Assembly: GCF_002906575.1 (NCBI RefSeq)
Contig: NZ_CP026309.1
Coordinates: forward strand, 3,782,001 to 3,846,000
Source: Salinigranum rubrum
Lineage (GTDB): Archaea; Halobacteriota; Halobacteria; Halobacteriales; Haloferacaceae
Direction: 5' to 3'
Length of the DNA: 64,000 nucleotides
How positions within the stretch are numbered: the first letter of the stretch is position 1; each line of letters starts with the position of its first letter. A program made the translations under genes and the position numbers. The notes under the pieces were generated by a model. That model saw nothing but the letters and a program-made list of their open reading frames with translations, had not been told where the DNA came from and did not search any database. Shown here piece by piece: positions 1 through 64,000 of this stretch.

Positions 1-1
1 C

Positions 2-127
2 CCCGTCACGCCGCCACCCCTCTCTCGGGCCGAAACGAGCGGGACGAACGAGGCTAACGGCGCGAACGGTGAGGGCGACGAGGACGGCGGGGACGACGAG
101 AACGGTGAGGAGCGGGAAACCGAATGA
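2..127 (+). CDS. C-terminal end of a DUF2589-like protein (partial, cut by window start)
   Basis: Only the last 41 codons lie in the window. They begin with PVTPPPLSRAE and continue into a Gly/Asp/Glu/Asn-rich acidic tail ending at a TGA. The proline motif resembles the LVPVPPPERI and LVPVPTPAAL motifs that sit just before the acidic tails of the two DUF2589-like proteins 1.3-2.7 kb downstream, so a third paralogue is inferred. The stop overlaps the ATG of the next gene (ATGA), suggesting translational coupling in one operon. The body of the protein is outside the window, so the family call rests on tail similarity and gene order. Confidence 0.55.
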   Translation, partial: PVTPPPLSRAETSGTNEANGANGEGDEDGGDDENGEERETE

Positions 128-966
128 CGGACCACGACCCGTCCGCGGGGCACACGGAGCGGCGAACCGACGGCGGGGACGACGCTACCGACGAACGGCG
201 CGGCGGGTGGTTCTCTCGGCTGTTCCCCGGTCGGGACGAGCGCATCCGTTCGCTCAGACGACAGCTCCGGCAGGCAGAGCGCGACGAGGCGGCGTTGAAC
301 GAGGAGGTGGAGAGGCTCCGCGGGCGCGTCACGGAACTGGAGGAGGAGAAGGAAGAACTGGCGTCGGTGAAGGGAGCGTACGAGCAGCGGGAGTTCGCCC
401 TCGACGCGTTACTCGAGAGCGTCGGGGAGTCGTTCCGCGACGCGAACCGGGAACTCGCGAAGCGGAACGTCGCCGTCGGTGACCTCGACGTCACCCTCCG
501 GGCGGACGTCTCCGGGGGTGGGAGCCGAGACAGCCTCTCGTTACGCCTCGTCGACCCCGAAGAGGGGATCGACGCCGACCGGTTGAGCACCCTCTCGTTC
601 ACCGTCGGCGGTCGTGGACGGCTCAGACGCTTCGGCCAGGCAGGGACCGAGCGCGGCGACACAGGCGCTGAGGGCGGCAGCGCCGCCGGGGGGAGTGAGG
701 GTTGGACCGGTGGGTTCGGGGTCACAGCGCCCGACGAGACGGCGAGTGAACCGACCGGCCCTCCCGCCGAAGTGCCGGACGTGACGGGCTTGCCAGTCGG
801 GAGGGCCGAGACGGAACTCCGTGCGGAGGGGTTCGGCACCCACCGCGAGTACCGGCCGGACGCGACGCCCGTCGGCACCGTCGTCGAACAGTGGCCGCGG
901 GCGTTCGCCGTCGCCCCGCAGGGGTCGAACGTGGTCGTCTTCGTCGGTGGCGAGGAGAGGAAGTAG
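124..966 (+). CDS. coiled-coil protein with C-terminal PASTA domain
   Basis: 280 residues without signal peptide or membrane segment. A charged N-terminal region is followed by a coiled coil at about residues 37-90, rich in Glu, Arg and Leu heptads. A middle beta-rich part follows, then a Gly-rich linker, and a PASTA domain at about 217-276 (VPDVTGLPVGRAETEL, then GTVVEQWP and GSNVVVFVG). PASTA domains usually bind cell-wall precursors in bacteria and mediate assembly contacts elsewhere; a cytoplasmic archaeal copy suggests a protein-interaction role. It is joined by a 4-nt overlap to the upstream gene and a 1-nt overlap to the downstream one. Function unknown. Confidence 0.8.
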   Translation: MTDHDPSAGHTERRTDGGDDATDERRGGWFSRLFPGRDERIRSLRRQLRQAERDEAALNEEVERLRGRVTELEEEKEELASVKGAYEQREFALDALLESVGESFRDANRELAKRNVAVGDLDVTLRADVSGGGSRDSLSLRLVDPEEGIDADRLSTLSFTVGGRGRLRRFGQAGTERGDTGAEGGSAAGGSEGWTGGFGVTAPDETASEPTGPPAEVPDVTGLPVGRAETELRAEGFGTHREYRPDATPVGTVVEQWPRAFAVAPQGSNVVVFVGGEERK

Positions 967-1283
967 TGGACCTCGTAGAACGGTTCGGCGCGAGGGTTGA
1001 CGTCTCGACCACGACCGCCGCCGTCGGGTACTTCCTGGTCTGTCGTCGCCCGTCGGCCGACCACGCACAGTTCCGAGGGGGCGTGGCGAGCGCCGTCGGC
1101 GGCGCCGAGTACATCCACCTCGACAACCCGAACGGGTTCGTGGTCGTCGCGACGGCGTACGTGACCGCACAGGCGCTCCGGGCGCACCCGATGGTCGACC
1201 ACGTAGGGGGCGTGACGCTCGACTCGAACCGACTGCTGACCTCGACGGGAGAGCACCGGACCGCCGCCGGTCACGAGTCGTGA
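966..1283 (+). CDS. hypothetical protein with inhibitor-I9-like fold
   Basis: 105 residues from a GTG that overlaps the preceding TAG by one base (TAGTG). An upstream in-frame start would run into the PASTA gene, so the overlap start is preferred. The pattern YFLVCRRP, then NGFVVVATAYVTAQALRAHP and VDHVGGVTLD looks like the beta-alpha-beta core of subtilisin propeptide (inhibitor I9) domains, where a helix ending in hPxV precedes the last strand. No protease is encoded beside it. It probably works with the PASTA and DUF2589-like proteins. The fold call is by eye and tentative. Confidence 0.6.
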   Translation: MDLVERFGARVDVSTTTAAVGYFLVCRRPSADHAQFRGGVASAVGGAEYIHLDNPNGFVVVATAYVTAQALRAHPMVDHVGGVTLDSNRLLTSTGEHRTAAGHES

Positions 1284-1360
1284 GTCGACGGGAGACGGGG
1301 AACCGGCGTCAGTCGGCAGTCAGCGCGGACGGCGGCGAAATGACGGAACGGGACACTGTC

Positions 1361-1411
1361 CGATATATAGTGACAATTGCTATCTCTATCCATTGCATCT
1401 GAAGGGTGAGG
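1361..1411 (+). promoter_or_regulatory. promoter and ribosome binding site of the DUF2589-like gene pair
   Basis: In a GC-rich surrounding, the AT-rich CGATATATAG at 1361-1370 is a good archaeal TATA box. GGTGAGG at 1405-1411 is a Shine-Dalgarno-like site 9 nt before the ATG at 1421. This suggests that the two DUF2589-like genes can be transcribed with a short 5' leader, separately from the PASTA operon upstream. Confidence 0.55.
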
Positions 1412-1420
1412 TATTTGTAA

Positions 1421-1963
1421 ATGTCAGTAGGGGACGAACTTCTCGACGTGCCGTTGCCGTCGATGGTCGCCAAGCTCGGAATCGGAATCGCGGACGCGCA
1501 GGCCGCGCTCGATCAGAACTCGCTCAAGACGCTCGGGGAGTTGAACGCGGACGACAACAGGATCGAAGTCGTCACGAGCCTGACGAGGACCATCACCGAC
1601 GAGGGGGTCGAATTCAAAGATGACGGGGTCGTCAAATCGGAGTTGACCCCGTTCCAACTCGGCCTGATGCCCGCGTTCTACCAGTTCAGCGAGGCGACCA
1701 TCGACGTGAAGATGGACATCAAGACGACGACACAGACCGACACCAGCGTCACGGTCGGCGCCGAAGCGAAGGCCGGGTGGGGGCTGTACAGCGCCAGCAT
1801 CAAGACCGACGTCGAACACAACCGCAAGTTCGGAAAGGAGGTCAACGGGACCAGCCACCTCGTGACCAAACTCGTCCCGGTGCCACCGCCGGAGCGGATC
1901 GAACCGGAGACGGTGACTATCGACCTCCGCACGCCCGAGGGAGAGGGCGAGGACGACGAGTGA
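1421..1963 (+). CDS. DUF2589-like protein A
   Basis: 180 residues. The layout fits DUF2589: an N-terminal helix (PSMVAKLGIGIADAQAALDQ), two beta strands carrying polar residues (IEVVTSLTRTIT), the core motif PAFYQFSEATIDVKMDIK, a variable middle with strands in place of the His-rich segment of the paralogue, and the closing LVTKLVPVPPPERIEPETV before an acidic tail. It is soluble, with no signal. No biochemical function is established for the family. It shares core motifs with the next gene, showing ancient duplication. The family name was assigned by pattern, not by a search. Confidence 0.65.
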   Translation: MSVGDELLDVPLPSMVAKLGIGIADAQAALDQNSLKTLGELNADDNRIEVVTSLTRTITDEGVEFKDDGVVKSELTPFQLGLMPAFYQFSEATIDVKMDIKTTTQTDTSVTVGAEAKAGWGLYSASIKTDVEHNRKFGKEVNGTSHLVTKLVPVPPPERIEPETVTIDLRTPEGEGEDDE

Positions 1964-1997
1964 CCCGGCCGAGCCGACAGCCGTCGAGAGGTGAGTG

Positions 1998-2693
1998 ATG
2001 TCGGCCGACGACCCCGACCGGAGCGACCGTGGGGAACTCGTCCGCTGGCAGGACGGGATCGACTTCCGCGACCTCATCTACGGGATGGCCGAGAGCGTCT
2101 CCGAGGCGCAGGTCGAACTCGACCGGAACCTGGCGGTGACGATGGTCGAGTTCGCGGGGACGACGGTCGACGTCGTACCGCGGGTGACGCGGACCATCGA
2201 CGCCGAGGGGAGAGTCACGCACACCCCCAGCCCGACCGAGAAACGGTCACTGCTCGACCTCGGCCTCACGCCGACGCGCTACCAGTTCAGCGAGGCGACC
2301 GTCGACGTGGAGTTCGACCTCTCCTTCGTCGTCGACGAGACCGAGAAGGGAAACGAGACGCGGAAGGCGCGGTTCCGCGTCGACACGAGCGAGGCCCATC
2401 ACCGTCGCCGGTACCACGGCGAGGCCAACACGACGGCGAAGGTCTCCGCGCGACTCGTCCCGGTTCCGACACCCGCGGCGCTCACTCCCGCGACGGTCGA
2501 ACCGACTCCGGAGTCGACCACGGGAGACGGCGACAGCGAGGCGGACGCCGACGCGAACGGCGAGACGAGCGACGAGAGAGAGACCGAGACGGCCGGTGAA
2601 CGTCGTGCTGGCGACGCTCGGGGCGGAGACGAGACGAACGACGAGGAGGGGACGCCCGACCGCACGGCCGACGAGTCCGTCGGCGACGCCTGA
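1998..2693 (+). CDS. DUF2589-like protein B with long acidic tail
   Basis: 231 residues from the ATG at 1998; a GTG at 1995 is also possible. GAGGTGA at 1988-1994 lies only 3 nt from the ATG. Residues about 20-165 mirror protein A: DGIDFRDLIYGMAESVSEAQ, PTRYQFSEATVDVEFDLSF and the closing ARLVPVPTPAAL. The last 65 or so residues are a disordered Asp/Glu/Thr-rich tail typical of haloarchaea. It lies 34 nt after protein A, so the two are probably cotranscribed and may form a hetero-oligomer. Function unknown. Confidence 0.65.
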   Translation: MSADDPDRSDRGELVRWQDGIDFRDLIYGMAESVSEAQVELDRNLAVTMVEFAGTTVDVVPRVTRTIDAEGRVTHTPSPTEKRSLLDLGLTPTRYQFSEATVDVEFDLSFVVDETEKGNETRKARFRVDTSEAHHRRRYHGEANTTAKVSARLVPVPTPAALTPATVEPTPESTTGDGDSEADADANGETSDERETETAGERRAGDARGGDETNDEEGTPDRTADESVGDA

Positions 2694-2714
2694 CCGAACG
2701 GAACGGTTCGACGG

Positions 2715-3074
2715 TCAGGCGGTGAAGTCGGTGCAGACCGGGATGCCGATGGTGTCGTAGTCGCTCATGGCCGCGAGTTCGTCGGGTACCTGGTGGATGT
2801 CGATGGTGTCCTCGACGAGCGCCGTCGGGTCGAGCTTGCTCGATTCGATCATGTCGGGTACCTCGCTGTACCGCGACGGCTGGAGTCCGAGCGAACCCTT
2901 GAAGTCGATCTCCTTGGCGACGAACTCGTCCGTCGGGAACGACACCGTTCCCTGCTCGTCGCTCGTCGTCAGCCCGATCTGGACGTGCGTGCCGCTCTTC
3001 GGTAAACTGTTCACCGCGTTCTGACACGTCACCGCGATACCGAGCGCGTCCGCGGAGACGTCGCGACGCCGAGG
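2715..3074 (-). pseudogene. 5'-truncated zinc-type (MDR) alcohol dehydrogenase remnant
   Basis: An open frame of about 119 codons matches only the C-terminal third of a medium-chain dehydrogenase: ADALGIAVTCQNAVNSL, then KSGTHVQIGLTT, the helix PSRYSEVPDMIESSKLDP and a typical end. The catalytic zinc domain and most of the nucleotide-binding fold (about 230 residues) are missing. The frame meets a TAG at 3075-3077, and the ferritin-like gene ends only 40 nt beyond, so there is no room for the lost part. An MDR dehydrogenase with its own frameshift lies at 21.8 kb. Confidence 0.8.
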
Positions 3075-3114
3075 CTAAAAACGAGGGGACGCGGACGTCG
3101 TTCGGGAACGGGGC

Positions 3115-3567
3115 TCAGTCGCGCTGGTACTCTTTCCGGTAGCCGCGGAACTCCGTGCGGTGGGCCTCCTCGTCGGCGAGGATAGTGACGGCGATGTCCT
3201 CAGTGACGGGGTCGTCCGCCTCCTCAGCCGCCTTGATGAGCGCGCGGTAAGTCTCGATAGCGTCCTCTTCGGCGTCGAGGACACCCTCGATGACCGAGAG
3301 GACGTCCATCGAGTCCTCGGGGGGCTGCAGCGAGTGCTGGTTCGCCTTGAACTCGCCCGACGCGGGCGGGCGCTCGTCGAGCTGTTTCAGCCGCTGACCC
3401 AGCTGCTCGGCGTGGTTGAGTTCCTCCTGGATGTCGGTCTGGAGAGACTCTTTGACCTCCTCAGCGCGGACACCGTCGAGGACGATGGCGTTGGTCATGT
3501 AGTTGAGTACAGTCTCGTGCTCGTCCAGGTACGCCTTCCGGAGGAGTCGGGTGACCTCTTCGGACAT
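3115..3567 (-). CDS. ferritin-like diiron four-helix-bundle protein
   Basis: 150 residues from ATG (an in-frame TTG lies two codons upstream). Four helices carry ferritin-like ligands: YLDEHETVLNYM, IQEELNHAEQLGQRL (ExxH), GVLDAEEDAIETYRAL and ILADEEAHRTEFRGY (ExxH). This resembles the bacterioferritin/rubrerythrin-like proteins of haloarchaea, without a rubredoxin zinc site. Likely roles are iron storage or peroxide detoxification in the cytoplasm. It stands alone between the dehydrogenase remnant and a divergent cupin gene. Confidence 0.8.
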   Translation of the reverse strand: MSEEVTRLLRKAYLDEHETVLNYMTNAIVLDGVRAEEVKESLQTDIQEELNHAEQLGQRLKQLDERPPASGEFKANQHSLQPPEDSMDVLSVIEGVLDAEEDAIETYRALIKAAEEADDPVTEDIAVTILADEEAHRTEFRGYRKEYQRD

Positions 3568-3755
3568 ACTCAAACGTCACGCTCTGTCGACAAGAATGTA
3601 CGGACGGCGGCAGCGTTGGGAGCGTTCGGGAACGCGAGACAGTCTCTCTGAACGGCGGTTCGGTGTGCCGGTGTGCTGAGCGATGGATGCGTGTCCGGAA
3701 AGCCGCACACGCGGTCGTGCACGCGCTCATCGCAACCGCGACACTCCCGACGGAC

Positions 3756-3784
3756 CTTTATCCACTGTCGCCGACGTTCGCCCC
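3756..3784 (+). promoter_or_regulatory. leaderless promoter of cupin gene
   Basis: CCTTTATCC at about 3757-3765 is centred 24-27 nt before the ATG at 3785 and there is no Shine-Dalgarno. This is the usual layout of a leaderless haloarchaeal transcript. Confidence 0.5.
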
Positions 3785-4309
3785 ATGGAACCAGTCAACG
3801 AGGAGACACTGCCGTGGAGCGAAACCGACCGCGGGACGACCGCCTTCCGCCGCAAGCAACTGGGGCGCGCAGCCGGCAGCGAGCGCCTCGGTGCTAGCCT
3901 CTACGAACTCCCGCCGGGGAAGCGGTCGTGGCCGTATCACTACCACACGGGCAACGAGGAGGCACTCTACGTCCTCTCCGGTGAAGGCACGCTCCGCGTC
4001 GGCGACGAGGACGAGTCGAGCCAGTACCCGTTGCGGGCGGGCGACTACGTGGCGCTCCCGGTCGGTCCAGAGAGCGCCCACCGCGTGTCGAACGCCGACG
4101 AGAACGGGGACGGAGGGACGGACGAGCGGGAACCGCTCAGATATCTCGTGTTCTCGACGATGAACGACCCCGACATCACCGTCTATCCCGATTCGGGAAA
4201 ACTCGGCCTGTACGCCGGGGCCGCACCCGGCGGCGACTCGGAAGCGCGGGTCGTCGACGGCTACTACCCGCACGACGCGGACGTCGAGTACTGGGAAGGC
4301 GAGGAATGA
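3785..4309 (+). CDS. single-domain cupin protein
   Basis: 174 residues. The first cupin motif is HYHTGNEEALYVLSGEGTLRVG, with two His and one Glu as likely metal ligands; the second is PLRAGDYVALPVGPESAHRVSN, with the third His. The C-terminal part (FSTMNDPDITVYPDSGKLGLY) is typical of a haloarchaeal/bacterial cupin group of unknown substrate, some members of which act as sugar or small-acid binding enzymes. The start at 3785 is set by the leaderless promoter; longer in-frame extensions are not acidic. It is monocistronic. Confidence 0.85.
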   Translation: MEPVNEETLPWSETDRGTTAFRRKQLGRAAGSERLGASLYELPPGKRSWPYHYHTGNEEALYVLSGEGTLRVGDEDESSQYPLRAGDYVALPVGPESAHRVSNADENGDGGTDEREPLRYLVFSTMNDPDITVYPDSGKLGLYAGAAPGGDSEARVVDGYYPHDADVEYWEGEE

Positions 4310-4571
4310 CGGCGACGCACGAGGCGGCCGCTGCGGAATCGAGACGAGTGAAAAGGAGGAACTGGCATGTGGGGGGAGAGGGGGGGGAGTCCCACGCAGT
4401 TCCTCGTTTCGACGATTGTGAGTGAGGGTCAATTAATTTTCGGTATCGGCTAGCTGTTACGTATTCTGACCCCCACAGGCGGAGTCTTACCTGGTCGAGT
4501 GTCCAAGATAGAAACAATGTGTATCTGCATAAACATTAGTATCACCGAGAAGCAGTCCGCGCGTCCGGACG
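4310..4571. other. intergenic region without visible gene
   Basis: After the cupin gene there is a purine-rich run with G stretches (4352-4392), then an AT-richer segment at 4425-4550 with TAATTTT and ATAAACATTAG. No acidic open frame with a start and promoter was found. It borders the gene-tail repeat array of the acyl-CoA dehydrogenase. Confidence 0.5.
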
Positions 4572-4774
4572 CATTCGCTCGAACGGTGGAATTCCGGTTC
4601 CTCAGCGCGTTTCTACCGGATACACGACCGAACTCACTCGAAGGCCGGAATCCCGGACTCTCACCGCGATTCCACCGATCCCGTGACCGGACTCACTCGA
4701 AGGCCGGAATCCCGGACTCTCACCGCGATTCCACCGACCCCGTGACCGGACTCACTCGAAGGCCGGAATCCCGG
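4572..4774. repeat. 59-bp tandem repeats containing the 3' tail of the acyl-CoA dehydrogenase gene
   Basis: Two near-identical 59-bp units lie at 4632-4690 and 4691-4749, with exact spacing (ACTCACTCGA at 4632, 4691 and 4750). The third start, at 4750, runs into the real gene end. Each unit carries the last six codons and TGA of the adjacent gene (GIPAFE-stop on the minus strand) plus a 36-nt spacer. A clearly related but decayed unit lies at about 4572-4631. The two full units differ at about one base. The array lies in the 3' untranslated region of the dehydrogenase. Confidence 0.9.
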
Positions 4775-5915
4775 TGAGTTCGTGCCCGACGATGAGCGAG
4801 TGGATGTCGTGGGTTCCCTCGTAGGTGTAGACCGTCTCGATGTTCGCCAGGTGACGCATCGGCGAGTAGTCGCGCGTAATTCCGTTGCCGCCGAGCATCT
4901 CACGGGCGGTTCGGGAGGCGTCGCGAGCCATCGCGACGTTGTTCCGCTTGGCCATCGACACCTGCGCGGGGGTGAGGTCACCGCGCTCTTTCAGTTCGGC
5001 GAGGCGGTACGCCAAGAGCTGAGCGGTCGTAATGTCGGTGGCCATGTCGGCGAGTTTCTCCTGTTGGAGCTGGAACCGTGCGATAGGGCCGCCGAACTGC
5101 TCTCTGTCCAGGGCGTACTCGCGGGCGGTCTCGAAGCAGTCGCGCGCGACACCGACAGCGCCCCAGGCGATGCCGTACCGCGCCTGCGTCAGACACGACA
5201 GCGGGCCCTTCATCCCCTCGACCCCTGGGAGCACGTCCTCTTCGGGAATCCAGACGTTCGAGAGGCCGATTTCGCCCGTGATCGAGGCGCGCATCGAGAG
5301 CTTCTCCTCGATTTTGTTCGTCGTGACGCCGTCGCGGTCGGTCTCGACGAGGAACCCTCGGACGGGCTTCCCCTCCGCGGAGGTGTCGCGCGCCCAGACG
5401 ACCGCGACGTCGGCGATGGGCGAGTTCGTGATCCACGTCTTCGACCCCTGGAGTCGGTAGCCGTCGCCGTCCCTCTCCGCTCTCGTCTCCATGCTCGCGG
5501 GGTCCGAGCCGTGCTCGGGCTCCGTGAGACCGAAGCAGCCGACGGCCTCGCCCGTGCCGAGGTCGGGGAGCCACCGCTCCTTCTGCTCGTCGGAGCCGTA
5601 CGCGTGGATGGGGTACATCACGAGCGCGCCCTGAACGCTCGCGGCCGACCGGACGCCGGAGTCGCCGGCCTCCAGTTCCTGCATCAGGAGACCGTACGCC
5701 GTCTCGCTCACTCTCGGGAGGCCGTACCCCTCCAGATTCGGCGCGAAGAACCCGAGTTCGCCCATCTCGGTGATGAGTTCGGTCGGAAAGGTTCCCTTCT
5801 CGAAGTGCTCGCCGATGTCCGGACGCACCTGCTCGTCGACGAAGCGACGGGCGGTGTCGCGGATCATCCGCTCTTCTTCGTCGAGGTCTGCCTCCAAGTC
5901 GACGTAATCAAGCAT
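4752..5915 (-). CDS. acyl-CoA dehydrogenase, glutaryl-CoA dehydrogenase type
   Basis: 387 residues from ATG; a GTG seven codons upstream is less likely. It is an FAD-dependent dehydrogenase of acyl-CoA thioesters. FGLTEPEHGSDPASMETRA and KTWITNSPIADVAVVWARD form the FAD/substrate regions. RYGIAWGAVGVARDCFETA and LDREQFGGPIARFQLQQEKLADM match glutaryl-CoA dehydrogenases, and YEGTHDIHSLIVG holds the catalytic base Glu. It probably acts in lysine/tryptophan-derived or related short dicarboxyl-CoA breakdown, but substrate is not certain. The gene end is repeated downstream in 59-bp units. Confidence 0.85.
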   Translation of the reverse strand: MLDYVDLEADLDEEERMIRDTARRFVDEQVRPDIGEHFEKGTFPTELITEMGELGFFAPNLEGYGLPRVSETAYGLLMQELEAGDSGVRSAASVQGALVMYPIHAYGSDEQKERWLPDLGTGEAVGCFGLTEPEHGSDPASMETRAERDGDGYRLQGSKTWITNSPIADVAVVWARDTSAEGKPVRGFLVETDRDGVTTNKIEEKLSMRASITGEIGLSNVWIPEEDVLPGVEGMKGPLSCLTQARYGIAWGAVGVARDCFETAREYALDREQFGGPIARFQLQQEKLADMATDITTAQLLAYRLAELKERGDLTPAQVSMAKRNNVAMARDASRTAREMLGGNGITRDYSPMRHLANIETVYTYEGTHDIHSLIVGHELTGIPAFE

Positions 5916-6297
5916 ACTGGGTGTCGGAAGCCTCACGGCAAAAGCTTTCGCAGGGTCGTGTCAGTCGAGGAGTCTGTGCCGTCGCTGGCGACGGCGCGAG
6001 ACGGACACGGGGTCGCGGTCAGCACCGGGAGCTGCCGGGTTGGGGTGGCTCGACAGAACACGAAGTCGTCGCCGCTCGGTCTATCCGCCGACAGCGTACC
6101 ACGTCACAGCCAACCATTTACGTATGAGAACGCGGCCACACCCGAACGTGCGCTGAGAGGTACCGCAGGGCGACTCGCGGGAGCGTGGTGCGCCGCCCTG
6201 CGTCCGGACCGACACCACCAGTTCGCCAGCGGTCTCACTGGACGGGGAGAAACAGTCGAGGAGAGCGACCGAGCGTGCCGTGTGCGTCGCGACCCGT
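5916..6297. other. 382-bp intergenic region, no gene seen
   Basis: It lies upstream of the acyl-CoA dehydrogenase and downstream of the amidotransferase gene, both on the minus strand. AAAGCTTTT at about 5939-5948 could be the dehydrogenase promoter, about 27 nt before its ATG. Open frames through the region are basic and overlap in several frames, so none is accepted. An AT-rich patch lies at 6112-6126. Confidence 0.45.
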
Positions 6298-7005
6298 TCA
6301 GTCCGCGGCGGGGGTCGGGCCGTCGCGGACGCCGTGAGCGTAGGCGACGAAGTTCTCGAAGAGCCGTTTGGTCTCACAGGCTGCGGCGTACCGCTCGTCC
6401 GTGATGCCGTCGACGACGGATTCGATACGGTCGTCGGAGAGTTCGCCCTCCTTCCCGCGGGTCACCGACTCGGCCGTCTGGGGGTCGTACTCGGGGTGGA
6501 ACTGGACGCCGAAGGCGTGCCCTTTCCGGAAGGCGTGGACGCCGTACTCGTTCTCCGCGAGCAGCGCCGCCCCCGGCGGGAGTTCGGTGACGGTGTCCGA
6601 GTGGGTCGTAAAGGCCGTGAACGAGTCGGGAACGCCGCCGAACAGTTCGTCCTCGTCGACGAGTTGTATCTCGCGGTAGCCGATTTCGTACTCGCCCATG
6701 TCGGCGACGCGACCGCCGAGCGCCTCGGCGAGGATCTGGTGGCCGTAACAGACGCCGAGGATCGGGAGGTCGCGACTCGCCGCTTCGGCCGTCCAGTCGA
6801 GGAGCGACCCGATCCACTGCTCGTCCCAGTAGACGGAGGCCCGTGAGCCCGTGATGACGACGCCGTCGTACGCGAACGTCTCCGGCAGTTCGCACTGTGT
6901 GACGTCGAACTCTGCGAGCGTCGCGTCGAGTTCGCGTCGGAAGTTCCGGCGGGTGTGTGACTCGCCGTGCGAGGCGTCCAGCAGTGCGAAGCGCGGTCGA
7001 TCCAT
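6298..7005 (-). CDS. class I glutamine amidotransferase (GMP synthase-like)
   Basis: 235 residues. GVCYGHQILAEALGG holds the nucleophilic Cys in its elbow, and FGVQFHPEYD gives the His-x-Glu pair, so the Cys-His-Glu triad of GATase1 is complete. FAYDGVVITGSRASVYWDE near residue 46 matches stand-alone GMP synthase glutaminase-like proteins. No synthetase partner is adjacent, so it may be a free amidase acting on gamma-glutamyl compounds. The alpha/beta hydrolase gene lies about 70 nt upstream on the same strand. Confidence 0.85.
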   Translation of the reverse strand: MDRPRFALLDASHGESHTRRNFRRELDATLAEFDVTQCELPETFAYDGVVITGSRASVYWDEQWIGSLLDWTAEAASRDLPILGVCYGHQILAEALGGRVADMGEYEIGYREIQLVDEDELFGGVPDSFTAFTTHSDTVTELPPGAALLAENEYGVHAFRKGHAFGVQFHPEYDPQTAESVTRGKEGELSDDRIESVVDGITDERYAAACETKRLFENFVAYAHGVRDGPTPAAD

Positions 7006-7078
7006 CAGTCGTTAGTTTCAATGTGAGCGCATCGGAAAGAGGTTGCGCTCGAACCGACGTTTGCCGCGCTCTCGGTCG

Positions 7079-7861
7079 TCAGGCGTTCGAACGGGCGTCC
7101 GAGTGCGACTCGACGTGTCCGACGAGTCGGTCGTTGACGAGCCGTGAGCGTTCGACGCCAACGAGGTGGCCCGCGTCTTCGTAGGAAACCCACTCCCCAC
7201 GGGGGAGGTCGTCCGCGAGGCCCCGGGCGCCCTGGGCGGGCCACTGAGCGTCCGCTTCCCCGTGGACGACGAGCGTCGGTGTCGTCACCTCGTAGAGAGA
7301 GGGTGGTTCGTACCCCTCCAGTGCGGCCGCCTGCGCCCGCCACACGCGCTCGGGCGCGTCCTCCTGCGCCCGCCACGCGACGATTTGGTCGACGACCTCG
7401 GACTGTTCGGCGCAGAACGCGTCGGAGAGGAATCGCTCGGTCGACGCCCGGAGCGCCGCTTCGTCGTCCGGAGGGGCGAACGCGTCCATCGCGTCTCCCT
7501 CGAAACCCGAACCGACGAGCGTCAGGCTCCGAACCCGCCCCGAGTCGTGTGCGAGGTCGAGCGCGACCACACCGCCCAGTCCGGCACCGACGAGGTGCGC
7601 CCGGGAGACACCGGCGGCGGCGAGTACTGCCGCGAGGTCGTCCGCGAGGTCGGTGACCGAGTACGGCCCCGGAGGGGTGTCGGACCGACCGATGCCGCGA
7701 TGGTCGAAGACCACTGATTCGAGTGGACCAGTGACAGCCTGGTGCTGCCAGCCCCACTGCCAGGAGCCGAAGCCGACGTCGCCGACGAAGACGACGGTTT
7801 CCTCACCATCGTCCGCGGACTCGTAGTACAGCGAGACGTCGTCGTTGGTTGCGAAGGGCAC
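7079..7861 (-). CDS. alpha/beta hydrolase-fold protein lacking the usual nucleophile serine
   Basis: 260 residues from a GTG (MPFATNDDVSLYYES, the usual start of this family). An in-frame start 21 codons upstream exists but adds an unlikely extension. The fold is clear: VVFDHRGIGRSDTPPGPY, the elbow HLVGAGLGGVVAL, the acid loop HGEADAQWP and the terminal YEDAGHLV with His. However, residue 94 in the elbow is Gly (GAGLG) where GxSxG is expected, and the oxyanion motif is GDVGFGSW, not HG. It may be a non-hydrolytic member or use another mechanism. 3-oxoadipate enol-lactonase-like proteins are the nearest recognisable relatives. Confidence 0.8.
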   Translation of the reverse strand: MPFATNDDVSLYYESADDGEETVVFVGDVGFGSWQWGWQHQAVTGPLESVVFDHRGIGRSDTPPGPYSVTDLADDLAAVLAAAGVSRAHLVGAGLGGVVALDLAHDSGRVRSLTLVGSGFEGDAMDAFAPPDDEAALRASTERFLSDAFCAEQSEVVDQIVAWRAQEDAPERVWRAQAAALEGYEPPSLYEVTTPTLVVHGEADAQWPAQGARGLADDLPRGEWVSYEDAGHLVGVERSRLVNDRLVGHVESHSDARSNA

Positions 7862-8020
7862 GGCGGGAGGACGAACCGAAGGCGTCTCTACGTTCCGGTC
7901 TCCGCCGGAAGCCACACGGCCCACGGGAGCGGTTCCGACGCCGACGCGTGGAGCGGTCGATTCTCAGTCCGTTGGAATCGACTCGGAGGCTTACGTCGGT
8001 AGCCGCCGAAGCTGAATACA

Positions 8021-8027
8021 GAGGTGA
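8021..8027 (+). promoter_or_regulatory. ribosome binding site of SHOCT gene
   Basis: GAGGTGA lies 7 nt before the ATG at 8035. It decides for that ATG over in-frame upstream starts. Confidence 0.6.
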
Positions 8028-8034
8028 CACACTC

Positions 8035-8388
8035 ATGAACACGTTCGCTGTCCTCCTGCAGTGGGGCCCACACCGAGGACCACACCCTGGACCACACGCT
8101 CCGATGGGGCCGACCGGCGGTGCCGGTGCCGGTGCCGGGGCTGGGATGCCGTGGGGTGCCGGCGCCTGGGGGATGGGCGGTGGCCTCTTCGCGGGACTCG
8201 TGGCCCTGCTCCTGCTCGCCATCCTCGTGGTCGGAGCGGTCTACCTGCTGTCGACCGCTCGCCGGGAGACGGAGAGCGACGGAGACACCGACGCGCTCGC
8301 CGTCCTCAAGCGACGCTACGCACGCGGCGAGATCGACGACGAGGAGTTCGAGCGGCGCCGAGGACGACTCGACGGCGGAACCGTCTGA
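8035..8388 (+). CDS. small membrane protein with SHOCT domain
   Basis: 117 residues. A Gly/Pro/His-rich N terminus is followed by one membrane helix (GLFAGLVALLLLAILVVGAVYLL) at about residues 54-76. The C-terminal SHOCT motif, ALAVLKRRYARGEIDDEEFERRRGRL, is a short oligomerisation domain. Such proteins are common in haloarchaea, with no known reaction. The gene converges on alaS. Confidence 0.8.
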   Translation: MNTFAVLLQWGPHRGPHPGPHAPMGPTGGAGAGAGAGMPWGAGAWGMGGGLFAGLVALLLLAILVVGAVYLLSTARRETESDGDTDALAVLKRRYARGEIDDEEFERRRGRLDGGTV

Positions 8389-8458
8389 GCGGGACGCCGT
8401 GAGACCGAATCGGAGGACACCGGAGACGAGAGAGGCCGACTTTTGAGAGGGAAAGAAT

Positions 8459-8474
8459 CCGCGCTGTCGCGCGG
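8459..8474. terminator. hairpin between convergent SHOCT and alaS genes
   Basis: CCGCGC-TGTC-GCGCGG is a perfect 6-bp stem with a 4-nt loop just past the alaS stop and about 70 nt after the SHOCT stop. A TTTT run at 8440-8443 lies between it and the SHOCT gene. It could serve both convergent transcripts, though archaeal termination depends mainly on T runs. Confidence 0.35.
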
Positions 8475-8479
8475 TCGGT

Positions 8480-11248
8480 TCAGGCGTCGAGGACGTTCCT
8501 GAGGACGTCCGGTGCCTCGTCGAGGACCTCGTCGAGTCGTTCCACGTCGGGGCCGCCACCCTGCGCGAAGTCCGGTGGGCCGCCGCCGCCCCCGCCGACC
8601 TTCGCGGCGAGTTCGCCGACGACCTCGCCGGCGTTCAGCCCCACACCGTCGGGGACGCCGACGACGAACTGGGCGCTTCCTCCCGCCGAAGACCCGAGGA
8701 CGGCGACCTTACCACTGTCGACGAGCGCGTTCGCCGTGGCCCGGAGTTCGTCGGCGTCGCCGTCGAGACGTCGGACGACGGCCGGCGTGCCGCCGATGTC
8801 GACCTCCTCGCTCTCGGCCGCCGCGCGCGCCTCCGCGAGTTCGCGCTTCAGACGGTCGATGGTCTTGCCCCGAGCTTTCCACTCCTCGAAGAACCGCTCG
8901 GCCGTGTCGGGGACGTCGGGGGGCGAGACGTCGAGAACGTCAGCGGCCGCGTAGAGCGCATCCTCGGTACGCTGGGTCGCCTCGATGGCGGCCTCACCGG
9001 CCGCGAAGGAGATGCGTTCGACGCCGTCTTGGACGGGTTCGGTCGAGAGTATCTTGATCGCGCCGATGTCGCCCGTCCGCGTGACGTGCGTCCCGCCGCA
9101 CGCCTGCACGTCGTCGGCGACGTGGATGAGCCGGATGTTCTTCCCCGGCGGGATGCCACCCTGGTAGAGGTCGAAGCCGTGTTTCTCCTCGGCCTCGTGT
9201 CGGTTGGGCCACTCCTGTTTCACCTTCACGTTCCGCGTGACGAGGTCGTTCGCCACGCGCTCGATTTCCCTCACCTCGTCGCGCGTGATGCGCTCGTAGT
9301 GGCGGACGTCGAGGCGGGCACGACGGGTGCCCTTCTGGGCACCGGCCTGGCGGACGTGTTCTCCCAGGACCTGTCGGGCGGCGAATCCGACGATGTGCGT
9401 CGCGGTGTGGTGTCGCATCAGCCGGCGGCGACGGTCGACGTCGAGTTGCCCGCGGACGAACTCGCCCTTGCCCGGGTCCTCGTCGGTCCGATGGAGGACG
9501 ACGCCGTCGTGGACCTGAACGTCCTCGACTTCGACGGTGATGTCGTCGGAAGAGAGCGTCCCGTGGTCCGCGGGCTGTCCACCGCCCTCGGGGTAGAACA
9601 TCGTCTGGTCGAGCACGACGTCGTAGCCCGACTCGCGCTCGAACACGTCGAGGACGACCGCCTCGAACTCCGTCCGCTCTTGGTCCTCGTAGTAGAGTTT
9701 CTCCGTCTCGGGGAGGTTCGCGAGCCGTTCGTCACGCCTCGTGGCGGTGTCGGCCTCGCCGGCGTCCTCGTGGCGCTCGGCGACGAGCGAGTAGAAGTCG
9801 TCCGGAACCTCGACCTCCGCCCCCTGACCGGCGGCGATTTCGCGGACCATGTCGGGCTGGATTCCGTGCGAATCGTACAACTCGATGAGCGTGTCGGTGG
9901 GAATCGGTTCGCCGCGGTCGGCGTACTCGTGGGCGAGTTGTTCGACCTTCCGCGAGCCGCGTTCGAGCGTTTCTCGGTATTTTCGCTCCTCGGTGCGGAC
10001 GATGTCCCGAATCGTATCGCGGTTCTGGTACTGGAGACGGGCGGCCTGCATGTCGACGAGTTCGTCGAGCGGGGCGTCGACGCCGACCGAGTCGACGAGT
10101 CGCTTCGTTCTTCGAAGAACCATCCGGGCGAGGTAGCCCGTGCCGACGTTCGAGGGGACGATGCCGTCACCGAACATGTACGCGAGCGCGCGGCAGTGGT
10201 CCGCGATGGCGTAGATGTCCTCCAGCGGACGGAGGAGGTCCGTGAGTTCCTCGGCGTCGACGCCGAGTTCGTCTGCGACGTCGGCGCGCGCCCCCCGGAG
10301 GTCGTCGATTTCGTCGATGTCGAGGTAGCCGGAGAGTTTGGCGGCGCGGTGGACGAGTTCCTCCTCCTCGTCAGTGAGTGAGATGCCGGCGTTCTCCTTG
10401 AGGAACTCGATCATCTCGGGGTAGACCGCCTCGTACACGGTGGGAGTGCCCTGCGACACCCACGTCCACCGTTCGAGGCCGTACCCGGTGTCGACGATGT
10501 AGGTGTCCATCTTCGAGTATCGGTTGCCGTCTTTCATCTCGTAGTCGCCCTCGGGGTCCTGCTCCATCGACATGAAGACGAGCGTGGCGAGTTCCGCGCC
10601 CCGGTAGAGGACTTCGATGGCGGGTCCGGCGTTGCCGCCGCCGACCCACGGGTCCTCGATGTAGGTTATCTCGTCCAGGTTCGCGCCCATCGAGGCGAAG
10701 AACTCGTCGCAGTACCGCACCGTCTCGTCCTTCCAGTACACCTCGCCCTCGTAGGCGTACTTGTCTTCGGCGTCCTCGCGCGTGTTGAACGCGTGGTGGG
10801 CCATCATCTCGAACGCCATCGTGTGCCGACCCGTCCTGCCGACGTTGTCGATGTCCTGCATCCGGATACAGGGCTGGGAGATGGTGAGGGGGTTCGCCGG
10901 CGGGGGCGTCTGTCCCGAGGTGACGAGCGGCTGAAAGTCGTAGATAGAAGCCTGCGTGAGGAGAACGTCGTCGCGCCAGCGGTTCGCCGCCACCGGGTAC
11001 GGCTCGATGCGTTCGTGGCCGCGCTCTTCGAAGAACGAGAGGAACTCCTCGCGCATCTCCTCTAGGGTGTACTCGCGGTCGAACCCGGGGTTGTCGATGA
11101 ACGAGTAGTCGTCGGCCGGCGGCTCACCACAGGTCTCGCGCTCGGGGTCTCGCGTCCAGAACCACACGTCCGTCACCGGACACTGTTTCCGGTAGAACCC
11201 CTCCTCCTCGAAGTACTCGAGGCGGTACTCCTCTTCGAGTTCACTCAT
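8480..11248 (-). CDS. alaS: alanyl-tRNA synthetase, archaeal type
   Basis: 922 residues from ATG. It charges tRNA-Ala with alanine. The N-terminal insertion with [21 protein letters not shown] is typical of archaeal AlaRS. The class II core follows ([35 protein letters not shown]), then the editing domain with the zinc motif HHTATH and [13 protein letters not shown], and a C-terminal DHHA1 domain with Gly-rich stretch. All expected motifs are present and length is normal. The upstream in-frame extension to 11308 is rejected because [18 protein letters not shown] is the conserved start. Confidence 0.97.
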
Positions 11249-11405
11249 TGTCTCTTGTTGGCTGAGGACCGGGTAAAACAGTTCCGGGAAGGCGGTCGAG
11301 GGTATCAACTCCGAGTTTTCTGGCGATACGCCTTTATCGCCCCGTCACAAACCCAGGCCGAACACGGTGTGCGTCTGGCCGGCGCACCATGGAGCACCAA
11401 GAGCA

Positions 11406-14237
11406 GTGTCAAACGAACCAGAGCCGCAGTCAGTCGAGGGTTCGGAGGGGAGCGCGCTCGGCGTCCGACTGTGCGGCGACGTGGGTGACCGGACGGCCGC
11501 AGTACTCGCCAGCCGCGGCTTCGTCATCGCGGAGGGATCCGACGCCGACGTCGGAACCGGGGACACTGCCGATATCGACTGCATCGTCGTCGGCGTCGAC
11601 GTCGCGGAAGACGGGGACGTCGAGCGACGAGCGGACCGGCCGGTCGTCCTCTACGCGCCGGAGCCGACGGCCGTCGACGACCTGTCTCGGTTTTCGGGGT
11701 ACGCCCGGACGGGTGACGTCGACGCGCTGTGCGACCAGCTCCGCTGGGTCGTCGCACGAGGGGAGACACAGCGCGGGACGTGCGAAACGCGTGAGGGACA
11801 GGACGGTGCGCGAACGTCCGCGGCGCGGAGCGACGCGCGGCTGGAGGCCCTCCACGAGGGGACGGTGAGCCTCATCGGGGCGACGACGCCGACCGACCTG
11901 TTCGAACGGACGGTCGACATCGCGAGCCACCTGCTGGAGTTCGACAGCTGTTACATCGCCATCGCCGAGGACGGCGTCCTCGTCAAGCAGGCGGGCGTCG
12001 GCGACGTGACCGAGGAGTCACTCCCCATCGACTACGGACTCGTCGGCGACAGCTACCAGACCGGGAAGACGCACCTGGTGGGCGACACGTACGCCCACCC
12101 CGACGCGAAGCCGGCGCGCGCGTCACACCGGTCGGGAATCGCCGTTCCGCTCGGCGACGACGGCGTCTTCGTCGTCATCGCGGACGAGCCGAACGCCTTC
12201 ACGGTGATCGACCGGGGGCTCGCCGAGTTGCTCGTCCGGTACACGGAGGGGACGCTCGCGCGCATCCGGTCGGCGGAGGCCATCCAGGAGCGACGCGACC
12301 TCATCGAGACGCTCCACGACGGAACGGCGGCGCTCGCCGCGGTGACGACGCTCGAAGACGCGGCGGTCGTCGCCGTCGAACTCGCCGAGCGAATCCTCTC
12401 GTTCGACACCTGTTACGTCGGGGTTCGAGAGGGGGACGTCGTCGTGCCGTACGCCGTCTCGTCGGGTGCACCGCCCGACGCGGCCCGGCCGATGAAGACC
12501 ACCCAGGGGCTCGTCGGCGAGACCATCCGGACGGGAGAGTCACAACTCGTCGACCGCATCGAGGAGTCGAACGCCGACCCAACGAGCGACACGTACCGGT
12601 CGGGGATCAGCGTCCCTCTGGGCAAGGAGGGCGTCTTTCAGGCCGTCTCGACCGAGGAAGCGGCGTTCGACGCCAACGACCTCGAACTCGCCGAACTGCT
12701 GGGCGACCACCTCACCGGGACGTTCTCGCGGGTCCGCGCGGAGGCGGACCTCGGCCAGCAGCGCAGACGGGTGGCGCAACTGCACGCGGCCACCGTCGAA
12801 CTGGTGAGCTGTCACGACGTCGTCGACCTGTACGAGCGGGCCATCGAGACGGCCCGGTCGGTGCTGGGTTTCGACACCGCATACATCTTCGTCGTCGAGA
12901 ACGACCAGTTCGTCCCGGTCGCCCAGGCGATTCACGAGGACCACGACCCGGTGGGGACGGTGTCGCTGGACCACGGCGTCGCGAGCGAGACCCACCGGAC
13001 CGGACGGTCGCGGCTCGTCCGCGACGTCTCGACCGCAGAGGGCGCGGAGCCGCTTCAGACGGTCGCCGGCGGGGGGATCAGCGTCCCGCTCGGCGACGAC
13101 GGCGTCTTCCAGGCGGTGTCGCGCGACCCCGAGACGTTCGACGAGTCCGACCTCGAACTCGCCGAACTCCTCGCGTCGCACGTGACGGCGAACCGCGAGC
13201 GGCTCCGCGCCGAGACCGAGCTACGGAGCCAGCGCGACCGCCTCAGCGCGCTGTTCGAGAACATCCCCGACGCGGCGGTCTCCTACCGACTGGTCGACGG
13301 CGACCCCCACGTACAGGCCGTGAACCCGGCGTTCGAACGCGTCTTCGGCTTCACGAACGAGGAACTGGTCGGCGAGAACCTCGACGAGTACGTCATCGCC
13401 GACGACCCCGAACAGCTCGCCGAGGCCCGGCGGATGAACGCGCGGCTCAAAGCCGGCGAGAGCGTCCGCACGGAGTGTCAGCGCCAGACGAACGAGGGGC
13501 TCCGGACGTTCATCCTGCAGGTCGTCCCGCTCGAACTCGGGCAGGAGAACGTCGCCGGGTTCGCCATCTACACCGACATCACGGACCGACAGGAGCGCGA
13601 GCGCGAACTCCGCCGGCAGAACGAACGGCTCGAGGAGTTCGCCAACATCATCTCGCACGACCTCCGCAACCCGCTGGCGGTCGCGTCGGGCTACCTCGAC
13701 CTCGCCGCGGAGACGGGCGACCCGTCGGCGTTCGAGCGGGTCGAGACGTCGCTCGACCGCATGGACCGCCTCGTCGAAGACCTCCTCTCGCTGGCGCGGA
13801 AGGGTCAGGTCGTCGGCGAACCGGTCCCGCTCGACCTGGCGACGGTCGCGACGCAGGCGTGGGGCGGCGTCCGGACTATCGACGCGACGCTCGAACGGCC
13901 CGAGTCACTCCCCGTGGAGGGCGACGAGAGTCGGTTGGTCGAACTGTTCGAGAACCTGTTCCGCAACGCCATCGAACACGCCGGCGACTCGGTGACCGTC
14001 CGCGTCGAGGCGCTCGACGACACGGCGGACGAGGTCCGCGGGTTCGCCGTCGAGGACGACGGGCCCGGCATTCCGCCCGAGAAGCGCGACCAGGTCTGTG
14101 ACCCCGGAGAAACGACCAGCACCGAGGGAATCGGCTACGGGCTCGCCATCGTCCAGCGGATCGTCGAGGCACACGGCTGGTCGCTTTCGGTCACCGAGGG
14201 GAGCGAGGGCGGGGCGCGGTTCGAGGTCCGATTCTGA
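11406..14237 (+). CDS. sensor histidine kinase with three GAF domains and a PAS domain
   Basis: About 943 residues from a GTG (MSNEPEPQ); an in-frame ATG or GTG up to 39 nt upstream is possible. The N-terminal 110 residues resemble a divergent receiver-like domain. Three tandem GAF domains follow, each with an LxFDxCYI/AYI strand and an SGI(A/S)VPLGxxGVF signature. Then come a PAS domain (LFENIPDAAVSYRL to GFAIYTDITDRQERERE), HisKA with phosphoacceptor FANIISHDLRNPLAVA, and HATPase_c (ENLFRNAIEHA, VEDDGPGIPPEKRDQ, GIGYGLAIVQRI). It is cytoplasmic with no membrane helix. No response regulator is adjacent; a second kinase follows. Confidence 0.92.
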   Translation: MSNEPEPQSVEGSEGSALGVRLCGDVGDRTAAVLASRGFVIAEGSDADVGTGDTADIDCIVVGVDVAEDGDVERRADRPVVLYAPEPTAVDDLSRFSGYARTGDVDALCDQLRWVVARGETQRGTCETREGQDGARTSAARSDARLEALHEGTVSLIGATTPTDLFERTVDIASHLLEFDSCYIAIAEDGVLVKQAGVGDVTEESLPIDYGLVGDSYQTGKTHLVGDTYAHPDAKPARASHRSGIAVPLGDDGVFVVIADEPNAFTVIDRGLAELLVRYTEGTLARIRSAEAIQERRDLIETLHDGTAALAAVTTLEDAAVVAVELAERILSFDTCYVGVREGDVVVPYAVSSGAPPDAARPMKTTQGLVGETIRTGESQLVDRIEESNADPTSDTYRSGISVPLGKEGVFQAVSTEEAAFDANDLELAELLGDHLTGTFSRVRAEADLGQQRRRVAQLHAATVELVSCHDVVDLYERAIETARSVLGFDTAYIFVVENDQFVPVAQAIHEDHDPVGTVSLDHGVASETHRTGRSRLVRDVSTAEGAEPLQTVAGGGISVPLGDDGVFQAVSRDPETFDESDLELAELLASHVTANRERLRAETELRSQRDRLSALFENIPDAAVSYRLVDGDPHVQAVNPAFERVFGFTNEELVGENLDEYVIADDPEQLAEARRMNARLKAGESVRTECQRQTNEGLRTFILQVVPLELGQENVAGFAIYTDITDRQERERELRRQNERLEEFANIISHDLRNPLAVASGYLDLAAETGDPSAFERVETSLDRMDRLVEDLLSLARKGQVVGEPVPLDLATVATQAWGGVRTIDATLERPESLPVEGDESRLVELFENLFRNAIEHAGDSVTVRVEALDDTADEVRGFAVEDDGPGIPPEKRDQVCDPGETTSTEGIGYGLAIVQRIVEAHGWSLSVTEGSEGGARFEVRF

Positions 14238-14671
14238 GACGGGGTGTTATCAGTCAGTCCCGGCTGTCGGACCCCGGGGACGGCGACGACCGGCACCCAG
14301 TGACAACGGACCGTCCGAGCGAGACGCCACGCGGCTCTCGGCGGGCAACAGGGAGGACGAGGGGCCAGAAGGCCCGATCCTGCGACAGTTATTTACATCG
14401 AAACGCCCTGCAACTGAAGGAGAACACACTGGTTCCGCGCCGTGTCCGCCGACCGTCGAGACGGGAGGTGGCTAGTTGTATCGGATTCGATGGTATCGCA
14501 GGAGGTCGACGGGACACCACCGCGGGCGGTGCTCGAACGTATGAGAGTCACGCAGAGACACACATCCGGGTGGGGGAGGGGACGCGAAAACGCCGACCGA
14601 CCGACGAGGGCGTCGGGGGTCACACGCTGGACGGCCGGCGTGCGTGAGACACCGCTGCCGAGGACGCCCTG
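14238..14671. other. 434-bp intergenic region between two kinase genes
   Basis: AGTTATTTAC at about 14387-14396 could be a TATA box. A 76-codon frame that ends on the start of the next kinase is Arg-rich and unlike haloarchaeal proteins, so it is not accepted. The region may hold the leader of the second kinase gene. Nothing else was recognised. Confidence 0.4.
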
Positions 14672-17600
14672 ATGGGGAGGAGTGCGACCGAGACGCGTCC
14701 GAGTCGGGCCACGATTCGGACGCTCCACGTCGACGACGACGAGATGTTCGGTACCGTGACCGCCGAACTGCTCGAGTCGGTCGAGTCGCGACTCGACGTC
14801 GTCTCGGTCACGAGTGCCGCTGCGGGACTCGACCGCCTCGCCGCCGGCGACATCGACTGTGTCGTCTCCGACTACGACATGCCCGGCGGGAACGGCATCG
14901 AGTTCCTCGAACGCGTCCGCGAACAGTACCCTCGGCTCCCGTTCATCCTCTTCACCGGCAAAGGGAGCGAGGAAGTCGCCAGCGACGCGGTGTCGGTCGG
15001 GGTGACGGACTACCTCCAGAAGGAGTCGGGCATCGACCAGTACACCGTGTTGGCGAACCGCGTCGTGAACGCCACGGAGAAGTACTGGACCGAGACGGCC
15101 CTGGAGCAGCGGATCACACAGCAGGAGGCGCTCGCAGCGCTCGGACGGGACGCGCTCGCGTCCGACGACCTCGCGTCGCTGTTCGACGAGGCGGTCCGCC
15201 TGGTCGCCGACGGTCTCGACTGTGAGTACGCGGGGGTGCTCGAGTGGCAACCGTCGCGTGACGAACTCGACCTCCGCGCGGGCGTCGGCTGGGACGACGT
15301 CCCCAGCGGGGCGAGCGTCCCCGCGGGAGACAAGTCACAGGCGGGATACACGCTCGCGAACGGCGAAGCGGTCGTCGTCTCCGACCTCGACGAGGAGACG
15401 CGGTTCGACGGCCCGGGTCCGCTCGCCGACTACGGCGTGGTGAGCGGCGTCAGCGTCGTCATTGGAGCCACGGCGGCCCCGTGGGGCGTCCTGGGGACGC
15501 ACGCGACCGACCGCCGCGACTTCACCGCCCAGGACGTCACGTTCGTCCAGAACGTCGCGAACGTCCTCGCGACCGCAATCGACCGCCACCAAACCGAAGA
15601 GCGCCTCCGCGAGAGCGAGTCCCGCTTCCGCGAAATCGCCGAACTCAGTCCCGACGGCATCTTCCGGACGGACACCGACGGACGGTTCACGTACGTCTCG
15701 CCCGCGAGCGAGACGCTGCTCGGACGGTCGTCCGACGACCTCGATGGGACGCCGTTCGAGCGGGTCGTCGCCGACGGCAGTCTCGACGCGGCACGCGAGG
15801 GCATCGACCGGGTCCTCGACGGTGAGGTGGTCCGTGGACTGGCGCTGACGCTCGTCGACGCCGACGGTGAGTCGTTCGAGGTAGAGGTGAGCGCGAGTCC
15901 CGTCCGCCACGACGGTCGGGTCGAGTTCGTCCAGGGGTTCGCCCGCGACGTGACGGAGGCGAAAGAACGCGAGCGGGAACTCCAGCACTCGCGTGAGCGG
16001 TTCCAGGCGCTCGTCGACGCCTTCCCCAACGGGGGCGTCTTCCTCTTCGACGAGGACCTCCGCTACACGATGGCCGGTGGGGACGAACTGGCAGAGGGAG
16101 GATTGACGTCCGAGACGATGCGTGGTCGGACCCCCTCGGAGGTGTTCCCCTCGGAGAACGCTGAACGGCTAGAGGAGAGCTACCGTGCGGCGTTGGTGGG
16201 CGAGAAGCGGTCGTTCGAGGACAGCTACCAGGGTCGACACTACCACGTCCAGACGCTCCCGCTCCGGGACGCGGACGGGACCGTCATCGCCGGGATGGCC
16301 GTCGCACAGAACGTCACCGAGCGCGTCGAACGCGAGCGGGAACTGGAGGAGAGCCGCGCGCGCTACCGGACGCTCGTCGACAACTTCCCCGGCGGGGTGG
16401 TGCTCTACGACCGCGACCTCCGGGTCGTCGCGGGCGGCGGGACCGAGTTCGAGCGGGCCGACTGGGACCCGACAGCGGCCGCGGGAGAGCCGCTCCGGGA
16501 CAACATCACGCCGGAGGGCGCGGAGTACCTCGACACGCACTACCGGGCGGCGCTCGACGGCGAGGCACGGACCTTCCAGTACGAGGCGAGCGGGACCCAC
16601 TACCAGCTTCAGACGATTCCGGTCCGGGACGCCGACGGCCGGGTCACGGAGGGAATCGCCGTCACGCAGAACGTCACCGAACGCGTCGAGCGCGAGCGGA
16701 AGCTCGCACAGCTCCGCGAGCGCTCGCGGGAACTCATGCACACCCAGACGAGGGCGGAGACGGCCCGAGCCGCAGTCGACGCCGCCCGTGAGGTGGTCGG
16801 TGCGTCGCTGAGCGGCTTCCACGAGGTGGACACGGACGGCGACCGGCTCGAACCGGGCGTAATGGCGGAGTCGGTCGACGACGTGTTCGAGACGCCGCCC
16901 GAGTTCAAACGGGACGCGGACCCGAGGACGCGCGCCGCCATCACCTGGGAAGTGTTCAAGTCGGGCGAGCCGCGCTACATCCCCGACATCGCGGCGGACG
17001 GGTCGGTGGCGGAGCAGTCACCGGCCGGCTGTGTGCTGTTGCATCCAATCGGAAAACACGGCGTGTTCGTCGTCTCCTCGCCCGAGACGGACGCGTACGA
17101 CGAGACCGACCGGATGCTCGTCGACATCCTGGCTGCGTCGCTCACCGCGGCGATGGACCGTGTCGAGCGCGAGCAACGGCTCCGGACGCGCGAAAAACGA
17201 CTCGAAGCGCAGAACGAGCGACTGTCGCGCTTCGCGAGCATCGTCTCACACGACCTCCGAAGCCCGTTGAGCGTGGCACAGGGGCGGCTGGAACTGGCAC
17301 GCACGACCGGAGACGACACACACCTCGACTCGGTCGAGACGGCACACGACCGGATGGACCGGCTCATCGAGGGGCTGTTACAGCTAACGATCGACGGAGA
17401 GGGGGTCGAAACCGACCGTCTCGACCTGGCGACGGCTGCCCGCGCGGCGTGGCAGAGCGTCGAGACCACCGGGGCGACGCTCGTCGTCGAGACCACCCGC
17501 GACGTGGTCGCGGACGAGAACCGGCTCCGCCAACTCTTCGAGAACCTCTTTCGAAATTCGGTCGAACACGGTTCGACGGGTTCCGGAGACGATGTCGGGG

Positions 17601-17884
17601 ACACCACGGTGACCGTGACGGTGGGCGACCTCGACGACGGCTTCTTCGTCGAGGACGACGGCCCGGGGATCGAGCCGGACCGACACGGGGAGGTGTTCGA
17701 GGCGGGCTACTCGACGAGCGCCAGGGGGAACGGGCTGGGGCTGCGCATCGTCGCCGACGTCGCCGACGAGCACGGCTGGTCGGTCACAGTCACCGACGGA
17801 ACCGACGGGGGGGCGCGGTTCGAGTTCACCGGAACCGACGTCGACTCGCAAGACGACCGCGGGACCGGACGCGAGGGGGCGTGA
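14672..17884 (+). CDS. hybrid sensor kinase: receiver-GAF-PAS-PAS-PAS-GAF-HisKA-HATPase
   Basis: 1070 residues, no membrane helix. An N-terminal receiver (TLHVDDDEMFG; phospho-Asp in DCVVSDYDMPGGNG) is followed by a GAF domain (about 150-310), a PAS domain (ELSPDGIFRTDTDGRFTYVS) and two sister PAS-like domains. The latter share LVDxFPxGxVxLxDxDLRxxxxGG and end in IxxGxAVxQNVTERVERERE, evidence of internal duplication. A second GAF-type domain (CVLLHPIGKHGVFVVSS), HisKA (FASIVSHDLRSPLSVAQ) and HATPase_c (ENLFRNSVEHG, VEDDGPGIEPDR, NGLGLRIV) complete it. Receiver-first architecture is common in haloarchaeal kinases. Confidence 0.93.
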   Translation: MGRSATETRPSRATIRTLHVDDDEMFGTVTAELLESVESRLDVVSVTSAAAGLDRLAAGDIDCVVSDYDMPGGNGIEFLERVREQYPRLPFILFTGKGSEEVASDAVSVGVTDYLQKESGIDQYTVLANRVVNATEKYWTETALEQRITQQEALAALGRDALASDDLASLFDEAVRLVADGLDCEYAGVLEWQPSRDELDLRAGVGWDDVPSGASVPAGDKSQAGYTLANGEAVVVSDLDEETRFDGPGPLADYGVVSGVSVVIGATAAPWGVLGTHATDRRDFTAQDVTFVQNVANVLATAIDRHQTEERLRESESRFREIAELSPDGIFRTDTDGRFTYVSPASETLLGRSSDDLDGTPFERVVADGSLDAAREGIDRVLDGEVVRGLALTLVDADGESFEVEVSASPVRHDGRVEFVQGFARDVTEAKERERELQHSRERFQALVDAFPNGGVFLFDEDLRYTMAGGDELAEGGLTSETMRGRTPSEVFPSENAERLEESYRAALVGEKRSFEDSYQGRHYHVQTLPLRDADGTVIAGMAVAQNVTERVERERELEESRARYRTLVDNFPGGVVLYDRDLRVVAGGGTEFERADWDPTAAAGEPLRDNITPEGAEYLDTHYRAALDGEARTFQYEASGTHYQLQTIPVRDADGRVTEGIAVTQNVTERVERERKLAQLRERSRELMHTQTRAETARAAVDAAREVVGASLSGFHEVDTDGDRLEPGVMAESVDDVFETPPEFKRDADPRTRAAITWEVFKSGEPRYIPDIAADGSVAEQSPAGCVLLHPIGKHGVFVVSSPETDAYDETDRMLVDILAASLTAAMDRVEREQRLRTREKRLEAQNERLSRFASIVSHDLRSPLSVAQGRLELARTTGDDTHLDSVETAHDRMDRLIEGLLQLTIDGEGVETDRLDLATAARAAWQSVETTGATLVVETTRDVVADENRLRQLFENLFRNSVEHGSTGSGDDVGDTTVTVTVGDLDDGFFVEDDGPGIEPDRHGEVFEAGYSTSARGNGLGLRIVADVADEHGWSVTVTDGTDGGARFEFTGTDVDSQDDRGTGREGA

Positions 17885-17903
17885 ACGCCGAATCGGCCGG
17901 CGA

Positions 17904-17938
17904 GCATTAGTAACGGCCGCTCCTCTGAAGGGGCAGAC
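17904..17938 (+). promoter_or_regulatory. promoter of dacZ
   Basis: GCATTAGTAAC at 17904-17914 is AT-rich and centred about 30 nt before the dacZ ATG, consistent with a leaderless or nearly leaderless transcript. Confidence 0.4.
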
Positions 17939-18499
17939 ATGTCCCCCACAGACCCGTTGCACGTCGACTACGCGACGGTTCCGAAGCTCATCGAACTCAT
18001 CACGTACGTCGCAGAGAGCATCAGTCTCGGGTTCGACCGGTGGGACGAACCGTACGTCCGCGGGCCGAGCCTCTACTTCGTGCTGGTCTCGGGGACGCAC
18101 GTCCGCGAGTACGCCGACCCGCTGGGGGAGAACACGTGGCCGGTCGGAATCTGCAAAATCGTCACCGACGACCTCGACGCGTTCGTCGAGGCGGCGGGGT
18201 CGGTCGCGTTCGAGCGCGACGGCGCCGTCGTCGTGAGCGGCGACGGGACGATCCAAGAGCAGATGGTGCGCATCAAGAGCCCGAGCGAAGCCGTCGCCGC
18301 GGAGACGGAGGTCGAGTACGCCGACTGGATGGGAACCAAACACCTGAGCGCGGCCGAGTCGTCCGTCCGCGAGGCGGTGCTGGCGGCCATCACGCTCAGC
18401 GAGGAGAACGGCCGCGTGACCGTCTTCGAGGACGGCGAGTACATGGACTTCGAGCGGAGAGAACTCGGCGGTCTGTGGCGACCGGCGTCGGAGACGTAG
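17939..18499 (+). CDS. dacZ: diadenylate cyclase DacZ (DisA-N domain)
   Basis: 186 residues, the usual length of the single-domain haloarchaeal enzyme. It makes cyclic di-AMP from two ATP. The DisA-N domain covers about residues 70-160 with the DGA catalytic motif at 94-96 (FERDGAVVVSGDG) and the ATP-binding GTKHLSAAESS at 132-142, equivalent to the GTRHR motif of DisA. In Haloferax volcanii the homologue is essential and c-di-AMP level affects osmoregulation (known of family). rfcS lies convergently about 90 nt downstream. The DHH phosphodiesterase partner is not in the window. Confidence 0.85.
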   Translation: MSPTDPLHVDYATVPKLIELITYVAESISLGFDRWDEPYVRGPSLYFVLVSGTHVREYADPLGENTWPVGICKIVTDDLDAFVEAAGSVAFERDGAVVVSGDGTIQEQMVRIKSPSEAVAAETEVEYADWMGTKHLSAAESSVREAVLAAITLSEENGRVTVFEDGEYMDFERRELGGLWRPASET

Positions 18500-18591
18500 G
18501 CGAGTGGCGGCGGAAGCGGAGGCGAGTGGCGGCGGAACGCGGCGTGACGTGACGGGACAGGCGACAGGCGGAGGGGACGAAGGCCGACGAG

Positions 18592-19575
18592 TCAGCCGTC
18601 GAGCGCGAGCGACGCCAAGAGCGCCTCTAGCTGGACGCGCTCGTTCGCGCCCTCTGCGATCCGGTAGTCGGCCTCGCCGATGCGCTCCATCAGGCGGGCC
18701 GCCTCTCTGTCCGCGAGGTCGAAGTCCCACACCGACCGATGCAGTTGGTCGATGATGTCGCCGCCGGCCATGCCGACGTCGTCGAGGAGCGTGGCGAGTT
18801 TCGCCCGCGCCGCCGGGAAGTCGCCGTCGACGGCGGCGCCGACCATCTCGCGGATGTCCTCGGGTCTGGCCGTGGAGGTGACGGTGAAGACGCCCTCCTC
18901 GTCGACGACCTCACCCGTCGTCGCCGCGGCCTGCAGCGCGTTGATTGCGCGGCGCATGTCGCCGTCGGCGTAGTAGACGAGGGCGTCGATGCCCTCGGCG
19001 GTGGTCTCGATTCCCTCCGCCGTGGCGATGTCCTCGACCTGTCTTCGGATGGCGTCCTCGGAGAGGGGCGAGAAGCGGAACACCGCACAGCGAGACTGGA
19101 TGGGGTCGATGATCTTCGAGGAGTAGTTACACGAGAGGATGAAGCGCGTCGTGTCGGAGAACTGCTCCATCGTCCGGCGGAGCGCGGACTGGGCGTCGTC
19201 GGTCAGCGAGTCGGCCTCGTCGAGGAAGATGAGCCGGTAGTCGTGGTCGCGGCTCATCTGCGAGCGCGCGAAGCTCTTGATGCGGTCGCGGACGACGTCG
19301 ATACCGCGCTCGTCGCTCGCGTTGAGTTCGAGGAAGTTGCCCCGCCAGTCGTCGCCGTACAGTTCCCGGGCGATGGCCGTCGCCGAGGTGGTTTTCCCGA
19401 CGCCGGCCGGCCCGGCGAACATCAGGTGCGGCAGGTCGTCGCGGTCGACGTACGACTGGAGGCGCTCGATGGTGTCCTCCTGCCCGTAGATGTCTTGCAG
19501 GGTTTGAGGCCGGTACTTCTCGATCCAGATCTCGCGGCCCGACGGCGAACTCGCATCCTGGGAGGCCTCGCTCAT
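18592..19575 (-). CDS. rfcS: replication factor C small subunit (clamp loader)
   Basis: 327 residues from ATG ([23 protein letters not shown]). It loads the PCNA sliding clamp onto DNA with ATP. Walker A is [11 protein letters not shown], Walker [12 protein letters not shown], sensor 1 [13 protein letters not shown] with the SRC motif (QSRCAVFRF), followed by the lid and the C-terminal collar domain. Length is standard and there is no intein. A TATA-like TTTATG 27-30 nt upstream of the start indicates a leaderless mRNA. It is divergent from samp2. Confidence 0.96.
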
Positions 19576-19597
19576 GTGCAATGGAGGGGCGTGTCGC

Positions 19598-19608
19598 CTC
19601 ATAAACTC
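19598..19608 (-). promoter_or_regulatory. leaderless promoter of rfcS
   Basis: On the minus strand GAGTTTATGAGG lies about 29 nt before the ATG at 19575, with no Shine-Dalgarno between. Confidence 0.45.
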
Positions 19609-19676
19609 CCCGAGACGACCGCCGGGAGGGGCGGGTGAGTCGAAGCCGATTTGCCCCTCGCTCCCCACCCGTGGGT

Positions 19677-19883
19677 ATGCGCGTCACATGCGACGTCGTC
19701 GGCGAGGGGAGTCGGGAGGTGGACCTCTCCGAGACGGCGACGTACGCCGACCTCGTCCGCGCGGTGGGGTACAGCGTCCACGAGGTGACCGTCCTCGTCG
19801 ACGGTCGGCCCGTCCCCGAGGACCGCACGGTCGACCCCGAGCGGGAGGACGTTCGAGTTCTCAGACTCGTGAAGGGTGGCTAG
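19677..19883 (+). CDS. samp2: ubiquitin-like small archaeal modifier protein 2
   Basis: 68 residues with a beta-grasp fold ending in the required Gly-Gly ([10 protein letters not shown]). The sequence closely follows haloarchaeal SAMP2 ([23 protein letters not shown]). SAMP2 is adenylated and thiocarboxylated by UbaA, then either attached to target lysines or used as sulfur donor for tRNA thiolation (known of family). The ATG at 19677 is preferred over in-frame upstream starts because it gives the conserved N terminus. It is divergent from rfcS. A JAMM-like protein, the family of SAMP-removing proteases, lies at 53.3 kb but is not linked. Confidence 0.92.
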
Positions 19884-20104
19884 CTCGGACCGCCGACCGG
19901 CACGCGGCGAGCTATCGAACCCCGTGACAACACACCACATACGTATCGGACGTGTCACCGTCGTCGTCGACGGAAGGGATGTCGAACACGCAGTGAGTGT
20001 GCGGTCGGGCCGCGAACGACAGACGTCGGGTCGGGAGCGGTGTGTGTGGCGCTCGCGCTGCCGGAGAGGGAAAGGACGATACCGGGGGCCGTCGTTGGGG
20101 TGGT

Positions 20105-20481
20105 ATGAACCGCGACACCCGGACCCGCGTCGATGAGGTGATGTCGACACCGCTGGAGACCATCTCGGCGTCGGCGTCCGTCACCGAGGCCGCACAGGCG
20201 ATGCGCGACCACGCGATCAGCGCCCTCGTCGTGACGAGCAGTCCGCCGGGTATCGTCACCAGCACCGACGTGCTCGGCGTCGTCGCCGACGGTCGCGACC
20301 CGGCGGAGACGGCCGTCAGCGAGGTCATGACCGCCGGCGTCGAGTCCATCCCGCCGGACCTCCTCATCGAGGAGGTGGCCGCGATGATGACGAGCCTCGG
20401 CATCAAGCACCTCCCGGTCGTCTCGGGGACGACTACGTCGGGATGGTCTCGTCGACGGACGTCACTGCCGAACTCGCCTGA
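20105..20481 (+). pseudogene. CBS-domain protein, split by a one-base deletion
   Basis: About 125 residues if one base is restored. Two CBS motifs are evident: MSTPLETISASASVTEAAQAM to SALVVTSSPPGIVTSTDVLG, and MTAGVESIPPDLLIEEVAAMM to GIKHLPVVSG. After GGGG at 20425-20428 the frame is lost. Adding one G gives DDYVGMVSSTDVTAELA-stop, the expected end, at 20481. CBS pairs bind adenosyl ligands and regulate partners. The shift may be a sequence error (see finding on homopolymers). Confidence 0.85.
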
Positions 20482-20493
20482 ATGGGGTAAGAG

Positions 20494-21660
20494 TCAGGAC
20501 GACTCGGCCGTCGGTCGGACGGAGACGGAGACCCCGTCGTCGCTCACGGCGACGACGATGGGGCCGTTCGGGGCACACCGGACCCAGTTGTACCGGTCGG
20601 TCTCGCTCCCGATTTCGACCTCGAACCGGAACGGCCCGGCCGGGTCGACCGCCGAGGGGACCGTCTCGACCTCGCGCGGGTCGAGTTCGAAGACGCGCTC
20701 GAACAGCGTCTCGTCGCCGGTCAGCACCCGGACGACGACGCGGCGCGCGCGGTCGGTCTCGTTTCGGACCTGCACGTCGTGGTCGGCGTAGCCACAGCGG
20801 AACGTCGGGGTTTCGGCGACTGAGGCGTAGAGCGTGGTCCGCACGCTCGGCTGCCAGTCGTAGATGGCCTCCCCGTCGGGGGTGCGGACGACGACGTCGT
20901 ACCGCCGGTTTGCCGGGGAGACCGGGACGAGGAGGCGGACGTCGGCCGGGAGGACGAACGTCGACGCGAAGTGGAGGGTGCCGGCCTGCCAGACGTGGAG
21001 CCTCACCCGTCTGGACTCGGTGGCGTCGTTGTCGAGCGCGAGCGCCGGGACGCGCCCCAGCGCCGCGGCGACGTCGAGGTCGGCGGGGACGTCGTACGCG
21101 ACGACCTGATCGCCGTCTCCGTCGTCATCGCCGTCGGTCACCGCGAACGCGCAGTCGGTGAGACAGAGCACGGGACGCCGGAACGAGAGGCCCGGTGTGA
21201 GGTCGACCCAGAGGTCGTCGAGTTCTTCGCTGACGTCCCACTCGTACCGGCCTCGGTCGCCGTCGGCCGTCTCGACGAGCACGTCGTACGTTCCCGCCGT
21301 CGCGAGGAGGTCCGGGAACGAGGCCGTCTCGCCCGCCGGAACCGGGGCGCTGTCGGCGAACACCTCTCTCTCGTCGTCGGACACGACCGCCGTCAGGAAC
21401 CGCTCCGTCGACCCGAGGTTGCGGACATGGACGCCGCGCGGGCGGTCGAGGAGCGGTGCGTCGGCGGTGTGGTACGGTTCGGCCGTCGTCGAGGCGCTCG
21501 TCGCGACCGAGGAGGGTGACGACCGTGGGCCTCCCGACTCCGGGGACGAGGCGGCCTCCGCGGGGGTCGTCGCGTTCGAACCGACGAGCGCGTTACACCC
21601 CGAGAGCGAGCCGAGGCCGACCGTCCCGAGGAGGGCGCGGAGTGCCGAGCGACGGCGCAT
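20494..21660 (-). CDS. Tat-type lipoprotein, beta-sandwich-rich
   Basis: 388 residues from ATG. The N terminus MRRRSALRALLGTVGLGSLSGC has a twin-arginine start and a lipobox ending in Cys 22, so export by Tat and lipid anchoring is expected. A Thr/Ser/Pro-rich linker follows, then repeated short beta-domains (RGVHVRNLGSTERFLTAVV; SRRVRLHVWQAGTLHFAS; HDVQVRNETDRARRVVV) that look like tandem immunoglobulin-like sandwiches. It is probably a cell-surface protein of unknown role. The gene ends 12 nt from the convergent CBS gene. Confidence 0.8.
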   Translation of the reverse strand: MRRRSALRALLGTVGLGSLSGCNALVGSNATTPAEAASSPESGGPRSSPSSVATSASTTAEPYHTADAPLLDRPRGVHVRNLGSTERFLTAVVSDDEREVFADSAPVPAGETASFPDLLATAGTYDVLVETADGDRGRYEWDVSEELDDLWVDLTPGLSFRRPVLCLTDCAFAVTDGDDDGDGDQVVAYDVPADLDVAAALGRVPALALDNDATESRRVRLHVWQAGTLHFASTFVLPADVRLLVPVSPANRRYDVVVRTPDGEAIYDWQPSVRTTLYASVAETPTFRCGYADHDVQVRNETDRARRVVVRVLTGDETLFERVFELDPREVETVPSAVDPAGPFRFEVEIGSETDRYNWVRCAPNGPIVVAVSDDGVSVSVRPTAESS

Positions 21661-21820
21661 CGTTCCCGTATTCGAGTCGGTACGGATGTAGGTGTCGCCG
21701 CCCGGTTCGGAGCGCTCTATCGGGCTCTGTACTGGTCCTGTGGGGACGTTTCGAGAGGGTACGACTCGTGAGGTCGGTGGCCGAATCGGTTTTGTTTCCG
21801 GCGTCACTCGAAGGAAACGT

Positions 21821-22836
21821 ATGTCCGACACCATGCGAGCGGTCGTCGTCCCCGAACCGGGCGCGGACTTCGAACTCAGAGAGCAGGAGGTCCCCGAACC
21901 GGGACCCGACGAGGTCCGCGTCGCCGTCGACGCCTGCGGCATCTGCTACAGCGACAGCTACGTGAAGGAGGGGGGTTCCCGGGCATCGAGTACCCGCGGG
22001 TCCCGGGTCACGAAATCGCCGGCCGCGTCGACAGCGTCGGCGACCGCATCACGGACTGGAGCGAGGGGGAGCGGGTCGGCGTCGGCTGGCACGGCGGGCA
22101 CTGTTTCACCTGCGAGCCGTGTCGACGCGGGCAGTTCCTCCAGTGTCAGGAGGGACAGATCACGGGCATCAGCTTCGACGGCGGCTACGCCGAGTACGCG
22201 ACGGTCCCGGCGGAGGCGCTCGCGCGCATGCCCGAGAGCCTCGCGAGCGTCGACGCCGCCCCGCTGCTCTGTGCGGGCGTCACGACGTTCAACGCCCTGC
22301 GGAACACCGGCGCGCGACCGGGCGACCTCGTCGCCGTCCAGGGTATCGGCGGCCTGGGCCACCTCGGCGTCCAGTACGCCCACGCGGCGGGGTTCGAGAC
22401 GGTCGCGCTGTCGCACAGTTCCGACAAGCGGGACCTGGCGCTCGAACTCGGCGCGGACCACTTCGTCGACAGCTCCGCCGAGGACCCCGCGGAGGCGCTT
22501 CAGGAACTCGGCGGCGCGCGCGTGGTTCTCGGCACGGCACCCGTCGCCGACGCGGTCGAGTCCGTCGTCGGCGGCCTCGGCATCGACGGCGAACTCGTGA
22601 TGGTCGGCATCCCCCACGAGGAGGTGGGCGTCGACGTCCAGCAGCTCGTCATGGGCCGGAGCGCCGTCGAGGGGTGGGCGTCCGGTCACGCTCGGGACTC
22701 ACAGGACGCCCTGGAGTTCAGCGCGCTCCGCGACGTGACGCCCGAAATCGAGACCTACTCGCTCGAAGACGCCGAGGAAGCGTACGACCGGATGATGGCG
22801 AACGAGGCGCGGTTCCGGGTCGTCCTCGAACCCTGA
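21821..22836 (+). pseudogene. zinc-type MDR alcohol dehydrogenase, split by a one-base deletion
   Basis: With one base restored the product is about 338 residues of a medium-chain zinc dehydrogenase. MRAVVVPEPGADFELREQ and ACGICYSDSYVKEGG are in the first frame. After G6 at 21970-21975 the other frame continues with FPGIEYPRVPGHEIAG (zinc ligand region), GGHCFTCEPC (structural zinc), the Rossmann GIGGLGHLGVQYA and the C-terminal domain to 22836. A seventh G restores the frame exactly. This could be a sequencing error, a recent mutation or a phase-variable G tract. A second, truncated MDR copy lies at 2.7-3.1 kb. Confidence 0.88.
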
Positions 22837-22943
22837 ACGGAGCCCCGCGTATTTCCCATCCGCGGACGAACACGGAGCAGTGACCGACGACAGAGGCCGA
22901 CGGTGTTCCCCGCGAGGACGCCGTCGACCGGGAGAACACGCGT

Positions 22944-23354
22944 ATGACCGGGAACGAGCCGATACTGGGTGATGACGGGCCGGACGTTCGGGTCCGCCAG
23001 GCGCGCGAGGGCGACATCCTCGCCGTTCTCCGGGTGGTCGAGGGCGCGATGCTCGAAGTGGGCGCGAACCAGGTGCGGCGGCGGACCGAGTCGGGAGGAG
23101 TGCTCGTCGCCGAGCGGGGTGGAAGAGTGGTCGGCGCGCTCGTCCGTGACGGCGAGCACGTCGAGGCCATCGCGGTCCATCCACAGCAGCGAGGGTCGGG
23201 CGTGGGCAGCCGACTCATCGAACGGGTGCTCGAAGAGATGGGTCGGGTGACGGCCGAGTTCCGCGCGGAGGTGCGGCCCTTCTACGAGTCGCTGGGGTTC
23301 GACATCGAGGAGCGAGCGGGGGAGAAGCGACTGTGGGGCGAACGCGAGCGGTGA
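22944..23354 (+). CDS. GNAT family N-acetyltransferase
   Basis: 136 residues. The acetyl-CoA site VEAIAVHPQQRGSGVGSRLIERVLEEM at about residues 73-99 is a clear motif A, and FYESLGFDIEERAGEKRLW is the usual C-terminal strand. Substrate unknown. The N terminus is slightly long and the ATG at 22944 is the best start. It follows the dehydrogenase on the same strand after 107 nt. Confidence 0.85.
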   Translation: MTGNEPILGDDGPDVRVRQAREGDILAVLRVVEGAMLEVGANQVRRRTESGGVLVAERGGRVVGALVRDGEHVEAIAVHPQQRGSGVGSRLIERVLEEMGRVTAEFRAEVRPFYESLGFDIEERAGEKRLWGERER

Positions 23355-23564
23355 GCGTGTTCGGTGTGTGAGTCGGTGAGAGGGTATCAGGGGAAGTGTT
23401 GGCCGAGTGAGAGCGGGGACGGTGACCACTGTGGGACACGGGCGCGGTGGTGTCGTGCGGTCACGCTCGCGCTCACCACCACACGACCGAATCCACTCGC
23501 GACTGCCGATACGCACACCGAATACACAGGACAGGTCACGAAAACCGACGACAGCGCCGACCGT

Positions 23565-24938
23565 TCAGACCAGCGGTTCGACGAGGTCGCGACCGGCGTC
23601 CAGCAGTTCCTCGATCCGTTCCTCGCTCGACGCCTCGGCGTACACTCGCAGCACCGGTTCGGTCCCCGAGGGACGCACGAGGAGCCACGAGCCGTCGTCT
23701 AAGAGGAGTTTGAACCCGTCGAGGGTGACGACCTTCGCGATTTCACGTCCGGCGACCGTCTCGGGCAGTTCCGATTCGAGGTCCGAGAGGACGCGCTCTT
23801 TCTCCGAGTCGGGACAGTCGACCGATATCTTGTCCGCGACGATGTCGCCGTGCGTCTCCAGGAGGCGGTCGACGCGGGCGTCGAACGGGTCCTCGCTGGC
23901 GATGGCCGCGCCCAGAAGCCCCATGAGGACGCCGTCCTTCTCGCGGATGTGGCCGCGGATCGAGAAGCCGCCCGACTCCTCGCCGCCGACGAGCGCGTCG
24001 TGTTCTTTCATCCCCTGTGCGACCCACTTGAAGCCGACCGGCGTCTCGAACACTTCCTGCCCGTGGGCCTCGGCGATGCGGTCGATGAGGAACGTCGTCG
24101 ACACGGTCCTGATGGCCGGCCCGGAGTCCGACTCGAGCAGGTAGTCGTACAGCGCGGCGAAGAAGAGGTTCTCGTCTAACTTCCCCCGCTCGGGCGTGAC
24201 GAACGCGACCCGGTCGGCGTCGCCGTCGTTCGCCACGCCGAGGTCGGCGTCGTGCTCGTCGACCGCCTCCTCCAGTCCGACGAGGTTCTCCGCGCTCGGT
24301 TCGGGGTGTGCGCCGCCGAACGTCGGGTCGTCCTCACAGCGCAGTCTGACGACGTCGGCCCCGGCCGATTCGAGCAGCGCGTCCGTGACGCCGCGACCAC
24401 TTCCATGAATCGCGTCGTACACGACCGTGACTCCCGAGAGGTCGGCGTCGACGAGCGAGCGGGCGTGCTCGGCGTGGACGGCGACGAGGTCTTCCCGCCT
24501 GATTTCGCCGTGTTCTTCCTCGGGCAGGAGGTCGGGTTCGCGGAGGTTCGCCTCTATCTTCTCCGTCACCTCGGGGAGCGCGGGTGCGCCGTCGCTCGGA
24601 ATGAACTTCACGCCGTTGTACTCCGGGGGGTTGTGCGACGCGGTCAGCATGAGCGCGCCGGAACAGCCGCGGTCGACGATGTTGTACGCCGTGACCGGTG
24701 TCGGACAGTCCCGCTCCGGGAGGACGACGTCGAACCCGTTGCCCGACAGCACCTCAGCGAGCGAGTCGGCGAACCCCGGCGAGGACTCGCGCGCGTCGTA
24801 CCCCACGAGGACCGGGTCGTCGAACCCTTCCTCGGAGAGGTAGTCCGCGACGGCCTGGCCGACGACCCGCACCCGGTCGTCGGTGAACGTGTCCAGCGTG
24901 GCGCGCCACCCGTCAGTACCGAAGGAAATCGCGTCCAT
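23565..24938 (-). CDS. phosphoglucomutase/phosphomannomutase family protein
   Basis: 457 residues. It interconverts hexose 1- and 6-phosphates through a phosphoserine enzyme. TASHNPPEYNGVKF holds the active Ser, NDGDADRVAF the metal-binding loop, GGEESGGFSIRGH the sugar-binding loop and RPSGTEPVLRVYAEA the phosphate-binding loop of domain 4. All four domains are complete. The substrate could be glucose, mannose or glucosamine phosphate; haloarchaea have several paralogues. The ATG at 24938 gives the conserved MDAISFGTDGWRA start. Confidence 0.93.
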   Translation of the reverse strand: MDAISFGTDGWRATLDTFTDDRVRVVGQAVADYLSEEGFDDPVLVGYDARESSPGFADSLAEVLSGNGFDVVLPERDCPTPVTAYNIVDRGCSGALMLTASHNPPEYNGVKFIPSDGAPALPEVTEKIEANLREPDLLPEEEHGEIRREDLVAVHAEHARSLVDADLSGVTVVYDAIHGSGRGVTDALLESAGADVVRLRCEDDPTFGGAHPEPSAENLVGLEEAVDEHDADLGVANDGDADRVAFVTPERGKLDENLFFAALYDYLLESDSGPAIRTVSTTFLIDRIAEAHGQEVFETPVGFKWVAQGMKEHDALVGGEESGGFSIRGHIREKDGVLMGLLGAAIASEDPFDARVDRLLETHGDIVADKISVDCPDSEKERVLSDLESELPETVAGREIAKVVTLDGFKLLLDDGSWLLVRPSGTEPVLRVYAEASSEERIEELLDAGRDLVEPLV

Positions 24939-25056
24939 ACGACCCACTCCGCGGGACCGACCTAAAAAGTATGCCAGTCGACAGCACGGCGTCTCCGGGG
25001 GAGCGCGTTCCGGCGCACACGGTGCGCTTTTCTCCGACTCTCACATAGGGAGGGCG

Positions 25057-25596
25057 ATGTCCATCCGTCTCGTCGCTATCAGCGGGAGCCGCCGCGACGG
25101 CAGCTACACGAAGCAGGCGCTCGAACACGTCCTCCGGCGGGCCCGCGACGCCGGCGCCGAGACGACCCTGCTCGACCTCGGAGCCGTCGACCTCCCCCTC
25201 TATCACCCGGACCTCTCGACATCGGAGCGCGGTGACGCCGCGGAGGCGCTCCGGCTGGTTCGGGAGGCCGACGCCGTCCTGCTCGGGTCGCCGGTCTACC
25301 ACGACTCGTACTCCTCGACGTTCAAGAACTTCCACGACTACTGTGGCTTCGACGAGTACGACCGAACGGTGGTGGGACTGGTCGCCGTCGCCGGGGGTGG
25401 GTCGTACGGGAGCACGTTCGAACACATGCGGTCGACGGTGCGCGGCGTCCACGGACTCGTGGTCCCGCGACAGGTCGGCATCCGGCGGGCGCGGACGAAG
25501 TTCGCCGAGGGAGAGGTGACGGACGAGGGAATCGAAGAGCGCCTCGACGCGCTCGCGGAGCAGGTCGTCGACTACGCCGAACGGCTTCGGCGGTGA
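25057..25596 (+). CDS. NADPH-dependent FMN reductase (flavodoxin-like)
   Basis: 179 residues. SGSRRDGSYTKQALEHVL is the FMN-phosphate loop at the N terminus and LGSPVYHDSYSSTFKNFHDYC the isoalloxazine-binding loop; VAVAGGGSYGSTF is the third flavin loop. This is the family of NAD(P)H-dependent FMN or azo reductases. It is divergent from the phosphohexomutase. The longer in-frame extension upstream is not supported. Confidence 0.9.
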   Translation: MSIRLVAISGSRRDGSYTKQALEHVLRRARDAGAETTLLDLGAVDLPLYHPDLSTSERGDAAEALRLVREADAVLLGSPVYHDSYSSTFKNFHDYCGFDEYDRTVVGLVAVAGGGSYGSTFEHMRSTVRGVHGLVVPRQVGIRRARTKFAEGEVTDEGIEERLDALAEQVVDYAERLRR

Positions 25597-25676
25597 ACAG
25601 TCGAGCGAGTCGGAAGACGAAAACGACCGTCTGAGTCTCCCCAGCGGCTTTTGTCGTCGGTGATTCACCATCGCGT

Positions 25677-26288
25677 ATGCAGACAGGCGCAGTCCCCGCG
25701 CTCGCACTGGCGACGCTGCTCCTGTGCGCCGGCTGTCTGGGTGCGCCGAGCGGGACACCCGTTCCGGACGGCTCGGCCGAGGCGACTCCTACCGGGACGG
25801 CGACGACACCGACACCCACGGCGAAACCGACGCCCACGCCCACGCCCACCTCGCTCGATTCGCTCCCCTCCCCCGCTCGCTGTCTCACCGACGCCGTCCC
25901 ACGCCTGAGGGCTGTCGACGGCGTCGAGCCATCGACGTACCCCGAACCGCCCGCAGAGCAGACGCGGGAGGCCGTGGTGGGGTGGGTGCAGGCGTTCGAA
26001 ATCGCGTACTTCCGGAACGCGATGCTGGTCGACGCGGCGGGGGACGAGGAGAACCTCACGCGCGTCAGCGCGAGCGCGGAGGTCCGCGCGGTGAACCGAA
26101 CGCCCGAGGGGTACGCCGTCCGACTCAGTGACTTCGGGGCGACGAACTACGCCTCGGGCATCCACGGCGACCACTGGGCGGACGTCGGCTACGTCGTCAC
26201 CGAGACGCGGCTGGTTCGCGTGCCGCTGGACGACCGGAGCGACCCTGTCCGCGCCAGCGCGGGAACCGTCGTCGTGGGGTGTGAGTGA
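25677..26288 (+). CDS. lipoprotein of unknown function
   Basis: 203 residues. A short signal (AVPALALATLLLCAGC) ends with a lipobox Cys at about residue 19, then a Thr/Pro-rich linker (PTPTAKPTPTPTPTS) and a folded domain of about 140 residues with TREAVVGWVQAFEIAYFRNAML and a beta-rich C terminus. The fold resembles small NTF2-like domains, but this is only a guess. It is likely attached to the outer face of the membrane. Confidence 0.8.
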   Translation: MQTGAVPALALATLLLCAGCLGAPSGTPVPDGSAEATPTGTATTPTPTAKPTPTPTPTSLDSLPSPARCLTDAVPRLRAVDGVEPSTYPEPPAEQTREAVVGWVQAFEIAYFRNAMLVDAAGDEENLTRVSASAEVRAVNRTPEGYAVRLSDFGATNYASGIHGDHWADVGYVVTETRLVRVPLDDRSDPVRASAGTVVVGCE

Positions 26289-26294
26289 ACGCGG

Positions 26295-26573
26295 TCACGC
26301 CGGCGGCTCCTCGGCGAGCACGCGCTCGACGTCCGTCTCGACGGCGAGCCGTCGCTTCCGGTCGTGAGAGAGTCGCTTGAGCGCGTACTCGCGGGACATC
26401 GCCGCCGAGCGGGAGTCGAACGCCTCGACGTGGACCAGTTCGACGGGCGTTCGTCCCCGGGTGTACTTCGCCCCCTCGCCCGCGTCGTGTTCGGCCTCCC
26501 GACGGCGCGGGTCGGTCGTGTAGCCCGCGTAGTACGACCCGTCCGCACACCGGAGGAGGTACGCGTAGTGCAC
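26295..26573 (-). CDS. GIY-YIG nuclease-superfamily protein
   Basis: 92 residues from GTG. HYAYLLRCADGSYYAGYT is the YIG-type strand pair, with the conserved Arg in TDPRRREAEHDAGEGAKYTRGRTPVEL, and the C-terminal helix MSREYALKRLSHDRKRRL. The single-domain form (UPF0213/UvrC-like) is widespread and its substrate is not known. It ends 6 nt from the convergent lipoprotein gene. Confidence 0.9.
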   Translation of the reverse strand: MHYAYLLRCADGSYYAGYTTDPRRREAEHDAGEGAKYTRGRTPVELVHVEAFDSRSAAMSREYALKRLSHDRKRRLAVETDVERVLAEEPPA

Positions 26574-26664
26574 ACTCGGAGGAGAGACCGGAGGCTCCTC
26601 AAGCTTTCTGGGAGTGCGGCCGCAGGAAAGTGGCTTCGCGTGGTGGTCGTTCGCGACTCAGCGG

Positions 26665-26814
26665 TCATGCATTGCGGGTCCGATTCCGTGCAACCTCCGC
26701 GATACCAGCGTTCGCCGAACAGTTTGGACAGGCGAGGACTCGCCCGATTTCGTCGGCGAACACGCGCGCGAAGCGCTCGGAGATGTGCGACCCGCAGTGG
26801 TCGCAACTTGGCAT
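26665..26814 (-). CDS. small zinc-finger protein, DUF7563 type
   Basis: 49 residues: MPSCDHCGSHISERFARVFA followed by a second CxxC (LACPNCSANAGIAEVA). Two CxxC pairs form a zinc ribbon. The residues GSHxSERFARVFADExGRxLACPxCSANAGIAEVARxR are shared by a very conserved haloarchaeal family of unknown role. The gene overlaps larger spurious frames in other phases but is clearly real by conservation pattern. It is preceded by a structured spacer towards larB. Confidence 0.85.
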   Translation of the reverse strand: MPSCDHCGSHISERFARVFADEIGRVLACPNCSANAGIAEVARNRTRNA

Positions 26815-26875
26815 CGTGTGCGCCCGGCAACCACCTGTGCCGGTGGACGTTCGTTCGGGTTGCGCCGTAATAGGG

Positions 26876-26982
26876 CTTCGCGCGCACGCGCGAAGAGTGC
26901 CCGTTCGTCCAATTGTCCCCGGAGGGACACGACGATTGGAATCGAACCGGGGGGCGAAGACGCGAGAGACTGGACGAACGAA
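26876..26982. repeat. nested inverted repeats upstream of the zinc-finger gene
   Basis: CTTCGCGCG-CA-CGCGCGAAG at 26876-26895 is a perfect 9-bp stem. TGTCCC-CGGA-GGGACA at 26914-26929 is a 6-bp hairpin, itself flanked by CCAAT at 26909-26913 and ATTGG at 26935-26939. GTTCGTCCA near 26903 and TGGACGAAC near 26974 make an outer 9-bp arm. The block could be a structured leader, a processing site or a remnant of a mobile sequence. Confidence 0.6.
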
Positions 26983-26989
26983 GCCCCGG

Positions 26990-27760
26990 TCAGTTCGAGC
27001 CCTCCCCCGACCGGGCGGCGTCGACGGCGCGGGCGACGAGGCCGGCCTGTGCGCCCGCGACGAAGCCGGCGTCGACGTTGACGACCGAGAGGACGGTACA
27101 GGACTGGAGCATCCCCGCGAGCGCCGCCTCGCCGTCGCCGCCGAAGCCGTAGCCCGTCGAGACGGGGAGGCCGACGACCGGCGTGTCGACGAGTCCGGCG
27201 ACGACTGTCGGGAGCGCGCCCTCGCGGCCGGCCGCGACGACGACGACGTCCGCGGCGCGGATGGGGTCGAGCACGTCGAGAATTCGGCCCAGGTGAGCGA
27301 CGCCGACGTCTTCGAGCCACTCGACGGTCGCACCCATCTCGCGGGCGACGACGCTCGCCTCGCCCGCGACGGGGGCGTCGGAGGTCCCCGCGGTGACGAC
27401 GGCCACCGTCGCGTCGAGCGCGGGCGCGTCGAAGTCGGGGGCGTGGGCGACGAGCGTCCGCGCGCGCTCGTCGTAGTCGATGTCGACCGGGTCCGGGAGG
27501 CCGGCTTCGACGGCCTGTGCGGTCTCGCTGTCGACGCGGGTGACGACGGCGCGTCGCGTCGTCTCGACGCTCGTCGCGGCCAGGTCGGCGGTCTCCGTCG
27601 GCGTCTTCCCCTCTGCCAGAATCGCCTCCGGGACGCCCCGCCGGGTCTCGCGGGCGGCGTCGAAGCGTCCCGCCTCCGTCGTCGCGTAGCCGCGCAGCCG
27701 TGCCTCTGCAGCCTCGGGCGAGAGGTCGCCCGCCGCGACCGCATCGAGGATGTCTCGCAT
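26990..27760 (-). CDS. larB: LarB-type nickel-pincer cofactor carboxylase
   Basis: 256 residues from ATG (MRDILDAVAAGDLSPEAAEARLRGY). LarB carboxylates the pyridinium ring of nicotinic acid adenine dinucleotide and cleaves it, the first step of nickel-pincer cofactor synthesis for lactate racemase-like enzymes. The C-terminal part is AIR-carboxylase-like: AVVTAGTSDAPVAGEA, VGVAHLGRILD, GREGALPTVVAGLVDTPVVGLPVSTGYG. larC and larE are not in the window. An in-frame GTG 9 codons upstream is possible. Confidence 0.88.
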   Translation of the reverse strand: MRDILDAVAAGDLSPEAAEARLRGYATTEAGRFDAARETRRGVPEAILAEGKTPTETADLAATSVETTRRAVVTRVDSETAQAVEAGLPDPVDIDYDERARTLVAHAPDFDAPALDATVAVVTAGTSDAPVAGEASVVAREMGATVEWLEDVGVAHLGRILDVLDPIRAADVVVVAAGREGALPTVVAGLVDTPVVGLPVSTGYGFGGDGEAALAGMLQSCTVLSVVNVDAGFVAGAQAGLVARAVDAARSGEGSN

Positions 27761-27867
27761 ACCGCACCGTCGAGGCTCGGCGGTCACATAGGTGTCGTTC
27801 CGCCACGCCGACGCCCTGCCCTGCGCCGACGGGGACGCACCGGAACGGCGACGACAACGCCCACAAA

Positions 27868-28060
27868 CCTTATGTTGGTTGATACTAACCGACTCGGTCG
27901 GCCTCGACAGCGTGCCGATTTCGGGGTCGAACGAGGACTGACACCCCCGTTATCGGGCATAGTATATAAATCCAGCCCCCCGAAAAGCGGAATTCGACCG
28001 ACACACCGGCAGAGACCGTCGTTTGGGGAAATCTTATTAATAAGGGGCTAGTACTGTACC
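27868..28060 (+). promoter_or_regulatory. promoter region of the histone-fold gene with palindrome
   Basis: The 304-bp gap between larB and the histone-fold gene contains GGTTGATACTAACC near 27876-27889 (4-bp arms), a TATA-like AGTATATAAATCC near 27969-27981, and the perfect 12-bp palindrome CTTATTAATAAG at 28033-28044, about 27 nt before the ATG at 28065. The last is both the likely TATA box and a possible operator. No gene is seen in the gap. Confidence 0.6.
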
Positions 28061-28064
28061 CTGT

Positions 28065-28232
28065 ATGGCAGACCTCATTGTCAAGGCAGCCGTCAAAGAA
28101 GCGCTCAGCGACAAGAACGTAGCCTCCGACTTCTACGATGCGCTGGACGCGGAAGTGAAGGAGCTGCTCGAGGACGCCGCTCGTCGAGCCGAGGAAAACG
28201 ACCGGAAGACCGTCCAGCCCCGCGACCTGTAA
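28065..28232 (+). CDS. short histone-fold protein, DUF1931 type
   Basis: 55 residues: MADLIVKAAVKEALSDKNVA, then SDFYDALDAEVKELLEDAARRAEENDRKTVQPRDL. It keeps the long central helix and the RKTVQPRDL end of a histone fold, where an Arg-Thr pair contacts DNA, but is shorter than standard archaeal histones. It probably dimerises and binds DNA or acts as a transcription cofactor. The strong AT-rich palindromic promoter suggests high expression. Confidence 0.85.
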   Translation: MADLIVKAAVKEALSDKNVASDFYDALDAEVKELLEDAARRAEENDRKTVQPRDL

Positions 28233-28341
28233 GTCAGCGTCGACTCACCTTCTCCGATATTTTTCGTCCTCCAGCGACAGGTCCGTCGTTCGACCGAGGA
28301 GAAGTCCGTCGCCGACGGGCCGCCGCTGCGACCCTCGCGCT

Positions 28342-29031
28342 TCACTCGCGTTCGAGGACGCGAACGCCGGAGTCGGTTCCGACGTGCACCTCGTCCGCGC
28401 TGCCGACGAACAGTCCGTGTTCGACGACGCCCGGCATCTCCGAGAGCGTGCGAGCGAGTGCTGTGGGTTCAGCGATGTCGCCGAACTCGCAGTCGAGAAC
28501 GAGGTTCCCGTTGTCCGTCACGACCGGCCCGTCCTTGCGGTCGGCGCGGCGGAGCGACGGCTCACCCCCCGCGTCGCGGACAGTCCCCGCGACCACGCTG
28601 TGGGCGACCGGCAACACCTCGACCGGGACCGGATGCGAGAGCACGTCGGCCTGCTTCGAGGAGTCGACGACGACGACGAACCGCTCGGCGGCGGTGTCGA
28701 CGAGTTTCTCGCGGGCGTGGGCCGCCCCGCCGCCCTTGACGAGTGCGAAGTCGGCGACCTGGTCGGCCCCGTCGATGGCGAGGTCGATTGTATCTACGTC
28801 TTCGAGGGCGCGGAGCGGTATGCCGGCGTCGCGGGCGCGTTGCCGCGAGTCGAACGAGGTGGGGACGCCCTCGATGTCGAGGCCGTCCGCGACGCGCTCC
28901 CCGAGGCGTCGAATCGCGTGGGCGGCCGTACTCCCCGTCCCGAGACCGACCGTCATCCCCGGTTCGACGAGCGCGGCGGCCGACTCGCCCGCCCGTCGCT
29001 TCGCCCCGTCGCTCCCGCCGGTCGTCTTCAT
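28342..29031 (-). CDS. rpiA: ribose-5-phosphate isomerase A
   Basis: 229 residues. It interconverts ribose 5-phosphate and ribulose 5-phosphate. GLGTGSTAAHAIRRLGE binds phosphate; IDGADQVADFALVKGGGAAHAREK holds the catalytic Asp and Glu/Lys region; VTDNGNLVLDCEF and MPGVVEHGLFVG finish the domain. All family motifs are present. A TTTTTACC box (minus strand, near 29050-29058) suits a leaderless start. It lies directly beyond the 101-bp repeat array, so read-through from the aminopeptidase must cross the repeats. Confidence 0.96.
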   Translation of the reverse strand: MKTTGGSDGAKRRAGESAAALVEPGMTVGLGTGSTAAHAIRRLGERVADGLDIEGVPTSFDSRQRARDAGIPLRALEDVDTIDLAIDGADQVADFALVKGGGAAHAREKLVDTAAERFVVVVDSSKQADVLSHPVPVEVLPVAHSVVAGTVRDAGGEPSLRRADRKDGPVVTDNGNLVLDCEFGDIAEPTALARTLSEMPGVVEHGLFVGSADEVHVGTDSGVRVLERE

Positions 29032-29039
29032 ACACCCTC

Positions 29040-29485
29040 GCCCGTGTTGAGCGGGTAAAAAGGTCCACGTCCCAGCCTCTCGCTCGCTCCACCGCTTCGC
29101 TCGCTCGGCAAGCCCTGGACCAAAACGACGACTACTCGAACCCCTCCGCGAGCTACTCGAACCCGTCCTCGAACACGAACGTCCACGTCCCAGCTTTTCC
29201 CTCGCTCCCTCGCTTCGCTCGGTCGCTCGGCAAAACCTGGACCAAAACGACGACTACTCGAACCCGTCCTCGAACACGAACGTCCACGTCCCAGCTTTTC
29301 CCTCGCTCCCTCGCTTCGCTCGGTCGCTCGGCAAAACCTGGACCAAAACGACGACTACTCGAACCCGTCCTCGAACACGAACGTCCACGTCCCAGCTTTT
29401 CCCTCGCTCCCTCGCTTCGCTCGGTCGCTCGGCAAAACCTGGACCAAAACGACGACTACTCGAACCCGTCCTCGAACACGAACGT
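29040..29485. repeat. 101-bp tandem repeats containing the 3' tail of the M29 aminopeptidase gene
   Basis: CTACTCGAACCCG recurs at 29153, 29254, 29355 and 29456, exactly 101 bp apart. Three full units cover 29153-29455; the fourth start, at 29456, is the stop codon of the real gene. Each unit carries a 30-nt copy of the gene's end (TFVFEDGFE-stop on the minus strand) plus about 71 nt rich in GCTCGCTTCGCTCGG-like blocks. A decayed unit lies at about 29040-29152. The three full units appear identical by eye. Confidence 0.93.
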
Positions 29486-30562
29486 GCCGTCTCGCTGGAC
29501 GACTTCGCCGTCCACCTCGATGACGGACTCGGTGCTCATGTCGACGATCATGTCGACGTGCTCGGCCGACTCGTTCGCCTCGTTCTCCTCGCCGACGCAC
29601 TCCTCGTAGGCCGCGCCGACGGCCATGTGGACCGTGTCGCCCATCTTCTCGTCGAACAGCATGTTGTAGGTGAACCGGTCGATGTTCCGGTTCATCCCGA
29701 TGCCGAGTTCGCCCAGGTAGCGCGCGCCCTCGTCGGTGTCGAAGACGCCGTCGAGGACCTCCTCGTTGCGCTCGGCCGAGTACGACTCGACGCGGCCCTC
29801 CTCGAACCGGACGCGGACCCCCTCTATCTCTCTCCCCTGCCGGTACAGCGGCATGTCGAAGTGGACCTCGCCCTCGACGCTTTCCCTCACGGGGGCGGTG
29901 AACACCTCCCCTCCCGGGAGGTTCTTCTCGCCGTAGTCGTTCAGCGTCGTGTTGCCGGCGACGGACATCGTCACGTCCGTCCCCTCGCCCGATCTGATCC
30001 GCACTTCGTCGGCGTCGTCGAGAATCTCGACCATCTCCGCCTGGTGGGCGCGCTGGGCGTCCCAGTCGAGGCTGACGGCGTCCCAGACGAAGTTCTCGTA
30101 CGCTTCGGTGCTCATTCCCGCTAGCTGGGCGTGACCGGAGGAGGGAAACTGCGTGAGACACCAGCGCTTCGAGAGCCGCTCTTTCAGCACCGGCTGCATC
30201 GCTCGCCTGTAGGCCGCGGTCGTCTCGGGCGCGACGTCGGACTGCTCGCTCACGTTGGCGCCGCCGCGAGCGATGACGACGACGTCGGTCTCCTCGTACA
30301 GCGCGAGCTGGTGGTCGGGCGTCTCGAACTCACCGCCGTCCTCGTCGCTCCCGTCGGCGCACGCGCGCAAGAACGCCCGCGAGGCGCGCTCGGAGTTGTT
30401 CAGGTAGACCGGGTTCGCCCCCCTGTCGCCGACCACCTCGTGGAGGGCGACGGCGAGGTCCTCGGCCTCCCGTGGCATGGCGATAACGACGTTCTCGCCC
30501 GCCTCGATCCCCGTCGAGTGGTCGGCGATGGTCTCCGCGTGTTCGCGGATGCGTGGGTCCAT
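29456..30562 (-). CDS. M29-family aminopeptidase (thermophilic aminopeptidase type)
   Basis: 368 residues. Metal-dependent aminopeptidase of the AmpS/PepS family. The C-terminal metal domain has VEGEVHFDMPLYRQGREIEGVRVRFEEGRV, ARYLGELGIGMNRNIDRFTYNMLFDEKMGDTVHMAVG and HVDMIVDMST, giving Glu, His and Asp ligands. The N-terminal domain has GENVVIAMPREAEDLAVALH. Length is normal. The last ten codons are copied downstream in 101-bp units. It is monocistronic and divergent from the GYD gene. Confidence 0.9.
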   Translation of the reverse strand: MDPRIREHAETIADHSTGIEAGENVVIAMPREAEDLAVALHEVVGDRGANPVYLNNSERASRAFLRACADGSDEDGGEFETPDHQLALYEETDVVVIARGGANVSEQSDVAPETTAAYRRAMQPVLKERLSKRWCLTQFPSSGHAQLAGMSTEAYENFVWDAVSLDWDAQRAHQAEMVEILDDADEVRIRSGEGTDVTMSVAGNTTLNDYGEKNLPGGEVFTAPVRESVEGEVHFDMPLYRQGREIEGVRVRFEEGRVESYSAERNEEVLDGVFDTDEGARYLGELGIGMNRNIDRFTYNMLFDEKMGDTVHMAVGAAYEECVGEENEANESAEHVDMIVDMSTESVIEVDGEVVQRDGTFVFEDGFE

Positions 30563-30745
30563 GTCTCATCGTTCCGCCCCCGCCCCATGCGTCTTTCGGC
30601 GTCGGCATCGGGCGCGGAGTGCGTCGTCGAGCGCCCGTGCGAGGTCGTATCTCCTGTTTCCCCTGATATCCCTGCGCGTGAGAGAAACTGACATGCCGTC
30701 CCGGCGCGTCTTATCCCCGCCCGCAGACGCGGGAGTGGTGAAACG

Positions 30746-31036
30746 ATGCCTACCTACATTACGCTGGTCGACTGGACGGGAGAGGGGATCGCGAACGTCA
30801 AGGAGAGCCCCCGACGGCTCCAGCAGGCCCGGGAGGTCTTCTCGACACACGGTGGCGAGATGACGGAGTTCTTCATGACGATGGGGCAACACGACATGGT
30901 CGTCGTCTCGCAGTTCCCGGACGACGAGTCGTACGCGAAGGCGTTGCTGACGGTCGCCCGCGGCGGCTCCGTGCGGACGGAGACGCTGAAGGCGTTCACC
31001 GAGGACGAGTACCGCGACGTCGTCGACGCGCTCTGA
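30746..31036 (+). CDS. GYD-domain protein
   Basis: 96 residues with MPTYITLVDWTGEGIANVKESPRRL and GGEMTEFFMTMGQHDMVVVSQFPDDESYAKALL, the ferredoxin-like dimeric barrel of the GYD family. The GQHDMV stretch replaces the GxYD motif. No reaction is known. It lies between the divergent aminopeptidase and a convergent MFS carrier. Confidence 0.88.
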   Translation: MPTYITLVDWTGEGIANVKESPRRLQQAREVFSTHGGEMTEFFMTMGQHDMVVVSQFPDDESYAKALLTVARGGSVRTETLKAFTEDEYRDVVDAL

Positions 31037-31113
31037 GCGGCTCGCCGCTCGCTCTGGTTCTTTCGACCGCCTCGAAGCCCGCCAGTGGAGACGATGGGGT
31101 CGGCGTACCCCCG

Positions 31114-32373
31114 TCAGTCGGTCGGTTCGGCGGCCGACTCGGCGTACTCGGCTTCGGCAGGCTCGTCCATGAAGTACCCCGCGACGGCGGTCCCGAGGCT
31201 CGCGACGGCCAGGACGACGAGCGACGGCGCGAACGCCCCCGTCAGGTCACGGAGCGCGCCGATGAGGAACGGTCCCGCGAACCCGCCGACTTCACCGAAC
31301 GTGAACATCAGTCCCGTCGCCACCGCGGTGAGTCGGGGACCGATCCCCGCCATCTCGATCGGAAGCGCACGAACGAGCGGCGACAGCCCGCCGATGACGA
31401 ACGTCCCGATCAGCACGAGCGAGAGCGTCAGCGTCCAGACGCCACCAGCGACGACCAGTCCCAGGAGGCCGAGCGTGCCCGCGAGTCCACACGCAACGAT
31501 GGGCAGCCGGCGCGTCGAGAACCGGTCCGAGAGGACGGGAACGCTGACGATGCCGAGGACGCGGACGAGGATGAACAGGCTCGTGAGCGTCCCCGCCAGG
31601 GTGGGCGTGACGCCCCGCGCTTCGAGTATCGTCGGGAGCCAACTCGACAGGCCGTGGGTGATGAACAGCCGCAACGTCGCGACGATAACCACGAGGAACA
31701 GCCCGTAGTGGGTGACGACGCTGACGAGGTCCTCGCGCATCGACGCCAGCGAGAAGGTCTGATCGTCGGCCTGCGCGGGGAACTCGTCGATGCGGCCCCA
31801 CAGGTACCACGAGGCCACCGTCCAGACCGCCGCGAACCCGACCACGACCGCCCCGGTGTACCAGAAGAACGGTCGCCAGCCACCCACGAACGGGCCGATG
31901 AGCGGGCGAGCGACGGCGAACACGGTCGCGCTTCCGAGCGTGGCCCCGATCATGTAGACGGAGGACATCGTCCCCGACCGCTCCGGTGGAAACAGTTCGG
32001 AGACGAGCTTCGGGAGGCCGAACGTGACCGCCATCCCGCCGACGCCGATGAGCAGGGTCGGGAGGAGAATCGTCACGAATCCGGTTGGGAGTCCGCGCAC
32101 GACGTGGGCCGCCCCGATGACGAACAGCCCCGCACCGAGTGCGCTCCGCGAGCCCAGTCGGTCGATGACGAGCCCCGACACCAGCGACAGGGGGATGTAG
32201 CTGAGTTGGATCGCACCGCTGACGATTCCCGCCTGCGTGCTGGTTAGCCCCAGTTCCTCGATGACGGGAGGGAGGAAGGCTGCCAGCGAGAACCACGTGA
32301 AGGTGAAGAGGAAGTAGCCCGCGCTGGCGAGTCCGAGGAGCACGTACGATTCGGACGGGGGTCGTCGGTCCAC
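31114..32373 (-). CDS. MFS transporter, nitrate/cyanate-type carrier
   Basis: About 419 residues with 12 membrane helices; the first is LGLASAGYFLFTFTWFSLAAFLPPVIEELG. The loop 2-3 motif is LVIDRLGSRSALGAG. The family includes CynX/NimT-like carriers; substrate unknown. Start is uncertain. A GTG at 32373 gives MDRRPPSESYVLL. An ATG at 32405 with good haloarchaeal codons (MADPSLSPREPWTDD) is out of frame unless one base is added in the G5 run at 32357-32361, as at other split genes here. It is divergent from the threonine aldolase. Confidence 0.8.
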   Translation of the reverse strand: MDRRPPSESYVLLGLASAGYFLFTFTWFSLAAFLPPVIEELGLTSTQAGIVSGAIQLSYIPLSLVSGLVIDRLGSRSALGAGLFVIGAAHVVRGLPTGFVTILLPTLLIGVGGMAVTFGLPKLVSELFPPERSGTMSSVYMIGATLGSATVFAVARPLIGPFVGGWRPFFWYTGAVVVGFAAVWTVASWYLWGRIDEFPAQADDQTFSLASMREDLVSVVTHYGLFLVVIVATLRLFITHGLSSWLPTILEARGVTPTLAGTLTSLFILVRVLGIVSVPVLSDRFSTRRLPIVACGLAGTLGLLGLVVAGGVWTLTLSLVLIGTFVIGGLSPLVRALPIEMAGIGPRLTAVATGLMFTFGEVGGFAGPFLIGALRDLTGAFAPSLVVLAVASLGTAVAGYFMDEPAEAEYAESAAEPTD

Positions 32374-32503
32374 GGCTCTCGCGGAGAGAGTGAGGGGTCG
32401 GCCATATAGGTTCGCCGTTCCGTGGTGCTGTTTCGGGGGAGAACGCGTGCCCCGTCGTCGACTGACCACCACCGCTTTATCTCTCGCCGCACTCCCGAGA
32501 GCC

Positions 32504-33532
32504 ATGATAGACCTCCGCTCGGACACCGTCACGAAGCCATCGCAGGCCATGCGCGACGCCGCCCGCGACGCCGAGGTGGGCGACGACGTCTACGGCGACG
32601 ACCCCTCGGTCAACGAACTCGAACGCCGCGCCGCCGACCTCGTCGGCAAAGAGAAGGCGCTGTTCGTGCCGTCGGGGACGATGGGCAACCAGGTCGCCAT
32701 CCGCACCCACACCGAGCGGGGGCAGGAACTCGTCGTCGACGAGCAGGCCCACGTCGTCAAGTGGGAAGTCGGCGGCGTCGCCGACCTCTCGGGGGTGCAG
32801 GCGCGGATGGTCGACTGCGGCCCGCGCGCGGTTCCGACGGCCGCACAGGTCGAAGCGGCCCACGTCGAGGAGTCGCTGCACCGGCCCGGCACGGGCTTAC
32901 TCTGCGTGGAGAACACCCACAACAGCCGCGGCGGCGTCGCCGTCGGCGTCGACGAAATCGCGGAGGCCTGCGAGGCGGCTCACGACCTCGGAGTCCCCGT
33001 CCACCTCGACGGGGCCCGCGTGTTCAACGCGAGCGTCGCGCTCGGCGTCGCACCCGAGGAGCTGACCGGGCCCGCCGACACGGTGAACTTCTGTCTCTCG
33101 AAGGGGCTCGGCGCGCCCGTCGGGTCGATTCTCGCCGGCCCCGAGGGGTTCGTCGAGCGGGCACGGCGAGTCAGAAAGCTGTTCGGCGGGGGGATGCGAC
33201 AGGCCGGTATCGTCGCCGCTCCCGGGCTCTTGGCGCTGGAGAACGTCGACCGACTCGCGGAGGACCACGCGAACGCCCGGACGCTCGCTGCGGGTCTCGA
33301 CGACATCGCCGGGCTGTCGACCCGGGAACCGGACACGAACATCGTGATGCTCTCCGTCGAGGCGGACGTCCACGCCGACGACCTCGTCGCCGCGTGCGAA
33401 GAACACGGCGTCGCCTTCGGGGCGCGGGACGCCTCGTCGGCCCGACTGTGTACCCACCTCGACGTCTCCCGGGCCGAAGTACGGGAGGCGGTCGACCGCG
33501 TCGCGGCGGCGGTCGGGAGCCTGCGCGCCTGA
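32504..33532 (+). CDS. low-specificity L-threonine aldolase
   Basis: 342 residues. PLP enzyme cleaving threonine or allo-threonine to glycine and acetaldehyde. MIDLRSDTVTKPSQAMRDA, the PLP-stacking FVPSGTMGNQVAIRTH, VHLDGARVFNASVALG with the Asp, and NFCLSKGLGAPVGSIL with the PLP lysine are all present. GCTTTATCTC about 27 nt before the ATG makes it a leaderless gene. The 38-codon in-frame extension upstream is basic and rejected. Confidence 0.93.
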   Translation: MIDLRSDTVTKPSQAMRDAARDAEVGDDVYGDDPSVNELERRAADLVGKEKALFVPSGTMGNQVAIRTHTERGQELVVDEQAHVVKWEVGGVADLSGVQARMVDCGPRAVPTAAQVEAAHVEESLHRPGTGLLCVENTHNSRGGVAVGVDEIAEACEAAHDLGVPVHLDGARVFNASVALGVAPEELTGPADTVNFCLSKGLGAPVGSILAGPEGFVERARRVRKLFGGGMRQAGIVAAPGLLALENVDRLAEDHANARTLAAGLDDIAGLSTREPDTNIVMLSVEADVHADDLVAACEEHGVAFGARDASSARLCTHLDVSRAEVREAVDRVAAAVGSLRA

Positions 33533-33579
33533 CCGACCCGTAAGGCTCGGGCGGGTGTCGTGACGGTGTCCCGGCCGTC

Positions 33580-35910
33580 TCAGGTCTCCTCGTAGAGGTC
33601 GACGATGTCGTCGTAGTCGAGTTCGCCGTTCTCGTTGAAGTCGTAGGCGTTCGCGTTCAGGCGAACCGAGTCGGACTCGAACTGGTCGAACAGCAGGACG
33701 ACGTCGTCGTAGTCGAGCCTCCCGTTCCCGTTGACGTCCTCGTACCGGCCGTCGCCGTCGAGGTCGGTCGGTTCGTCGCCCGAGCCACCCACCGACGGCG
33801 GACCGGTGACGACCAGCCCGTTCCGCGTCGCCACGTCGACCGACTCGCCGGCGTCGTCGTCGAACGCCTCCACCTCGACCACGAGGTCCGTCGTCCCCGC
33901 GCCGACGCCGGTGAGTTTGATGCTCGCCAGCGGGACGTCCGTCGCGCCCGGCGTGACGCTGTTCTCGACGTCGACGAGTTCCAGTTCGACCGACTCACCC
34001 TCCGTCACCGTCGGCGACCGCGTGAGGCCGACCCCCTCGGGGTAGCTCGCGCTCACGATTTCGGCGACGTCCGGGTGGGCGACGGAGACCGTGATCCGAG
34101 CGCCGGAGAAGCCGTCCATCGCCGACAGCAAGGAGAGGTCGACGCTGCCCGCCGCGCCGTTGCCGAGGGCGACCGAACCGACGCCGACGACGGTGGTCGC
34201 CACTCGGAAAATGGTGGTCGTCCCGCTGATCTCGTGACCCACGAAGACGAGCGGGTCGCCGATGGGGCTCTCCTCGGCGGTCGCGAAGGCCAGTCCTTCC
34301 GGGCCGAGGTCGCCGGCGGCGTACGACGGGGCGTCGCCCTCGACGATCTCCGCCTCGATATCGACCGAGAAGTCCCGCTCGTTGATGTACTGGACGAACG
34401 TCGGCGACTCGGGGTCGGTGATCTCGTACACCATCACCCCGCCGACGCGTTCGAGCCCGATGAACGCGTAGTGGCGGTCGCCGATCCGTCCGAGCGTGAG
34501 CCCCTCGGGTTCGGGACCCTTGTTGTCGCTGCGGCCGTCGGGGTCGCTCTCGGCGTTGTCGTTGTTGAACTCTTCGGGGAACCGCTCGGCGGTGATGCGC
34601 TCGAAGTCGCTCCCGCTGTCGAACACCCGCTCCCCGTCGGTGCTGAAGATGCTGAACGACCGTCCGCCGAAGACGTATATCTCCTCGTACTGCCCGTCGC
34701 CGTCGGTGTCGCCGAGCGTCGTCGTCACGCCTTTCGCGCCGAGGTTCTCGGGCCGCTGGAGCTCCTCGACGCTGTCGATCCCTTCTATCTCGTCGAAGTC
34801 GAACGCGTCGGGGTCGAGGTCGAGGTCGGCGACCTCGCTCTCCTCGCTGAACCCGTCGTAGTCGCGGCTGTCGCCCTCGTTGGCCGTGACGAGGTACGTC
34901 TCGCCGCCGACGCTGTACGCGCCGATGGCGTCGGGCTGGAGGATGCCCTTGATGGGCCAGTTCCGGATGTTGACGCCGCCGTCCTCGTTGCTGGCGTCGA
35001 GTTCGTTCCCCGGGAGGCTGTAGTCTTTGAACCCGAGCGGCAGGAGCTTCGTGACGCTGGCGCTCTCGATGTCGATCTCGGCGATCGCGTTGTTCTCCTG
35101 CAGCGAGACCCACGCGGTCGTCGAGTCGTCGCTCACGGCCACGTACTCCGGCTCGAAGTCCTGGGAGGCGCTCGCGCCCGGCCCGAAGACCCTGATTCCT
35201 CGGCTCCGCAGTTCCTCTTCCTGGCCGTCGAACTGGGTGAAGCCCGCGGTGCTGACCGTCGCCGCGTCCGCGCCCGCCGAGATATCGACGATGCTGACCG
35301 ACCCCCGCGGGTCGACGGTGTAGTCGTCGTTCGGTTCCGCCTCGTTGGCGACGAGCGCCTGCTGCCCGTCGGGGGTGAACGTCACCTTGTCCGGGAGCGC
35401 CCCGACCGTCGCCGTCCCGAGGAGGTCGAGCGAAGCGGGGTCGTAGAAGCCGACCTGTCCCGGTTCCTGTGCGTTCTCGGCCTCGATGGCGACGGCGACC
35501 GTCTCCGTGGCGACCGAGACGCTGTTCGCGCTACTCACGCCGGCGAGTTCGCCCGCCACGTCGAGCGCGGCGACCTTCGTCGGCGCTGTCGGGTCCGAGA
35601 CGTCGAGCACGTCGACGCCGCCGATGTCGGCGTTGATCACGAACAGTCGCTGCGTGGGCGGGTGGTAGTCGACGATTTCGGCCCCGCCCTCGTCGAACAG
35701 CCCCGACTCGTACCGGCCGATCGATTCGAGGTGGACGAGCCCGCTCTGTGGAATCGCCCCTCCCTCGGCCTGGGAGAGCGCCCCTCCGTCCGCTGTCGTC
35801 GCGTCGCTGTTTGCGGCCGCCGGCGCGGCCAGCAGTGCGAGTGCGGTACTCCCGGAGAGGCCGAGGAACGCCCGGCGTCCGAACCATGAGCCCTGTTGTG
35901 AATCTCTCAC
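33580..35910 (-). CDS. secreted choice-of-anchor-I protein with cohesin-like and dockerin-like modules
   Basis: 776 residues from GTG. The Tat signal is FGRRAFLGLSGSTALALLAAPAAA. Residues about 55-570 form a beta-propeller-like region of the choice-of-anchor I family (GGVDVLDVSDPTAPTKVAAL; VTANEGDSRDYDGFSEESEV; GPEPEGLTLGRIG), related to secreted phosphatase-like proteins. About 575-700 looks like a cohesin fold (GSVDLSLLSAMDGFSGARITVSV). The end has two EF-hand dockerin repeats, DLDGDGRYEDVNGNGRLDYD and YDFNENGELDYDDIVDLYEE, likely calcium-binding. No other dockerin or cohesin protein is in the window. A TATATAAT box lies about 40 nt upstream. Confidence 0.88.
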   Translation of the reverse strand: MRDSQQGSWFGRRAFLGLSGSTALALLAAPAAANSDATTADGGALSQAEGGAIPQSGLVHLESIGRYESGLFDEGGAEIVDYHPPTQRLFVINADIGGVDVLDVSDPTAPTKVAALDVAGELAGVSSANSVSVATETVAVAIEAENAQEPGQVGFYDPASLDLLGTATVGALPDKVTFTPDGQQALVANEAEPNDDYTVDPRGSVSIVDISAGADAATVSTAGFTQFDGQEEELRSRGIRVFGPGASASQDFEPEYVAVSDDSTTAWVSLQENNAIAEIDIESASVTKLLPLGFKDYSLPGNELDASNEDGGVNIRNWPIKGILQPDAIGAYSVGGETYLVTANEGDSRDYDGFSEESEVADLDLDPDAFDFDEIEGIDSVEELQRPENLGAKGVTTTLGDTDGDGQYEEIYVFGGRSFSIFSTDGERVFDSGSDFERITAERFPEEFNNDNAESDPDGRSDNKGPEPEGLTLGRIGDRHYAFIGLERVGGVMVYEITDPESPTFVQYINERDFSVDIEAEIVEGDAPSYAAGDLGPEGLAFATAEESPIGDPLVFVGHEISGTTTIFRVATTVVGVGSVALGNGAAGSVDLSLLSAMDGFSGARITVSVAHPDVAEIVSASYPEGVGLTRSPTVTEGESVELELVDVENSVTPGATDVPLASIKLTGVGAGTTDLVVEVEAFDDDAGESVDVATRNGLVVTGPPSVGGSGDEPTDLDGDGRYEDVNGNGRLDYDDVVLLFDQFESDSVRLNANAYDFNENGELDYDDIVDLYEET

Positions 35911-36153
35911 AGGCGGTGGTCTCGGGTTCCCGAGTTAGTCTTGTCCATCATATTATATATTCAGGTACGAAACAGTTACGAGACCGTCGTACCCAACAGA
36001 CGCGGACTGATACGTCAGAGCATACAACAAGTAACTGATATTTGCGGTCGTGCCCTGTGACGTACAGTCTCGTGCGTAGTCCGACACCGTCCGCGAAACG
36101 GACACCCGTCCCGAGCGCGGGAGCTATCGCTCCGAGTTATGCGAAAGGGGGGC

Positions 36154-37098
36154 TCACAGTTCGGGTTCGATGTAGACCATCCCCACCCGGCCGTCGACGC
36201 GCCTGAGTTCCTCCTCGATGGCCGTGATGTCGTCGTCGATGTTCTCGGTGTCGGTGTCGGCGTCGAAGCTCACGTCGGCCGTGACGAGGACGTTCCCCGG
36301 ACCGAAGAACACCGTCCGGAAGCGGTCGACGTGGACCACGCCCTCGTGGGTCCGAATCGTCTCGCGGAGCCGTTCTTCGACATCCCGCGGGAGCGACTCG
36401 CCGATGAGTAGCCGCTTGTTCTCCCACGCCAGCGCGAGCGCGAAGCCCATCAGGAGGAGGCCGATGATGACGGCCGAGGCGGAGTCGAAGATGGGGTTAC
36501 CCGTCACCCGGGTGAGGACGATTCCGACGAGGGCGATGGCGGCGCCGCCGAGCGCGATGGCGTCCTCGGTGAACGCCGTCAGCGTGGTGACGTCGCTCGT
36601 TTTCTTGAACGCCTCGACGATGCCCGCCCACTCGTACTCGGTGATCTGTCGCTGGAGTTCGGCGTTGGCCTTGACGAGCGCGTACGTCTCGAAGGCGATG
36701 GCGCCGACGAGGACGACGACGTTCACGTAGAAGGGGTCGATGCTCGCCCCGAACAGCGTGAACGACGACCCGCCGCCGGCGTGGGCCGGGTGGAGGACGG
36801 CGTCGTAGCCGTGTTTCAGCGACTCCCACCCGGCGATGCCGAACAGGAGGACCGACACCAGAAACGCGTAGAAGAACTGCGCCTTGCCGTAGCCGAACGG
36901 GTGGCCGCGGTCGGCGTCCCGTCCGCTGTAGCGGATACCGATGAGGAGGAAGACCTGATTGCCGGTGTCGGAGATGGAGTGGTACGTCTCCGAGAGCATC
37001 GAGGGACTGCCGGTGAGGAGGAACCCGACGAACTTCATCACCGCGATGGCGCCGTTCGCGACGAGCGCGGCGAGGACGACGGAGGTGCTACTGCCCAT
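36154..37098 (-). CDS. cation diffusion facilitator (CDF) transporter
   Basis: 314 residues, six membrane helices. SETYHSISDTGNQVFLLIG holds the first metal site (HxxxD) and FKKTSDVTTLTAFTEDAIALGG the second. HPFGYGKAQFFYAF follows the first helix pair. The C-terminal domain (HVDRFRTVFFGPGNVLVTADVSF) is the usual ferredoxin-like regulatory part. It likely exports zinc, manganese or iron by proton antiport. It is divergent from the phosphoesterase gene. Confidence 0.9.
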   Translation of the reverse strand: MGSSTSVVLAALVANGAIAVMKFVGFLLTGSPSMLSETYHSISDTGNQVFLLIGIRYSGRDADRGHPFGYGKAQFFYAFLVSVLLFGIAGWESLKHGYDAVLHPAHAGGGSSFTLFGASIDPFYVNVVVLVGAIAFETYALVKANAELQRQITEYEWAGIVEAFKKTSDVTTLTAFTEDAIALGGAAIALVGIVLTRVTGNPIFDSASAVIIGLLLMGFALALAWENKRLLIGESLPRDVEERLRETIRTHEGVVHVDRFRTVFFGPGNVLVTADVSFDADTDTENIDDDITAIEEELRRVDGRVGMVYIEPEL

Positions 37099-37204
37099 AC
37101 TCCCGGGTGACGCCCCCTCACGTTATACCCTTGGCTTGTGCCCGTCGCATCGTTCGGGAGGGTCAAGCGGTAGCTTCCTGTATCCTCCCTCCCCTACCCC
37201 CGCC

Positions 37205-37720
37205 ATGCTCGTCGCCGTCTCCGACACGCACGCCCGCTCGGGTCACAAGCTCACCGGACGGACGCTGGAGGCCGTCCGCGAGGCAGAGATGGTCGTTCAC
37301 GCGGGCGATTTCAACCGCGAACCCGCCCTCGACGCGTTCTGCGACGTCGCGACCGACCTCCACGGCGTCTACGGCAACACCGACAGCCCCGCCGTCCGCG
37401 AGCGCCTCCCCGTCGCGCGGAACCTCGAGTACGAGGGGCTCCGTTTCGCGGTCACCCACACCCGCGAGGGCGGACCGACGGCGCTGTCGCTGTTCGGCCG
37501 CGAGCGCGGCGCCGACGTGGTCGTCTTCGGCCACTCACACCGCCCGACGCTCGACGTCTCCGGGCCGGTCGCGCTGCTCAACCCCGGGAGCCACGCCCAG
37601 CCTCGGGGAAACCGACCCGGTCACGCGGAACTCGAACCCGTCGCGGGAGGGCTTCGCTGTCGGCTGGTGACGCCCGACGGCGAGGTGTTCGCCGAGGAGA
37701 CGCTCGTCGCGAGCGGCTGA
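37205..37720 (+). CDS. YfcE/MJ0936-type metallophosphoesterase
   Basis: 171 residues. MLVAVSDTHAR, VVHAGDFN, YGNTDSP, VTHTREG and VVFGHSHRP supply the Asp, His and Asn ligands of a two-metal calcineurin-like phosphodiesterase. LLNPGSHAQPRG is the usual end motif. The natural substrate of this family is uncertain. It converges on the MscS gene with 6 nt between. Confidence 0.93.
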   Translation: MLVAVSDTHARSGHKLTGRTLEAVREAEMVVHAGDFNREPALDAFCDVATDLHGVYGNTDSPAVRERLPVARNLEYEGLRFAVTHTREGGPTALSLFGRERGADVVVFGHSHRPTLDVSGPVALLNPGSHAQPRGNRPGHAELEPVAGGLRCRLVTPDGEVFAEETLVASG

Positions 37721-37726
37721 CTCCCG

Positions 37727-38557
37727 CTATCCCTGCGCTCCCCCGTGCGCCAGGACGCGAGGGTCGGGCGTCTCGATGCCCTCCGCCTCGAAGGCCGCGA
37801 GCGCCCGTTCGGTCACGTCGGAGGCGAACGCGAACTCCTCGCGCAGATCAGCCACGTACGCCTTGCCGCGGACCGTCCGGTAGTAGGTCTCGTCCTCGAC
37901 GAACACCGCGACCGGGTGGTCGTCGTCGACGAACGCGTACCGCGAGGTGACGAGCGCGTCCCGGACGACCGCCCTGGCGCGGGCCACGTCCGCCTCCGGC
38001 GCGACCGCGACCTCGACGACGACCATCATCTCCGGGCGGCCCGCGTTGGCGTTCGCCACGCTCTCGGTGAACAGCATCGCGTTCGGTATCCTGACCGCGG
38101 TGTCGTCGGGCGTCGTCAGCGTCGTCGCCCGGAGGCCGACGTCGGTCACCTCCCCGTAGTGGTCGCCGATGGCCACCTTGTCGCCGACCTGGTACGGCCG
38201 TTCGAGGATGATGACGAGCCCGCCGATGACGCCGGCGAAGAGGTCCTTCAGCCCGAACCCGAGCGCCGCCCCGAGGAGGCCCGAGACGGCCAACAGTTGG
38301 GTCGTCGACAGCTGGAAGAGCGGCCCAACCACGAGGTACACCGCGGTCCCGTAGATGAGGAACTTCGCCACGGGGATGAACATCGCGACGGTGATCCGTC
38401 GGCGCGAGGCACGTTCGGCGAGCGCCGAGAGGACGACCGTGACGCCGCGTGCCGCCAGATACGCCAGCGTCAGCACGACCGCGGCGTTGGCGAGAACGAG
38501 CGGGTCCAGATTGAGGGCCTCGACCCCAGTCTGCAGGAGCGTCACGGTATCCCCCAC
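37727..38557 (-). CDS. MscS-family mechanosensitive channel
   Basis: 276 residues from GTG. Three N-terminal membrane helices, the pore helix LLGAALGFGLKDLFAGVIGG and the beta domain LERPYQVGDKVAIGDHYGEVTDVGLRATTLTTPDDTAVRIPNAMLF are typical of small MscS. It opens on osmotic down-shock to release solutes. The start overlaps the end of the upstream NTPase-like gene by 16 nt, so the two are translated from one mRNA and probably work together. Confidence 0.93.
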   Translation of the reverse strand: MGDTVTLLQTGVEALNLDPLVLANAAVVLTLAYLAARGVTVVLSALAERASRRRITVAMFIPVAKFLIYGTAVYLVVGPLFQLSTTQLLAVSGLLGAALGFGLKDLFAGVIGGLVIILERPYQVGDKVAIGDHYGEVTDVGLRATTLTTPDDTAVRIPNAMLFTESVANANAGRPEMMVVVEVAVAPEADVARARAVVRDALVTSRYAFVDDDHPVAVFVEDETYYRTVRGKAYVADLREEFAFASDVTERALAAFEAEGIETPDPRVLAHGGAQG

Positions 38558-39587
38558 CGCTCGGTCGCGGTGACCGCGGTCGGAACGCCCGCCGGGACGA
38601 GCGACACGCGCCCCTGGTCGACCGCGACCAGTTCCGTGCGGGCGAGTCGCCTGAGCACGCGGTCGGTTCGCTCGCCGACGACCGCGGCCAGTTCCTCGCG
38701 GTCGACCTCCCCCTTCGACAGCACGAGACGGAGACAGAACGCGCCCTCGTGGGTGAGGTCGGCGTCGGCACCGGCCGCGACGAGGTCAGCCGGTCGCACC
38801 TCGTCGCGCCGTCCGCCACAGCGCTCCCAGATGTCGGCCGCGACGCCCCGGTTCCCGTTAGAGACGGCCGCGAGTCGCTCGAAGACCGCTTCCCTCGGAC
38901 CGAGGTCGTCTCCCGTCGCGCCGCTCGCCGCCCGGGGGCGGTTCGGGACGGGAAGCGGGAGCGACACGCTGTGGTTTCCCCACCCGACCGTGTACCGACG
39001 GACCGTCAGCGCACCACCGGAGTTCGGCGCGTCACGGACGAACGTCGGGCGTCGTTCGTCCCCCGCGAGCAGACGGTCGGCGAGTTCGGCGGCCGTCGCC
39101 GCGCCGACGTCGACACGAGCGGGGAACTCCCGGTCGACGTCGAGGACGGCCGAGAGGTACGACCACGCGTACCGGTTCCACCCCGTCACGACCGTCGCGT
39201 CGGCCCGTGCGAGCGTCCGGAGGAACTGCTCGACCGGTTCGAAGCCGCCGATTCGCCGGGCGAAGAGGTGGTGACACCCCCGACGACGACCGGTCCGTCG
39301 TCGAGCGCCTTCCGTACGACCCCGACGCCGTCGCCCGGGCCGAGGCGGAGCCGTGTCGCTCCGAGGCGGTCCGACGTGGCGTCGAGGACGGCGTCGCGTC
39401 CGCTGAACGGCTCGCCGATCACCGCGAGCGGGCTCGTTCCCTCGGAGACGAGCGCCTCGAACGCCTCGGGGTCCTCGACGAGGTCGAGCACGTCGACGCG
39501 CGCGGGAGCGAGGATGTCGGAGCCAGTCGTGGGACGGCCTTCGCCACCGTCCGTCGGTCCGGTGTCGACGGGGCCGGACGCCGTCAT
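38542..39587 (-). pseudogene. P-loop NTPase-like protein with winged-helix end, split by a one-base deletion
   Basis: Restoring one base in the C5 run at 39277-39281 (plus strand) joins two frames into about 348 residues. The N part has a P-loop-like AVIGEPFSGRDAVLD (Arg in place of Lys). Next come VVVGG at the join, then HHLFARRIGGFEPVEQFLRTLARA and VVTGWNRYAWSYLSAVLDVDREFP, like the Walker B and sensor region of STAND/AAA proteins. The last 80 residues (LSKGEVDREELAAVVGERTDRVLRRLARTEL) look like a winged helix. It overlaps the MscS gene and may control or sense channel activity. Family not recognised with certainty. Confidence 0.7.
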
Positions 39588-39841
39588 GTCGTCGTGCTCC
39601 GCTCCGTCCGTCTCATCGCGTTCGCGTCGGCACGCCGTGATATTGTATCTGTCCCCGGTCGTGACTCGTCGCTCGTGGGGGTGAAGAACAGGAGCTCGCA
39701 CCCGGCCGGTCGGTGGAGGCGTTGGGAGGGCAGGCATCAGCGGGGACCGAACCGGGCGCATTCACCTGTAGGGGGCTCCGGGTCAAGAGACCACCTAAGA
39801 GTCAAACGCCGATTTTACCTTGCTGTATGTTATCACGCGCC

Positions 39842-40858
39842 TTAGCGTCGGACCCACCAGAGTGCGAACCCACCGAGCAGCACCGTCGTGCCACCGAGGA
39901 AGAACAGCAGTCCGGGAGAGGCCGCGAGCCCGTCGAGCACGCCCGGCTGCGCCGCGGCCGTGGTGACCGCGGTCGCTTCGGGAGTCGCCTCGACGACGAC
40001 CGTCGGAGTCTGGGTGGCGGCCTCGGTCGCTGTCCGCGTCGCCTCGGGCAGCGGCGTCGTGGTCTGAGTGGCGGCCTCGGTCGCCGTCCCCGTCGCCTCG
40101 GGCACCGCTGTCGGCGCGGGCGTCGCCGTCCCCGCGGCCGCGTCGGTCACCGTCGTTGCCTCCGTCGGCGCAGTGGTGGTCGTCGTCGCCTCCGCGATTT
40201 CGAATCCGCCGCCGGTCTCGGTCTCGGTCGCGACGTCGGTCGCCGTCTCCGTCGTCGTCCGTGTCGCCGTCGGCTCGGGCGTCGGTGTGGCGCCGCCGCT
40301 CGCACCGGCGTCACCGGCCGGCGTCTCGGGGGGTGCGGCCCCGCCGTCGGCACCGCCGCCGCCCGTACCGCCACCCTCTGCATCGCCGGCCCCGCCCGCA
40401 CTCGTCCCGAAGCCGACGGAAGGGCCCTCGCGCGCGAGTCGGTCGACGACGACGCTGGCGAGACCGAGCACCCCCACCCCACCCAGGAGGCGTGAGAGGG
40501 CGGCTTTCAGCCCCGTTGTCTCCTCTTCTCTGCCGGCGACGACGACGAGCGCGCGGTCGGCGGGGACGTAGACGTTCATCTCCCGTCCCTTCTCGGAGTA
40601 GACCGTGTCGCCCACCTCGACGAGGCCGGCGTCTTCGAGTTTGCGGAGGTGGTACTGGACGTTCTGGAGGGAGGTATCGACCCGTGTGGCGAGTTCCGAC
40701 GCGGAGGCGGGGTCCTCGTGGAGGGCGGCGAGGACTTCGCGCGTCGTCGACGACGACAGGGCGTCGATGAGTTCGTCCGCATCGTCGGAGTCGAGGCCGA
40801 CGACCCGGGGCTCGTCGTTCGGGTCGATGTCGGGTTTGGAGGGCAGGAGACCGGCCAT
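39842..40858 (-). CDS. membrane-anchored winged-helix regulator with Thr/Ala/Pro-rich stalk
   Basis: 338 residues. An ArsR-like winged helix is at about 25-100 (LSSSTTREVLAALHEDPASASELATRVDTSLQNVQYHLRKLEDAGLVEVG). One membrane helix follows (LLGGVGVLGLASVVVD), then about 150 residues of Gly, Thr, Ala and Pro with short repeats of EATxTATEAATQT, and a C-terminal helix (LLFFLGGTTVLLGGFALWWVRR). The cytoplasmic DNA-binding head with an outside stalk suggests a surface or stress sensor regulating transcription directly. The repeats are also direct DNA repeats at 40000-40110. Confidence 0.85.
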   Translation of the reverse strand: MAGLLPSKPDIDPNDEPRVVGLDSDDADELIDALSSSTTREVLAALHEDPASASELATRVDTSLQNVQYHLRKLEDAGLVEVGDTVYSEKGREMNVYVPADRALVVVAGREEETTGLKAALSRLLGGVGVLGLASVVVDRLAREGPSVGFGTSAGGAGDAEGGGTGGGGADGGAAPPETPAGDAGASGGATPTPEPTATRTTTETATDVATETETGGGFEIAEATTTTTAPTEATTVTDAAAGTATPAPTAVPEATGTATEAATQTTTPLPEATRTATEAATQTPTVVVEATPEATAVTTAAAQPGVLDGLAASPGLLFFLGGTTVLLGGFALWWVRR

Positions 40859-40969
40859 CGACGGTGTTTTTCCGACGCGGCGGGTATGAGTGTTATCACT
40901 TCTCTGAATCCCCGCCTCCGGGGCGACGACCCCGAAACGGCTTTACCCGCGCCGTCGGTACCGCGGTAC

Positions 40970-41140
40970 ATGCTCCCTGTCGCACTCGCGACTGGAGTCG
41001 TCGACGCGCTCGCGAGCGACCCCATCCTGGTCGCGCTCGTGGTCGGCCTTCTCCTGATCGTGTTCTTCGCGTACCTCTACATCCGGCGGACGCTCATGAA
41101 TCTCCGCGACGGGTACGAGGACGCCTACCGCGGGAAGTAG
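40970..41140 (+). CDS. short single-pass membrane protein
   Basis: 56 residues: MLPVALATGVVDALASDP, one helix ILVALVVGLLLIVFFAYLYI, then a charged tail RRTLMNLRDGYEDAYRGK. GGCTTTACCC lies about 28 nt before the ATG, giving a leaderless start. It lies 5 nt before the phosphate transporter gene and is likely cotranscribed, so it may assist that carrier. Confidence 0.75.
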   Translation: MLPVALATGVVDALASDPILVALVVGLLLIVFFAYLYIRRTLMNLRDGYEDAYRGK

Positions 41141-41145
41141 CCCGG

Positions 41146-42363
41146 ATGGTCACTACCGCGACTCTCGCGACGTTCCTCGTCGCCGCCATCGCCTCCCTGT
41201 TCATGGCGTGGGCCATCGGCGCGGGGTCGTCCGGGTCGACACCCTTCGCGGCGGCCGTCGGCGCGAACGCCATCTCGGTGATGCGGGCCGGCTTCGTCGT
41301 CGGCCTGCTCGGCTTCCTGGGTGCCGTGCTCCAGGGCGCGAACGTCACCGAAGCCGTCGGCACCGAACTCGTCGCGAACACGACGCTCACCGCCCCCGCC
41401 GTCATCGTCGCGCTGTTGGTCGCCGCCACGCTCGTCGCGCTCGGCGTCTTCGCGGGCTACCCCATCGCGACGGCCTTTACGGTCACCGGGGCCGTCGTCG
41501 GGGCCGGCCTCGCGCTCGGCGGCGACCCCGCGTGGGCGAAGTACCGCGAGATCGGTGCGCTCTGGGTGCTCACCCCGTTCGTCGGCGGCGGCATCGCCTT
41601 CTCCACGGCGAAGTTCCTCCGCGACGAGCGCGTCCCCGAGCGCCTCGCCGTTCCGTTCCTCGCGGGGCTGGTCGGCGCCATCGTCGTCAACATCAACTTC
41701 GCGATCCTCCCGGGCCCCGCCGGCAGCGGGTCGATCACGGGTACTGTCGTGCGTCTCACGGTCGGCGTCGATCCCGACCCGACGGTCTTGCTCGGTATCC
41801 GACTCGCCGCGACGCTCGTGCTCTCGGCGCTCGTCGTCGTCGCTCTCGCTTACGAGATGGCCGACGACGAGGCCCGCGGTCAGCAGCGGTTCCTCCTCGT
41901 ACTCGGCGCGCTCGTCGCCTTCTCCGCCGGGGGGTCGCAGGTCGGCCTCGCCATCGGCCCGCTCGTTCCGCTTCTGGGCGACTTCTCGGTTCCCCTCCCG
42001 GCGGTGCTGGCCGGCGGCGGCCTCGGTCTCCTCGCCGGGTCGTGGACGGGTGCGCCCCGGATGATCAAGGCCCTCGCACAGGACTACTCCTCGCTGGGGC
42101 CGCGTCGCTCCATCGCGGCGATGATCCCCTCGTTCGCCATCGCACAGACGGCGGTCGCCTTCGGAATTCCCGTCTCGTTCAACGAGATCATCGTCAGCGC
42201 CATCATCGGGTCGGGCTACGCCGCCGTGAGCGAGGAGGGTGGCGGCGGCGTCAGCGCGGCGAAGATGGGCTACACCGTACTGGCGTGGCTCGGATCACTC
42301 GCGCTCGCCTTCGGGCTCTCCTACGGCGTCTTCGTGCTCGTCGACCGCCTCCTCCTCGGCTGA
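41146..42363 (+). CDS. PiT-family inorganic phosphate transporter
   Basis: 405 residues, about ten membrane helices. The two inverted PHO4 signature regions are FMAWAIGAGSSGSTPFAAAVGANAISV and FSAGGSQVGLAIGPLVPLL, each followed by matching helices. Sodium- or proton-coupled phosphate uptake is expected. The end of the gene overlaps a convergent small membrane protein gene by 69 nt. Confidence 0.9.
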   Translation: MVTTATLATFLVAAIASLFMAWAIGAGSSGSTPFAAAVGANAISVMRAGFVVGLLGFLGAVLQGANVTEAVGTELVANTTLTAPAVIVALLVAATLVALGVFAGYPIATAFTVTGAVVGAGLALGGDPAWAKYREIGALWVLTPFVGGGIAFSTAKFLRDERVPERLAVPFLAGLVGAIVVNINFAILPGPAGSGSITGTVVRLTVGVDPDPTVLLGIRLAATLVLSALVVVALAYEMADDEARGQQRFLLVLGALVAFSAGGSQVGLAIGPLVPLLGDFSVPLPAVLAGGGLGLLAGSWTGAPRMIKALAQDYSSLGPRRSIAAMIPSFAIAQTAVAFGIPVSFNEIIVSAIIGSGYAAVSEEGGGGVSAAKMGYTVLAWLGSLALAFGLSYGVFVLVDRLLLG

Positions 42364-42642
42364 GTCGAGTGGGTCGGCCGGCACTCCTCGGTCGTTCCCG
42401 GTTTCGACCGAGTCGCCCGCGTCGGCTGCGATCCGCTCTGCGGCCTCGGCGAGTCGTTCGTGTGCGCGGACGAACCGCCAGACGAGGTAGACGCCGAACA
42501 GCCACAGGAGGGTGGCGACGAGCGCGAGAACCTGCTGGACGACGAGGACGCTGTAGAGGAAGACGACGAGGAGCGCCACGCTGGCCACGACCATCAGAAG
42601 CGAGTCGCGGTCGACGCCGAACACGGTGGAGGGCGTTGACAT
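42295..42642 (-). CDS. small membrane protein with acidic tail, overlapping the phosphate transporter gene
   Basis: 115 residues. Two membrane helices (LLMVVASVALLVVFLYSVLVV and QVLALVATLLWLFGVYLVWRFV), then an amphipathic helix and an acidic tail. The last 23 codons are antisense to the end of the PiT gene. The helices and acidic tail are sensible, so it is accepted as a gene, but its real end could be debated. Function unknown. Confidence 0.7.
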   Translation of the reverse strand: MSTPSTVFGVDRDSLLMVVASVALLVVFLYSVLVVQQVLALVATLLWLFGVYLVWRFVRAHERLAEAAERIAADAGDSVETGNDRGVPADPLDSAEEEAVDEHEDAVGEPEGERE

Positions 42643-42812
42643 CCCTTCGAGGCTCTCGACCGCGTCTCAAAAGCGTTCGCGTCGCAGCATCACCCCCGTT
42701 CGAGCCCGTTTGCCTTCGACCCCGGTCGGCGTCCACCCCTGACAGCCCCGGGTGGGTCGTTATGACACGTCACTGCGTACAGGGACGAGTGCGCTCGCGC
42801 ACCTGACCGAGC

Positions 42813-43807
42813 ATGAGCCAGACCACCGGACCCCCCGACGGCCAGCACCGAACGTCCTCGTTCGACCCGCTCGACCACGACGACCCGCGCGTCGAGGCCG
42901 CCCGGCGGGCCGAAAGACGGGCGTACGAGGCGTACGGCCTCGGGGTCACGGAACAGTTCGTGGACGTTTCCGCCCTGGACCTCCACGTTCGCGTCGTCGA
43001 GGTCGGGACGGGTCCGCCGGTCGTCGTCGTCCCGGGCGGTGTGGGGTACGGGGCTGTCTGGATACCGTTCCTGCCCGAACTGGACGGCTACCGCCTGCTC
43101 GTCGTCGACCGACCGGGCGGGGGCTCAGCGACGGCATCGACTACCGTGCCGCGTCGCTGGAGACCATCGCAACGCACTCGACGGCGGCCGTGTTCGACCA
43201 CTTCGGTCTCGACGAAGCACCCGTCGTTGGAAGCTCGATGGGCGGCCTCTGGGGGCTCCGATTCGCTCTCGCTCAGCCAGAACGAGTGTCCGCGCTCGCT
43301 CTGCTTGGCTGTCCCGCGCTCTACCCGACTACGAGCGCGCCGGTTCCGATGCGACTCGTCACGCTTCCCCTGCTCGGGCCACTCCTCGCCGCGACGGTAA
43401 TGACCGCGGGTGACGTCGACGGGGCGCGGCGGACGTGGCGCGTCCTCGGTCACCCCGAAGAGACGACGGCGACTCTCCCCGACGCGTTCGCCGAGGCGTG
43501 GGTCCGGATGGACGACCTCCCTCACACCACCCGGTCGTGGGTGGGACTACTCCGGCGGGCCATCCGACTCCGGGGCGCTCGCCCCGAGGCAGCGTTCAGG
43601 GCTGACGACCTCAGGCGCGTCCAGTCGCCGGTTCTGCTCGTCTGGGGACGCGCCGACCCGTTCGGAACCGTCGAACAGGGGCGACGGGGCGCGTCGTTCT
43701 TCCCGGATGCGACGTTCCACGAGGTCGGCGTCGGCCACCTCCCGTGGCTCGACGACCCCGAAACGTGCGGCGAGTTGGTCACCGGGTTCCTCGACCGCCA
43801 CGGCTGA
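42813..43807 (+). pseudogene. alpha/beta hydrolase, split by a one-base deletion
   Basis: With one G added in G5 at 43119-43123 the product is about 331 residues. Frame one gives VVVVPGGVGYGAVWIPFLPELDGYRLLVVDRPGGG. The second frame continues with LSDGIDYRAASLETIATHST, the nucleophile elbow VVGSSMGGLWGLRFAL (Ser present), the acid WGRADPFG and VGVGHLPWLDDPE with the His, so the triad is complete. Epoxide-hydrolase or haloalkane-type lid; substrate unknown. Confidence 0.85.
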
Positions 43808-43907
43808 CTGTCACGACGCGTCCGGTACTCCGCAGACGCAGGGCCGGCGTCTCCCCACCGAGTGACGGCGCGGGGTCGACGTTCTCCTCGGTGGGCGACG
43901 GCGCGGC

Positions 43908-45287
43908 TCAGCTCTCGACTTCCGCCTCTGGCTCGTCCGCGTCGTCGACGTCCTCTTCGGGGAGCGTGGAGAGACGCGCCTTCATGATGCGGGTGTTGTC
44001 CACCTGCTCGATGCGGATGACGACGTTCTCGTAGGTTATCTCCTCGCCCTCCTCGACGAGGCGGCCGGCGCGGTTGAAGATGAAGCCGGCGAGCGTCTCG
44101 AACTCCTCGCCCTCGGGGAGTTCGATCTCGAGCACGTCGTTGACCTCGTCGATGTTCACCTCCCCACGGACGAGGCAGTCGCCGTCAGGGAGGAACTCGA
44201 ACGGTTCCTCCTCGTCGCCTTCGAGGATGTCGCCGACGATTTCCTCGACCATGTCCTCCATGGTGATGAGGCCCTCGGTGGTGCCGAACTCGTCGATGAC
44301 GACGACCATCTGCATTCGCTCCTTTTGGATCTCCTGGAGGAGTTCGTCGACGTTCTTCGACTCGGGGACGTGCAGCGTCGGCTGGACGAGGTCGGTGAGC
44401 CGTGCTGTGCCCTCGCCGTAGTTCTTCTCGCGGACGAGGTCACGGATGTTGACGATGCCGATGACGTTGTCGAGGTTGCCGTCGTACACGGGAACGCGCT
44501 CGTGGTCGGACTGGACGCACGTCTCGATGGCCTCGTCCAGCGTGGCGTCCTTCGGGACCGCGGTCATGTCTAATCGAGGCGTCATCACCTCCTTGGCGAT
44601 GGTGTTGTTGAAGCGGAAGATGCGGTCGAGCATCTCGCGTTCGTCCTCCTCGATGACGCCCTCTCGCTCCCCGGTCTCGATCATGTTCTGAATCTCGTCG
44701 CGGGTGACGTACGTCGTCTCTATCGCGGAACGCCCACCGGTCACGCGGTTGATGACCCGGGTGAGGTAGTCGAAGACGACGATCAGGGGAAAAAGCAGGT
44801 ACTCCGAGAGCTTCAGCGGACGCGCGATGCGGATGGCCCACGACTCGGTGTTCTCGACGGCGTACGACTTCGGCGCCGACTCCCCGAAGAGGAGCACCAG
44901 GGCCGTGATACCGAACGTCGCGGCCAGCACCGCCTGCCCCTGCGAGAGGTAGATGCCGAACAGCCCCGTCGCCACCGACGACATCGCGATGTTCGCGATG
45001 TTGTTCCCGACGAGGATGGTGACGAGGAGCCGGTGAGGGTCCTCCTTCAGCTCCTTGACCGTCGCCGCGCCGGGAACCCCCTCCTCGACCATGTTGTCGA
45101 CCCGGTGTTTCGCGAGCGAGAACATCGCGATCTCCGAGGACGAAAAGAACGCCGAGAGGGCGATGAGGACGACGATTGCGATGATCCCACCGACCGTGAC
45201 CGTCGTGTTGTTCACCGGGAGCACGTCAGTCACCTGTCCGGCGGCGGTCTGCGTGAGCGTGGCCATCGAGTGCAGCGGCAAACCCAT
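43908..45287 (-). CDS. CNNM/CorC-type membrane protein (DUF21-CBS-CorC domains)
   Basis: 459 residues from the ATG at 45287; an ATG seven codons on is also possible. N-terminal DUF21 with helices (GGIIAIVVLIALSAFFSSSEIAMFSLAKHR), then a CBS pair (EVMTPRLDMTAVPKDATLDEAI; VIGIVNIRDLVREK) and the CorC domain (MVVVIDEFGTTEGLITMEDMVEEIVGDI). The family affects magnesium export or cobalt resistance. CTTAATTC about 30 nt upstream supports the chosen start. Confidence 0.93.
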   Translation of the reverse strand: MGLPLHSMATLTQTAAGQVTDVLPVNNTTVTVGGIIAIVVLIALSAFFSSSEIAMFSLAKHRVDNMVEEGVPGAATVKELKEDPHRLLVTILVGNNIANIAMSSVATGLFGIYLSQGQAVLAATFGITALVLLFGESAPKSYAVENTESWAIRIARPLKLSEYLLFPLIVVFDYLTRVINRVTGGRSAIETTYVTRDEIQNMIETGEREGVIEEDEREMLDRIFRFNNTIAKEVMTPRLDMTAVPKDATLDEAIETCVQSDHERVPVYDGNLDNVIGIVNIRDLVREKNYGEGTARLTDLVQPTLHVPESKNVDELLQEIQKERMQMVVVIDEFGTTEGLITMEDMVEEIVGDILEGDEEEPFEFLPDGDCLVRGEVNIDEVNDVLEIELPEGEEFETLAGFIFNRAGRLVEEGEEITYENVVIRIEQVDNTRIMKARLSTLPEEDVDDADEPEAEVES

Positions 45288-45390
45288 ATAACACCAGACG
45301 TTGTCGGGGCGCCGAATTAAGAGTTGTCCATCCGCGGCCCACTCGACCGGTTGCGACACGCTTAGGCCGCGCACCTCCTAACCGGCGGGT

Positions 45391-45648
45391 ATGAGCGACT
45401 CGACCATCACCCTGTACCGACTGCAGGCGTGTCCGTACTGTGAGCGCGTCGTCCGGACGCTCGACGAGTACGACCTCGACTACGCCTCGCGGTTCGTCGA
45501 GCCGATGCACGGCGACCGAGACGTCGTCAAACGCGTCTCGGGCAAGCGAACGGTTCCCGCCATCGTCGACGAGAACACCGGCGTGACGATGTCCGAGTCC
45601 GCCAACATCGTCGAGTACCTCGAGAAGACATACGGGGGGAGTTCGTAG
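45391..45648 (+). CDS. glutaredoxin-like protein
   Basis: 85 residues with the CPYC redox site (YRLQACPYCERVVRTLDEYDL), cis-Pro TVPAIVD and the GSH-binding-type SESANIVEYLEKTYG. Haloarchaea use gamma-glutamylcysteine in place of glutathione (known), so that is the probable thiol partner. It is joined end to start with the next gene (TAG then ATG, no gap). Confidence 0.93.
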   Translation: MSDSTITLYRLQACPYCERVVRTLDEYDLDYASRFVEPMHGDRDVVKRVSGKRTVPAIVDENTGVTMSESANIVEYLEKTYGGSS

Positions 45649-46158
45649 ATGGTCGACTTCGACGTGGTGGAACTCCCCGACGCCGAACACGTCGACGTCG
45701 ACGACACCGCCCCCGACTTTACCCGCCCGCTGGTGAACGGCGAGTACTGGGAGGACGTCTCCCTCTCGGACCTCACCGCAGAGGGTCCGGTCTGTCTCGT
45801 CTTCCATCCGATGGACGGCGCCTTCCCGTCGACGTACATGTGGAACGAGATTCGCGACCGCGGGTGGGGCGACTCCCTGACCGTGGTCGGCGTCTCCATC
45901 TCCACCCCCTACGAGCACAAGGCGTTCATCCACGAGCGGGGGATGGACTATCGGCTCTTCTCGGACCCTTCGAACGCCGTCGGGCGGGAGTACGGCATCC
46001 CCAACCCGATGGACGGCATGACGGGCGTCGAGGAGCCACGGCCCGCCGTGTTCCTCCTCGATTCGAGCCGGAACGTCGAGTACGCGTGGGTCGCCAGCGA
46101 GTGGCCCGACTTCCCCGACTACGACGCGGTCGAAGCAGCCATCGAGGCGCTCGACTGA
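45649..46158 (+). CDS. peroxiredoxin-like protein lacking the peroxidatic cysteine
   Basis: 169 residues with a thioredoxin-like redoxin fold (DTAPDFTRPLVNGEYWEDVSLSDL; VVGVSISTPYEHKAFIHERGMDYRLFSD; PAVFLLDSSRNVEYAW). In the place of the usual PxxxTxxC site it has HPMDGAFPSTYMWNE, with no Cys. The only Cys is at residue 49 in the preceding strand. It may be a structural or binding member. Coupled to the glutaredoxin gene. Confidence 0.85.
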   Translation: MVDFDVVELPDAEHVDVDDTAPDFTRPLVNGEYWEDVSLSDLTAEGPVCLVFHPMDGAFPSTYMWNEIRDRGWGDSLTVVGVSISTPYEHKAFIHERGMDYRLFSDPSNAVGREYGIPNPMDGMTGVEEPRPAVFLLDSSRNVEYAWVASEWPDFPDYDAVEAAIEALD

Positions 46159-46178
46159 ACACGTGAACGGGTGAACGC

Positions 46179-46817
46179 GTGAGTCCCGACGCCCCCACCG
46201 ACGACCGGGTCGCGGCCGCGGCCAGCGCCATCGCCGACGGCGACCTGGTGGTCTACCCGACGGAGACGGTGTACGGCCTCGGCGCGGACGCCTCTGACTC
46301 GAAAGCGGTCGAGCGCGTCTTCGAGACCAAGGGCCGCAGTCGGGACAAGCCGCTCTCGCTCGGCGTCCCCGACGTGGAGACCGCGCGGCGCTACGCGCGG
46401 CTCACGCCGCTCGACGAACGCTTCGTCCGAGCGTTCCTCCCTGGTCCCGTGACGGTCGTCGTCGAGACCGACCCGTCGCTCCCCGAGGCGCTCACCGCGG
46501 GCCGCGACCGCGTCGGCCTCCGCATCCCGGACCACGAGGTCGCCCTCGCGCTCTACCGGGCCGCGAAACCGCTCCCCGTCACGGCGACCAGCGCCAACCG
46601 CTCGGGCAGCGGGAGCGTCCGCCGCGTCGACGACCTTGCGCCTGCTGTTCGAGACGCCTGCGCGGTCGTCCTCGACGGCGGCGAGACGCCGGGGACGGAG
46701 AGCACCGTCGTCGACCCCGGCCGCGGCGTCGTCCACCGCCGCGGTGCCCACGCCGACCGGGTGGAGGCGTGGCTGGCCGACCACGCCGACGACGACCACG
46801 CCGGCCACGACGGGTAG
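46179..46817 (+). CDS. threonylcarbamoyl-AMP synthase (Sua5/YciO/YrdC)
   Basis: 212 residues from GTG. It makes threonylcarbamoyl-AMP for the t6A modification at position 37 of tRNAs reading ANN codons. DLVVYPTETVYGLGADASD, KGRSRDKPLSLGV, LPGPVTVVVE, VGLRIPDHEVAL and TATSANRSGSGSV are the YrdC signature parts. The Sua5 C-terminal domain is absent, so it is TsaC-like in length. Converges on the Cas4-like gene. Confidence 0.9.
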   Translation: MSPDAPTDDRVAAAASAIADGDLVVYPTETVYGLGADASDSKAVERVFETKGRSRDKPLSLGVPDVETARRYARLTPLDERFVRAFLPGPVTVVVETDPSLPEALTAGRDRVGLRIPDHEVALALYRAAKPLPVTATSANRSGSGSVRRVDDLAPAVRDACAVVLDGGETPGTESTVVDPGRGVVHRRGAHADRVEAWLADHADDDHAGHDG

Positions 46818-46826
46818 CCCGGAGCC

Positions 46827-47486
46827 TCACCGCCGCAGGAGCGACCGCATCGACCGCGTTTTGACCCCGCAGCGGTCCCGGAACGAACACGCCCGACAGC
46901 GTGCCGTGTTTCGCAGTCGCGGCGGCGGGCCGTCGAGCGACCGCACGGCGCGGAGTGCCCGTCGGTACGCCGCCTTCGCCCGCGTCGAGAGCCGGACCGT
47001 CCGGACCGCACCGTACGCCGGATACTCGACGAGCGCGTGCGACGTCGCCTCCCCGCGTTCCCACGACAGCGCCTTCGCTGCCGCGACCGCCCGCACCTGC
47101 TGGGGCTCCCACACGCCGCGCTCGGGCGGCGCGCCGGGCGAGACGAACGACGGCACCCTCCCGTCGGCCGTGTCGACGAGTTTGTGGACGCGGCCGCGAC
47201 AGTCTTTGCCGGCGAGCGAGACGTGGGTTCCAGCCGGGTCACAGAGGGCTGCCCAGTCGTCGCGCTCGGCCAGTCGTTCCAGCGCCGCCCGGTACGCGCT
47301 CGGCGCGAGCGCGGTCGGTTCCGCGTCCAGTTGTGCGTCGTCCGCGTCCCGGAGTTCGTCGTACCGGAACGCGAGCCGCTGTCGGCGTCGTTCCTCCCGA
47401 GAGGGGCCGTCGTCGCCGTCGCGGCGGGCGTAGTACAGCTGCCGGGGGCAGTACGCCGCCTGCGACACGGCAGTAAAGGTGGGCAT
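46827..47486 (-). CDS. Cas4/RecB-like Fe-S protein without clear nuclease motif
   Basis: 219 residues from ATG (MPTFTAVSQAAYCPRQLYYAR). One Cys at residue 13 and three near the end (C197, C200, C206 in CRACSFRDRC) fit the 4Fe-4S cluster of Cas4 nucleases. In the core, RGRVHKLVD and GRVPSFVSPGAPPERGVWEPQQVRAVAAAKAL lack the Asp and Glu-x-Lys of a PD-(D/E)xK site (His and Ser/Val instead). There is no CRISPR array or cas gene nearby. It is likely a solo haloarchaeal Cas4 paralogue in DNA repair or an inactive form. Confidence 0.78.
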   Translation of the reverse strand: MPTFTAVSQAAYCPRQLYYARRDGDDGPSREERRRQRLAFRYDELRDADDAQLDAEPTALAPSAYRAALERLAERDDWAALCDPAGTHVSLAGKDCRGRVHKLVDTADGRVPSFVSPGAPPERGVWEPQQVRAVAAAKALSWERGEATSHALVEYPAYGAVRTVRLSTRAKAAYRRALRAVRSLDGPPPRLRNTARCRACSFRDRCGVKTRSMRSLLRR

Positions 47487-47640
47487 CCACGGTGGGGTGG
47501 CCGCCCGTTCGTACTTGAACTCTCGGCCAACATCGCGCCGCTCGAACCCAGGTCGTCCCGGTCGCTGTGCCGTCGAGTCTCTCGTCTCGGACGTGACTCG
47601 ACTGGGCCGTGCTAGCGCGGTGGAACCGTCACGAACGGAG

Positions 47641-47691
47641 AAAGGTATATCCCGTCGAACAGCGTATCCAGAATTAACAGAAATCTGTCTC
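47641..47691 (+). promoter_or_regulatory. promoter of glycosyltransferase gene
   Basis: GGTATATCCC near 47644 and GAATTAACAG at 47671-47680 are AT-rich boxes 16-48 nt before the ATG at 47692. The first is the likelier TATA box, predicting a start near 47672 and a 20-nt leader. Confidence 0.4.
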
Positions 47692-48507
47692 ATGGTCGAG
47701 CTAAGTATCATCATTCCAACCATCAGACCGGAGTCGGAGATCGACTGCCTGCGCTATCTCGACGCGCAGGAGTTCGACGACTACGAGGTGATCATCCGCT
47801 CCGATCCTGGTGCCTCCAAAGCCCGGAACGAGGCGATCAAACGGGCGAACAGCGAGAAGCTCGTGTTCCTCGACGACGACTCGATGCCGCGTCCGGGCTA
47901 CCTGCAGGCGGTGAGTGATGCGCTCGACGAACACGACGTCGTCGCCGGTCGGGTGTTCCAGCCGGACGACGCCGTCATCACCTACAAGCAGTTGCCGTGG
48001 TACGACCAGGGCGACGAGGGGAAGTACACCGACCTCGTCGTCGGCTGCAACATGGCGATGCGGAAGTCGGTCATCGACGCCGTCGGTGGGTTCAACGAGA
48101 CGTTCTTCCACGGCCACGAGGAGACGGAACTGGGCCGGCGCATCAGCCAGCAGTTCGACATCTGGTACGAACCGAGCATGGTCGTCGAGCACTACTACGC
48201 CTTCTCCGTCCGGCAGTACTGGGAGAAGTCCTACCGGCACGGGAAGGCCGACGCCGACTGGTGGGTCGTCGACGAGGTTCCACTCTCGACGCGCCTCCGC
48301 AAGTGTCTCCCGTGGAACGTGCTCCGCCGCCAGCCGGTCGAAACCGTCGCGATGCTCGTCCTCAAGTTCGGCCGGGTCCGTCGGCTCACCGCACAGCTTC
48401 TGGGGCTCGTCGACATCCCCGAGCGTCGACAGGCACACGGCAACGCCTCCCAGGTCCGACGCGAGTCCTCCGAGGGCATCTCGCCCCTCTCGTCAGGCCG
48501 GGACTAA
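47692..48507 (+). CDS. family 2 glycosyltransferase
   Basis: 271 residues. A GT-A fold: VELSIIIPTIRPESEIDCLRYL, nucleotide-sugar site with DDD in EKLVFLDDDSMPRPGYL, and the acceptor part VVGCNMAMRKSVIDAVGGFNETFFHGHEETELGRRI with the ED-like pair. No membrane helix is certain. It could act in N-glycan or exopolysaccharide assembly. Divergent from the Cas4-like gene. Confidence 0.9.
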   Translation: MVELSIIIPTIRPESEIDCLRYLDAQEFDDYEVIIRSDPGASKARNEAIKRANSEKLVFLDDDSMPRPGYLQAVSDALDEHDVVAGRVFQPDDAVITYKQLPWYDQGDEGKYTDLVVGCNMAMRKSVIDAVGGFNETFFHGHEETELGRRISQQFDIWYEPSMVVEHYYAFSVRQYWEKSYRHGKADADWWVVDEVPLSTRLRKCLPWNVLRRQPVETVAMLVLKFGRVRRLTAQLLGLVDIPERRQAHGNASQVRRESSEGISPLSSGRD

Positions 48508-48594
48508 CGACCCGGATGGCCGACCCTGTTACTCGGTTCCGCCCGCGTTAACGACTGCTTGTTTATCCACCTCGCATTCGTACGACGAGGTACC

Positions 48595-49740
48595 ATGACC
48601 TACACCGTCGCGTTCATCGGCACCGGACCCGACCCGAAGAACCCCAGCACCGACGGCTTCGCGATGGCGTACCGCCACGCCCCCGGCTACCAGCGCCTCG
48701 ACGACTGCGAACTCGTCGCCTGTGCCGACGTCGTCCCCGAGAACGCCCAGGCGTTCGCCCGCATCCACGACATCCCGCCGGGACACGTCTACACCGACTA
48801 CGAGGAGATGCTCTCCGAAATCCGCCCCGACATCGTGAGCATCTGCACGCCCCCCGCGATTCACGCCGACCTCGTCATCGGCACCGCCCGGAGCGGCGTC
48901 GTACAGGCCATCCACTGCGAGAAGCCCATGGCGCTCACCTGGGGCGACGCGCGGGAGATGGCCCGCGTCTGCGAGGAGGAGGGCGTCCAACTCACCATCA
49001 ACCACCAGAAACGCTTCGGTAACCCGGTCCGACAGGCGAAAACCCTCATCGACCGCGGCACCGTCGGCGACGTCGAACGGCTCGAGTTCAGCGCGGAGAC
49101 CCTCTACGACATGGGGACGCACTTCTTCGACATCTGCAACTACCTCAACGACGGCTCGCCCGTCGAGTGGGTGCTGGCCAACATCGACTACACCGAGGAG
49201 AACGTCCTCTTCGGGACGCACAACGAGAACCAGGCCATCGCGCAGTGGCGCTACGCGAACGGCGTGAGTGGGTTGGCGTCGACGGGACGCGCGGCGGACT
49301 TCGTCGGCTGTCAGCTCCGCGTCGTCGGCGCAGAGGGCGTCATCGAACTCGGCGCCGACGAGGCCGAACTCCGCTACCGCGCCGACGGCTCCGACTGGAC
49401 CGTCGTCGACACGGGTCTCGACACGGTCCACAAGCCCATGCCCGGTCGCGTGCGCTCGGGGCTGTCGACGGTCGCGAGCAAGCTCCCCACGACACTCTCC
49501 GCGAGGGTCACCGACCGGCTCTCGACGACGAGCTACGAGGAGCGCGCCATCGAGGAACTCGTCACGGCGTTGGAGGCGGGGACCGAATCGGAGCTCTCGG
49601 CGGACAACGCGCTCGCGGCCGAGGAACTCATCTTCGCCAGTTGGGAGTCCGCGCGTCGCCGCGGCCGCGTCGACCTCCCGCTCGACATCGAGGACAACCC
49701 GCTCGAATCGATGGTCGAAGCGGGTGACCTCCTCGTCTAG
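48595..49740 (+). CDS. Gfo/Idh/MocA-family oxidoreductase
   Basis: 381 residues. The N-terminal Rossmann half has TVAFIGTGPDPKNP, ELVACADVVPENAQAFA and VSICTPPAIHADLVIGTA. HCEKPMALTWGDAREMARVCEE has the catalytic Lys of the EKP motif and DMGTHFFDICNYL the His of the C-terminal half. An NAD(P)-linked sugar or inositol dehydrogenase role is likely. CTTGTTTATCC lies about 30 nt before the ATG. It follows the glycosyltransferase on the same strand. Confidence 0.9.
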   Translation: MTYTVAFIGTGPDPKNPSTDGFAMAYRHAPGYQRLDDCELVACADVVPENAQAFARIHDIPPGHVYTDYEEMLSEIRPDIVSICTPPAIHADLVIGTARSGVVQAIHCEKPMALTWGDAREMARVCEEEGVQLTINHQKRFGNPVRQAKTLIDRGTVGDVERLEFSAETLYDMGTHFFDICNYLNDGSPVEWVLANIDYTEENVLFGTHNENQAIAQWRYANGVSGLASTGRAADFVGCQLRVVGAEGVIELGADEAELRYRADGSDWTVVDTGLDTVHKPMPGRVRSGLSTVASKLPTTLSARVTDRLSTTSYEERAIEELVTALEAGTESELSADNALAAEELIFASWESARRRGRVDLPLDIEDNPLESMVEAGDLLV

Positions 49741-49790
49741 TCGTCGAGCGCCTGAGACGACCTGGTGTGAGTCGATTCCGGCGGGTCGGC

Positions 49791-50798
49791 TCACGCCGCC
49801 GTGGTGGTCGTCGCCGTCGTCGTCTCCTCGTCGTCGATACCGAACTGTTCGCGCGTCTCGGTCGCCATCTCGGTCGCGAGGCCCTCCAGCGACTCGCCCA
49901 TCTCGGCCAGCGAGTCCGCCGGCTCTTCGAGGTCGGTGGTGAACGTCGCGAACGCCGCCGCGACCTCGTCGAGTTCCCGCGCCGCGTCCCGTGCGATCTG
50001 TCTGGCCTGGTCCGTCGAACCGTTCAGTTCGAGCGCGCGCGCCGTCCCGAGACGTCCGACCGCGGTGGCGAACGTGTCGAGCGGGGCGCGCAGGTCGCCG
50101 AACGCGCGTATCTCCGCTTCGAACTGTGTGAGCTTCCGACGGTACCGTTCGGTGTCGAGTTCCGAGAGGACGCTGGTGGCCGACACGGCCGTCTCTTCGA
50201 CGAGGGTCTGGTAGGGGCTGCTCGCGATGCGACTCGCCGCGTCCATCTCGCTCATGGCGTCCTCGGCGGCCCCGTCGTCGGCCGATGCGAGCGCCTCGCG
50301 GGTCTCCGTGAGGTGGTAGTACGCGTCGACGAGGCTGGTCTGCGTCTCGGTCGCCAGTCGGAGAAACCGCGTCATCTCTTCGAGGCTCGCGAGCGTCTCT
50401 TCTTGTTCCTCGGTCACCACCGCCTCGCGGGCCCGCTCCAGTTCCCGCTCCGCCTCCTCGACGGCCGCAACCACCTCGTCGCCGTCGAACTCGAGATACG
50501 ACGCGTCGGCCGCGAGGATGGTCTCGCCCGCGTCGCCGACGTACTGTTCGACTGCCGCGTCGAGCGTCGACGTCACGGCCGAGAGCCGCTGTTGCGCCTC
50601 GCGCACCTCGGGACTCGGCGTATCCGTCGGGGACTCTGTCGGCGTGTCCGTAGCGGTCTCGGTCGGTTCGGTAGCCGTCGGGGGCGACTCCGTCGGGGTG
50701 TCGGTCGGTGGGGCCGTCGGCTCCGGAGTCGACTGGTTGGTCGCGCCACACCCTGCGAGTGCGGTCGTCAGGAGGACCAGGAACGGTCGACGTTCCAT
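49791..50798 (-). CDS. lipoprotein with long helical domain
   Basis: 335 residues. MERRPFLVLLTTALAGC is a signal with the lipobox LAGC at about residue 17. A Thr/Pro/Glu linker follows (TDTPTESPPTATEPTETATDTPTE). Residues about 65-315 are mostly alpha-helical, rich in Ala, Glu and Arg (AAVEEAERELERAREAVVTEEQEETLASLEEMTRFL), then an acidic Thr-rich end. Probably a surface-tethered helical bundle of unknown role. Ends convergent with the oxidoreductase. Confidence 0.82.
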   Translation of the reverse strand: MERRPFLVLLTTALAGCGATNQSTPEPTAPPTDTPTESPPTATEPTETATDTPTESPTDTPSPEVREAQQRLSAVTSTLDAAVEQYVGDAGETILAADASYLEFDGDEVVAAVEEAERELERAREAVVTEEQEETLASLEEMTRFLRLATETQTSLVDAYYHLTETREALASADDGAAEDAMSEMDAASRIASSPYQTLVEETAVSATSVLSELDTERYRRKLTQFEAEIRAFGDLRAPLDTFATAVGRLGTARALELNGSTDQARQIARDAARELDEVAAAFATFTTDLEEPADSLAEMGESLEGLATEMATETREQFGIDDEETTTATTTTAA

Positions 50799-50869
50799 GG
50801 CCGGCCAGTCATGTCTTGAGACATACATATTTTGGGAAGCGGAGTCGGCGGGAGTCGCACCGTGCAACG

Positions 50870-50880
50870 AAACGTTTTAC
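50870..50880 (+). promoter_or_regulatory. promoter of tRNA-Pro
   Basis: ACGTTTTACC at about 50870-50879 is centred 32 nt before the tRNA 5' end, predicting a start a few bases upstream of it. Confidence 0.45.
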
Positions 50881-50906
50881 CGCTCCGCTCGTCCACAGTC
50901 GAGTGC

Positions 50907-50979
50907 GGGACCGTGGGTTAGCCTGGTATACTTCGGGCCTTGGGTGCCCGTGACCCCGGTTCGAATCCGGGCGGTCCCA
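50907..50979 (+). tRNA. tRNA-Pro (anticodon TGG)
   Basis: The acceptor stem GGGACCG pairs with CGGTCCC, followed by discriminator A. The anticodon arm is CGGGC-CTTGGGT-GCCCG with anticodon TGG, and the T arm CCCGG-TTCGAAT-CCGGG. The D arm GGTT...ACTT is weaker, with one mismatch. 73 nt with no intron and no encoded CCA. The 3' 22 nt are repeated at 51100-51121. Confidence 0.95.
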
Positions 50980-50984
50980 CTTCT

Positions 50985-51042
50985 CCGCGGATTTCCCAGC
51001 GAGCACCGCGAAGCGTGTGCGAGCGACGCCCGAAATCCGCGG
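50985..51042. terminator. 11-bp inverted repeat just after tRNA-Pro
   Basis: CCGCGGATTTC at 50985-50995 and GAAATCCGCGG at 51032-51042 pair perfectly across a 36-nt loop. It starts 6 nt after the tRNA and could end transcription or guide 3' processing. Confidence 0.4.
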
Positions 51043-51058
51043 TGTGTGGACGACCCCG

Positions 51059-51121
51059 CGATTCGAGCCCTGCAAGACGAGCGAAGCGAGTCTTGCTCAG
51101 GTTCGAATCCGGGCGGTCCCA
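51059..51121 (+). repeat. partial copy of tRNA-Pro 3' end with adjoining hairpin
   Basis: 22 nt at 51100-51121 are identical to the T arm and 3' acceptor strand of the tRNA (50958-50979), 142 bp away. GCAAGAC at 51072-51078 pairs with GTCTTGC at 51090-51096 around GAGCGAAGCGA, and the pairing extends imperfectly outward to GATTCGAG and TTCGAATC. It looks like a decayed tail copy or attachment-site remnant; no integrase is nearby. Confidence 0.85.
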
Positions 51122-51123
51122 TT

Positions 51124-51239
51124 CCACTTTTTGCTCGGTCGCTCCGCTCCCTCGCAAAAACGTGGGGAAAAGCGCTCCTTCCTCACTTCGCTTCGCTCCG
51201 TTCGGTCGTCAGCCCGCGACTCGCGGTGCTCGTCGCGGG
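51124..51239. repeat. two further hairpins between tRNA copy and SLC13 gene
   Basis: CCACTTTTTGC at 51124-51134 pairs with GCAAAAACGTGG at 51154-51165 with one bulge. CCCGCGA at 51213-51219 pairs with TCGCGGG at 51233-51239. The blocks between are rich in CGCTCCGCTCC and CTTCGCTTCGCTCC, similar in style to the spacer of the 101-bp repeats at 29 kb. Nothing coding is seen. Confidence 0.5.
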
Positions 51240-51292
51240 ACAGTACTTGAACTCCCCCACGGACATTGCGAGCCGTGTGCGATTCGACCCGC

Positions 51293-53137
51293 TCACAACC
51301 CGAAGAAGAACACGATACCGAGCGTCGTCGCCACGGCGAAGATGAGTTGCATCGGGCCGCCGACGCGCATGTAGTCGGTGAACCGGTAGCCGCCGGGACC
51401 GTAGACGAAGAGGTTCGTCTGGTAGCCGACGGGCGTCATGAACGCCGTCGACGCCGCGAACGTGACGGCGAGAACGAACGAGAAGGCGTTGGCACCGAGT
51501 GTCGTCGCGGCCTCCACCGCGACCGGAACCATCAGCACGACGCTCGCGTTGTTCGAGATGACGTTCGTCAGGAGCGCCGTCACGACGTAAAAGAGTCCGA
51601 GGACGCCCACGAGGGGGAGGAGTTCCGAACTCAGGACGACGAACTCCGCGAGGAGTTCGGCCGCACCCGTCCGTTCCATGGCGATGCCGAGCGGGATGAC
51701 GCCCGCGAGGAGGAAGATGACGTCCCACTGGACGGCGTCGTAAATCTCGGTCGGGCGGAGACAGCGCGTGGCGACCATCGCCATCGCGCCCGCGAGTGCG
51801 CTCACGACGATGGGGACGAAATCGAGCGCCGCGAGCGCGACGACGACGGCGACGATGCCGACGGCGACGGGAATCTTCGACTCGCGGAAGTCGTGGCGCT
51901 CGACCTCCTGGGCGACGATGAAGTCGCGGTTCTGGTCCATCCGCTCGATGCTCTCGGTGGCGGCCTGCACCAACAGGGTGTCGCCGACGCGGAACTGGAC
52001 GCTGTCGAGGCGTTTGCGGACGAGTTCCCCGCCGCGGCGGAGCGCGAGAACGGTCGCGTCGTAGCGCTGGCGAAACCGCGAACTGACGAGCGACTCGCCG
52101 ACGAGCGACGACCCGGGCGCGATGACCACCTCGACGAGGTTCTGCCCCTCGCCGGCGGCTTCGAGTTCGGCCTCGTCGACGGTGACCGGGACGAGGTCGA
52201 GCCCCTCCTCGTCGAGAAAGCCCACGAGGGTGTCGCGGTCGGTCCGCAGCGCGAACACGTCGCCGACCTGTATCTCCTTCGGGCCGAGCGGTTCGAGGAA
52301 CACCTTGTTGTGGCGGATAAGCTGGAGGAGGTCGACGTCGAAGTCGGTCTCGACCAGCGCCTCGGACACCCGCATTCCCACCAGTGGCGAGTCCTCGCGC
52401 ACCATTACCTCGGTGAGGTAGTCGGCCATCTCGAACTCCTCGGTGAGGTCGATTCGCGGTTTGATGCGCTCGGGCGTCAGCACGCGCCCCAGGGTGAGGA
52501 GGTAGACGGTGCCGACGAGGCTCACGACCAGTCCGAGTTGGGTGAACTCGAACATGCCGAACGGCTGGCCCAGCAGCCTGTCCGACAGTTCGGAGGCGAG
52601 GATGTTCGTCGAGGTGCCGATGAGGGTGAGCATCCCGCCGAACATCGACGCGTACGAGAGCGGTAAGAGGAGCTTCGAGGGGGAGGTACCGCCGCGCTCC
52701 GCCAGATCGGTCACCATCGGGAGGAGGATAGCGACGGCCGCGGTGTTGTTGATGAAGCCCGAGATGGGGGCGACGACGCCGATGGTCGCGCCGAGTTGGC
52801 GGCTCTCGCTGTCGACGGTGTACCGCGAGATGAACGCCCCGAGTTTCTGGACGATGCCCGTCCGCTGGACGCCCTCGCTCAGGATGAACATCGCCAGTAC
52901 GGTGAGCGTCGCGGCGTTGGCGAAGCCCGACAGCCCCTCCTCGGGTGAGACCATCGGAATCGGCGAACCGAGGAGGCCCACGTCGACGAACAGCCCCGAC
53001 ACCGGCTCGACGAGCATCAGCGTGACCATCACCGAGATGGCCGTCACGTCCACCGGTACCGGCTCGGTGGCGAACAGCACGAGGGCCACGAGGATGAGCG
53101 CGAAGACGACGACGATGCCGGGTGTGAGCGCGACCAC
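51293..53137 (-). CDS. SLC13-type transporter with two central TrkA-C (RCK_C) domains
   Basis: 614 residues from GTG. Divalent anion/sodium symporter fold in two halves, each with a re-entrant Asn motif: ISGFINNTAAVAILLPM and LLTNVISNNASVVLMVP, then GTSTNILAS and GYQTNLFVYGPGGY. Between them, residues about 220-400 carry two TrkA-C domains (LVGMRVSEALVETDFDVDLL; LVGESLVSSRFRQRYDATVLALRR), which bind ligand and gate transport. Candidates are sulfate, citrate or other dicarboxylates. Confidence 0.92.
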   Translation of the reverse strand: MVALTPGIVVVFALILVALVLFATEPVPVDVTAISVMVTLMLVEPVSGLFVDVGLLGSPIPMVSPEEGLSGFANAATLTVLAMFILSEGVQRTGIVQKLGAFISRYTVDSESRQLGATIGVVAPISGFINNTAAVAILLPMVTDLAERGGTSPSKLLLPLSYASMFGGMLTLIGTSTNILASELSDRLLGQPFGMFEFTQLGLVVSLVGTVYLLTLGRVLTPERIKPRIDLTEEFEMADYLTEVMVREDSPLVGMRVSEALVETDFDVDLLQLIRHNKVFLEPLGPKEIQVGDVFALRTDRDTLVGFLDEEGLDLVPVTVDEAELEAAGEGQNLVEVVIAPGSSLVGESLVSSRFRQRYDATVLALRRGGELVRKRLDSVQFRVGDTLLVQAATESIERMDQNRDFIVAQEVERHDFRESKIPVAVGIVAVVVALAALDFVPIVVSALAGAMAMVATRCLRPTEIYDAVQWDVIFLLAGVIPLGIAMERTGAAELLAEFVVLSSELLPLVGVLGLFYVVTALLTNVISNNASVVLMVPVAVEAATTLGANAFSFVLAVTFAASTAFMTPVGYQTNLFVYGPGGYRFTDYMRVGGPMQLIFAVATTLGIVFFFGL

Positions 53138-53322
53138 GGGCGGACGTTACCACCTGCGGGCAAAAACGTGCTGGATGAGGGCGCCACGGTGGTCGAGTTC
53201 TGTGGTGTCCGCGTGTCGACGGACCGGTCGAACGGACGACCGTTCACCGGTCGACGGTGGACGGAGGGGGGCGCCGACGACTCGAAACGCTGGTATGCGC
53301 GGCCCCGCTACGGACGTGCGTC

Positions 53323-53766
53323 GTGGTCCTCTCGCAGTTCCGCCCGCGGCGGCTCGTCCTCCCTGCACCCCTGTTGTCGCGGCTTCGGGCGCACATCACG
53401 GAGGAACACCCCAGCGAGGCAGGGGGGTATCTCGTCTGCGAGTGGGCGGACGCCTCGCTGCGGGCCGTCGACACCGTCCGACTCGACAACGAGTCCGACC
53501 GCCCGCTGTGGCAGTTCGAGACGACGGTCGACGACGTGCCGGCGATGCCGCGTGTGTTCTATCACTCGCACACGACCCCGGCGTCGCCCTCCGGCCTCAC
53601 CAAACCCGACCGGAAGGTCACCGAACGGTTTCAGCTGGTCGTGTTCGCACCGGGCGGTGAGCCGGGGAGCTACCGGCTCTTTCACCGTGGCGTGTTCAAC
53701 TGGCGGGAGTTCGCCGTGGTGGTCGACTCCGAGAGCGGTCGGACGCGCCTCCCGCGACTCGTCTGA
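53323..53766 (+). CDS. divergent JAMM/MPN-like metalloprotease-fold protein
   Basis: 147 residues from a GTG chosen to give a short N terminus. ITEEHPSEAGGYLVCEW resembles the Glu-containing start of JAMM proteases (E32) and FYHSHTTPASPSGLTKPD the HxH and Asp ligands (H81, H83, D96). The usual spacing is HxHx10D with SxxD; here it is HxHx12D with TxxD. JAMM proteins remove SAMP modifiers in haloarchaea (known). Activity is uncertain given the changed spacing. It is divergent from the SLC13 gene. Confidence 0.6.
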   Translation: MVLSQFRPRRLVLPAPLLSRLRAHITEEHPSEAGGYLVCEWADASLRAVDTVRLDNESDRPLWQFETTVDDVPAMPRVFYHSHTTPASPSGLTKPDRKVTERFQLVVFAPGGEPGSYRLFHRGVFNWREFAVVVDSESGRTRLPRLV

Positions 53767-53833
53767 CCGCCCCGTCCCGCGTCCTCGACCTTATATTCCC
53801 TAGGGACTCGTGAAGTCATGATACGCATCTAAA

Positions 53834-53930
53834 GTGTTCGTTCGAACACCAGTACACTCCAACAGTGGTTGTGCATTGGATTTTACACCCACACAGTAAA
53901 CAATAGCAGGGCAAGGTCTTTTTACCGTGG
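53834..53930 (+). promoter_or_regulatory. regulatory region of the symporter operon
   Basis: An AT-rich stretch, unusual here. GTGTTCG-TT-CGAACAC at 53834-53849 is a 7-bp inverted repeat and possible operator. GTCTTTTTACC at about 53916-53926 is a strong TATA-like box centred about 33 nt before the ATG at 53956, so the mRNA should start just before the tiny ORF. Confidence 0.5.
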
Positions 53931-53955
53931 AAATTTCGGCATTCCTGTGTCACAG

Positions 53956-54054
53956 ATGCGGCAGACCGTACACGAGTTCGCCGAAAACGCTGGTGAATCG
54001 ACCACTGATCGCCCGTCGGACTACCGGTTCTGGAAGGTGGGTGAGCGCGAGTGA
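53956..54054 (+). CDS. tiny soluble protein translationally coupled to symporter
   Basis: 32 residues (MRQTVHEFAENAGESTTDRP, then a Tyr/Trp-containing end SDYRFWKVGERE). It follows the promoter directly and its TGA overlaps the GTG of the symporter (GTGA), so translation is probably coupled. A 61-residue frame opened by an upstream start is possible but begins before the predicted transcription start. It may be a leader peptide or small subunit. No family recognised. Confidence 0.6.
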   Translation: MRQTVHEFAENAGESTTDRPSDYRFWKVGERE

Positions 54055-55607
54055 GCGTCATCCTCTACGGTCTGGTCGGGATGATACTGCTGACGATGGC
54101 CGTCGGACTGTACGTCGCCAAGAAGATCGAGGGCGACAGCGTCAACTACATCGTCGCGGGCCGTGGACTCGTCCTCCCGCTGGCCGCGGCCACGCTGATG
54201 GCGCAGTCGCTGGACGCGAACGCGACGCTGGGGAACACCGACCTCACCGCCAACTTCGGGTTCTGGGCCGGCGCGGCGCTCCCCATCGGCCTCGCTGGCT
54301 GTCTGTTCCTCACCGGCCTGTTCTTCGCGAAGCCGATGAACCGCATGGACCTCATGACGCTCCCGGACTTCTACCGACGCAAGTACGGTCGGGTGACGGA
54401 GGTCGTCGCGTCGCTCATCATGGTGCTGTCGTTCTCGCTCCTCCTCGGCGGGAACCTGGTCGCCGGTGGCTTCCTCTTTCAGACGTTCATGGGGACGACG
54501 TTCGTCCAGGGCGTGCTCGTCATCTCCGCCGTGGTGTTCGTCTACACCATCGCGGGCGGACTGTTCGCCGTCGCCTACACGGACGTCATCCAGGCCGTCG
54601 TCGCGCTGACCGGGTCGCTCGCCCTCATCGCGTACGTCGCCATCAACTACGGGATCACGATTCCCGACGGGATGGGGCCGACGGCGCTCGTCCAGATCAA
54701 CCCGCTGGACAACTCCGCCGGGTCGTGGATAAACCTCGCGACCATCTTCGCGCTGGCGCTGGGCGACATCGTCGCCATCGACTTCATGGAGCGGGTGTTC
54801 GCCGCCGACAGCCCCGAGACGGCGCAGAAAGCGTGTTTCGCCGGGTCGGCCGGGACGCTCATCATCGGCATCCCCTTCTCCATCGTCGCGCTGTCGGCCG
54901 GCAGCATCCTCGACTCCATCGGCGTCGAGGCCGGCAACCAGGCCGTCCTGTACGTCCTGCTGCAGGAGGCGGTGCCGCCGTGGCTCGCCGTGTTAGTGCT
55001 GGCGGGCATCGTCGCCGCGTCGCTCTCGACCGGCGACGGAGCCATTCTCGGCACCTCCGCGGCCCTGGCGCGGAACGTCCTGGGTATCCGCGACCCTGAT
55101 TCGCCCGGCGAGGGCGTGAAAGCCGACGGGTCCGGGTTCCTCAGCGAGGGGTCGGACAAACTCCTGGCCACCACCCGAGTCATGGCCGTCCCCATCACGA
55201 TTCTCGGCGCGTTCTTCGCCATCCAGGTGAGCGCCACCGGGATGTTGCTGGTGCTGGCGTTCGACGTGGCGTTCGCGGGCCTCTTGGTTCCGCTGGCGTT
55301 CGGCATCTACAAACCGGACATCGCCACGGCACCGGCCGCGCTGGCCGGGATGCTCGCGGGCTCTCTGACCCGGCTGGCCTTTTTCGTCCTGCTGCCGACC
55401 ACGTACGCCATCCAGAACAACCTCCTGTACATCGAGAACAGCCTCGTGCCGGCGGGCTGGGACGGGCTGGTGACGTTCATCGCACCGGTTGTGGGGCTGG
55501 GCGTCTTCCTCGGCGTCGCCTTCGTCACCAAGGACGACTACCCGACACCCACGGTCACCGCGGGGAGACGGCGCACCATCGTCGCCGGGGGTGACGACGA
55601 TGGGTGA
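54051..55607 (+). CDS. sodium:solute symporter (SSS family)
   Basis: 518 residues from GTG, about 13 membrane helices. SVNYIVAGRGLVLPLAAATLMAQ and the helix 6 signature AGGLFAVAYTDVIQAVVALTG place it in SSS; IVAASLSTGDGAILGTSAALARNVLG is the typical helix 9 region. The group transports amines, amino acids, urea or carboxylates with sodium. Gene order with a ureohydrolase suggests a guanidino or amine substrate (inference). Confidence 0.9.
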   Translation: MSVILYGLVGMILLTMAVGLYVAKKIEGDSVNYIVAGRGLVLPLAAATLMAQSLDANATLGNTDLTANFGFWAGAALPIGLAGCLFLTGLFFAKPMNRMDLMTLPDFYRRKYGRVTEVVASLIMVLSFSLLLGGNLVAGGFLFQTFMGTTFVQGVLVISAVVFVYTIAGGLFAVAYTDVIQAVVALTGSLALIAYVAINYGITIPDGMGPTALVQINPLDNSAGSWINLATIFALALGDIVAIDFMERVFAADSPETAQKACFAGSAGTLIIGIPFSIVALSAGSILDSIGVEAGNQAVLYVLLQEAVPPWLAVLVLAGIVAASLSTGDGAILGTSAALARNVLGIRDPDSPGEGVKADGSGFLSEGSDKLLATTRVMAVPITILGAFFAIQVSATGMLLVLAFDVAFAGLLVPLAFGIYKPDIATAPAALAGMLAGSLTRLAFFVLLPTTYAIQNNLLYIENSLVPAGWDGLVTFIAPVVGLGVFLGVAFVTKDDYPTPTVTAGRRRTIVAGGDDDG

Positions 55608-55698
55608 CCTCTCGACCGGCGACCGCTTCTTCCTGGCGGGGCTCGGCCTCGTCTGCTTGCTCCTCGTGGTCGGCGTGGCCGTGGTTGCGATCGGATGA
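55600..55698 (+). CDS. tiny single-pass membrane protein overlapping symporter end
   Basis: 32 residues: MGDLSTGDRFFLAGLGLVCL, then a continuous helix (LLVVGVAVVAIG). It starts within the last codons of the symporter gene (8-nt overlap), so coupled translation is likely. Small helix proteins often accompany SSS carriers as accessory subunits. No family recognised. Confidence 0.65.
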   Translation: MGDLSTGDRFFLAGLGLVCLLLVVGVAVVAIG

Positions 55699-55826
55699 TA
55701 TCTGTCGTTATTCGGTGATTATCGCACGAATTGTAGCGACCACAAGCCGTATTCAGTCGGAGTCAGTCCTTGTTCCCAGCGTCAGATGGACGATCGTACA
55801 CCGACCGACCTCGGGAGCGTTCTCGG

Positions 55827-56870
55827 ATGAAACACGAAACGATCCGCATGAAGCGGAAGGTACAGCAACTGGGTTCGTCGACGCTCGCGGTGACGGTCCC
55901 CGCGGACTGGGCGCGGACCCACGACATCCAGAAGGGTGACGAGGTGATCATCCAGCAGGACGAGAGCGGCGGTTCGTTGCTCGTCGTCCCGGACCAGCCG
56001 ACCATCGAGGACGTCGAATCGACGATCGATGCCGGGTCGCTCGACCCCAAGGCCCTCGAACGGGCGGTGGTCTCCCAGTACGTCCTCGGCCGTCAGCTGA
56101 TCCGTATCGAGGCGGACGAACCGCTCGACCCCGCGTACCACGACGCGGTGATGCGGGCCGAGCGTCGGCTGATGGGCCTCGGAATCGTCGAACAGGCCGA
56201 GTGCGAGATAACGATCCGGTGCACCGTCGCGCCGAGCGATTTCGACCTCCCGACGCTCCTCGGTCGGCTCAGTCGGACGGAGCGCACGATGCGGACGGCG
56301 GCGGTCGCGGCCGTCCTCGACGGCGACCCCGACCGGGCCCGGACCGTCGAAAGCCGGTACGAGCGGGCACAGAAGCTGTTCCATCTCTTTCTCAGGCTCG
56401 TGTTCGCCACCTACCGGAACCCGCGGCTCAACCACGCGGTCGGGTTAGACACCGGCTTTCCGCTCATCGGCTACCGGTCCGTCGCGCAGGACCTCTCGTT
56501 GATGACCGGAATCGCCCGGGAGATCGCGTCGCTCGTGGCCGACGGGGAGATGGAGGCGACCGACGACGAGACCGCGGCGCGCTTAGACGACCTCGCGGAC
56601 GCGCTCGACGAGGCCGTGACGGCGACTATCGCCGCCGTGACGACGCCGGAGTACCCCGCCACGGAGGCGGCCCGTGACGCGTTCGCGACCGTCGACGACC
56701 GGGTTGAGGCGATGAACGACCACCTGGCGGCGGCGCGTCCGGAGCCGCTGTTGGAACTGCAGCGAACCGTCGTGCTGCTCGAACGGAGCGCACAGCACGC
56801 GCGCGACAGCCTCTCGGTGGCGACCCACCTCGCGCTCCGGTCGTCGCCGGAAATCGTCGAGGAAGAGTAG
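55827..56870 (+). CDS. AbrB-PhoU domain regulator
   Basis: 347 residues from ATG (MKHETIRMKRKVQQLGSSTL). An N-terminal SpoVT/AbrB-type DNA-binding hairpin (STLAVTVPADWARTHDIQKGDEVII) is followed by two PhoU-like three-helix bundles, about residues 80-200 and 220-335 (LRLVFATYRNPRLNHAVGLDTG; AVTATIAAVTTPEYPATEAARDAF). AbrB-PhoU fusions are common archaeal regulators, often of transporters. Here it probably regulates the symporter and ureohydrolase genes around it. Confidence 0.9.
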   Translation: MKHETIRMKRKVQQLGSSTLAVTVPADWARTHDIQKGDEVIIQQDESGGSLLVVPDQPTIEDVESTIDAGSLDPKALERAVVSQYVLGRQLIRIEADEPLDPAYHDAVMRAERRLMGLGIVEQAECEITIRCTVAPSDFDLPTLLGRLSRTERTMRTAAVAAVLDGDPDRARTVESRYERAQKLFHLFLRLVFATYRNPRLNHAVGLDTGFPLIGYRSVAQDLSLMTGIAREIASLVADGEMEATDDETAARLDDLADALDEAVTATIAAVTTPEYPATEAARDAFATVDDRVEAMNDHLAAARPEPLLELQRTVVLLERSAQHARDSLSVATHLALRSSPEIVEEE

Positions 56871-57156
56871 CCCCGTCCGCGGCGCTCCCCCACGTCGTCC
56901 ACCTCCGTCGCGCTGCTGTTCTCGATGGTCGGCGAGTGTGAACAGCGTCGGCGACGTTCACCGCACCGCCGTTCGAGGGGATGGAGCCGTCCTTAAACAC
57001 CTAAAGGGGACTCGAACCGTACATGCCTACCCATGGTCCCGCAGGAGGGTATTACGTATCCCAAGCAACGCTTTTCAGTATTGCTCAGACATCCACAATC
57101 GCCGAGAAAAAGGCGAACTTCGTGGGTAAAACCGCGAACGGAGCCGACGAGTACCC

Positions 57157-58263
57157 ATGACAGAACGCACTGGCGAAGACATCTACGGCGACAAGCACAA
57201 GGAAGCGAACGAACCCATCTTCAGCGGCGTCCCGACGTTCCTCAAACTGCCCGAGGTCGAGCGGGACGAACTCGACGAGGAGGACGTCGACGTGGGTATC
57301 CTCGGGGCTCCGCTGGACACCGCGACGACGATTCGGCCGGGGACCCGGTACGGGCCCAGAGCGGTCCGCGCGGCGTCGACCGTCCCGTCGCCGCCGTACG
57401 AGCACTTCAACATCGAAACGGGCGTCGACCCCTTCGACACCTACAGCGTGGCCGACACCGGCGACGCCGCGGTCTCTCCCGGTGACACCCGACAGAGTCA
57501 ACTGAACATCGAGGAGGCCGTCGCCGAGGTCAGCGAGCAGGCGACGCCCATCGTCATCGGCGGCGACCACTCCATCAGCTACCCCGACATCAAGGGTTGG
57601 GCCGAGGCCAACGGCTACGACGACATCGGCCTCGTCCACTTCGACTGCCACGCCGACACCGGCGACGAGGGCCTGACGGGCTTCAAGTACGACCACGGCG
57701 CGTGGGTCAAGCGCGTGTACGACGACGGCCTCATGGCCGGCGAGAACTACACGCTCATCGGGCCGCGCGGCTTCTGGCCCGGACCCGACACGTACGAGGA
57801 GATGCGCGAGGCCGGGATGAAGTGGTACACGTCGATGGACGTCGGCGCGATGGACCTCGACGACATCGTCACCGACGCCGTCCAGCGGGCGACCGACGGA
57901 ACCGACGCCGTCTGGGTCTCCTTCGACGTGGACGTGATGGAACCGGCGTACGCGCCCGGGACCGGTGAACCCGAGCCCGGCGGCCTGATTCCCCGAGAGG
58001 CCATCTACATGGTCCGGGAAGTCGTCAAGGCGCTCGACCCCGACGACTTCGGGTTCGACGTCGTGGAGGTGTCGCCGGCGTACGACGCGAGCGACACGAA
58101 CTCCTACAACGGGGGCATCACCAGCGGCCTCGCCAACCGCCTCATCATCGAGGTGCTGGGGAGCATGGCGCTGGCCGAGAAGGGCGTACAGAGCGGCGAC
58201 CCGATCCGGCCGAAGGAACCGCTCGGTCCGACCGCGCCCGCCGAGTCGCCCGCCGACGACTGA
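57157..58263 (+). CDS. ureohydrolase (agmatinase/arginase family)
   Basis: 368 residues. A two-manganese (or nickel) amidinohydrolase cleaving a guanidino compound to urea and an amine. Ligands: VIGGDHSIS (His), VHFDCHADTGDEG (Asp-x-His-x-Asp), SFDVDVMEPAYAPGTGEPEPGG (Asp-x-Asp). A Cys replaces the usual Ala in DxH. LGAPLDTATTIRPGTRYGPRAVR is the N-terminal signature. Agmatine, guanidinobutyrate or guanidine are candidate substrates. A 286-bp gap with TATA-like CCTTAAACACCTAAA near 56990 separates it from the regulator. Confidence 0.88.
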   Translation: MTERTGEDIYGDKHKEANEPIFSGVPTFLKLPEVERDELDEEDVDVGILGAPLDTATTIRPGTRYGPRAVRAASTVPSPPYEHFNIETGVDPFDTYSVADTGDAAVSPGDTRQSQLNIEEAVAEVSEQATPIVIGGDHSISYPDIKGWAEANGYDDIGLVHFDCHADTGDEGLTGFKYDHGAWVKRVYDDGLMAGENYTLIGPRGFWPGPDTYEEMREAGMKWYTSMDVGAMDLDDIVTDAVQRATDGTDAVWVSFDVDVMEPAYAPGTGEPEPGGLIPREAIYMVREVVKALDPDDFGFDVVEVSPAYDASDTNSYNGGITSGLANRLIIEVLGSMALAEKGVQSGDPIRPKEPLGPTAPAESPADD

Positions 58264-58553
58264 GTTTCCCGTTCGCGCCCGTCTGCGACTGTTCTCCGTG
58301 TTCCGCCCGCGCTGTTCGCACTGACCCGGTCGGGCCGACCGACGGAGACGTCTCTCGACCCGTCTGCGTCAGTCGTTCGTCGGATGAAAAAACGATGGCA
58401 GCGCCGTGGGGAAGCCCCGTCGGCCGTCGCCTCGTGAGCGCGTTCGACACCGCGTCGGCGTCGAACCGCCCTCACCGGCGGACGACGGACGGGAGACCAA
58501 GCCGAGTTCGGGTGTGTTCGAGCGAGTGAGTCGGTCCCCGGCCGACCGCGCGC

Positions 58554-59489
58554 TCAGTCCGCGCTCGCACCTCCCGAGAGCACGTCCGCCTGCCGCGCGC
58601 GGGCGACGATGCGCTGTGCCATCTTGTTCGTCGCCTCGTCGACCATCTCGCCGTCGACGCTCACCGCGCCCTTGCCCGCCTCCATCGCCCGCTCGTACTC
58701 GGTGACGATGCGCTCGGCGCGCTCTGCTTCTTCCCGAGAGGGGGCGAACACCTCGTTCGCGGGTTCGATCTGGTTCGGGTGGATGGCCCACTTGCCGTCA
58801 CAGCCGAGCAGCGAGGCGTGCCGGCAGGAATCGCGGAACCCCTCGGTGTCCTCGATGTCCGCGTAGGGACCGTCGACGACCTGCAACCCCTCGGCCTTCG
58901 CGGCGTGGGCGATGCGAGCGAGTTGGTAGTGCCAGTAGTGGCCCGGGTAGCCCTCGCCGGAACCGATGGTGAGTCCGGCGGCGCCGACGCTCGCGGTGTA
59001 GTCGCCGGGACCGAACACCAGCGACTCGATTCTGGGCGAGGCGCGGGCGACCTCCGCGACGTTCGTCATCCCCGTCGCCGACTCGATCTGACACTGCAGG
59101 CCGATCCGGCCGACTTCGAGCCCCGCGTTGTGTTCGACCTGGGTGAGCAGGTCGTCGACGCTCTGGACGTAGGAGGCGTCGTGGCACATCGGCACCATGA
59201 TGGTGTCGAGATACTCGCCCGCCTCGGTCACCACCTCGATGACGTCGTCGTACCACCACTCGGTCTCGACGCCGTTCATCCGGAAGCAGGGCTTCGTCTC
59301 CGACCAGTCGTACTCGCGGAGCCCCTCGATGACGTTCTCCCTCGCGCCCACCTTCTTCGCGGGCGCGACGCTGTCTTCGAGGTCGAGGAACGCCTCGTCC
59401 GCCCCCGAGTCGGGGGCGCGCGAGATCATCTTCGGGTCGCTCCCCGGGGTGGCGAGTTGCGACCGGCGGAGCGTGACCGCTTCAGTCAT
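58554..59489 (-). CDS. HpcH/HpaI-CitE-family CoA lyase (malyl-CoA lyase-like)
   Basis: 311 residues. TIM barrel of the CitE group: [77 protein letters not shown] and [19 protein letters not shown]. It probably condenses acetyl-CoA with glyoxylate or cleaves malyl- or methylmalyl-CoA. It overlaps isocitrate lyase by 8 nt, which supports a role in using glyoxylate. The usual longer haloarchaeal malate synthase is not in the window. Confidence 0.88.
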
Positions 59490-60564
59490 CGTCGCTCTCG
59501 CTCGACACCGGGTCGGCCTCGTCGCCGCTGGTCAGGGGGTCGCTCTCCTCCTCGGAGAAGCCCTCGGAGCCCTCGATGCGTTCTCGGGCGAGCGGGTCGA
59601 ACTCCATCTCGATGTCCTGGTACCGCGAGACGAACGAGAGTTCGTGGTGGGACTCGGTCGGGTGGTCGAGGTAGCGGCCTTCGAGGTCGAACTGCGCCTC
59701 TTCGGCGTCTTCGGCCAGCCGTCTGAAGTCCTCGTAGACGGCGTGCGCGCCCGAGTGCAGCCCGAAGAGCGTGATGAAGATGTACTTGTAGCCCATCTCG
59801 CCCAGTTCCTGGAACGTGAGCGGGTCCTCCTCCTCCGACCACGCGAACGACGACGAGTAGTTGAACGCGAGGTCGAGGTCGGGGTGCGTCTCGTGGATGG
59901 TTTCGGCGTAGTTGATCGCGTCTTCACGTGAGGGGTCGGGCATCTCCGGCCAGACGAGGTCGACCCCGGCGTCGGCGTATATCCGTCCTCTCTCGAGGTG
60001 TTCCTCCCAGTCACCGTTCGCCGAACCGTAGGCGTCGGTCCGGGCGATGATGACGGTGTCCTCGCTTTGCTTCGCGTCGACGGCGGCGTCGAAGCGCGAG
60101 CGGGCCTCCTCGCGGGAGACGATCTGCTTGCCCGCGATGTGGCCGCAGCGCTTGGGCGACGTCTGGTCCTCGATGTGGACCGCGGCGACGCCGGCCTTCT
60201 CGTACTCGCGGACGGCGCGTCGAACGTTGTGGACGCCGCCGTAGCCGGTGTCGCAGTCCGCGACGACGGGGATGTTACACGCCTCGACGATTCGCTTGGC
60301 GTTCTCGACCATCTCGGTCATCGTCACCATCTCCAGGTCGGGGAAACCGAACTGACCCAAGACGGTGGAGTAGCCGGACATGTACGCGGCGTCGTGGCCC
60401 GTCATCTCGGCGAGTCGGGCGTCGAGCGCGTGGTAGAGTCCGGGAGCGAAGACGTACGTCTGCTCGTCGAGCTTTCGCCGGAGTTCGCGCGCCATCGGGT
60501 TGTCGACGTCGCGGGTGAACGTGTCCGAGTCCATCGCCGTCGGTTCGAGCGGGGCGTCGCTCAT
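59482..60564 (-). CDS. aceA: isocitrate lyase
   Basis: 360 residues. It splits isocitrate to glyoxylate and succinate for growth on acetate or fatty acids. [59 protein letters not shown] and [15 protein letters not shown] with the catalytic Cys are clear. The acidic tail after about residue 325 is a haloarchaeal addition. It overlaps both neighbours (4 nt and 8 nt), making a three-gene operon. Confidence 0.9.
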
Positions 60565-60752
60565 CGCTCGCCCTCCAGGCGGCGTTCGATACGGTCGAGT
60601 TGCTCGCGCATCGCGCGGAGTTCGCGCTGGAGTCTCACGGTAGAGTCGGTCCCGCTCCGCCCGAGGTCCGGGCAGAGCGGCGCTTCGGTTTCGAGTTCTT
60701 CGCGGTTGATTCGGTCGGCGGTGCGTCGGGTCGTGTCCGGGTTCGTGCTCAT
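60561..60752 (-). CDS. small coiled-coil protein leading the glyoxylate operon
   Basis: 63 residues from ATG ([20 protein letters not shown]). A single Cys in [12 protein letters not shown] is followed by a C-terminal amphipathic helix [23 protein letters not shown], a probable coiled coil. Its stop overlaps the aceA ATG (ATGA), so it is translated with it. A longer frame upstream is basic and not accepted. It may be a regulator or assembly factor of the enzymes; no family is recognised. Confidence 0.75.
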
Positions 60753-61339
60753 GTTAGAGGCGCGTGGGTGGTGTCGGTGGATACGTCGATTCGGTCGGCG
60801 GGCGGGTCCGTGCTTTGGATACGCGTACGGTCGACATCGGCAGGTGAGGCACACTCGAGTTCGGGAGATAAAGTTTATGATTTATAATGATAATATTCTT
60901 TAGTCATATTGTACTATGCAGACTGAATTTAGGTGTATAAATGTTTGTCATTGTCTATCACGATCTGGACGAAACGAGGGTTCGTTGGCGAGTTCGTGCT
61001 TCGTTTCCGAGTAAACGACCGCACGTCGGGTCGAGAACCGACCGAACGGACACGTTACTCACGGACACTGTCGCGCCCTCTGGTCGGTTCAGACGACGGA
61101 GGACAGCCGACTTTTGTCCGCTCGCCGACAGTGTGCGGTCCTCCGATGAACCTCGTTCCCGCCGAGGGTGGCCGCTGGCCCGATATGGATCGGTGATAAG
61201 TCCACACAACCGCACATCGACCCGGCCACGATGCGCGCCGACGGACGAGGCGAGGGGAAAGTCACGAGACACGCTGACTCGGCACACTCGTCGGTCGATG
61301 TCGTCGGCCTTAATCGTCCTCGCACCGTTCTCACAAGCA
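60753..61339. promoter_or_regulatory. divergent regulatory region between glyoxylate operon and ABC transporter
   Basis: A 587-bp gap. The AT-rich block at 60864-60945 holds the minus-strand TATA-like ATAAACTTTATC (60867-60878), which predicts an aceA-operon start near 60845 and a leader of about 90 nt. GCCTTAATCG at 61307-61316 is about 28 nt before the ABC gene GTG, a leaderless promoter. The middle (60960-61290) has only basic open frames and no accepted gene. Confidence 0.5.
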
Positions 61340-62289
61340 GTGACATCCGCCATCGAGGTCGAGAACCTTCAGAAGCAGTACGGCGACGTGAAGGCACTGA
61401 AGGGCGTCGACCTGACCGTCCCCGAAGGCTCGTTCTTCGGTCTCCTGGGCCCGAACGGCGCGGGGAAGACGACGTTCATCAACATCCTCGTGGGCCTCGT
61501 CCGCAAGAGCGGTGGCACGGCGAGCGTCTTCGGCCACGACGTCGAGACCGACTACCAGGCCGCACGCGACTGCATCGGACTCGCCCCACAGGAGTTCAAC
61601 GTCGACCAGTTCTTCCCGATTCGAGAGATCCTCACCCACAAGGCGGGCTATCACGGGATACCCCGCGCCGAGGCCCGAGAACGCGCCGAGGAGGCGCTGA
61701 AGCAGGTCGGAATCTGGGAGAAACGCGACACGCGCTTCAACTGGCTCTCCGGCGGGATGAAGCGACGGTTCGTCCTCGCCCGCGCGCTGGTGACCGAGCC
61801 CGACCTGCTCATCCTCGACGAGCCCACCGCGGGCGTCGACGTCCAGCTTCGGAGGGACCTCTGGGAGCTCATCACCGAACTGAACGACCGCGGAACCACC
61901 ATCCTGCTGACCACCCACTACATCGAGGAGGCCGAACGCCTCTGTGACGAGGTGGCCATCCTCGACGAGGGACGGGTGGTGGAGGTCGCCAGTCCGGACG
62001 AACTGATGAACCGCGGCACCGACCGCGTTCGGGTCACTCTGCGTAACCCCCGAGCGAGGTGCCCGACATCGCCGCCGGCAACGGTCAGGTCGAGGCGGTC
62101 GAACTGGTCGACTCCGACATCGTCGTCACCGCCCGCCAGGGCGGCCTGCTCGCGCCCGACCTCCTCCGCGAACTCGACCGCAAGGGGTTCGAGATAATCG
62201 ACCTCGACATCTCGCGGACCTCCCTGGAGGAAGTGTTCGTCGAGATGACCCACTCCCAGGAGACGATTCCCGCGGGAGGCGTCGAGTAG
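61340..62289 (+). pseudogene. ABC transporter ATPase, split by a one-base deletion
   Basis: With one C restored in C5 at 62047-62051 the product is about 316 residues from a GTG. Walker A is GLLGPNGAGKTTFI, the signature LSGGMKRR, Walker B LLILDEPTAGVD and the H loop TTHYIEEAERL; all lie in the first frame. The second frame starts PPSEVPDIAAGNGQVEAVELV and gives the DUF4162-like C-terminal end to 62289. It pairs with the ABC-2 permease directly downstream (next base), forming a drug or polymer exporter. Confidence 0.9.
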
Positions 62290-63090
62290 ATGTCCGTCCT
62301 CTCGACCGTTCTCGCGCTCGTCTCACAGCTGTCGTCGGTGGGCTTCCGGACCGTGGCTCGCCGCGAGATAGAGCGGTTCCTCCGCCGGCCGAAGAACACC
62401 TTCGCCCCGCCGCTCATCACGAACGTCCTCTACTTCTCGGTGTTCGGCGTCATCCTCGGCCAGCGAATCAACACGGTCAACGACATCCCGTACATCCTCT
62501 TCATCCTCCCCGGACTGGTCGTCCTGGGGGCCATCTCGAACGCGTTCGAGAACGCCTCCTTCTCCATCTTCCACGGCCGGTGGAACCGCTACATCGAGGA
62601 GGCGCTGACCTCTCCGCTCTCGTATTCGACGATGGTCGCCGGCTACACCGTCGCCGGCGTCGTCCGGGGACTGCTCGTCGGGTTCCTCATCGCCGTGGTC
62701 GGCGCAGTCTTCACCAGCGTCGGCGTCGCCCGACCGTTCTACCTCGTCGCGTTCGGTCTCGTCATCACGTTCCTCTTCGCCTCCATCGGCATCGTCGGCG
62801 GCCTCTGGGCCGACGACTGGGACGACCTGACGATGATGAACCAGTTCATCGTCCGCCCGCTGGTCTTTTTCGGCGGCGTCTTCTACTCGCTGGCCGAACT
62901 CCCGCCCCTCTTGCGGGACCTCTCGCTCCTCAACCCGATGGTGTACATGGTCAACGGCGTCCGGTACGGCTTCCTCGGCCAGAGCGAGGTCGACCCGAAC
63001 GTCTCGCTCGTCGTCCTCGCGGGGCTGACGGTCGCGCTCGTCGGCCTGAACATCACGCTGTTCAAGCGCGGCTACGGCCTGACCGAATAA
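62290..63090 (+). CDS. ABC-2-type permease
   Basis: 266 residues, six membrane helices. RREIERFLRRPKNTFAPPLITNVLYFSVFGVILG is the N-terminal cytoplasmic helix and first span; FHGRWNRYIEEALTSPLSYSTMVAGY and NPMVYMVNGVRYGFLG are typical of ABC-2 permeases of the NodJ/DrrB group. Start abuts the ATPase stop, so the two are coupled. Confidence 0.93.
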   Translation: MSVLSTVLALVSQLSSVGFRTVARREIERFLRRPKNTFAPPLITNVLYFSVFGVILGQRINTVNDIPYILFILPGLVVLGAISNAFENASFSIFHGRWNRYIEEALTSPLSYSTMVAGYTVAGVVRGLLVGFLIAVVGAVFTSVGVARPFYLVAFGLVITFLFASIGIVGGLWADDWDDLTMMNQFIVRPLVFFGGVFYSLAELPPLLRDLSLLNPMVYMVNGVRYGFLGQSEVDPNVSLVVLAGLTVALVGLNITLFKRGYGLTE

Positions 63091-63137
63091 GGAGGGCAGC
63101 CAACACAGCTTTCTCCTCGCCACCTGTCGACCGCCGT

Positions 63138-63983
63138 ATGTCGACCGTGTTCGTCACCGGCGCCGCCTCCGGCATCGGCCGCGCCACCGCGCTTCGTCTC
63201 GCCGGCCGCGGCCACCGCGTCGTCGCCTTCGACGTCGACGCCGACGGCCTCGCCTCGCTTCCCTCCGCCATCGAAACGCACGTCGGCGACGTCACCGACG
63301 AGGAGCGCGTCCGCGAGACGCTCCCGTCGGACCTCGACGCGCTCGTCAACTGCGCGGCGACGTACGAACTCGGAGCCGTCGAAGACGCGGACTGGGAGGT
63401 CGTCGAGAGACAGTTTCGCGTCAACGTGTTCGGCACGCTCGCAGTCACGCGAGCGGCGCTGCCCCTCCTGCGGGCGAACGGTGGTCGCGTCGTCACCCTC
63501 TCGTCCGTGCTGGGTCGAGCCTCACTCCCCTTGCACGGCGTCTACGCCGGGACGAAACACGCCGTCGAGGGCGTCTTCGACGCGCTCCGCGCCGAGCAGG
63601 ACGACGTCGACGTCGTGCTCGTCGAACCCGGGGCCGTTCGGACGGGCTTCACCGAGCGGGCGAAGGCCGGCCTCGACGGCGACTCGGTCCATCGTGACCT
63701 CTCCGACCGCGTGGCCCGCCACTACGACCCCGGCGGCGTCCCGCCCGAGCGGGTTGCCCGCGTCGTCGTCAGGGCGGTCGAATCGTCGGCACCGAAGGCG
63801 CGTTACCTCGTCACCGGCCAGGCGCGGTTGCTCCTTTTCTGCCGCGCACTCCTCCCCGAACCGCTCTACGACCGGGTCGCGCTCGCTCGGGTGCGGAACC
63901 GCAGCGTCCCCCGGGCCTCGCTGGAGTTGATCGGAGACGCGCTCTCCGCGGGCGTCACCCGTGTCCTCGGCCGTCACGGCTAG
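63138..63983 (+). CDS. short-chain dehydrogenase/reductase
   Basis: 281 residues. The cofactor loop is TGAASGIGRATAL (classical TGxxxGxG), LVNCAATYELG stands for NNAG, the catalytic Ser is in VTLSSVLGRAS and YAGTK is YxxxK. PGAVRTGF follows. The C-terminal 80 residues (ARLLLFCRALLPEPLYDRVAL) look like the retinol/keto-steroid-type SDRs. Substrate unknown. It is about 47 nt after the permease on the same strand. Confidence 0.92.
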   Translation: MSTVFVTGAASGIGRATALRLAGRGHRVVAFDVDADGLASLPSAIETHVGDVTDEERVRETLPSDLDALVNCAATYELGAVEDADWEVVERQFRVNVFGTLAVTRAALPLLRANGGRVVTLSSVLGRASLPLHGVYAGTKHAVEGVFDALRAEQDDVDVVLVEPGAVRTGFTERAKAGLDGDSVHRDLSDRVARHYDPGGVPPERVARVVVRAVESSAPKARYLVTGQARLLLFCRALLPEPLYDRVALARVRNRSVPRASLELIGDALSAGVTRVLGRHG

Positions 63984-64000
63984 CGGTCGCGTCCCCTCGC

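Follow-up and report, generated by a model that had tools for sequence, protein, structure and literature searches.

On balance, and with moderate confidence, we interpret the tandem array behind an acyl-CoA dehydrogenase gene of Salinigranum rubrum as a duplicated, conserved stem-loop astride the stop codon of its host gene, with a probable role at the 3' end and with complementarity largely renewed by template switching. The array lies in the window (the whole stretch of DNA that was analysed, 64,000 nucleotides) and comprises four copies of the gene's coding tail at 59-nt spacing, at 4575-4778 on the minus strand, 3' of the dehydrogenase gene. Each array unit is a long hairpin with a coding 5' arm and with the stop codon near the apex. 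The features, in window coordinates, are the following.

4752..5936, minus strand: acyl-CoA dehydrogenase gene (glutaryl-CoA-dehydrogenase-like), host of the array; Pfam Acyl-CoA_dh_N/M/1
4752..4778, minus strand: arm T1, the last 8 codons plus stop, CTCACCGGGATTCCGGCCTTCGAGTGA, coding 5' arm of unit 1; pairs with 4719-4735
4719..4735, minus strand: arm T' of unit 1, inverted copy of T1, GGTGGAATCGCGGTGAG; covaries with T1 in 22 species
4719..4778, minus strand: hairpin unit 1, stop near the apex; match to covariance model R1 at E 4.6e-13, this sequence itself being among the 22 used to build R1
4693..4715, minus strand: T2, exact direct copy of the tail, by sequence identity
4664..4715, minus strand: hairpin unit 2; match to covariance model R1 at E 3.8e-6
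4634..4656, minus strand: T3, exact direct copy of the tail, by sequence identity
4598..4656, minus strand: hairpin unit 3, inverted arm decayed; spacer 23/36 identical
4575..4597, minus strand: T4, decayed copy of the tail, stop lost (CGA); 18/23 match

The first-pass annotation of this region had described a gene tail repeated in 59-bp units with a 36-nt spacer, and this description is accurate: the 23-nt tail block CCGGGATTCCGGCCTTCGAGTGA at 4752-4774 recurs exactly at 4693-4715 and 4634-4656, and the distal copy at 4575-4597 agrees with it at 18 of 23 positions. Its exclusion of a CRISPR is also borne out, since the spacers themselves repeat (the second is identical to the first at 35 of 36 positions and the third at 23 of 36), and no transposon was seen, in line with its exclusion of that class. 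Two points need correction. A stop codon in frame with the tail had been assigned to every unit, but the distal copy T4 reads GAGCGA and has lost it; and the spacer is more than filler, its 36 nt containing an inverted copy of the coding tail, in which GGAATCGCGGTGAG pairs with the tail sequence CTCACCGGGATTCC. Beyond that annotation, our analysis adds a stop-spanning hairpin that is widespread, specific to the dehydrogenase gene, and has an inverted arm that covaries with the coding tail.

The array is well separated from chance repetition. Tandem Repeats Finder reported a period of 59 with a score of 284. In a survey of the tails of own-genome genes, covering 0.86 Mb in 20-kb samples plus the window, the dehydrogenase tail copies scored 46, only 3 of 399 genes with downstream room had tail copies scoring at least 44, and none of 1,995 random pairings of tail and downstream sequence reached 30. 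The array occupies a single place in its own genome, and the doubt, raised in the first-pass annotation, that the copies might prove absent on resequencing is answered by independent assemblies from many genera, which carry it. Repeats within a protein were rejected as an explanation because the 59-nt unit is not a multiple of 3. Orthologues of the host gene occur in 4/4 genomes of the genus and 188/243 of the order; the 'glutaryl' label is our presumption, drawn from the C-terminal motif and general knowledge. A literature search, with subscription journals mostly outside it, returned no description of the array.

Across haloarchaea, the coding arm consists of the last codons of the gene (CTCACCGGxATxCCxGC), and the non-coding arm T' is located 17-33 nt past the stop. 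In many relatives, CGAG stands opposite CGAG in the upper stem, a possible tandem G-A motif, and the apex folds into a small hairpin closed by a G-N-N-A loop (CGC GAUA GCG, CCC GAUA GGG, CUC GGUA GAG, GCC GAUA GGC, CGC GCAA GCG); the window's own unit is without a GNNA loop. No run of four T directly follows T' in the 25 units listed, and a classical intrinsic terminator, composed of a hairpin and a U-tract, was rejected for lack of this U-run. Taken as a whole, the array region folds with an energy that is ordinary for its composition (z -1.1), and Rfam returned no match to the array hairpin, with only a tRNA above the gathering score in the whole window.

The distribution of the element was assessed in two ways. 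Direct and inverted copies of the gene's own tail, each called at p<=0.02 against mononucleotide shuffles, lie nearby in 21 of 101 distinct haloarchaeal 3' ends of the dehydrogenase gene. A covariance model built from 22 units matched 43/243 genomes of the order at E<=0.01; many of these matches are its own training sequences, so that the search shows where else the unit is absent more than how common it is. The stronger matches (E<1e-6, the E-values being rough and the genes called by a simple codon-usage script) fell in 27/243 genomes, all at the dehydrogenase 3' end, and came from families f1, f4, f6, f7, f8 and f17, with up to four units (G026). Most dehydrogenase orthologues are without the hairpin, and it was found in 0/66 bacterial homologues. 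Intact or decayed, it is kept in 4/4 species of the window's genus and in 5/5 examined of a second genus (g5). The window's congeners carry copies of their own tails, two extra in G002 and one decayed copy each in G003 and G001. Carriers of the hairpin cluster on a tree of 63 proteins, where its presence requires 14 changes against 21.4 with shuffled labels (0/500), a pattern that would suit long inheritance with losses and some gains. A genome-wide habit of stop-spanning inverted repeats was rejected, as general repeats of this type in haloarchaeal genes showed no excess (11 observed against ~9 expected, of 922).

Two side observations concern the same gene. One genome (G211) has two dehydrogenase copies, both matched by the model (C1 3122527-3122588 and 2197675-2197746, the second weaker). 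A different element (TTTTTACTGCGGGTCCTCCTCG..GCAAAAATCTACGCTAAAAAGGCC) follows the dehydrogenase stop in L007, L010, L175, L217, L220 and L222, and most species with it are without the hairpin.

The two arms stay complementary while the coding tail changes. In the named structure, 88.2% of stem cells over 22 species are paired, and cells in which both sides have changed number 59, against 22.2 in shuffles (0/500), which ignore phylogeny, and at most 12 in slid registers, a control that does not. In several species, for example, a Phe-to-Tyr change in the tail (TTC/TAC) is accompanied by the matching GAA/GTA on the opposite side of the stem. Double changes number 637 against 101 one-sided changes over all species pairs, and 55 against 14 in close pairs. 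G-U pairs occupy 9/374 stem cells and A-C mismatches 6/374, so that G-U is scarcely commoner. Double changes with so few G-U pairs form the pattern that would be expected of template-switch rewriting, as opposed to slow compensation in RNA alone; the G-U intermediates would be scarce because the non-coding arm is copied from the coding arm. Template switching has been proposed both to create and to maintain hairpin stems (PMC8794818), and the present stem shares with those quasipalindromes the compensatory change of several bases at once and the paucity of G-U intermediates, while differing in its protein-coding arm and in the tandem duplication of the unit. Where T1 and T2 differ, T' matches T1 at 64 and T2 at 6 of 70 informative positions; T' thus follows T1, which marks T2 as a fossil.

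In the reading we favour, tandem duplication at the hairpin would have arisen through either replication slippage or unequal recombination. It would be harmless, the first unit always restoring an intact gene end. Template-switch copying of the coding arm would largely renew complementarity, and the gene-proximal hairpin would be kept for an action at the mRNA 3' end, either termination or the blocking of 3' decay. Retention in whole genera, together with specificity for the dehydrogenase gene, argues for such a role. In a Haloferax volcanii reporter, one tested hairpin terminated 59% of transcripts (PMC7237163); the dehydrogenase element, known from its sequence, resembles these terminators as a haloarchaeal hairpin and differs from them in spanning the stop codon. 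A same-direction gene lies within 40 nt in 0/20 hairpin-bearing cases and in 10/64 others, a difference that is not significant (p 0.11).

The most serious competitor, which we regard as possible though clearly less probable, is that the hairpin has no function and maintains itself, with template switching rewriting the non-coding arm and slippage at the palindrome making the tandem copies. The near absence of G-U intermediates speaks for it, as G-U barely exceeds A-C and selection at the RNA level should clearly favour G-U; so do the tracking of T1 alone by T' and the precedent for stems created and maintained by template switching. It predicts, however, that stop-spanning palindromes should be common at other genes, for which there is no genome-wide excess, and it sits poorly with a hairpin retained throughout the species examined in two genera despite much sequence change. 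We rank a role at the 3' end above an origin by mutation alone. The element offers a natural series, spread over several haloarchaeal families, with one arm fixed by coding and the other free; such a series can separate selection on a stem from its correction by template switching, a standing question in the evolution of paired stems. It further suggests that hairpins spanning the stop codon may serve as 3'-end signals in archaea. A more elaborate role, to which we give little credence, is that the hairpin is a gene-specific regulatory element and the T1-T'-T2 layout a 3'-end switch, sensing the terminating ribosome and kept in register by template-switch copying; a ribosome covering T1 would leave the inverted arm to pair with T2 instead.

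Several lineages show head-to-tail duplication of the whole unit (~51-65 nt overall, 59 in the window), with decay of the displaced copies. As the first-pass annotation had anticipated, copy number varies between related species: in genus g5, two genomes have two units (G210 and G095), one has three (G087) and one has a single unit (G228). Variable numbers of tandem units are also characteristic of the MIRU/VNTR intergenic repeats, whose units of ~50-100 bp include the stop codon of the upstream gene. The present array shares with them tandem units whose number differs between relatives; it differs in having a unit built from the coding tail of its own host gene, in folding into a covarying hairpin and in its confinement to one gene family. 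Proximal units are identical and distal ones decayed in the window's genome (G000) and in L009, L230 and G087. That the copies nearest the gene are the youngest, as the annotation had held, therefore stands and agrees with its picture of growth at the gene end, but plain tandem duplication yields the same order: coding selection holds the proximal tail while displaced copies drift. Array growth needs no directed process, because coding selection acts on the first unit alone and exchange between units restores the gene end. Differences between T1 and T2, summed over species, comprise 54 synonymous and 50 non-synonymous changes, a ratio which by our own estimate would be near that of neutral T2 decay combined with synonymous T1 drift, and the downstream copies look like neutrally decaying duplicates. 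The array illustrates how tandem copies of a gene tail originate and decay without harm to the gene. The notion that T2 is a displaced foreign tail, suggested by synonymous-only differences in L198, L209 and L097, was dropped in view of the overall 54:50.

These data also bear on an explanation we consider improbable, in which an element integrating site-specifically at the gene's 3' end left the repeats as attachment-site scars, displacing the old tail T2 and supplying the new T1. The distal tail is indeed joined to the native flank of relatives (L159 with L188, L183 with L161, L217 with L175), but plain tandem duplication gives the same arrangement, the T1/T2 differences fit neutral decay, and the inserted stretch is always ~51-65 nt and gene-free, with no gene-sized insert seen between near tail copies. 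The tail pattern was found in 0 viral contigs, and viral attachment sites were rejected on this ground.

Still less probable is a site for recombination or transposition of folded single-stranded DNA, of the integron attC or REP type. The structure is conserved while the sequence varies, the pairs are almost exclusively Watson-Crick, and units of ~60 nt at a gene end carry GNNA-type apical loops in many species; as in attC, there is a folded imperfect palindrome with hairpin covariation at the end of a gene. The R boxes of attC (GTTRRRY/RYYYAAC) are, however, absent from the window unit. Short palindromes arrayed after genes also recall REP/BIME, but the present unit is confined to a single gene rather than dispersed in the genome, and its sequence follows that of its host; REP/BIME was rejected in view of the one place in the own genome and strong model matches at one gene in 27/27 genomes. 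The active addition of tail copies at the gene end to protect the reading-frame end from loss, as the first-pass annotation had suggested, is the least plausible of all, because the variable number and the youngest-nearest order to which it appeals both follow from neutral duplication and distal copies lose both stop and coding sense.

Arrays at 3' ends are not unique to this gene, but the dehydrogenase is the only one at which repeated instances of a stop-spanning, covarying hairpin were observed. Among 1.53 Mb of haloarchaeal DNA we counted 40 arrays with a period of at least 25 (21 intragenic and 10 intergenic, the remainder being 7 at 3' and 2 at 5' ends). This is a broad count, in which L009 and L016 may have been shortened; some 3'-end arrays come from stretches chosen for the dehydrogenase gene. 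A second tail array in the window, at 29153-29485 (period 101, 3.3 perfect copies), occupies the 3' end of the M29 aminopeptidase gene at 29456-30562 (minus strand), and each of its units holds a U-rich hairpin (GGTCCAGGTTTTGC..GGAAAAGCTGGGAC). The first-pass annotation had named the same array at unrelated genes as evidence against its reading; the M29 units are likewise near-identical, but their sequence is different. Five further M29 orthologues of the 28 read have strong tail copies that match their own tails in a similar tail-hairpin-tail arrangement. In a third own-genome case, at a diphthamide synthase gene (L123 14540-15518), the tail is repeated downstream of a hairpin of this type, and in Halobacteriales QS_9_68_17 a small predicted ORF ends in a tail array with an inverted repeat (L009 8040-8175, period 55).

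Close to the dehydrogenase array, at window 4370-4445 on the minus strand, an element conserved among congeners lies in a convergent gap. It has a BRE/TATA-like sequence (CGAAAATTAATT) followed by GAGGAACTG..CTCCCCCCCCTCTCCCCCC..CAGTTCCTCCTTTT, and with its C-rich loop it is a candidate for either a small RNA or a terminator. It has no Rfam match, and a similarity search matched only its own genome and one congener (G001); inspection by eye also shows a shorter form in G002 and G003.
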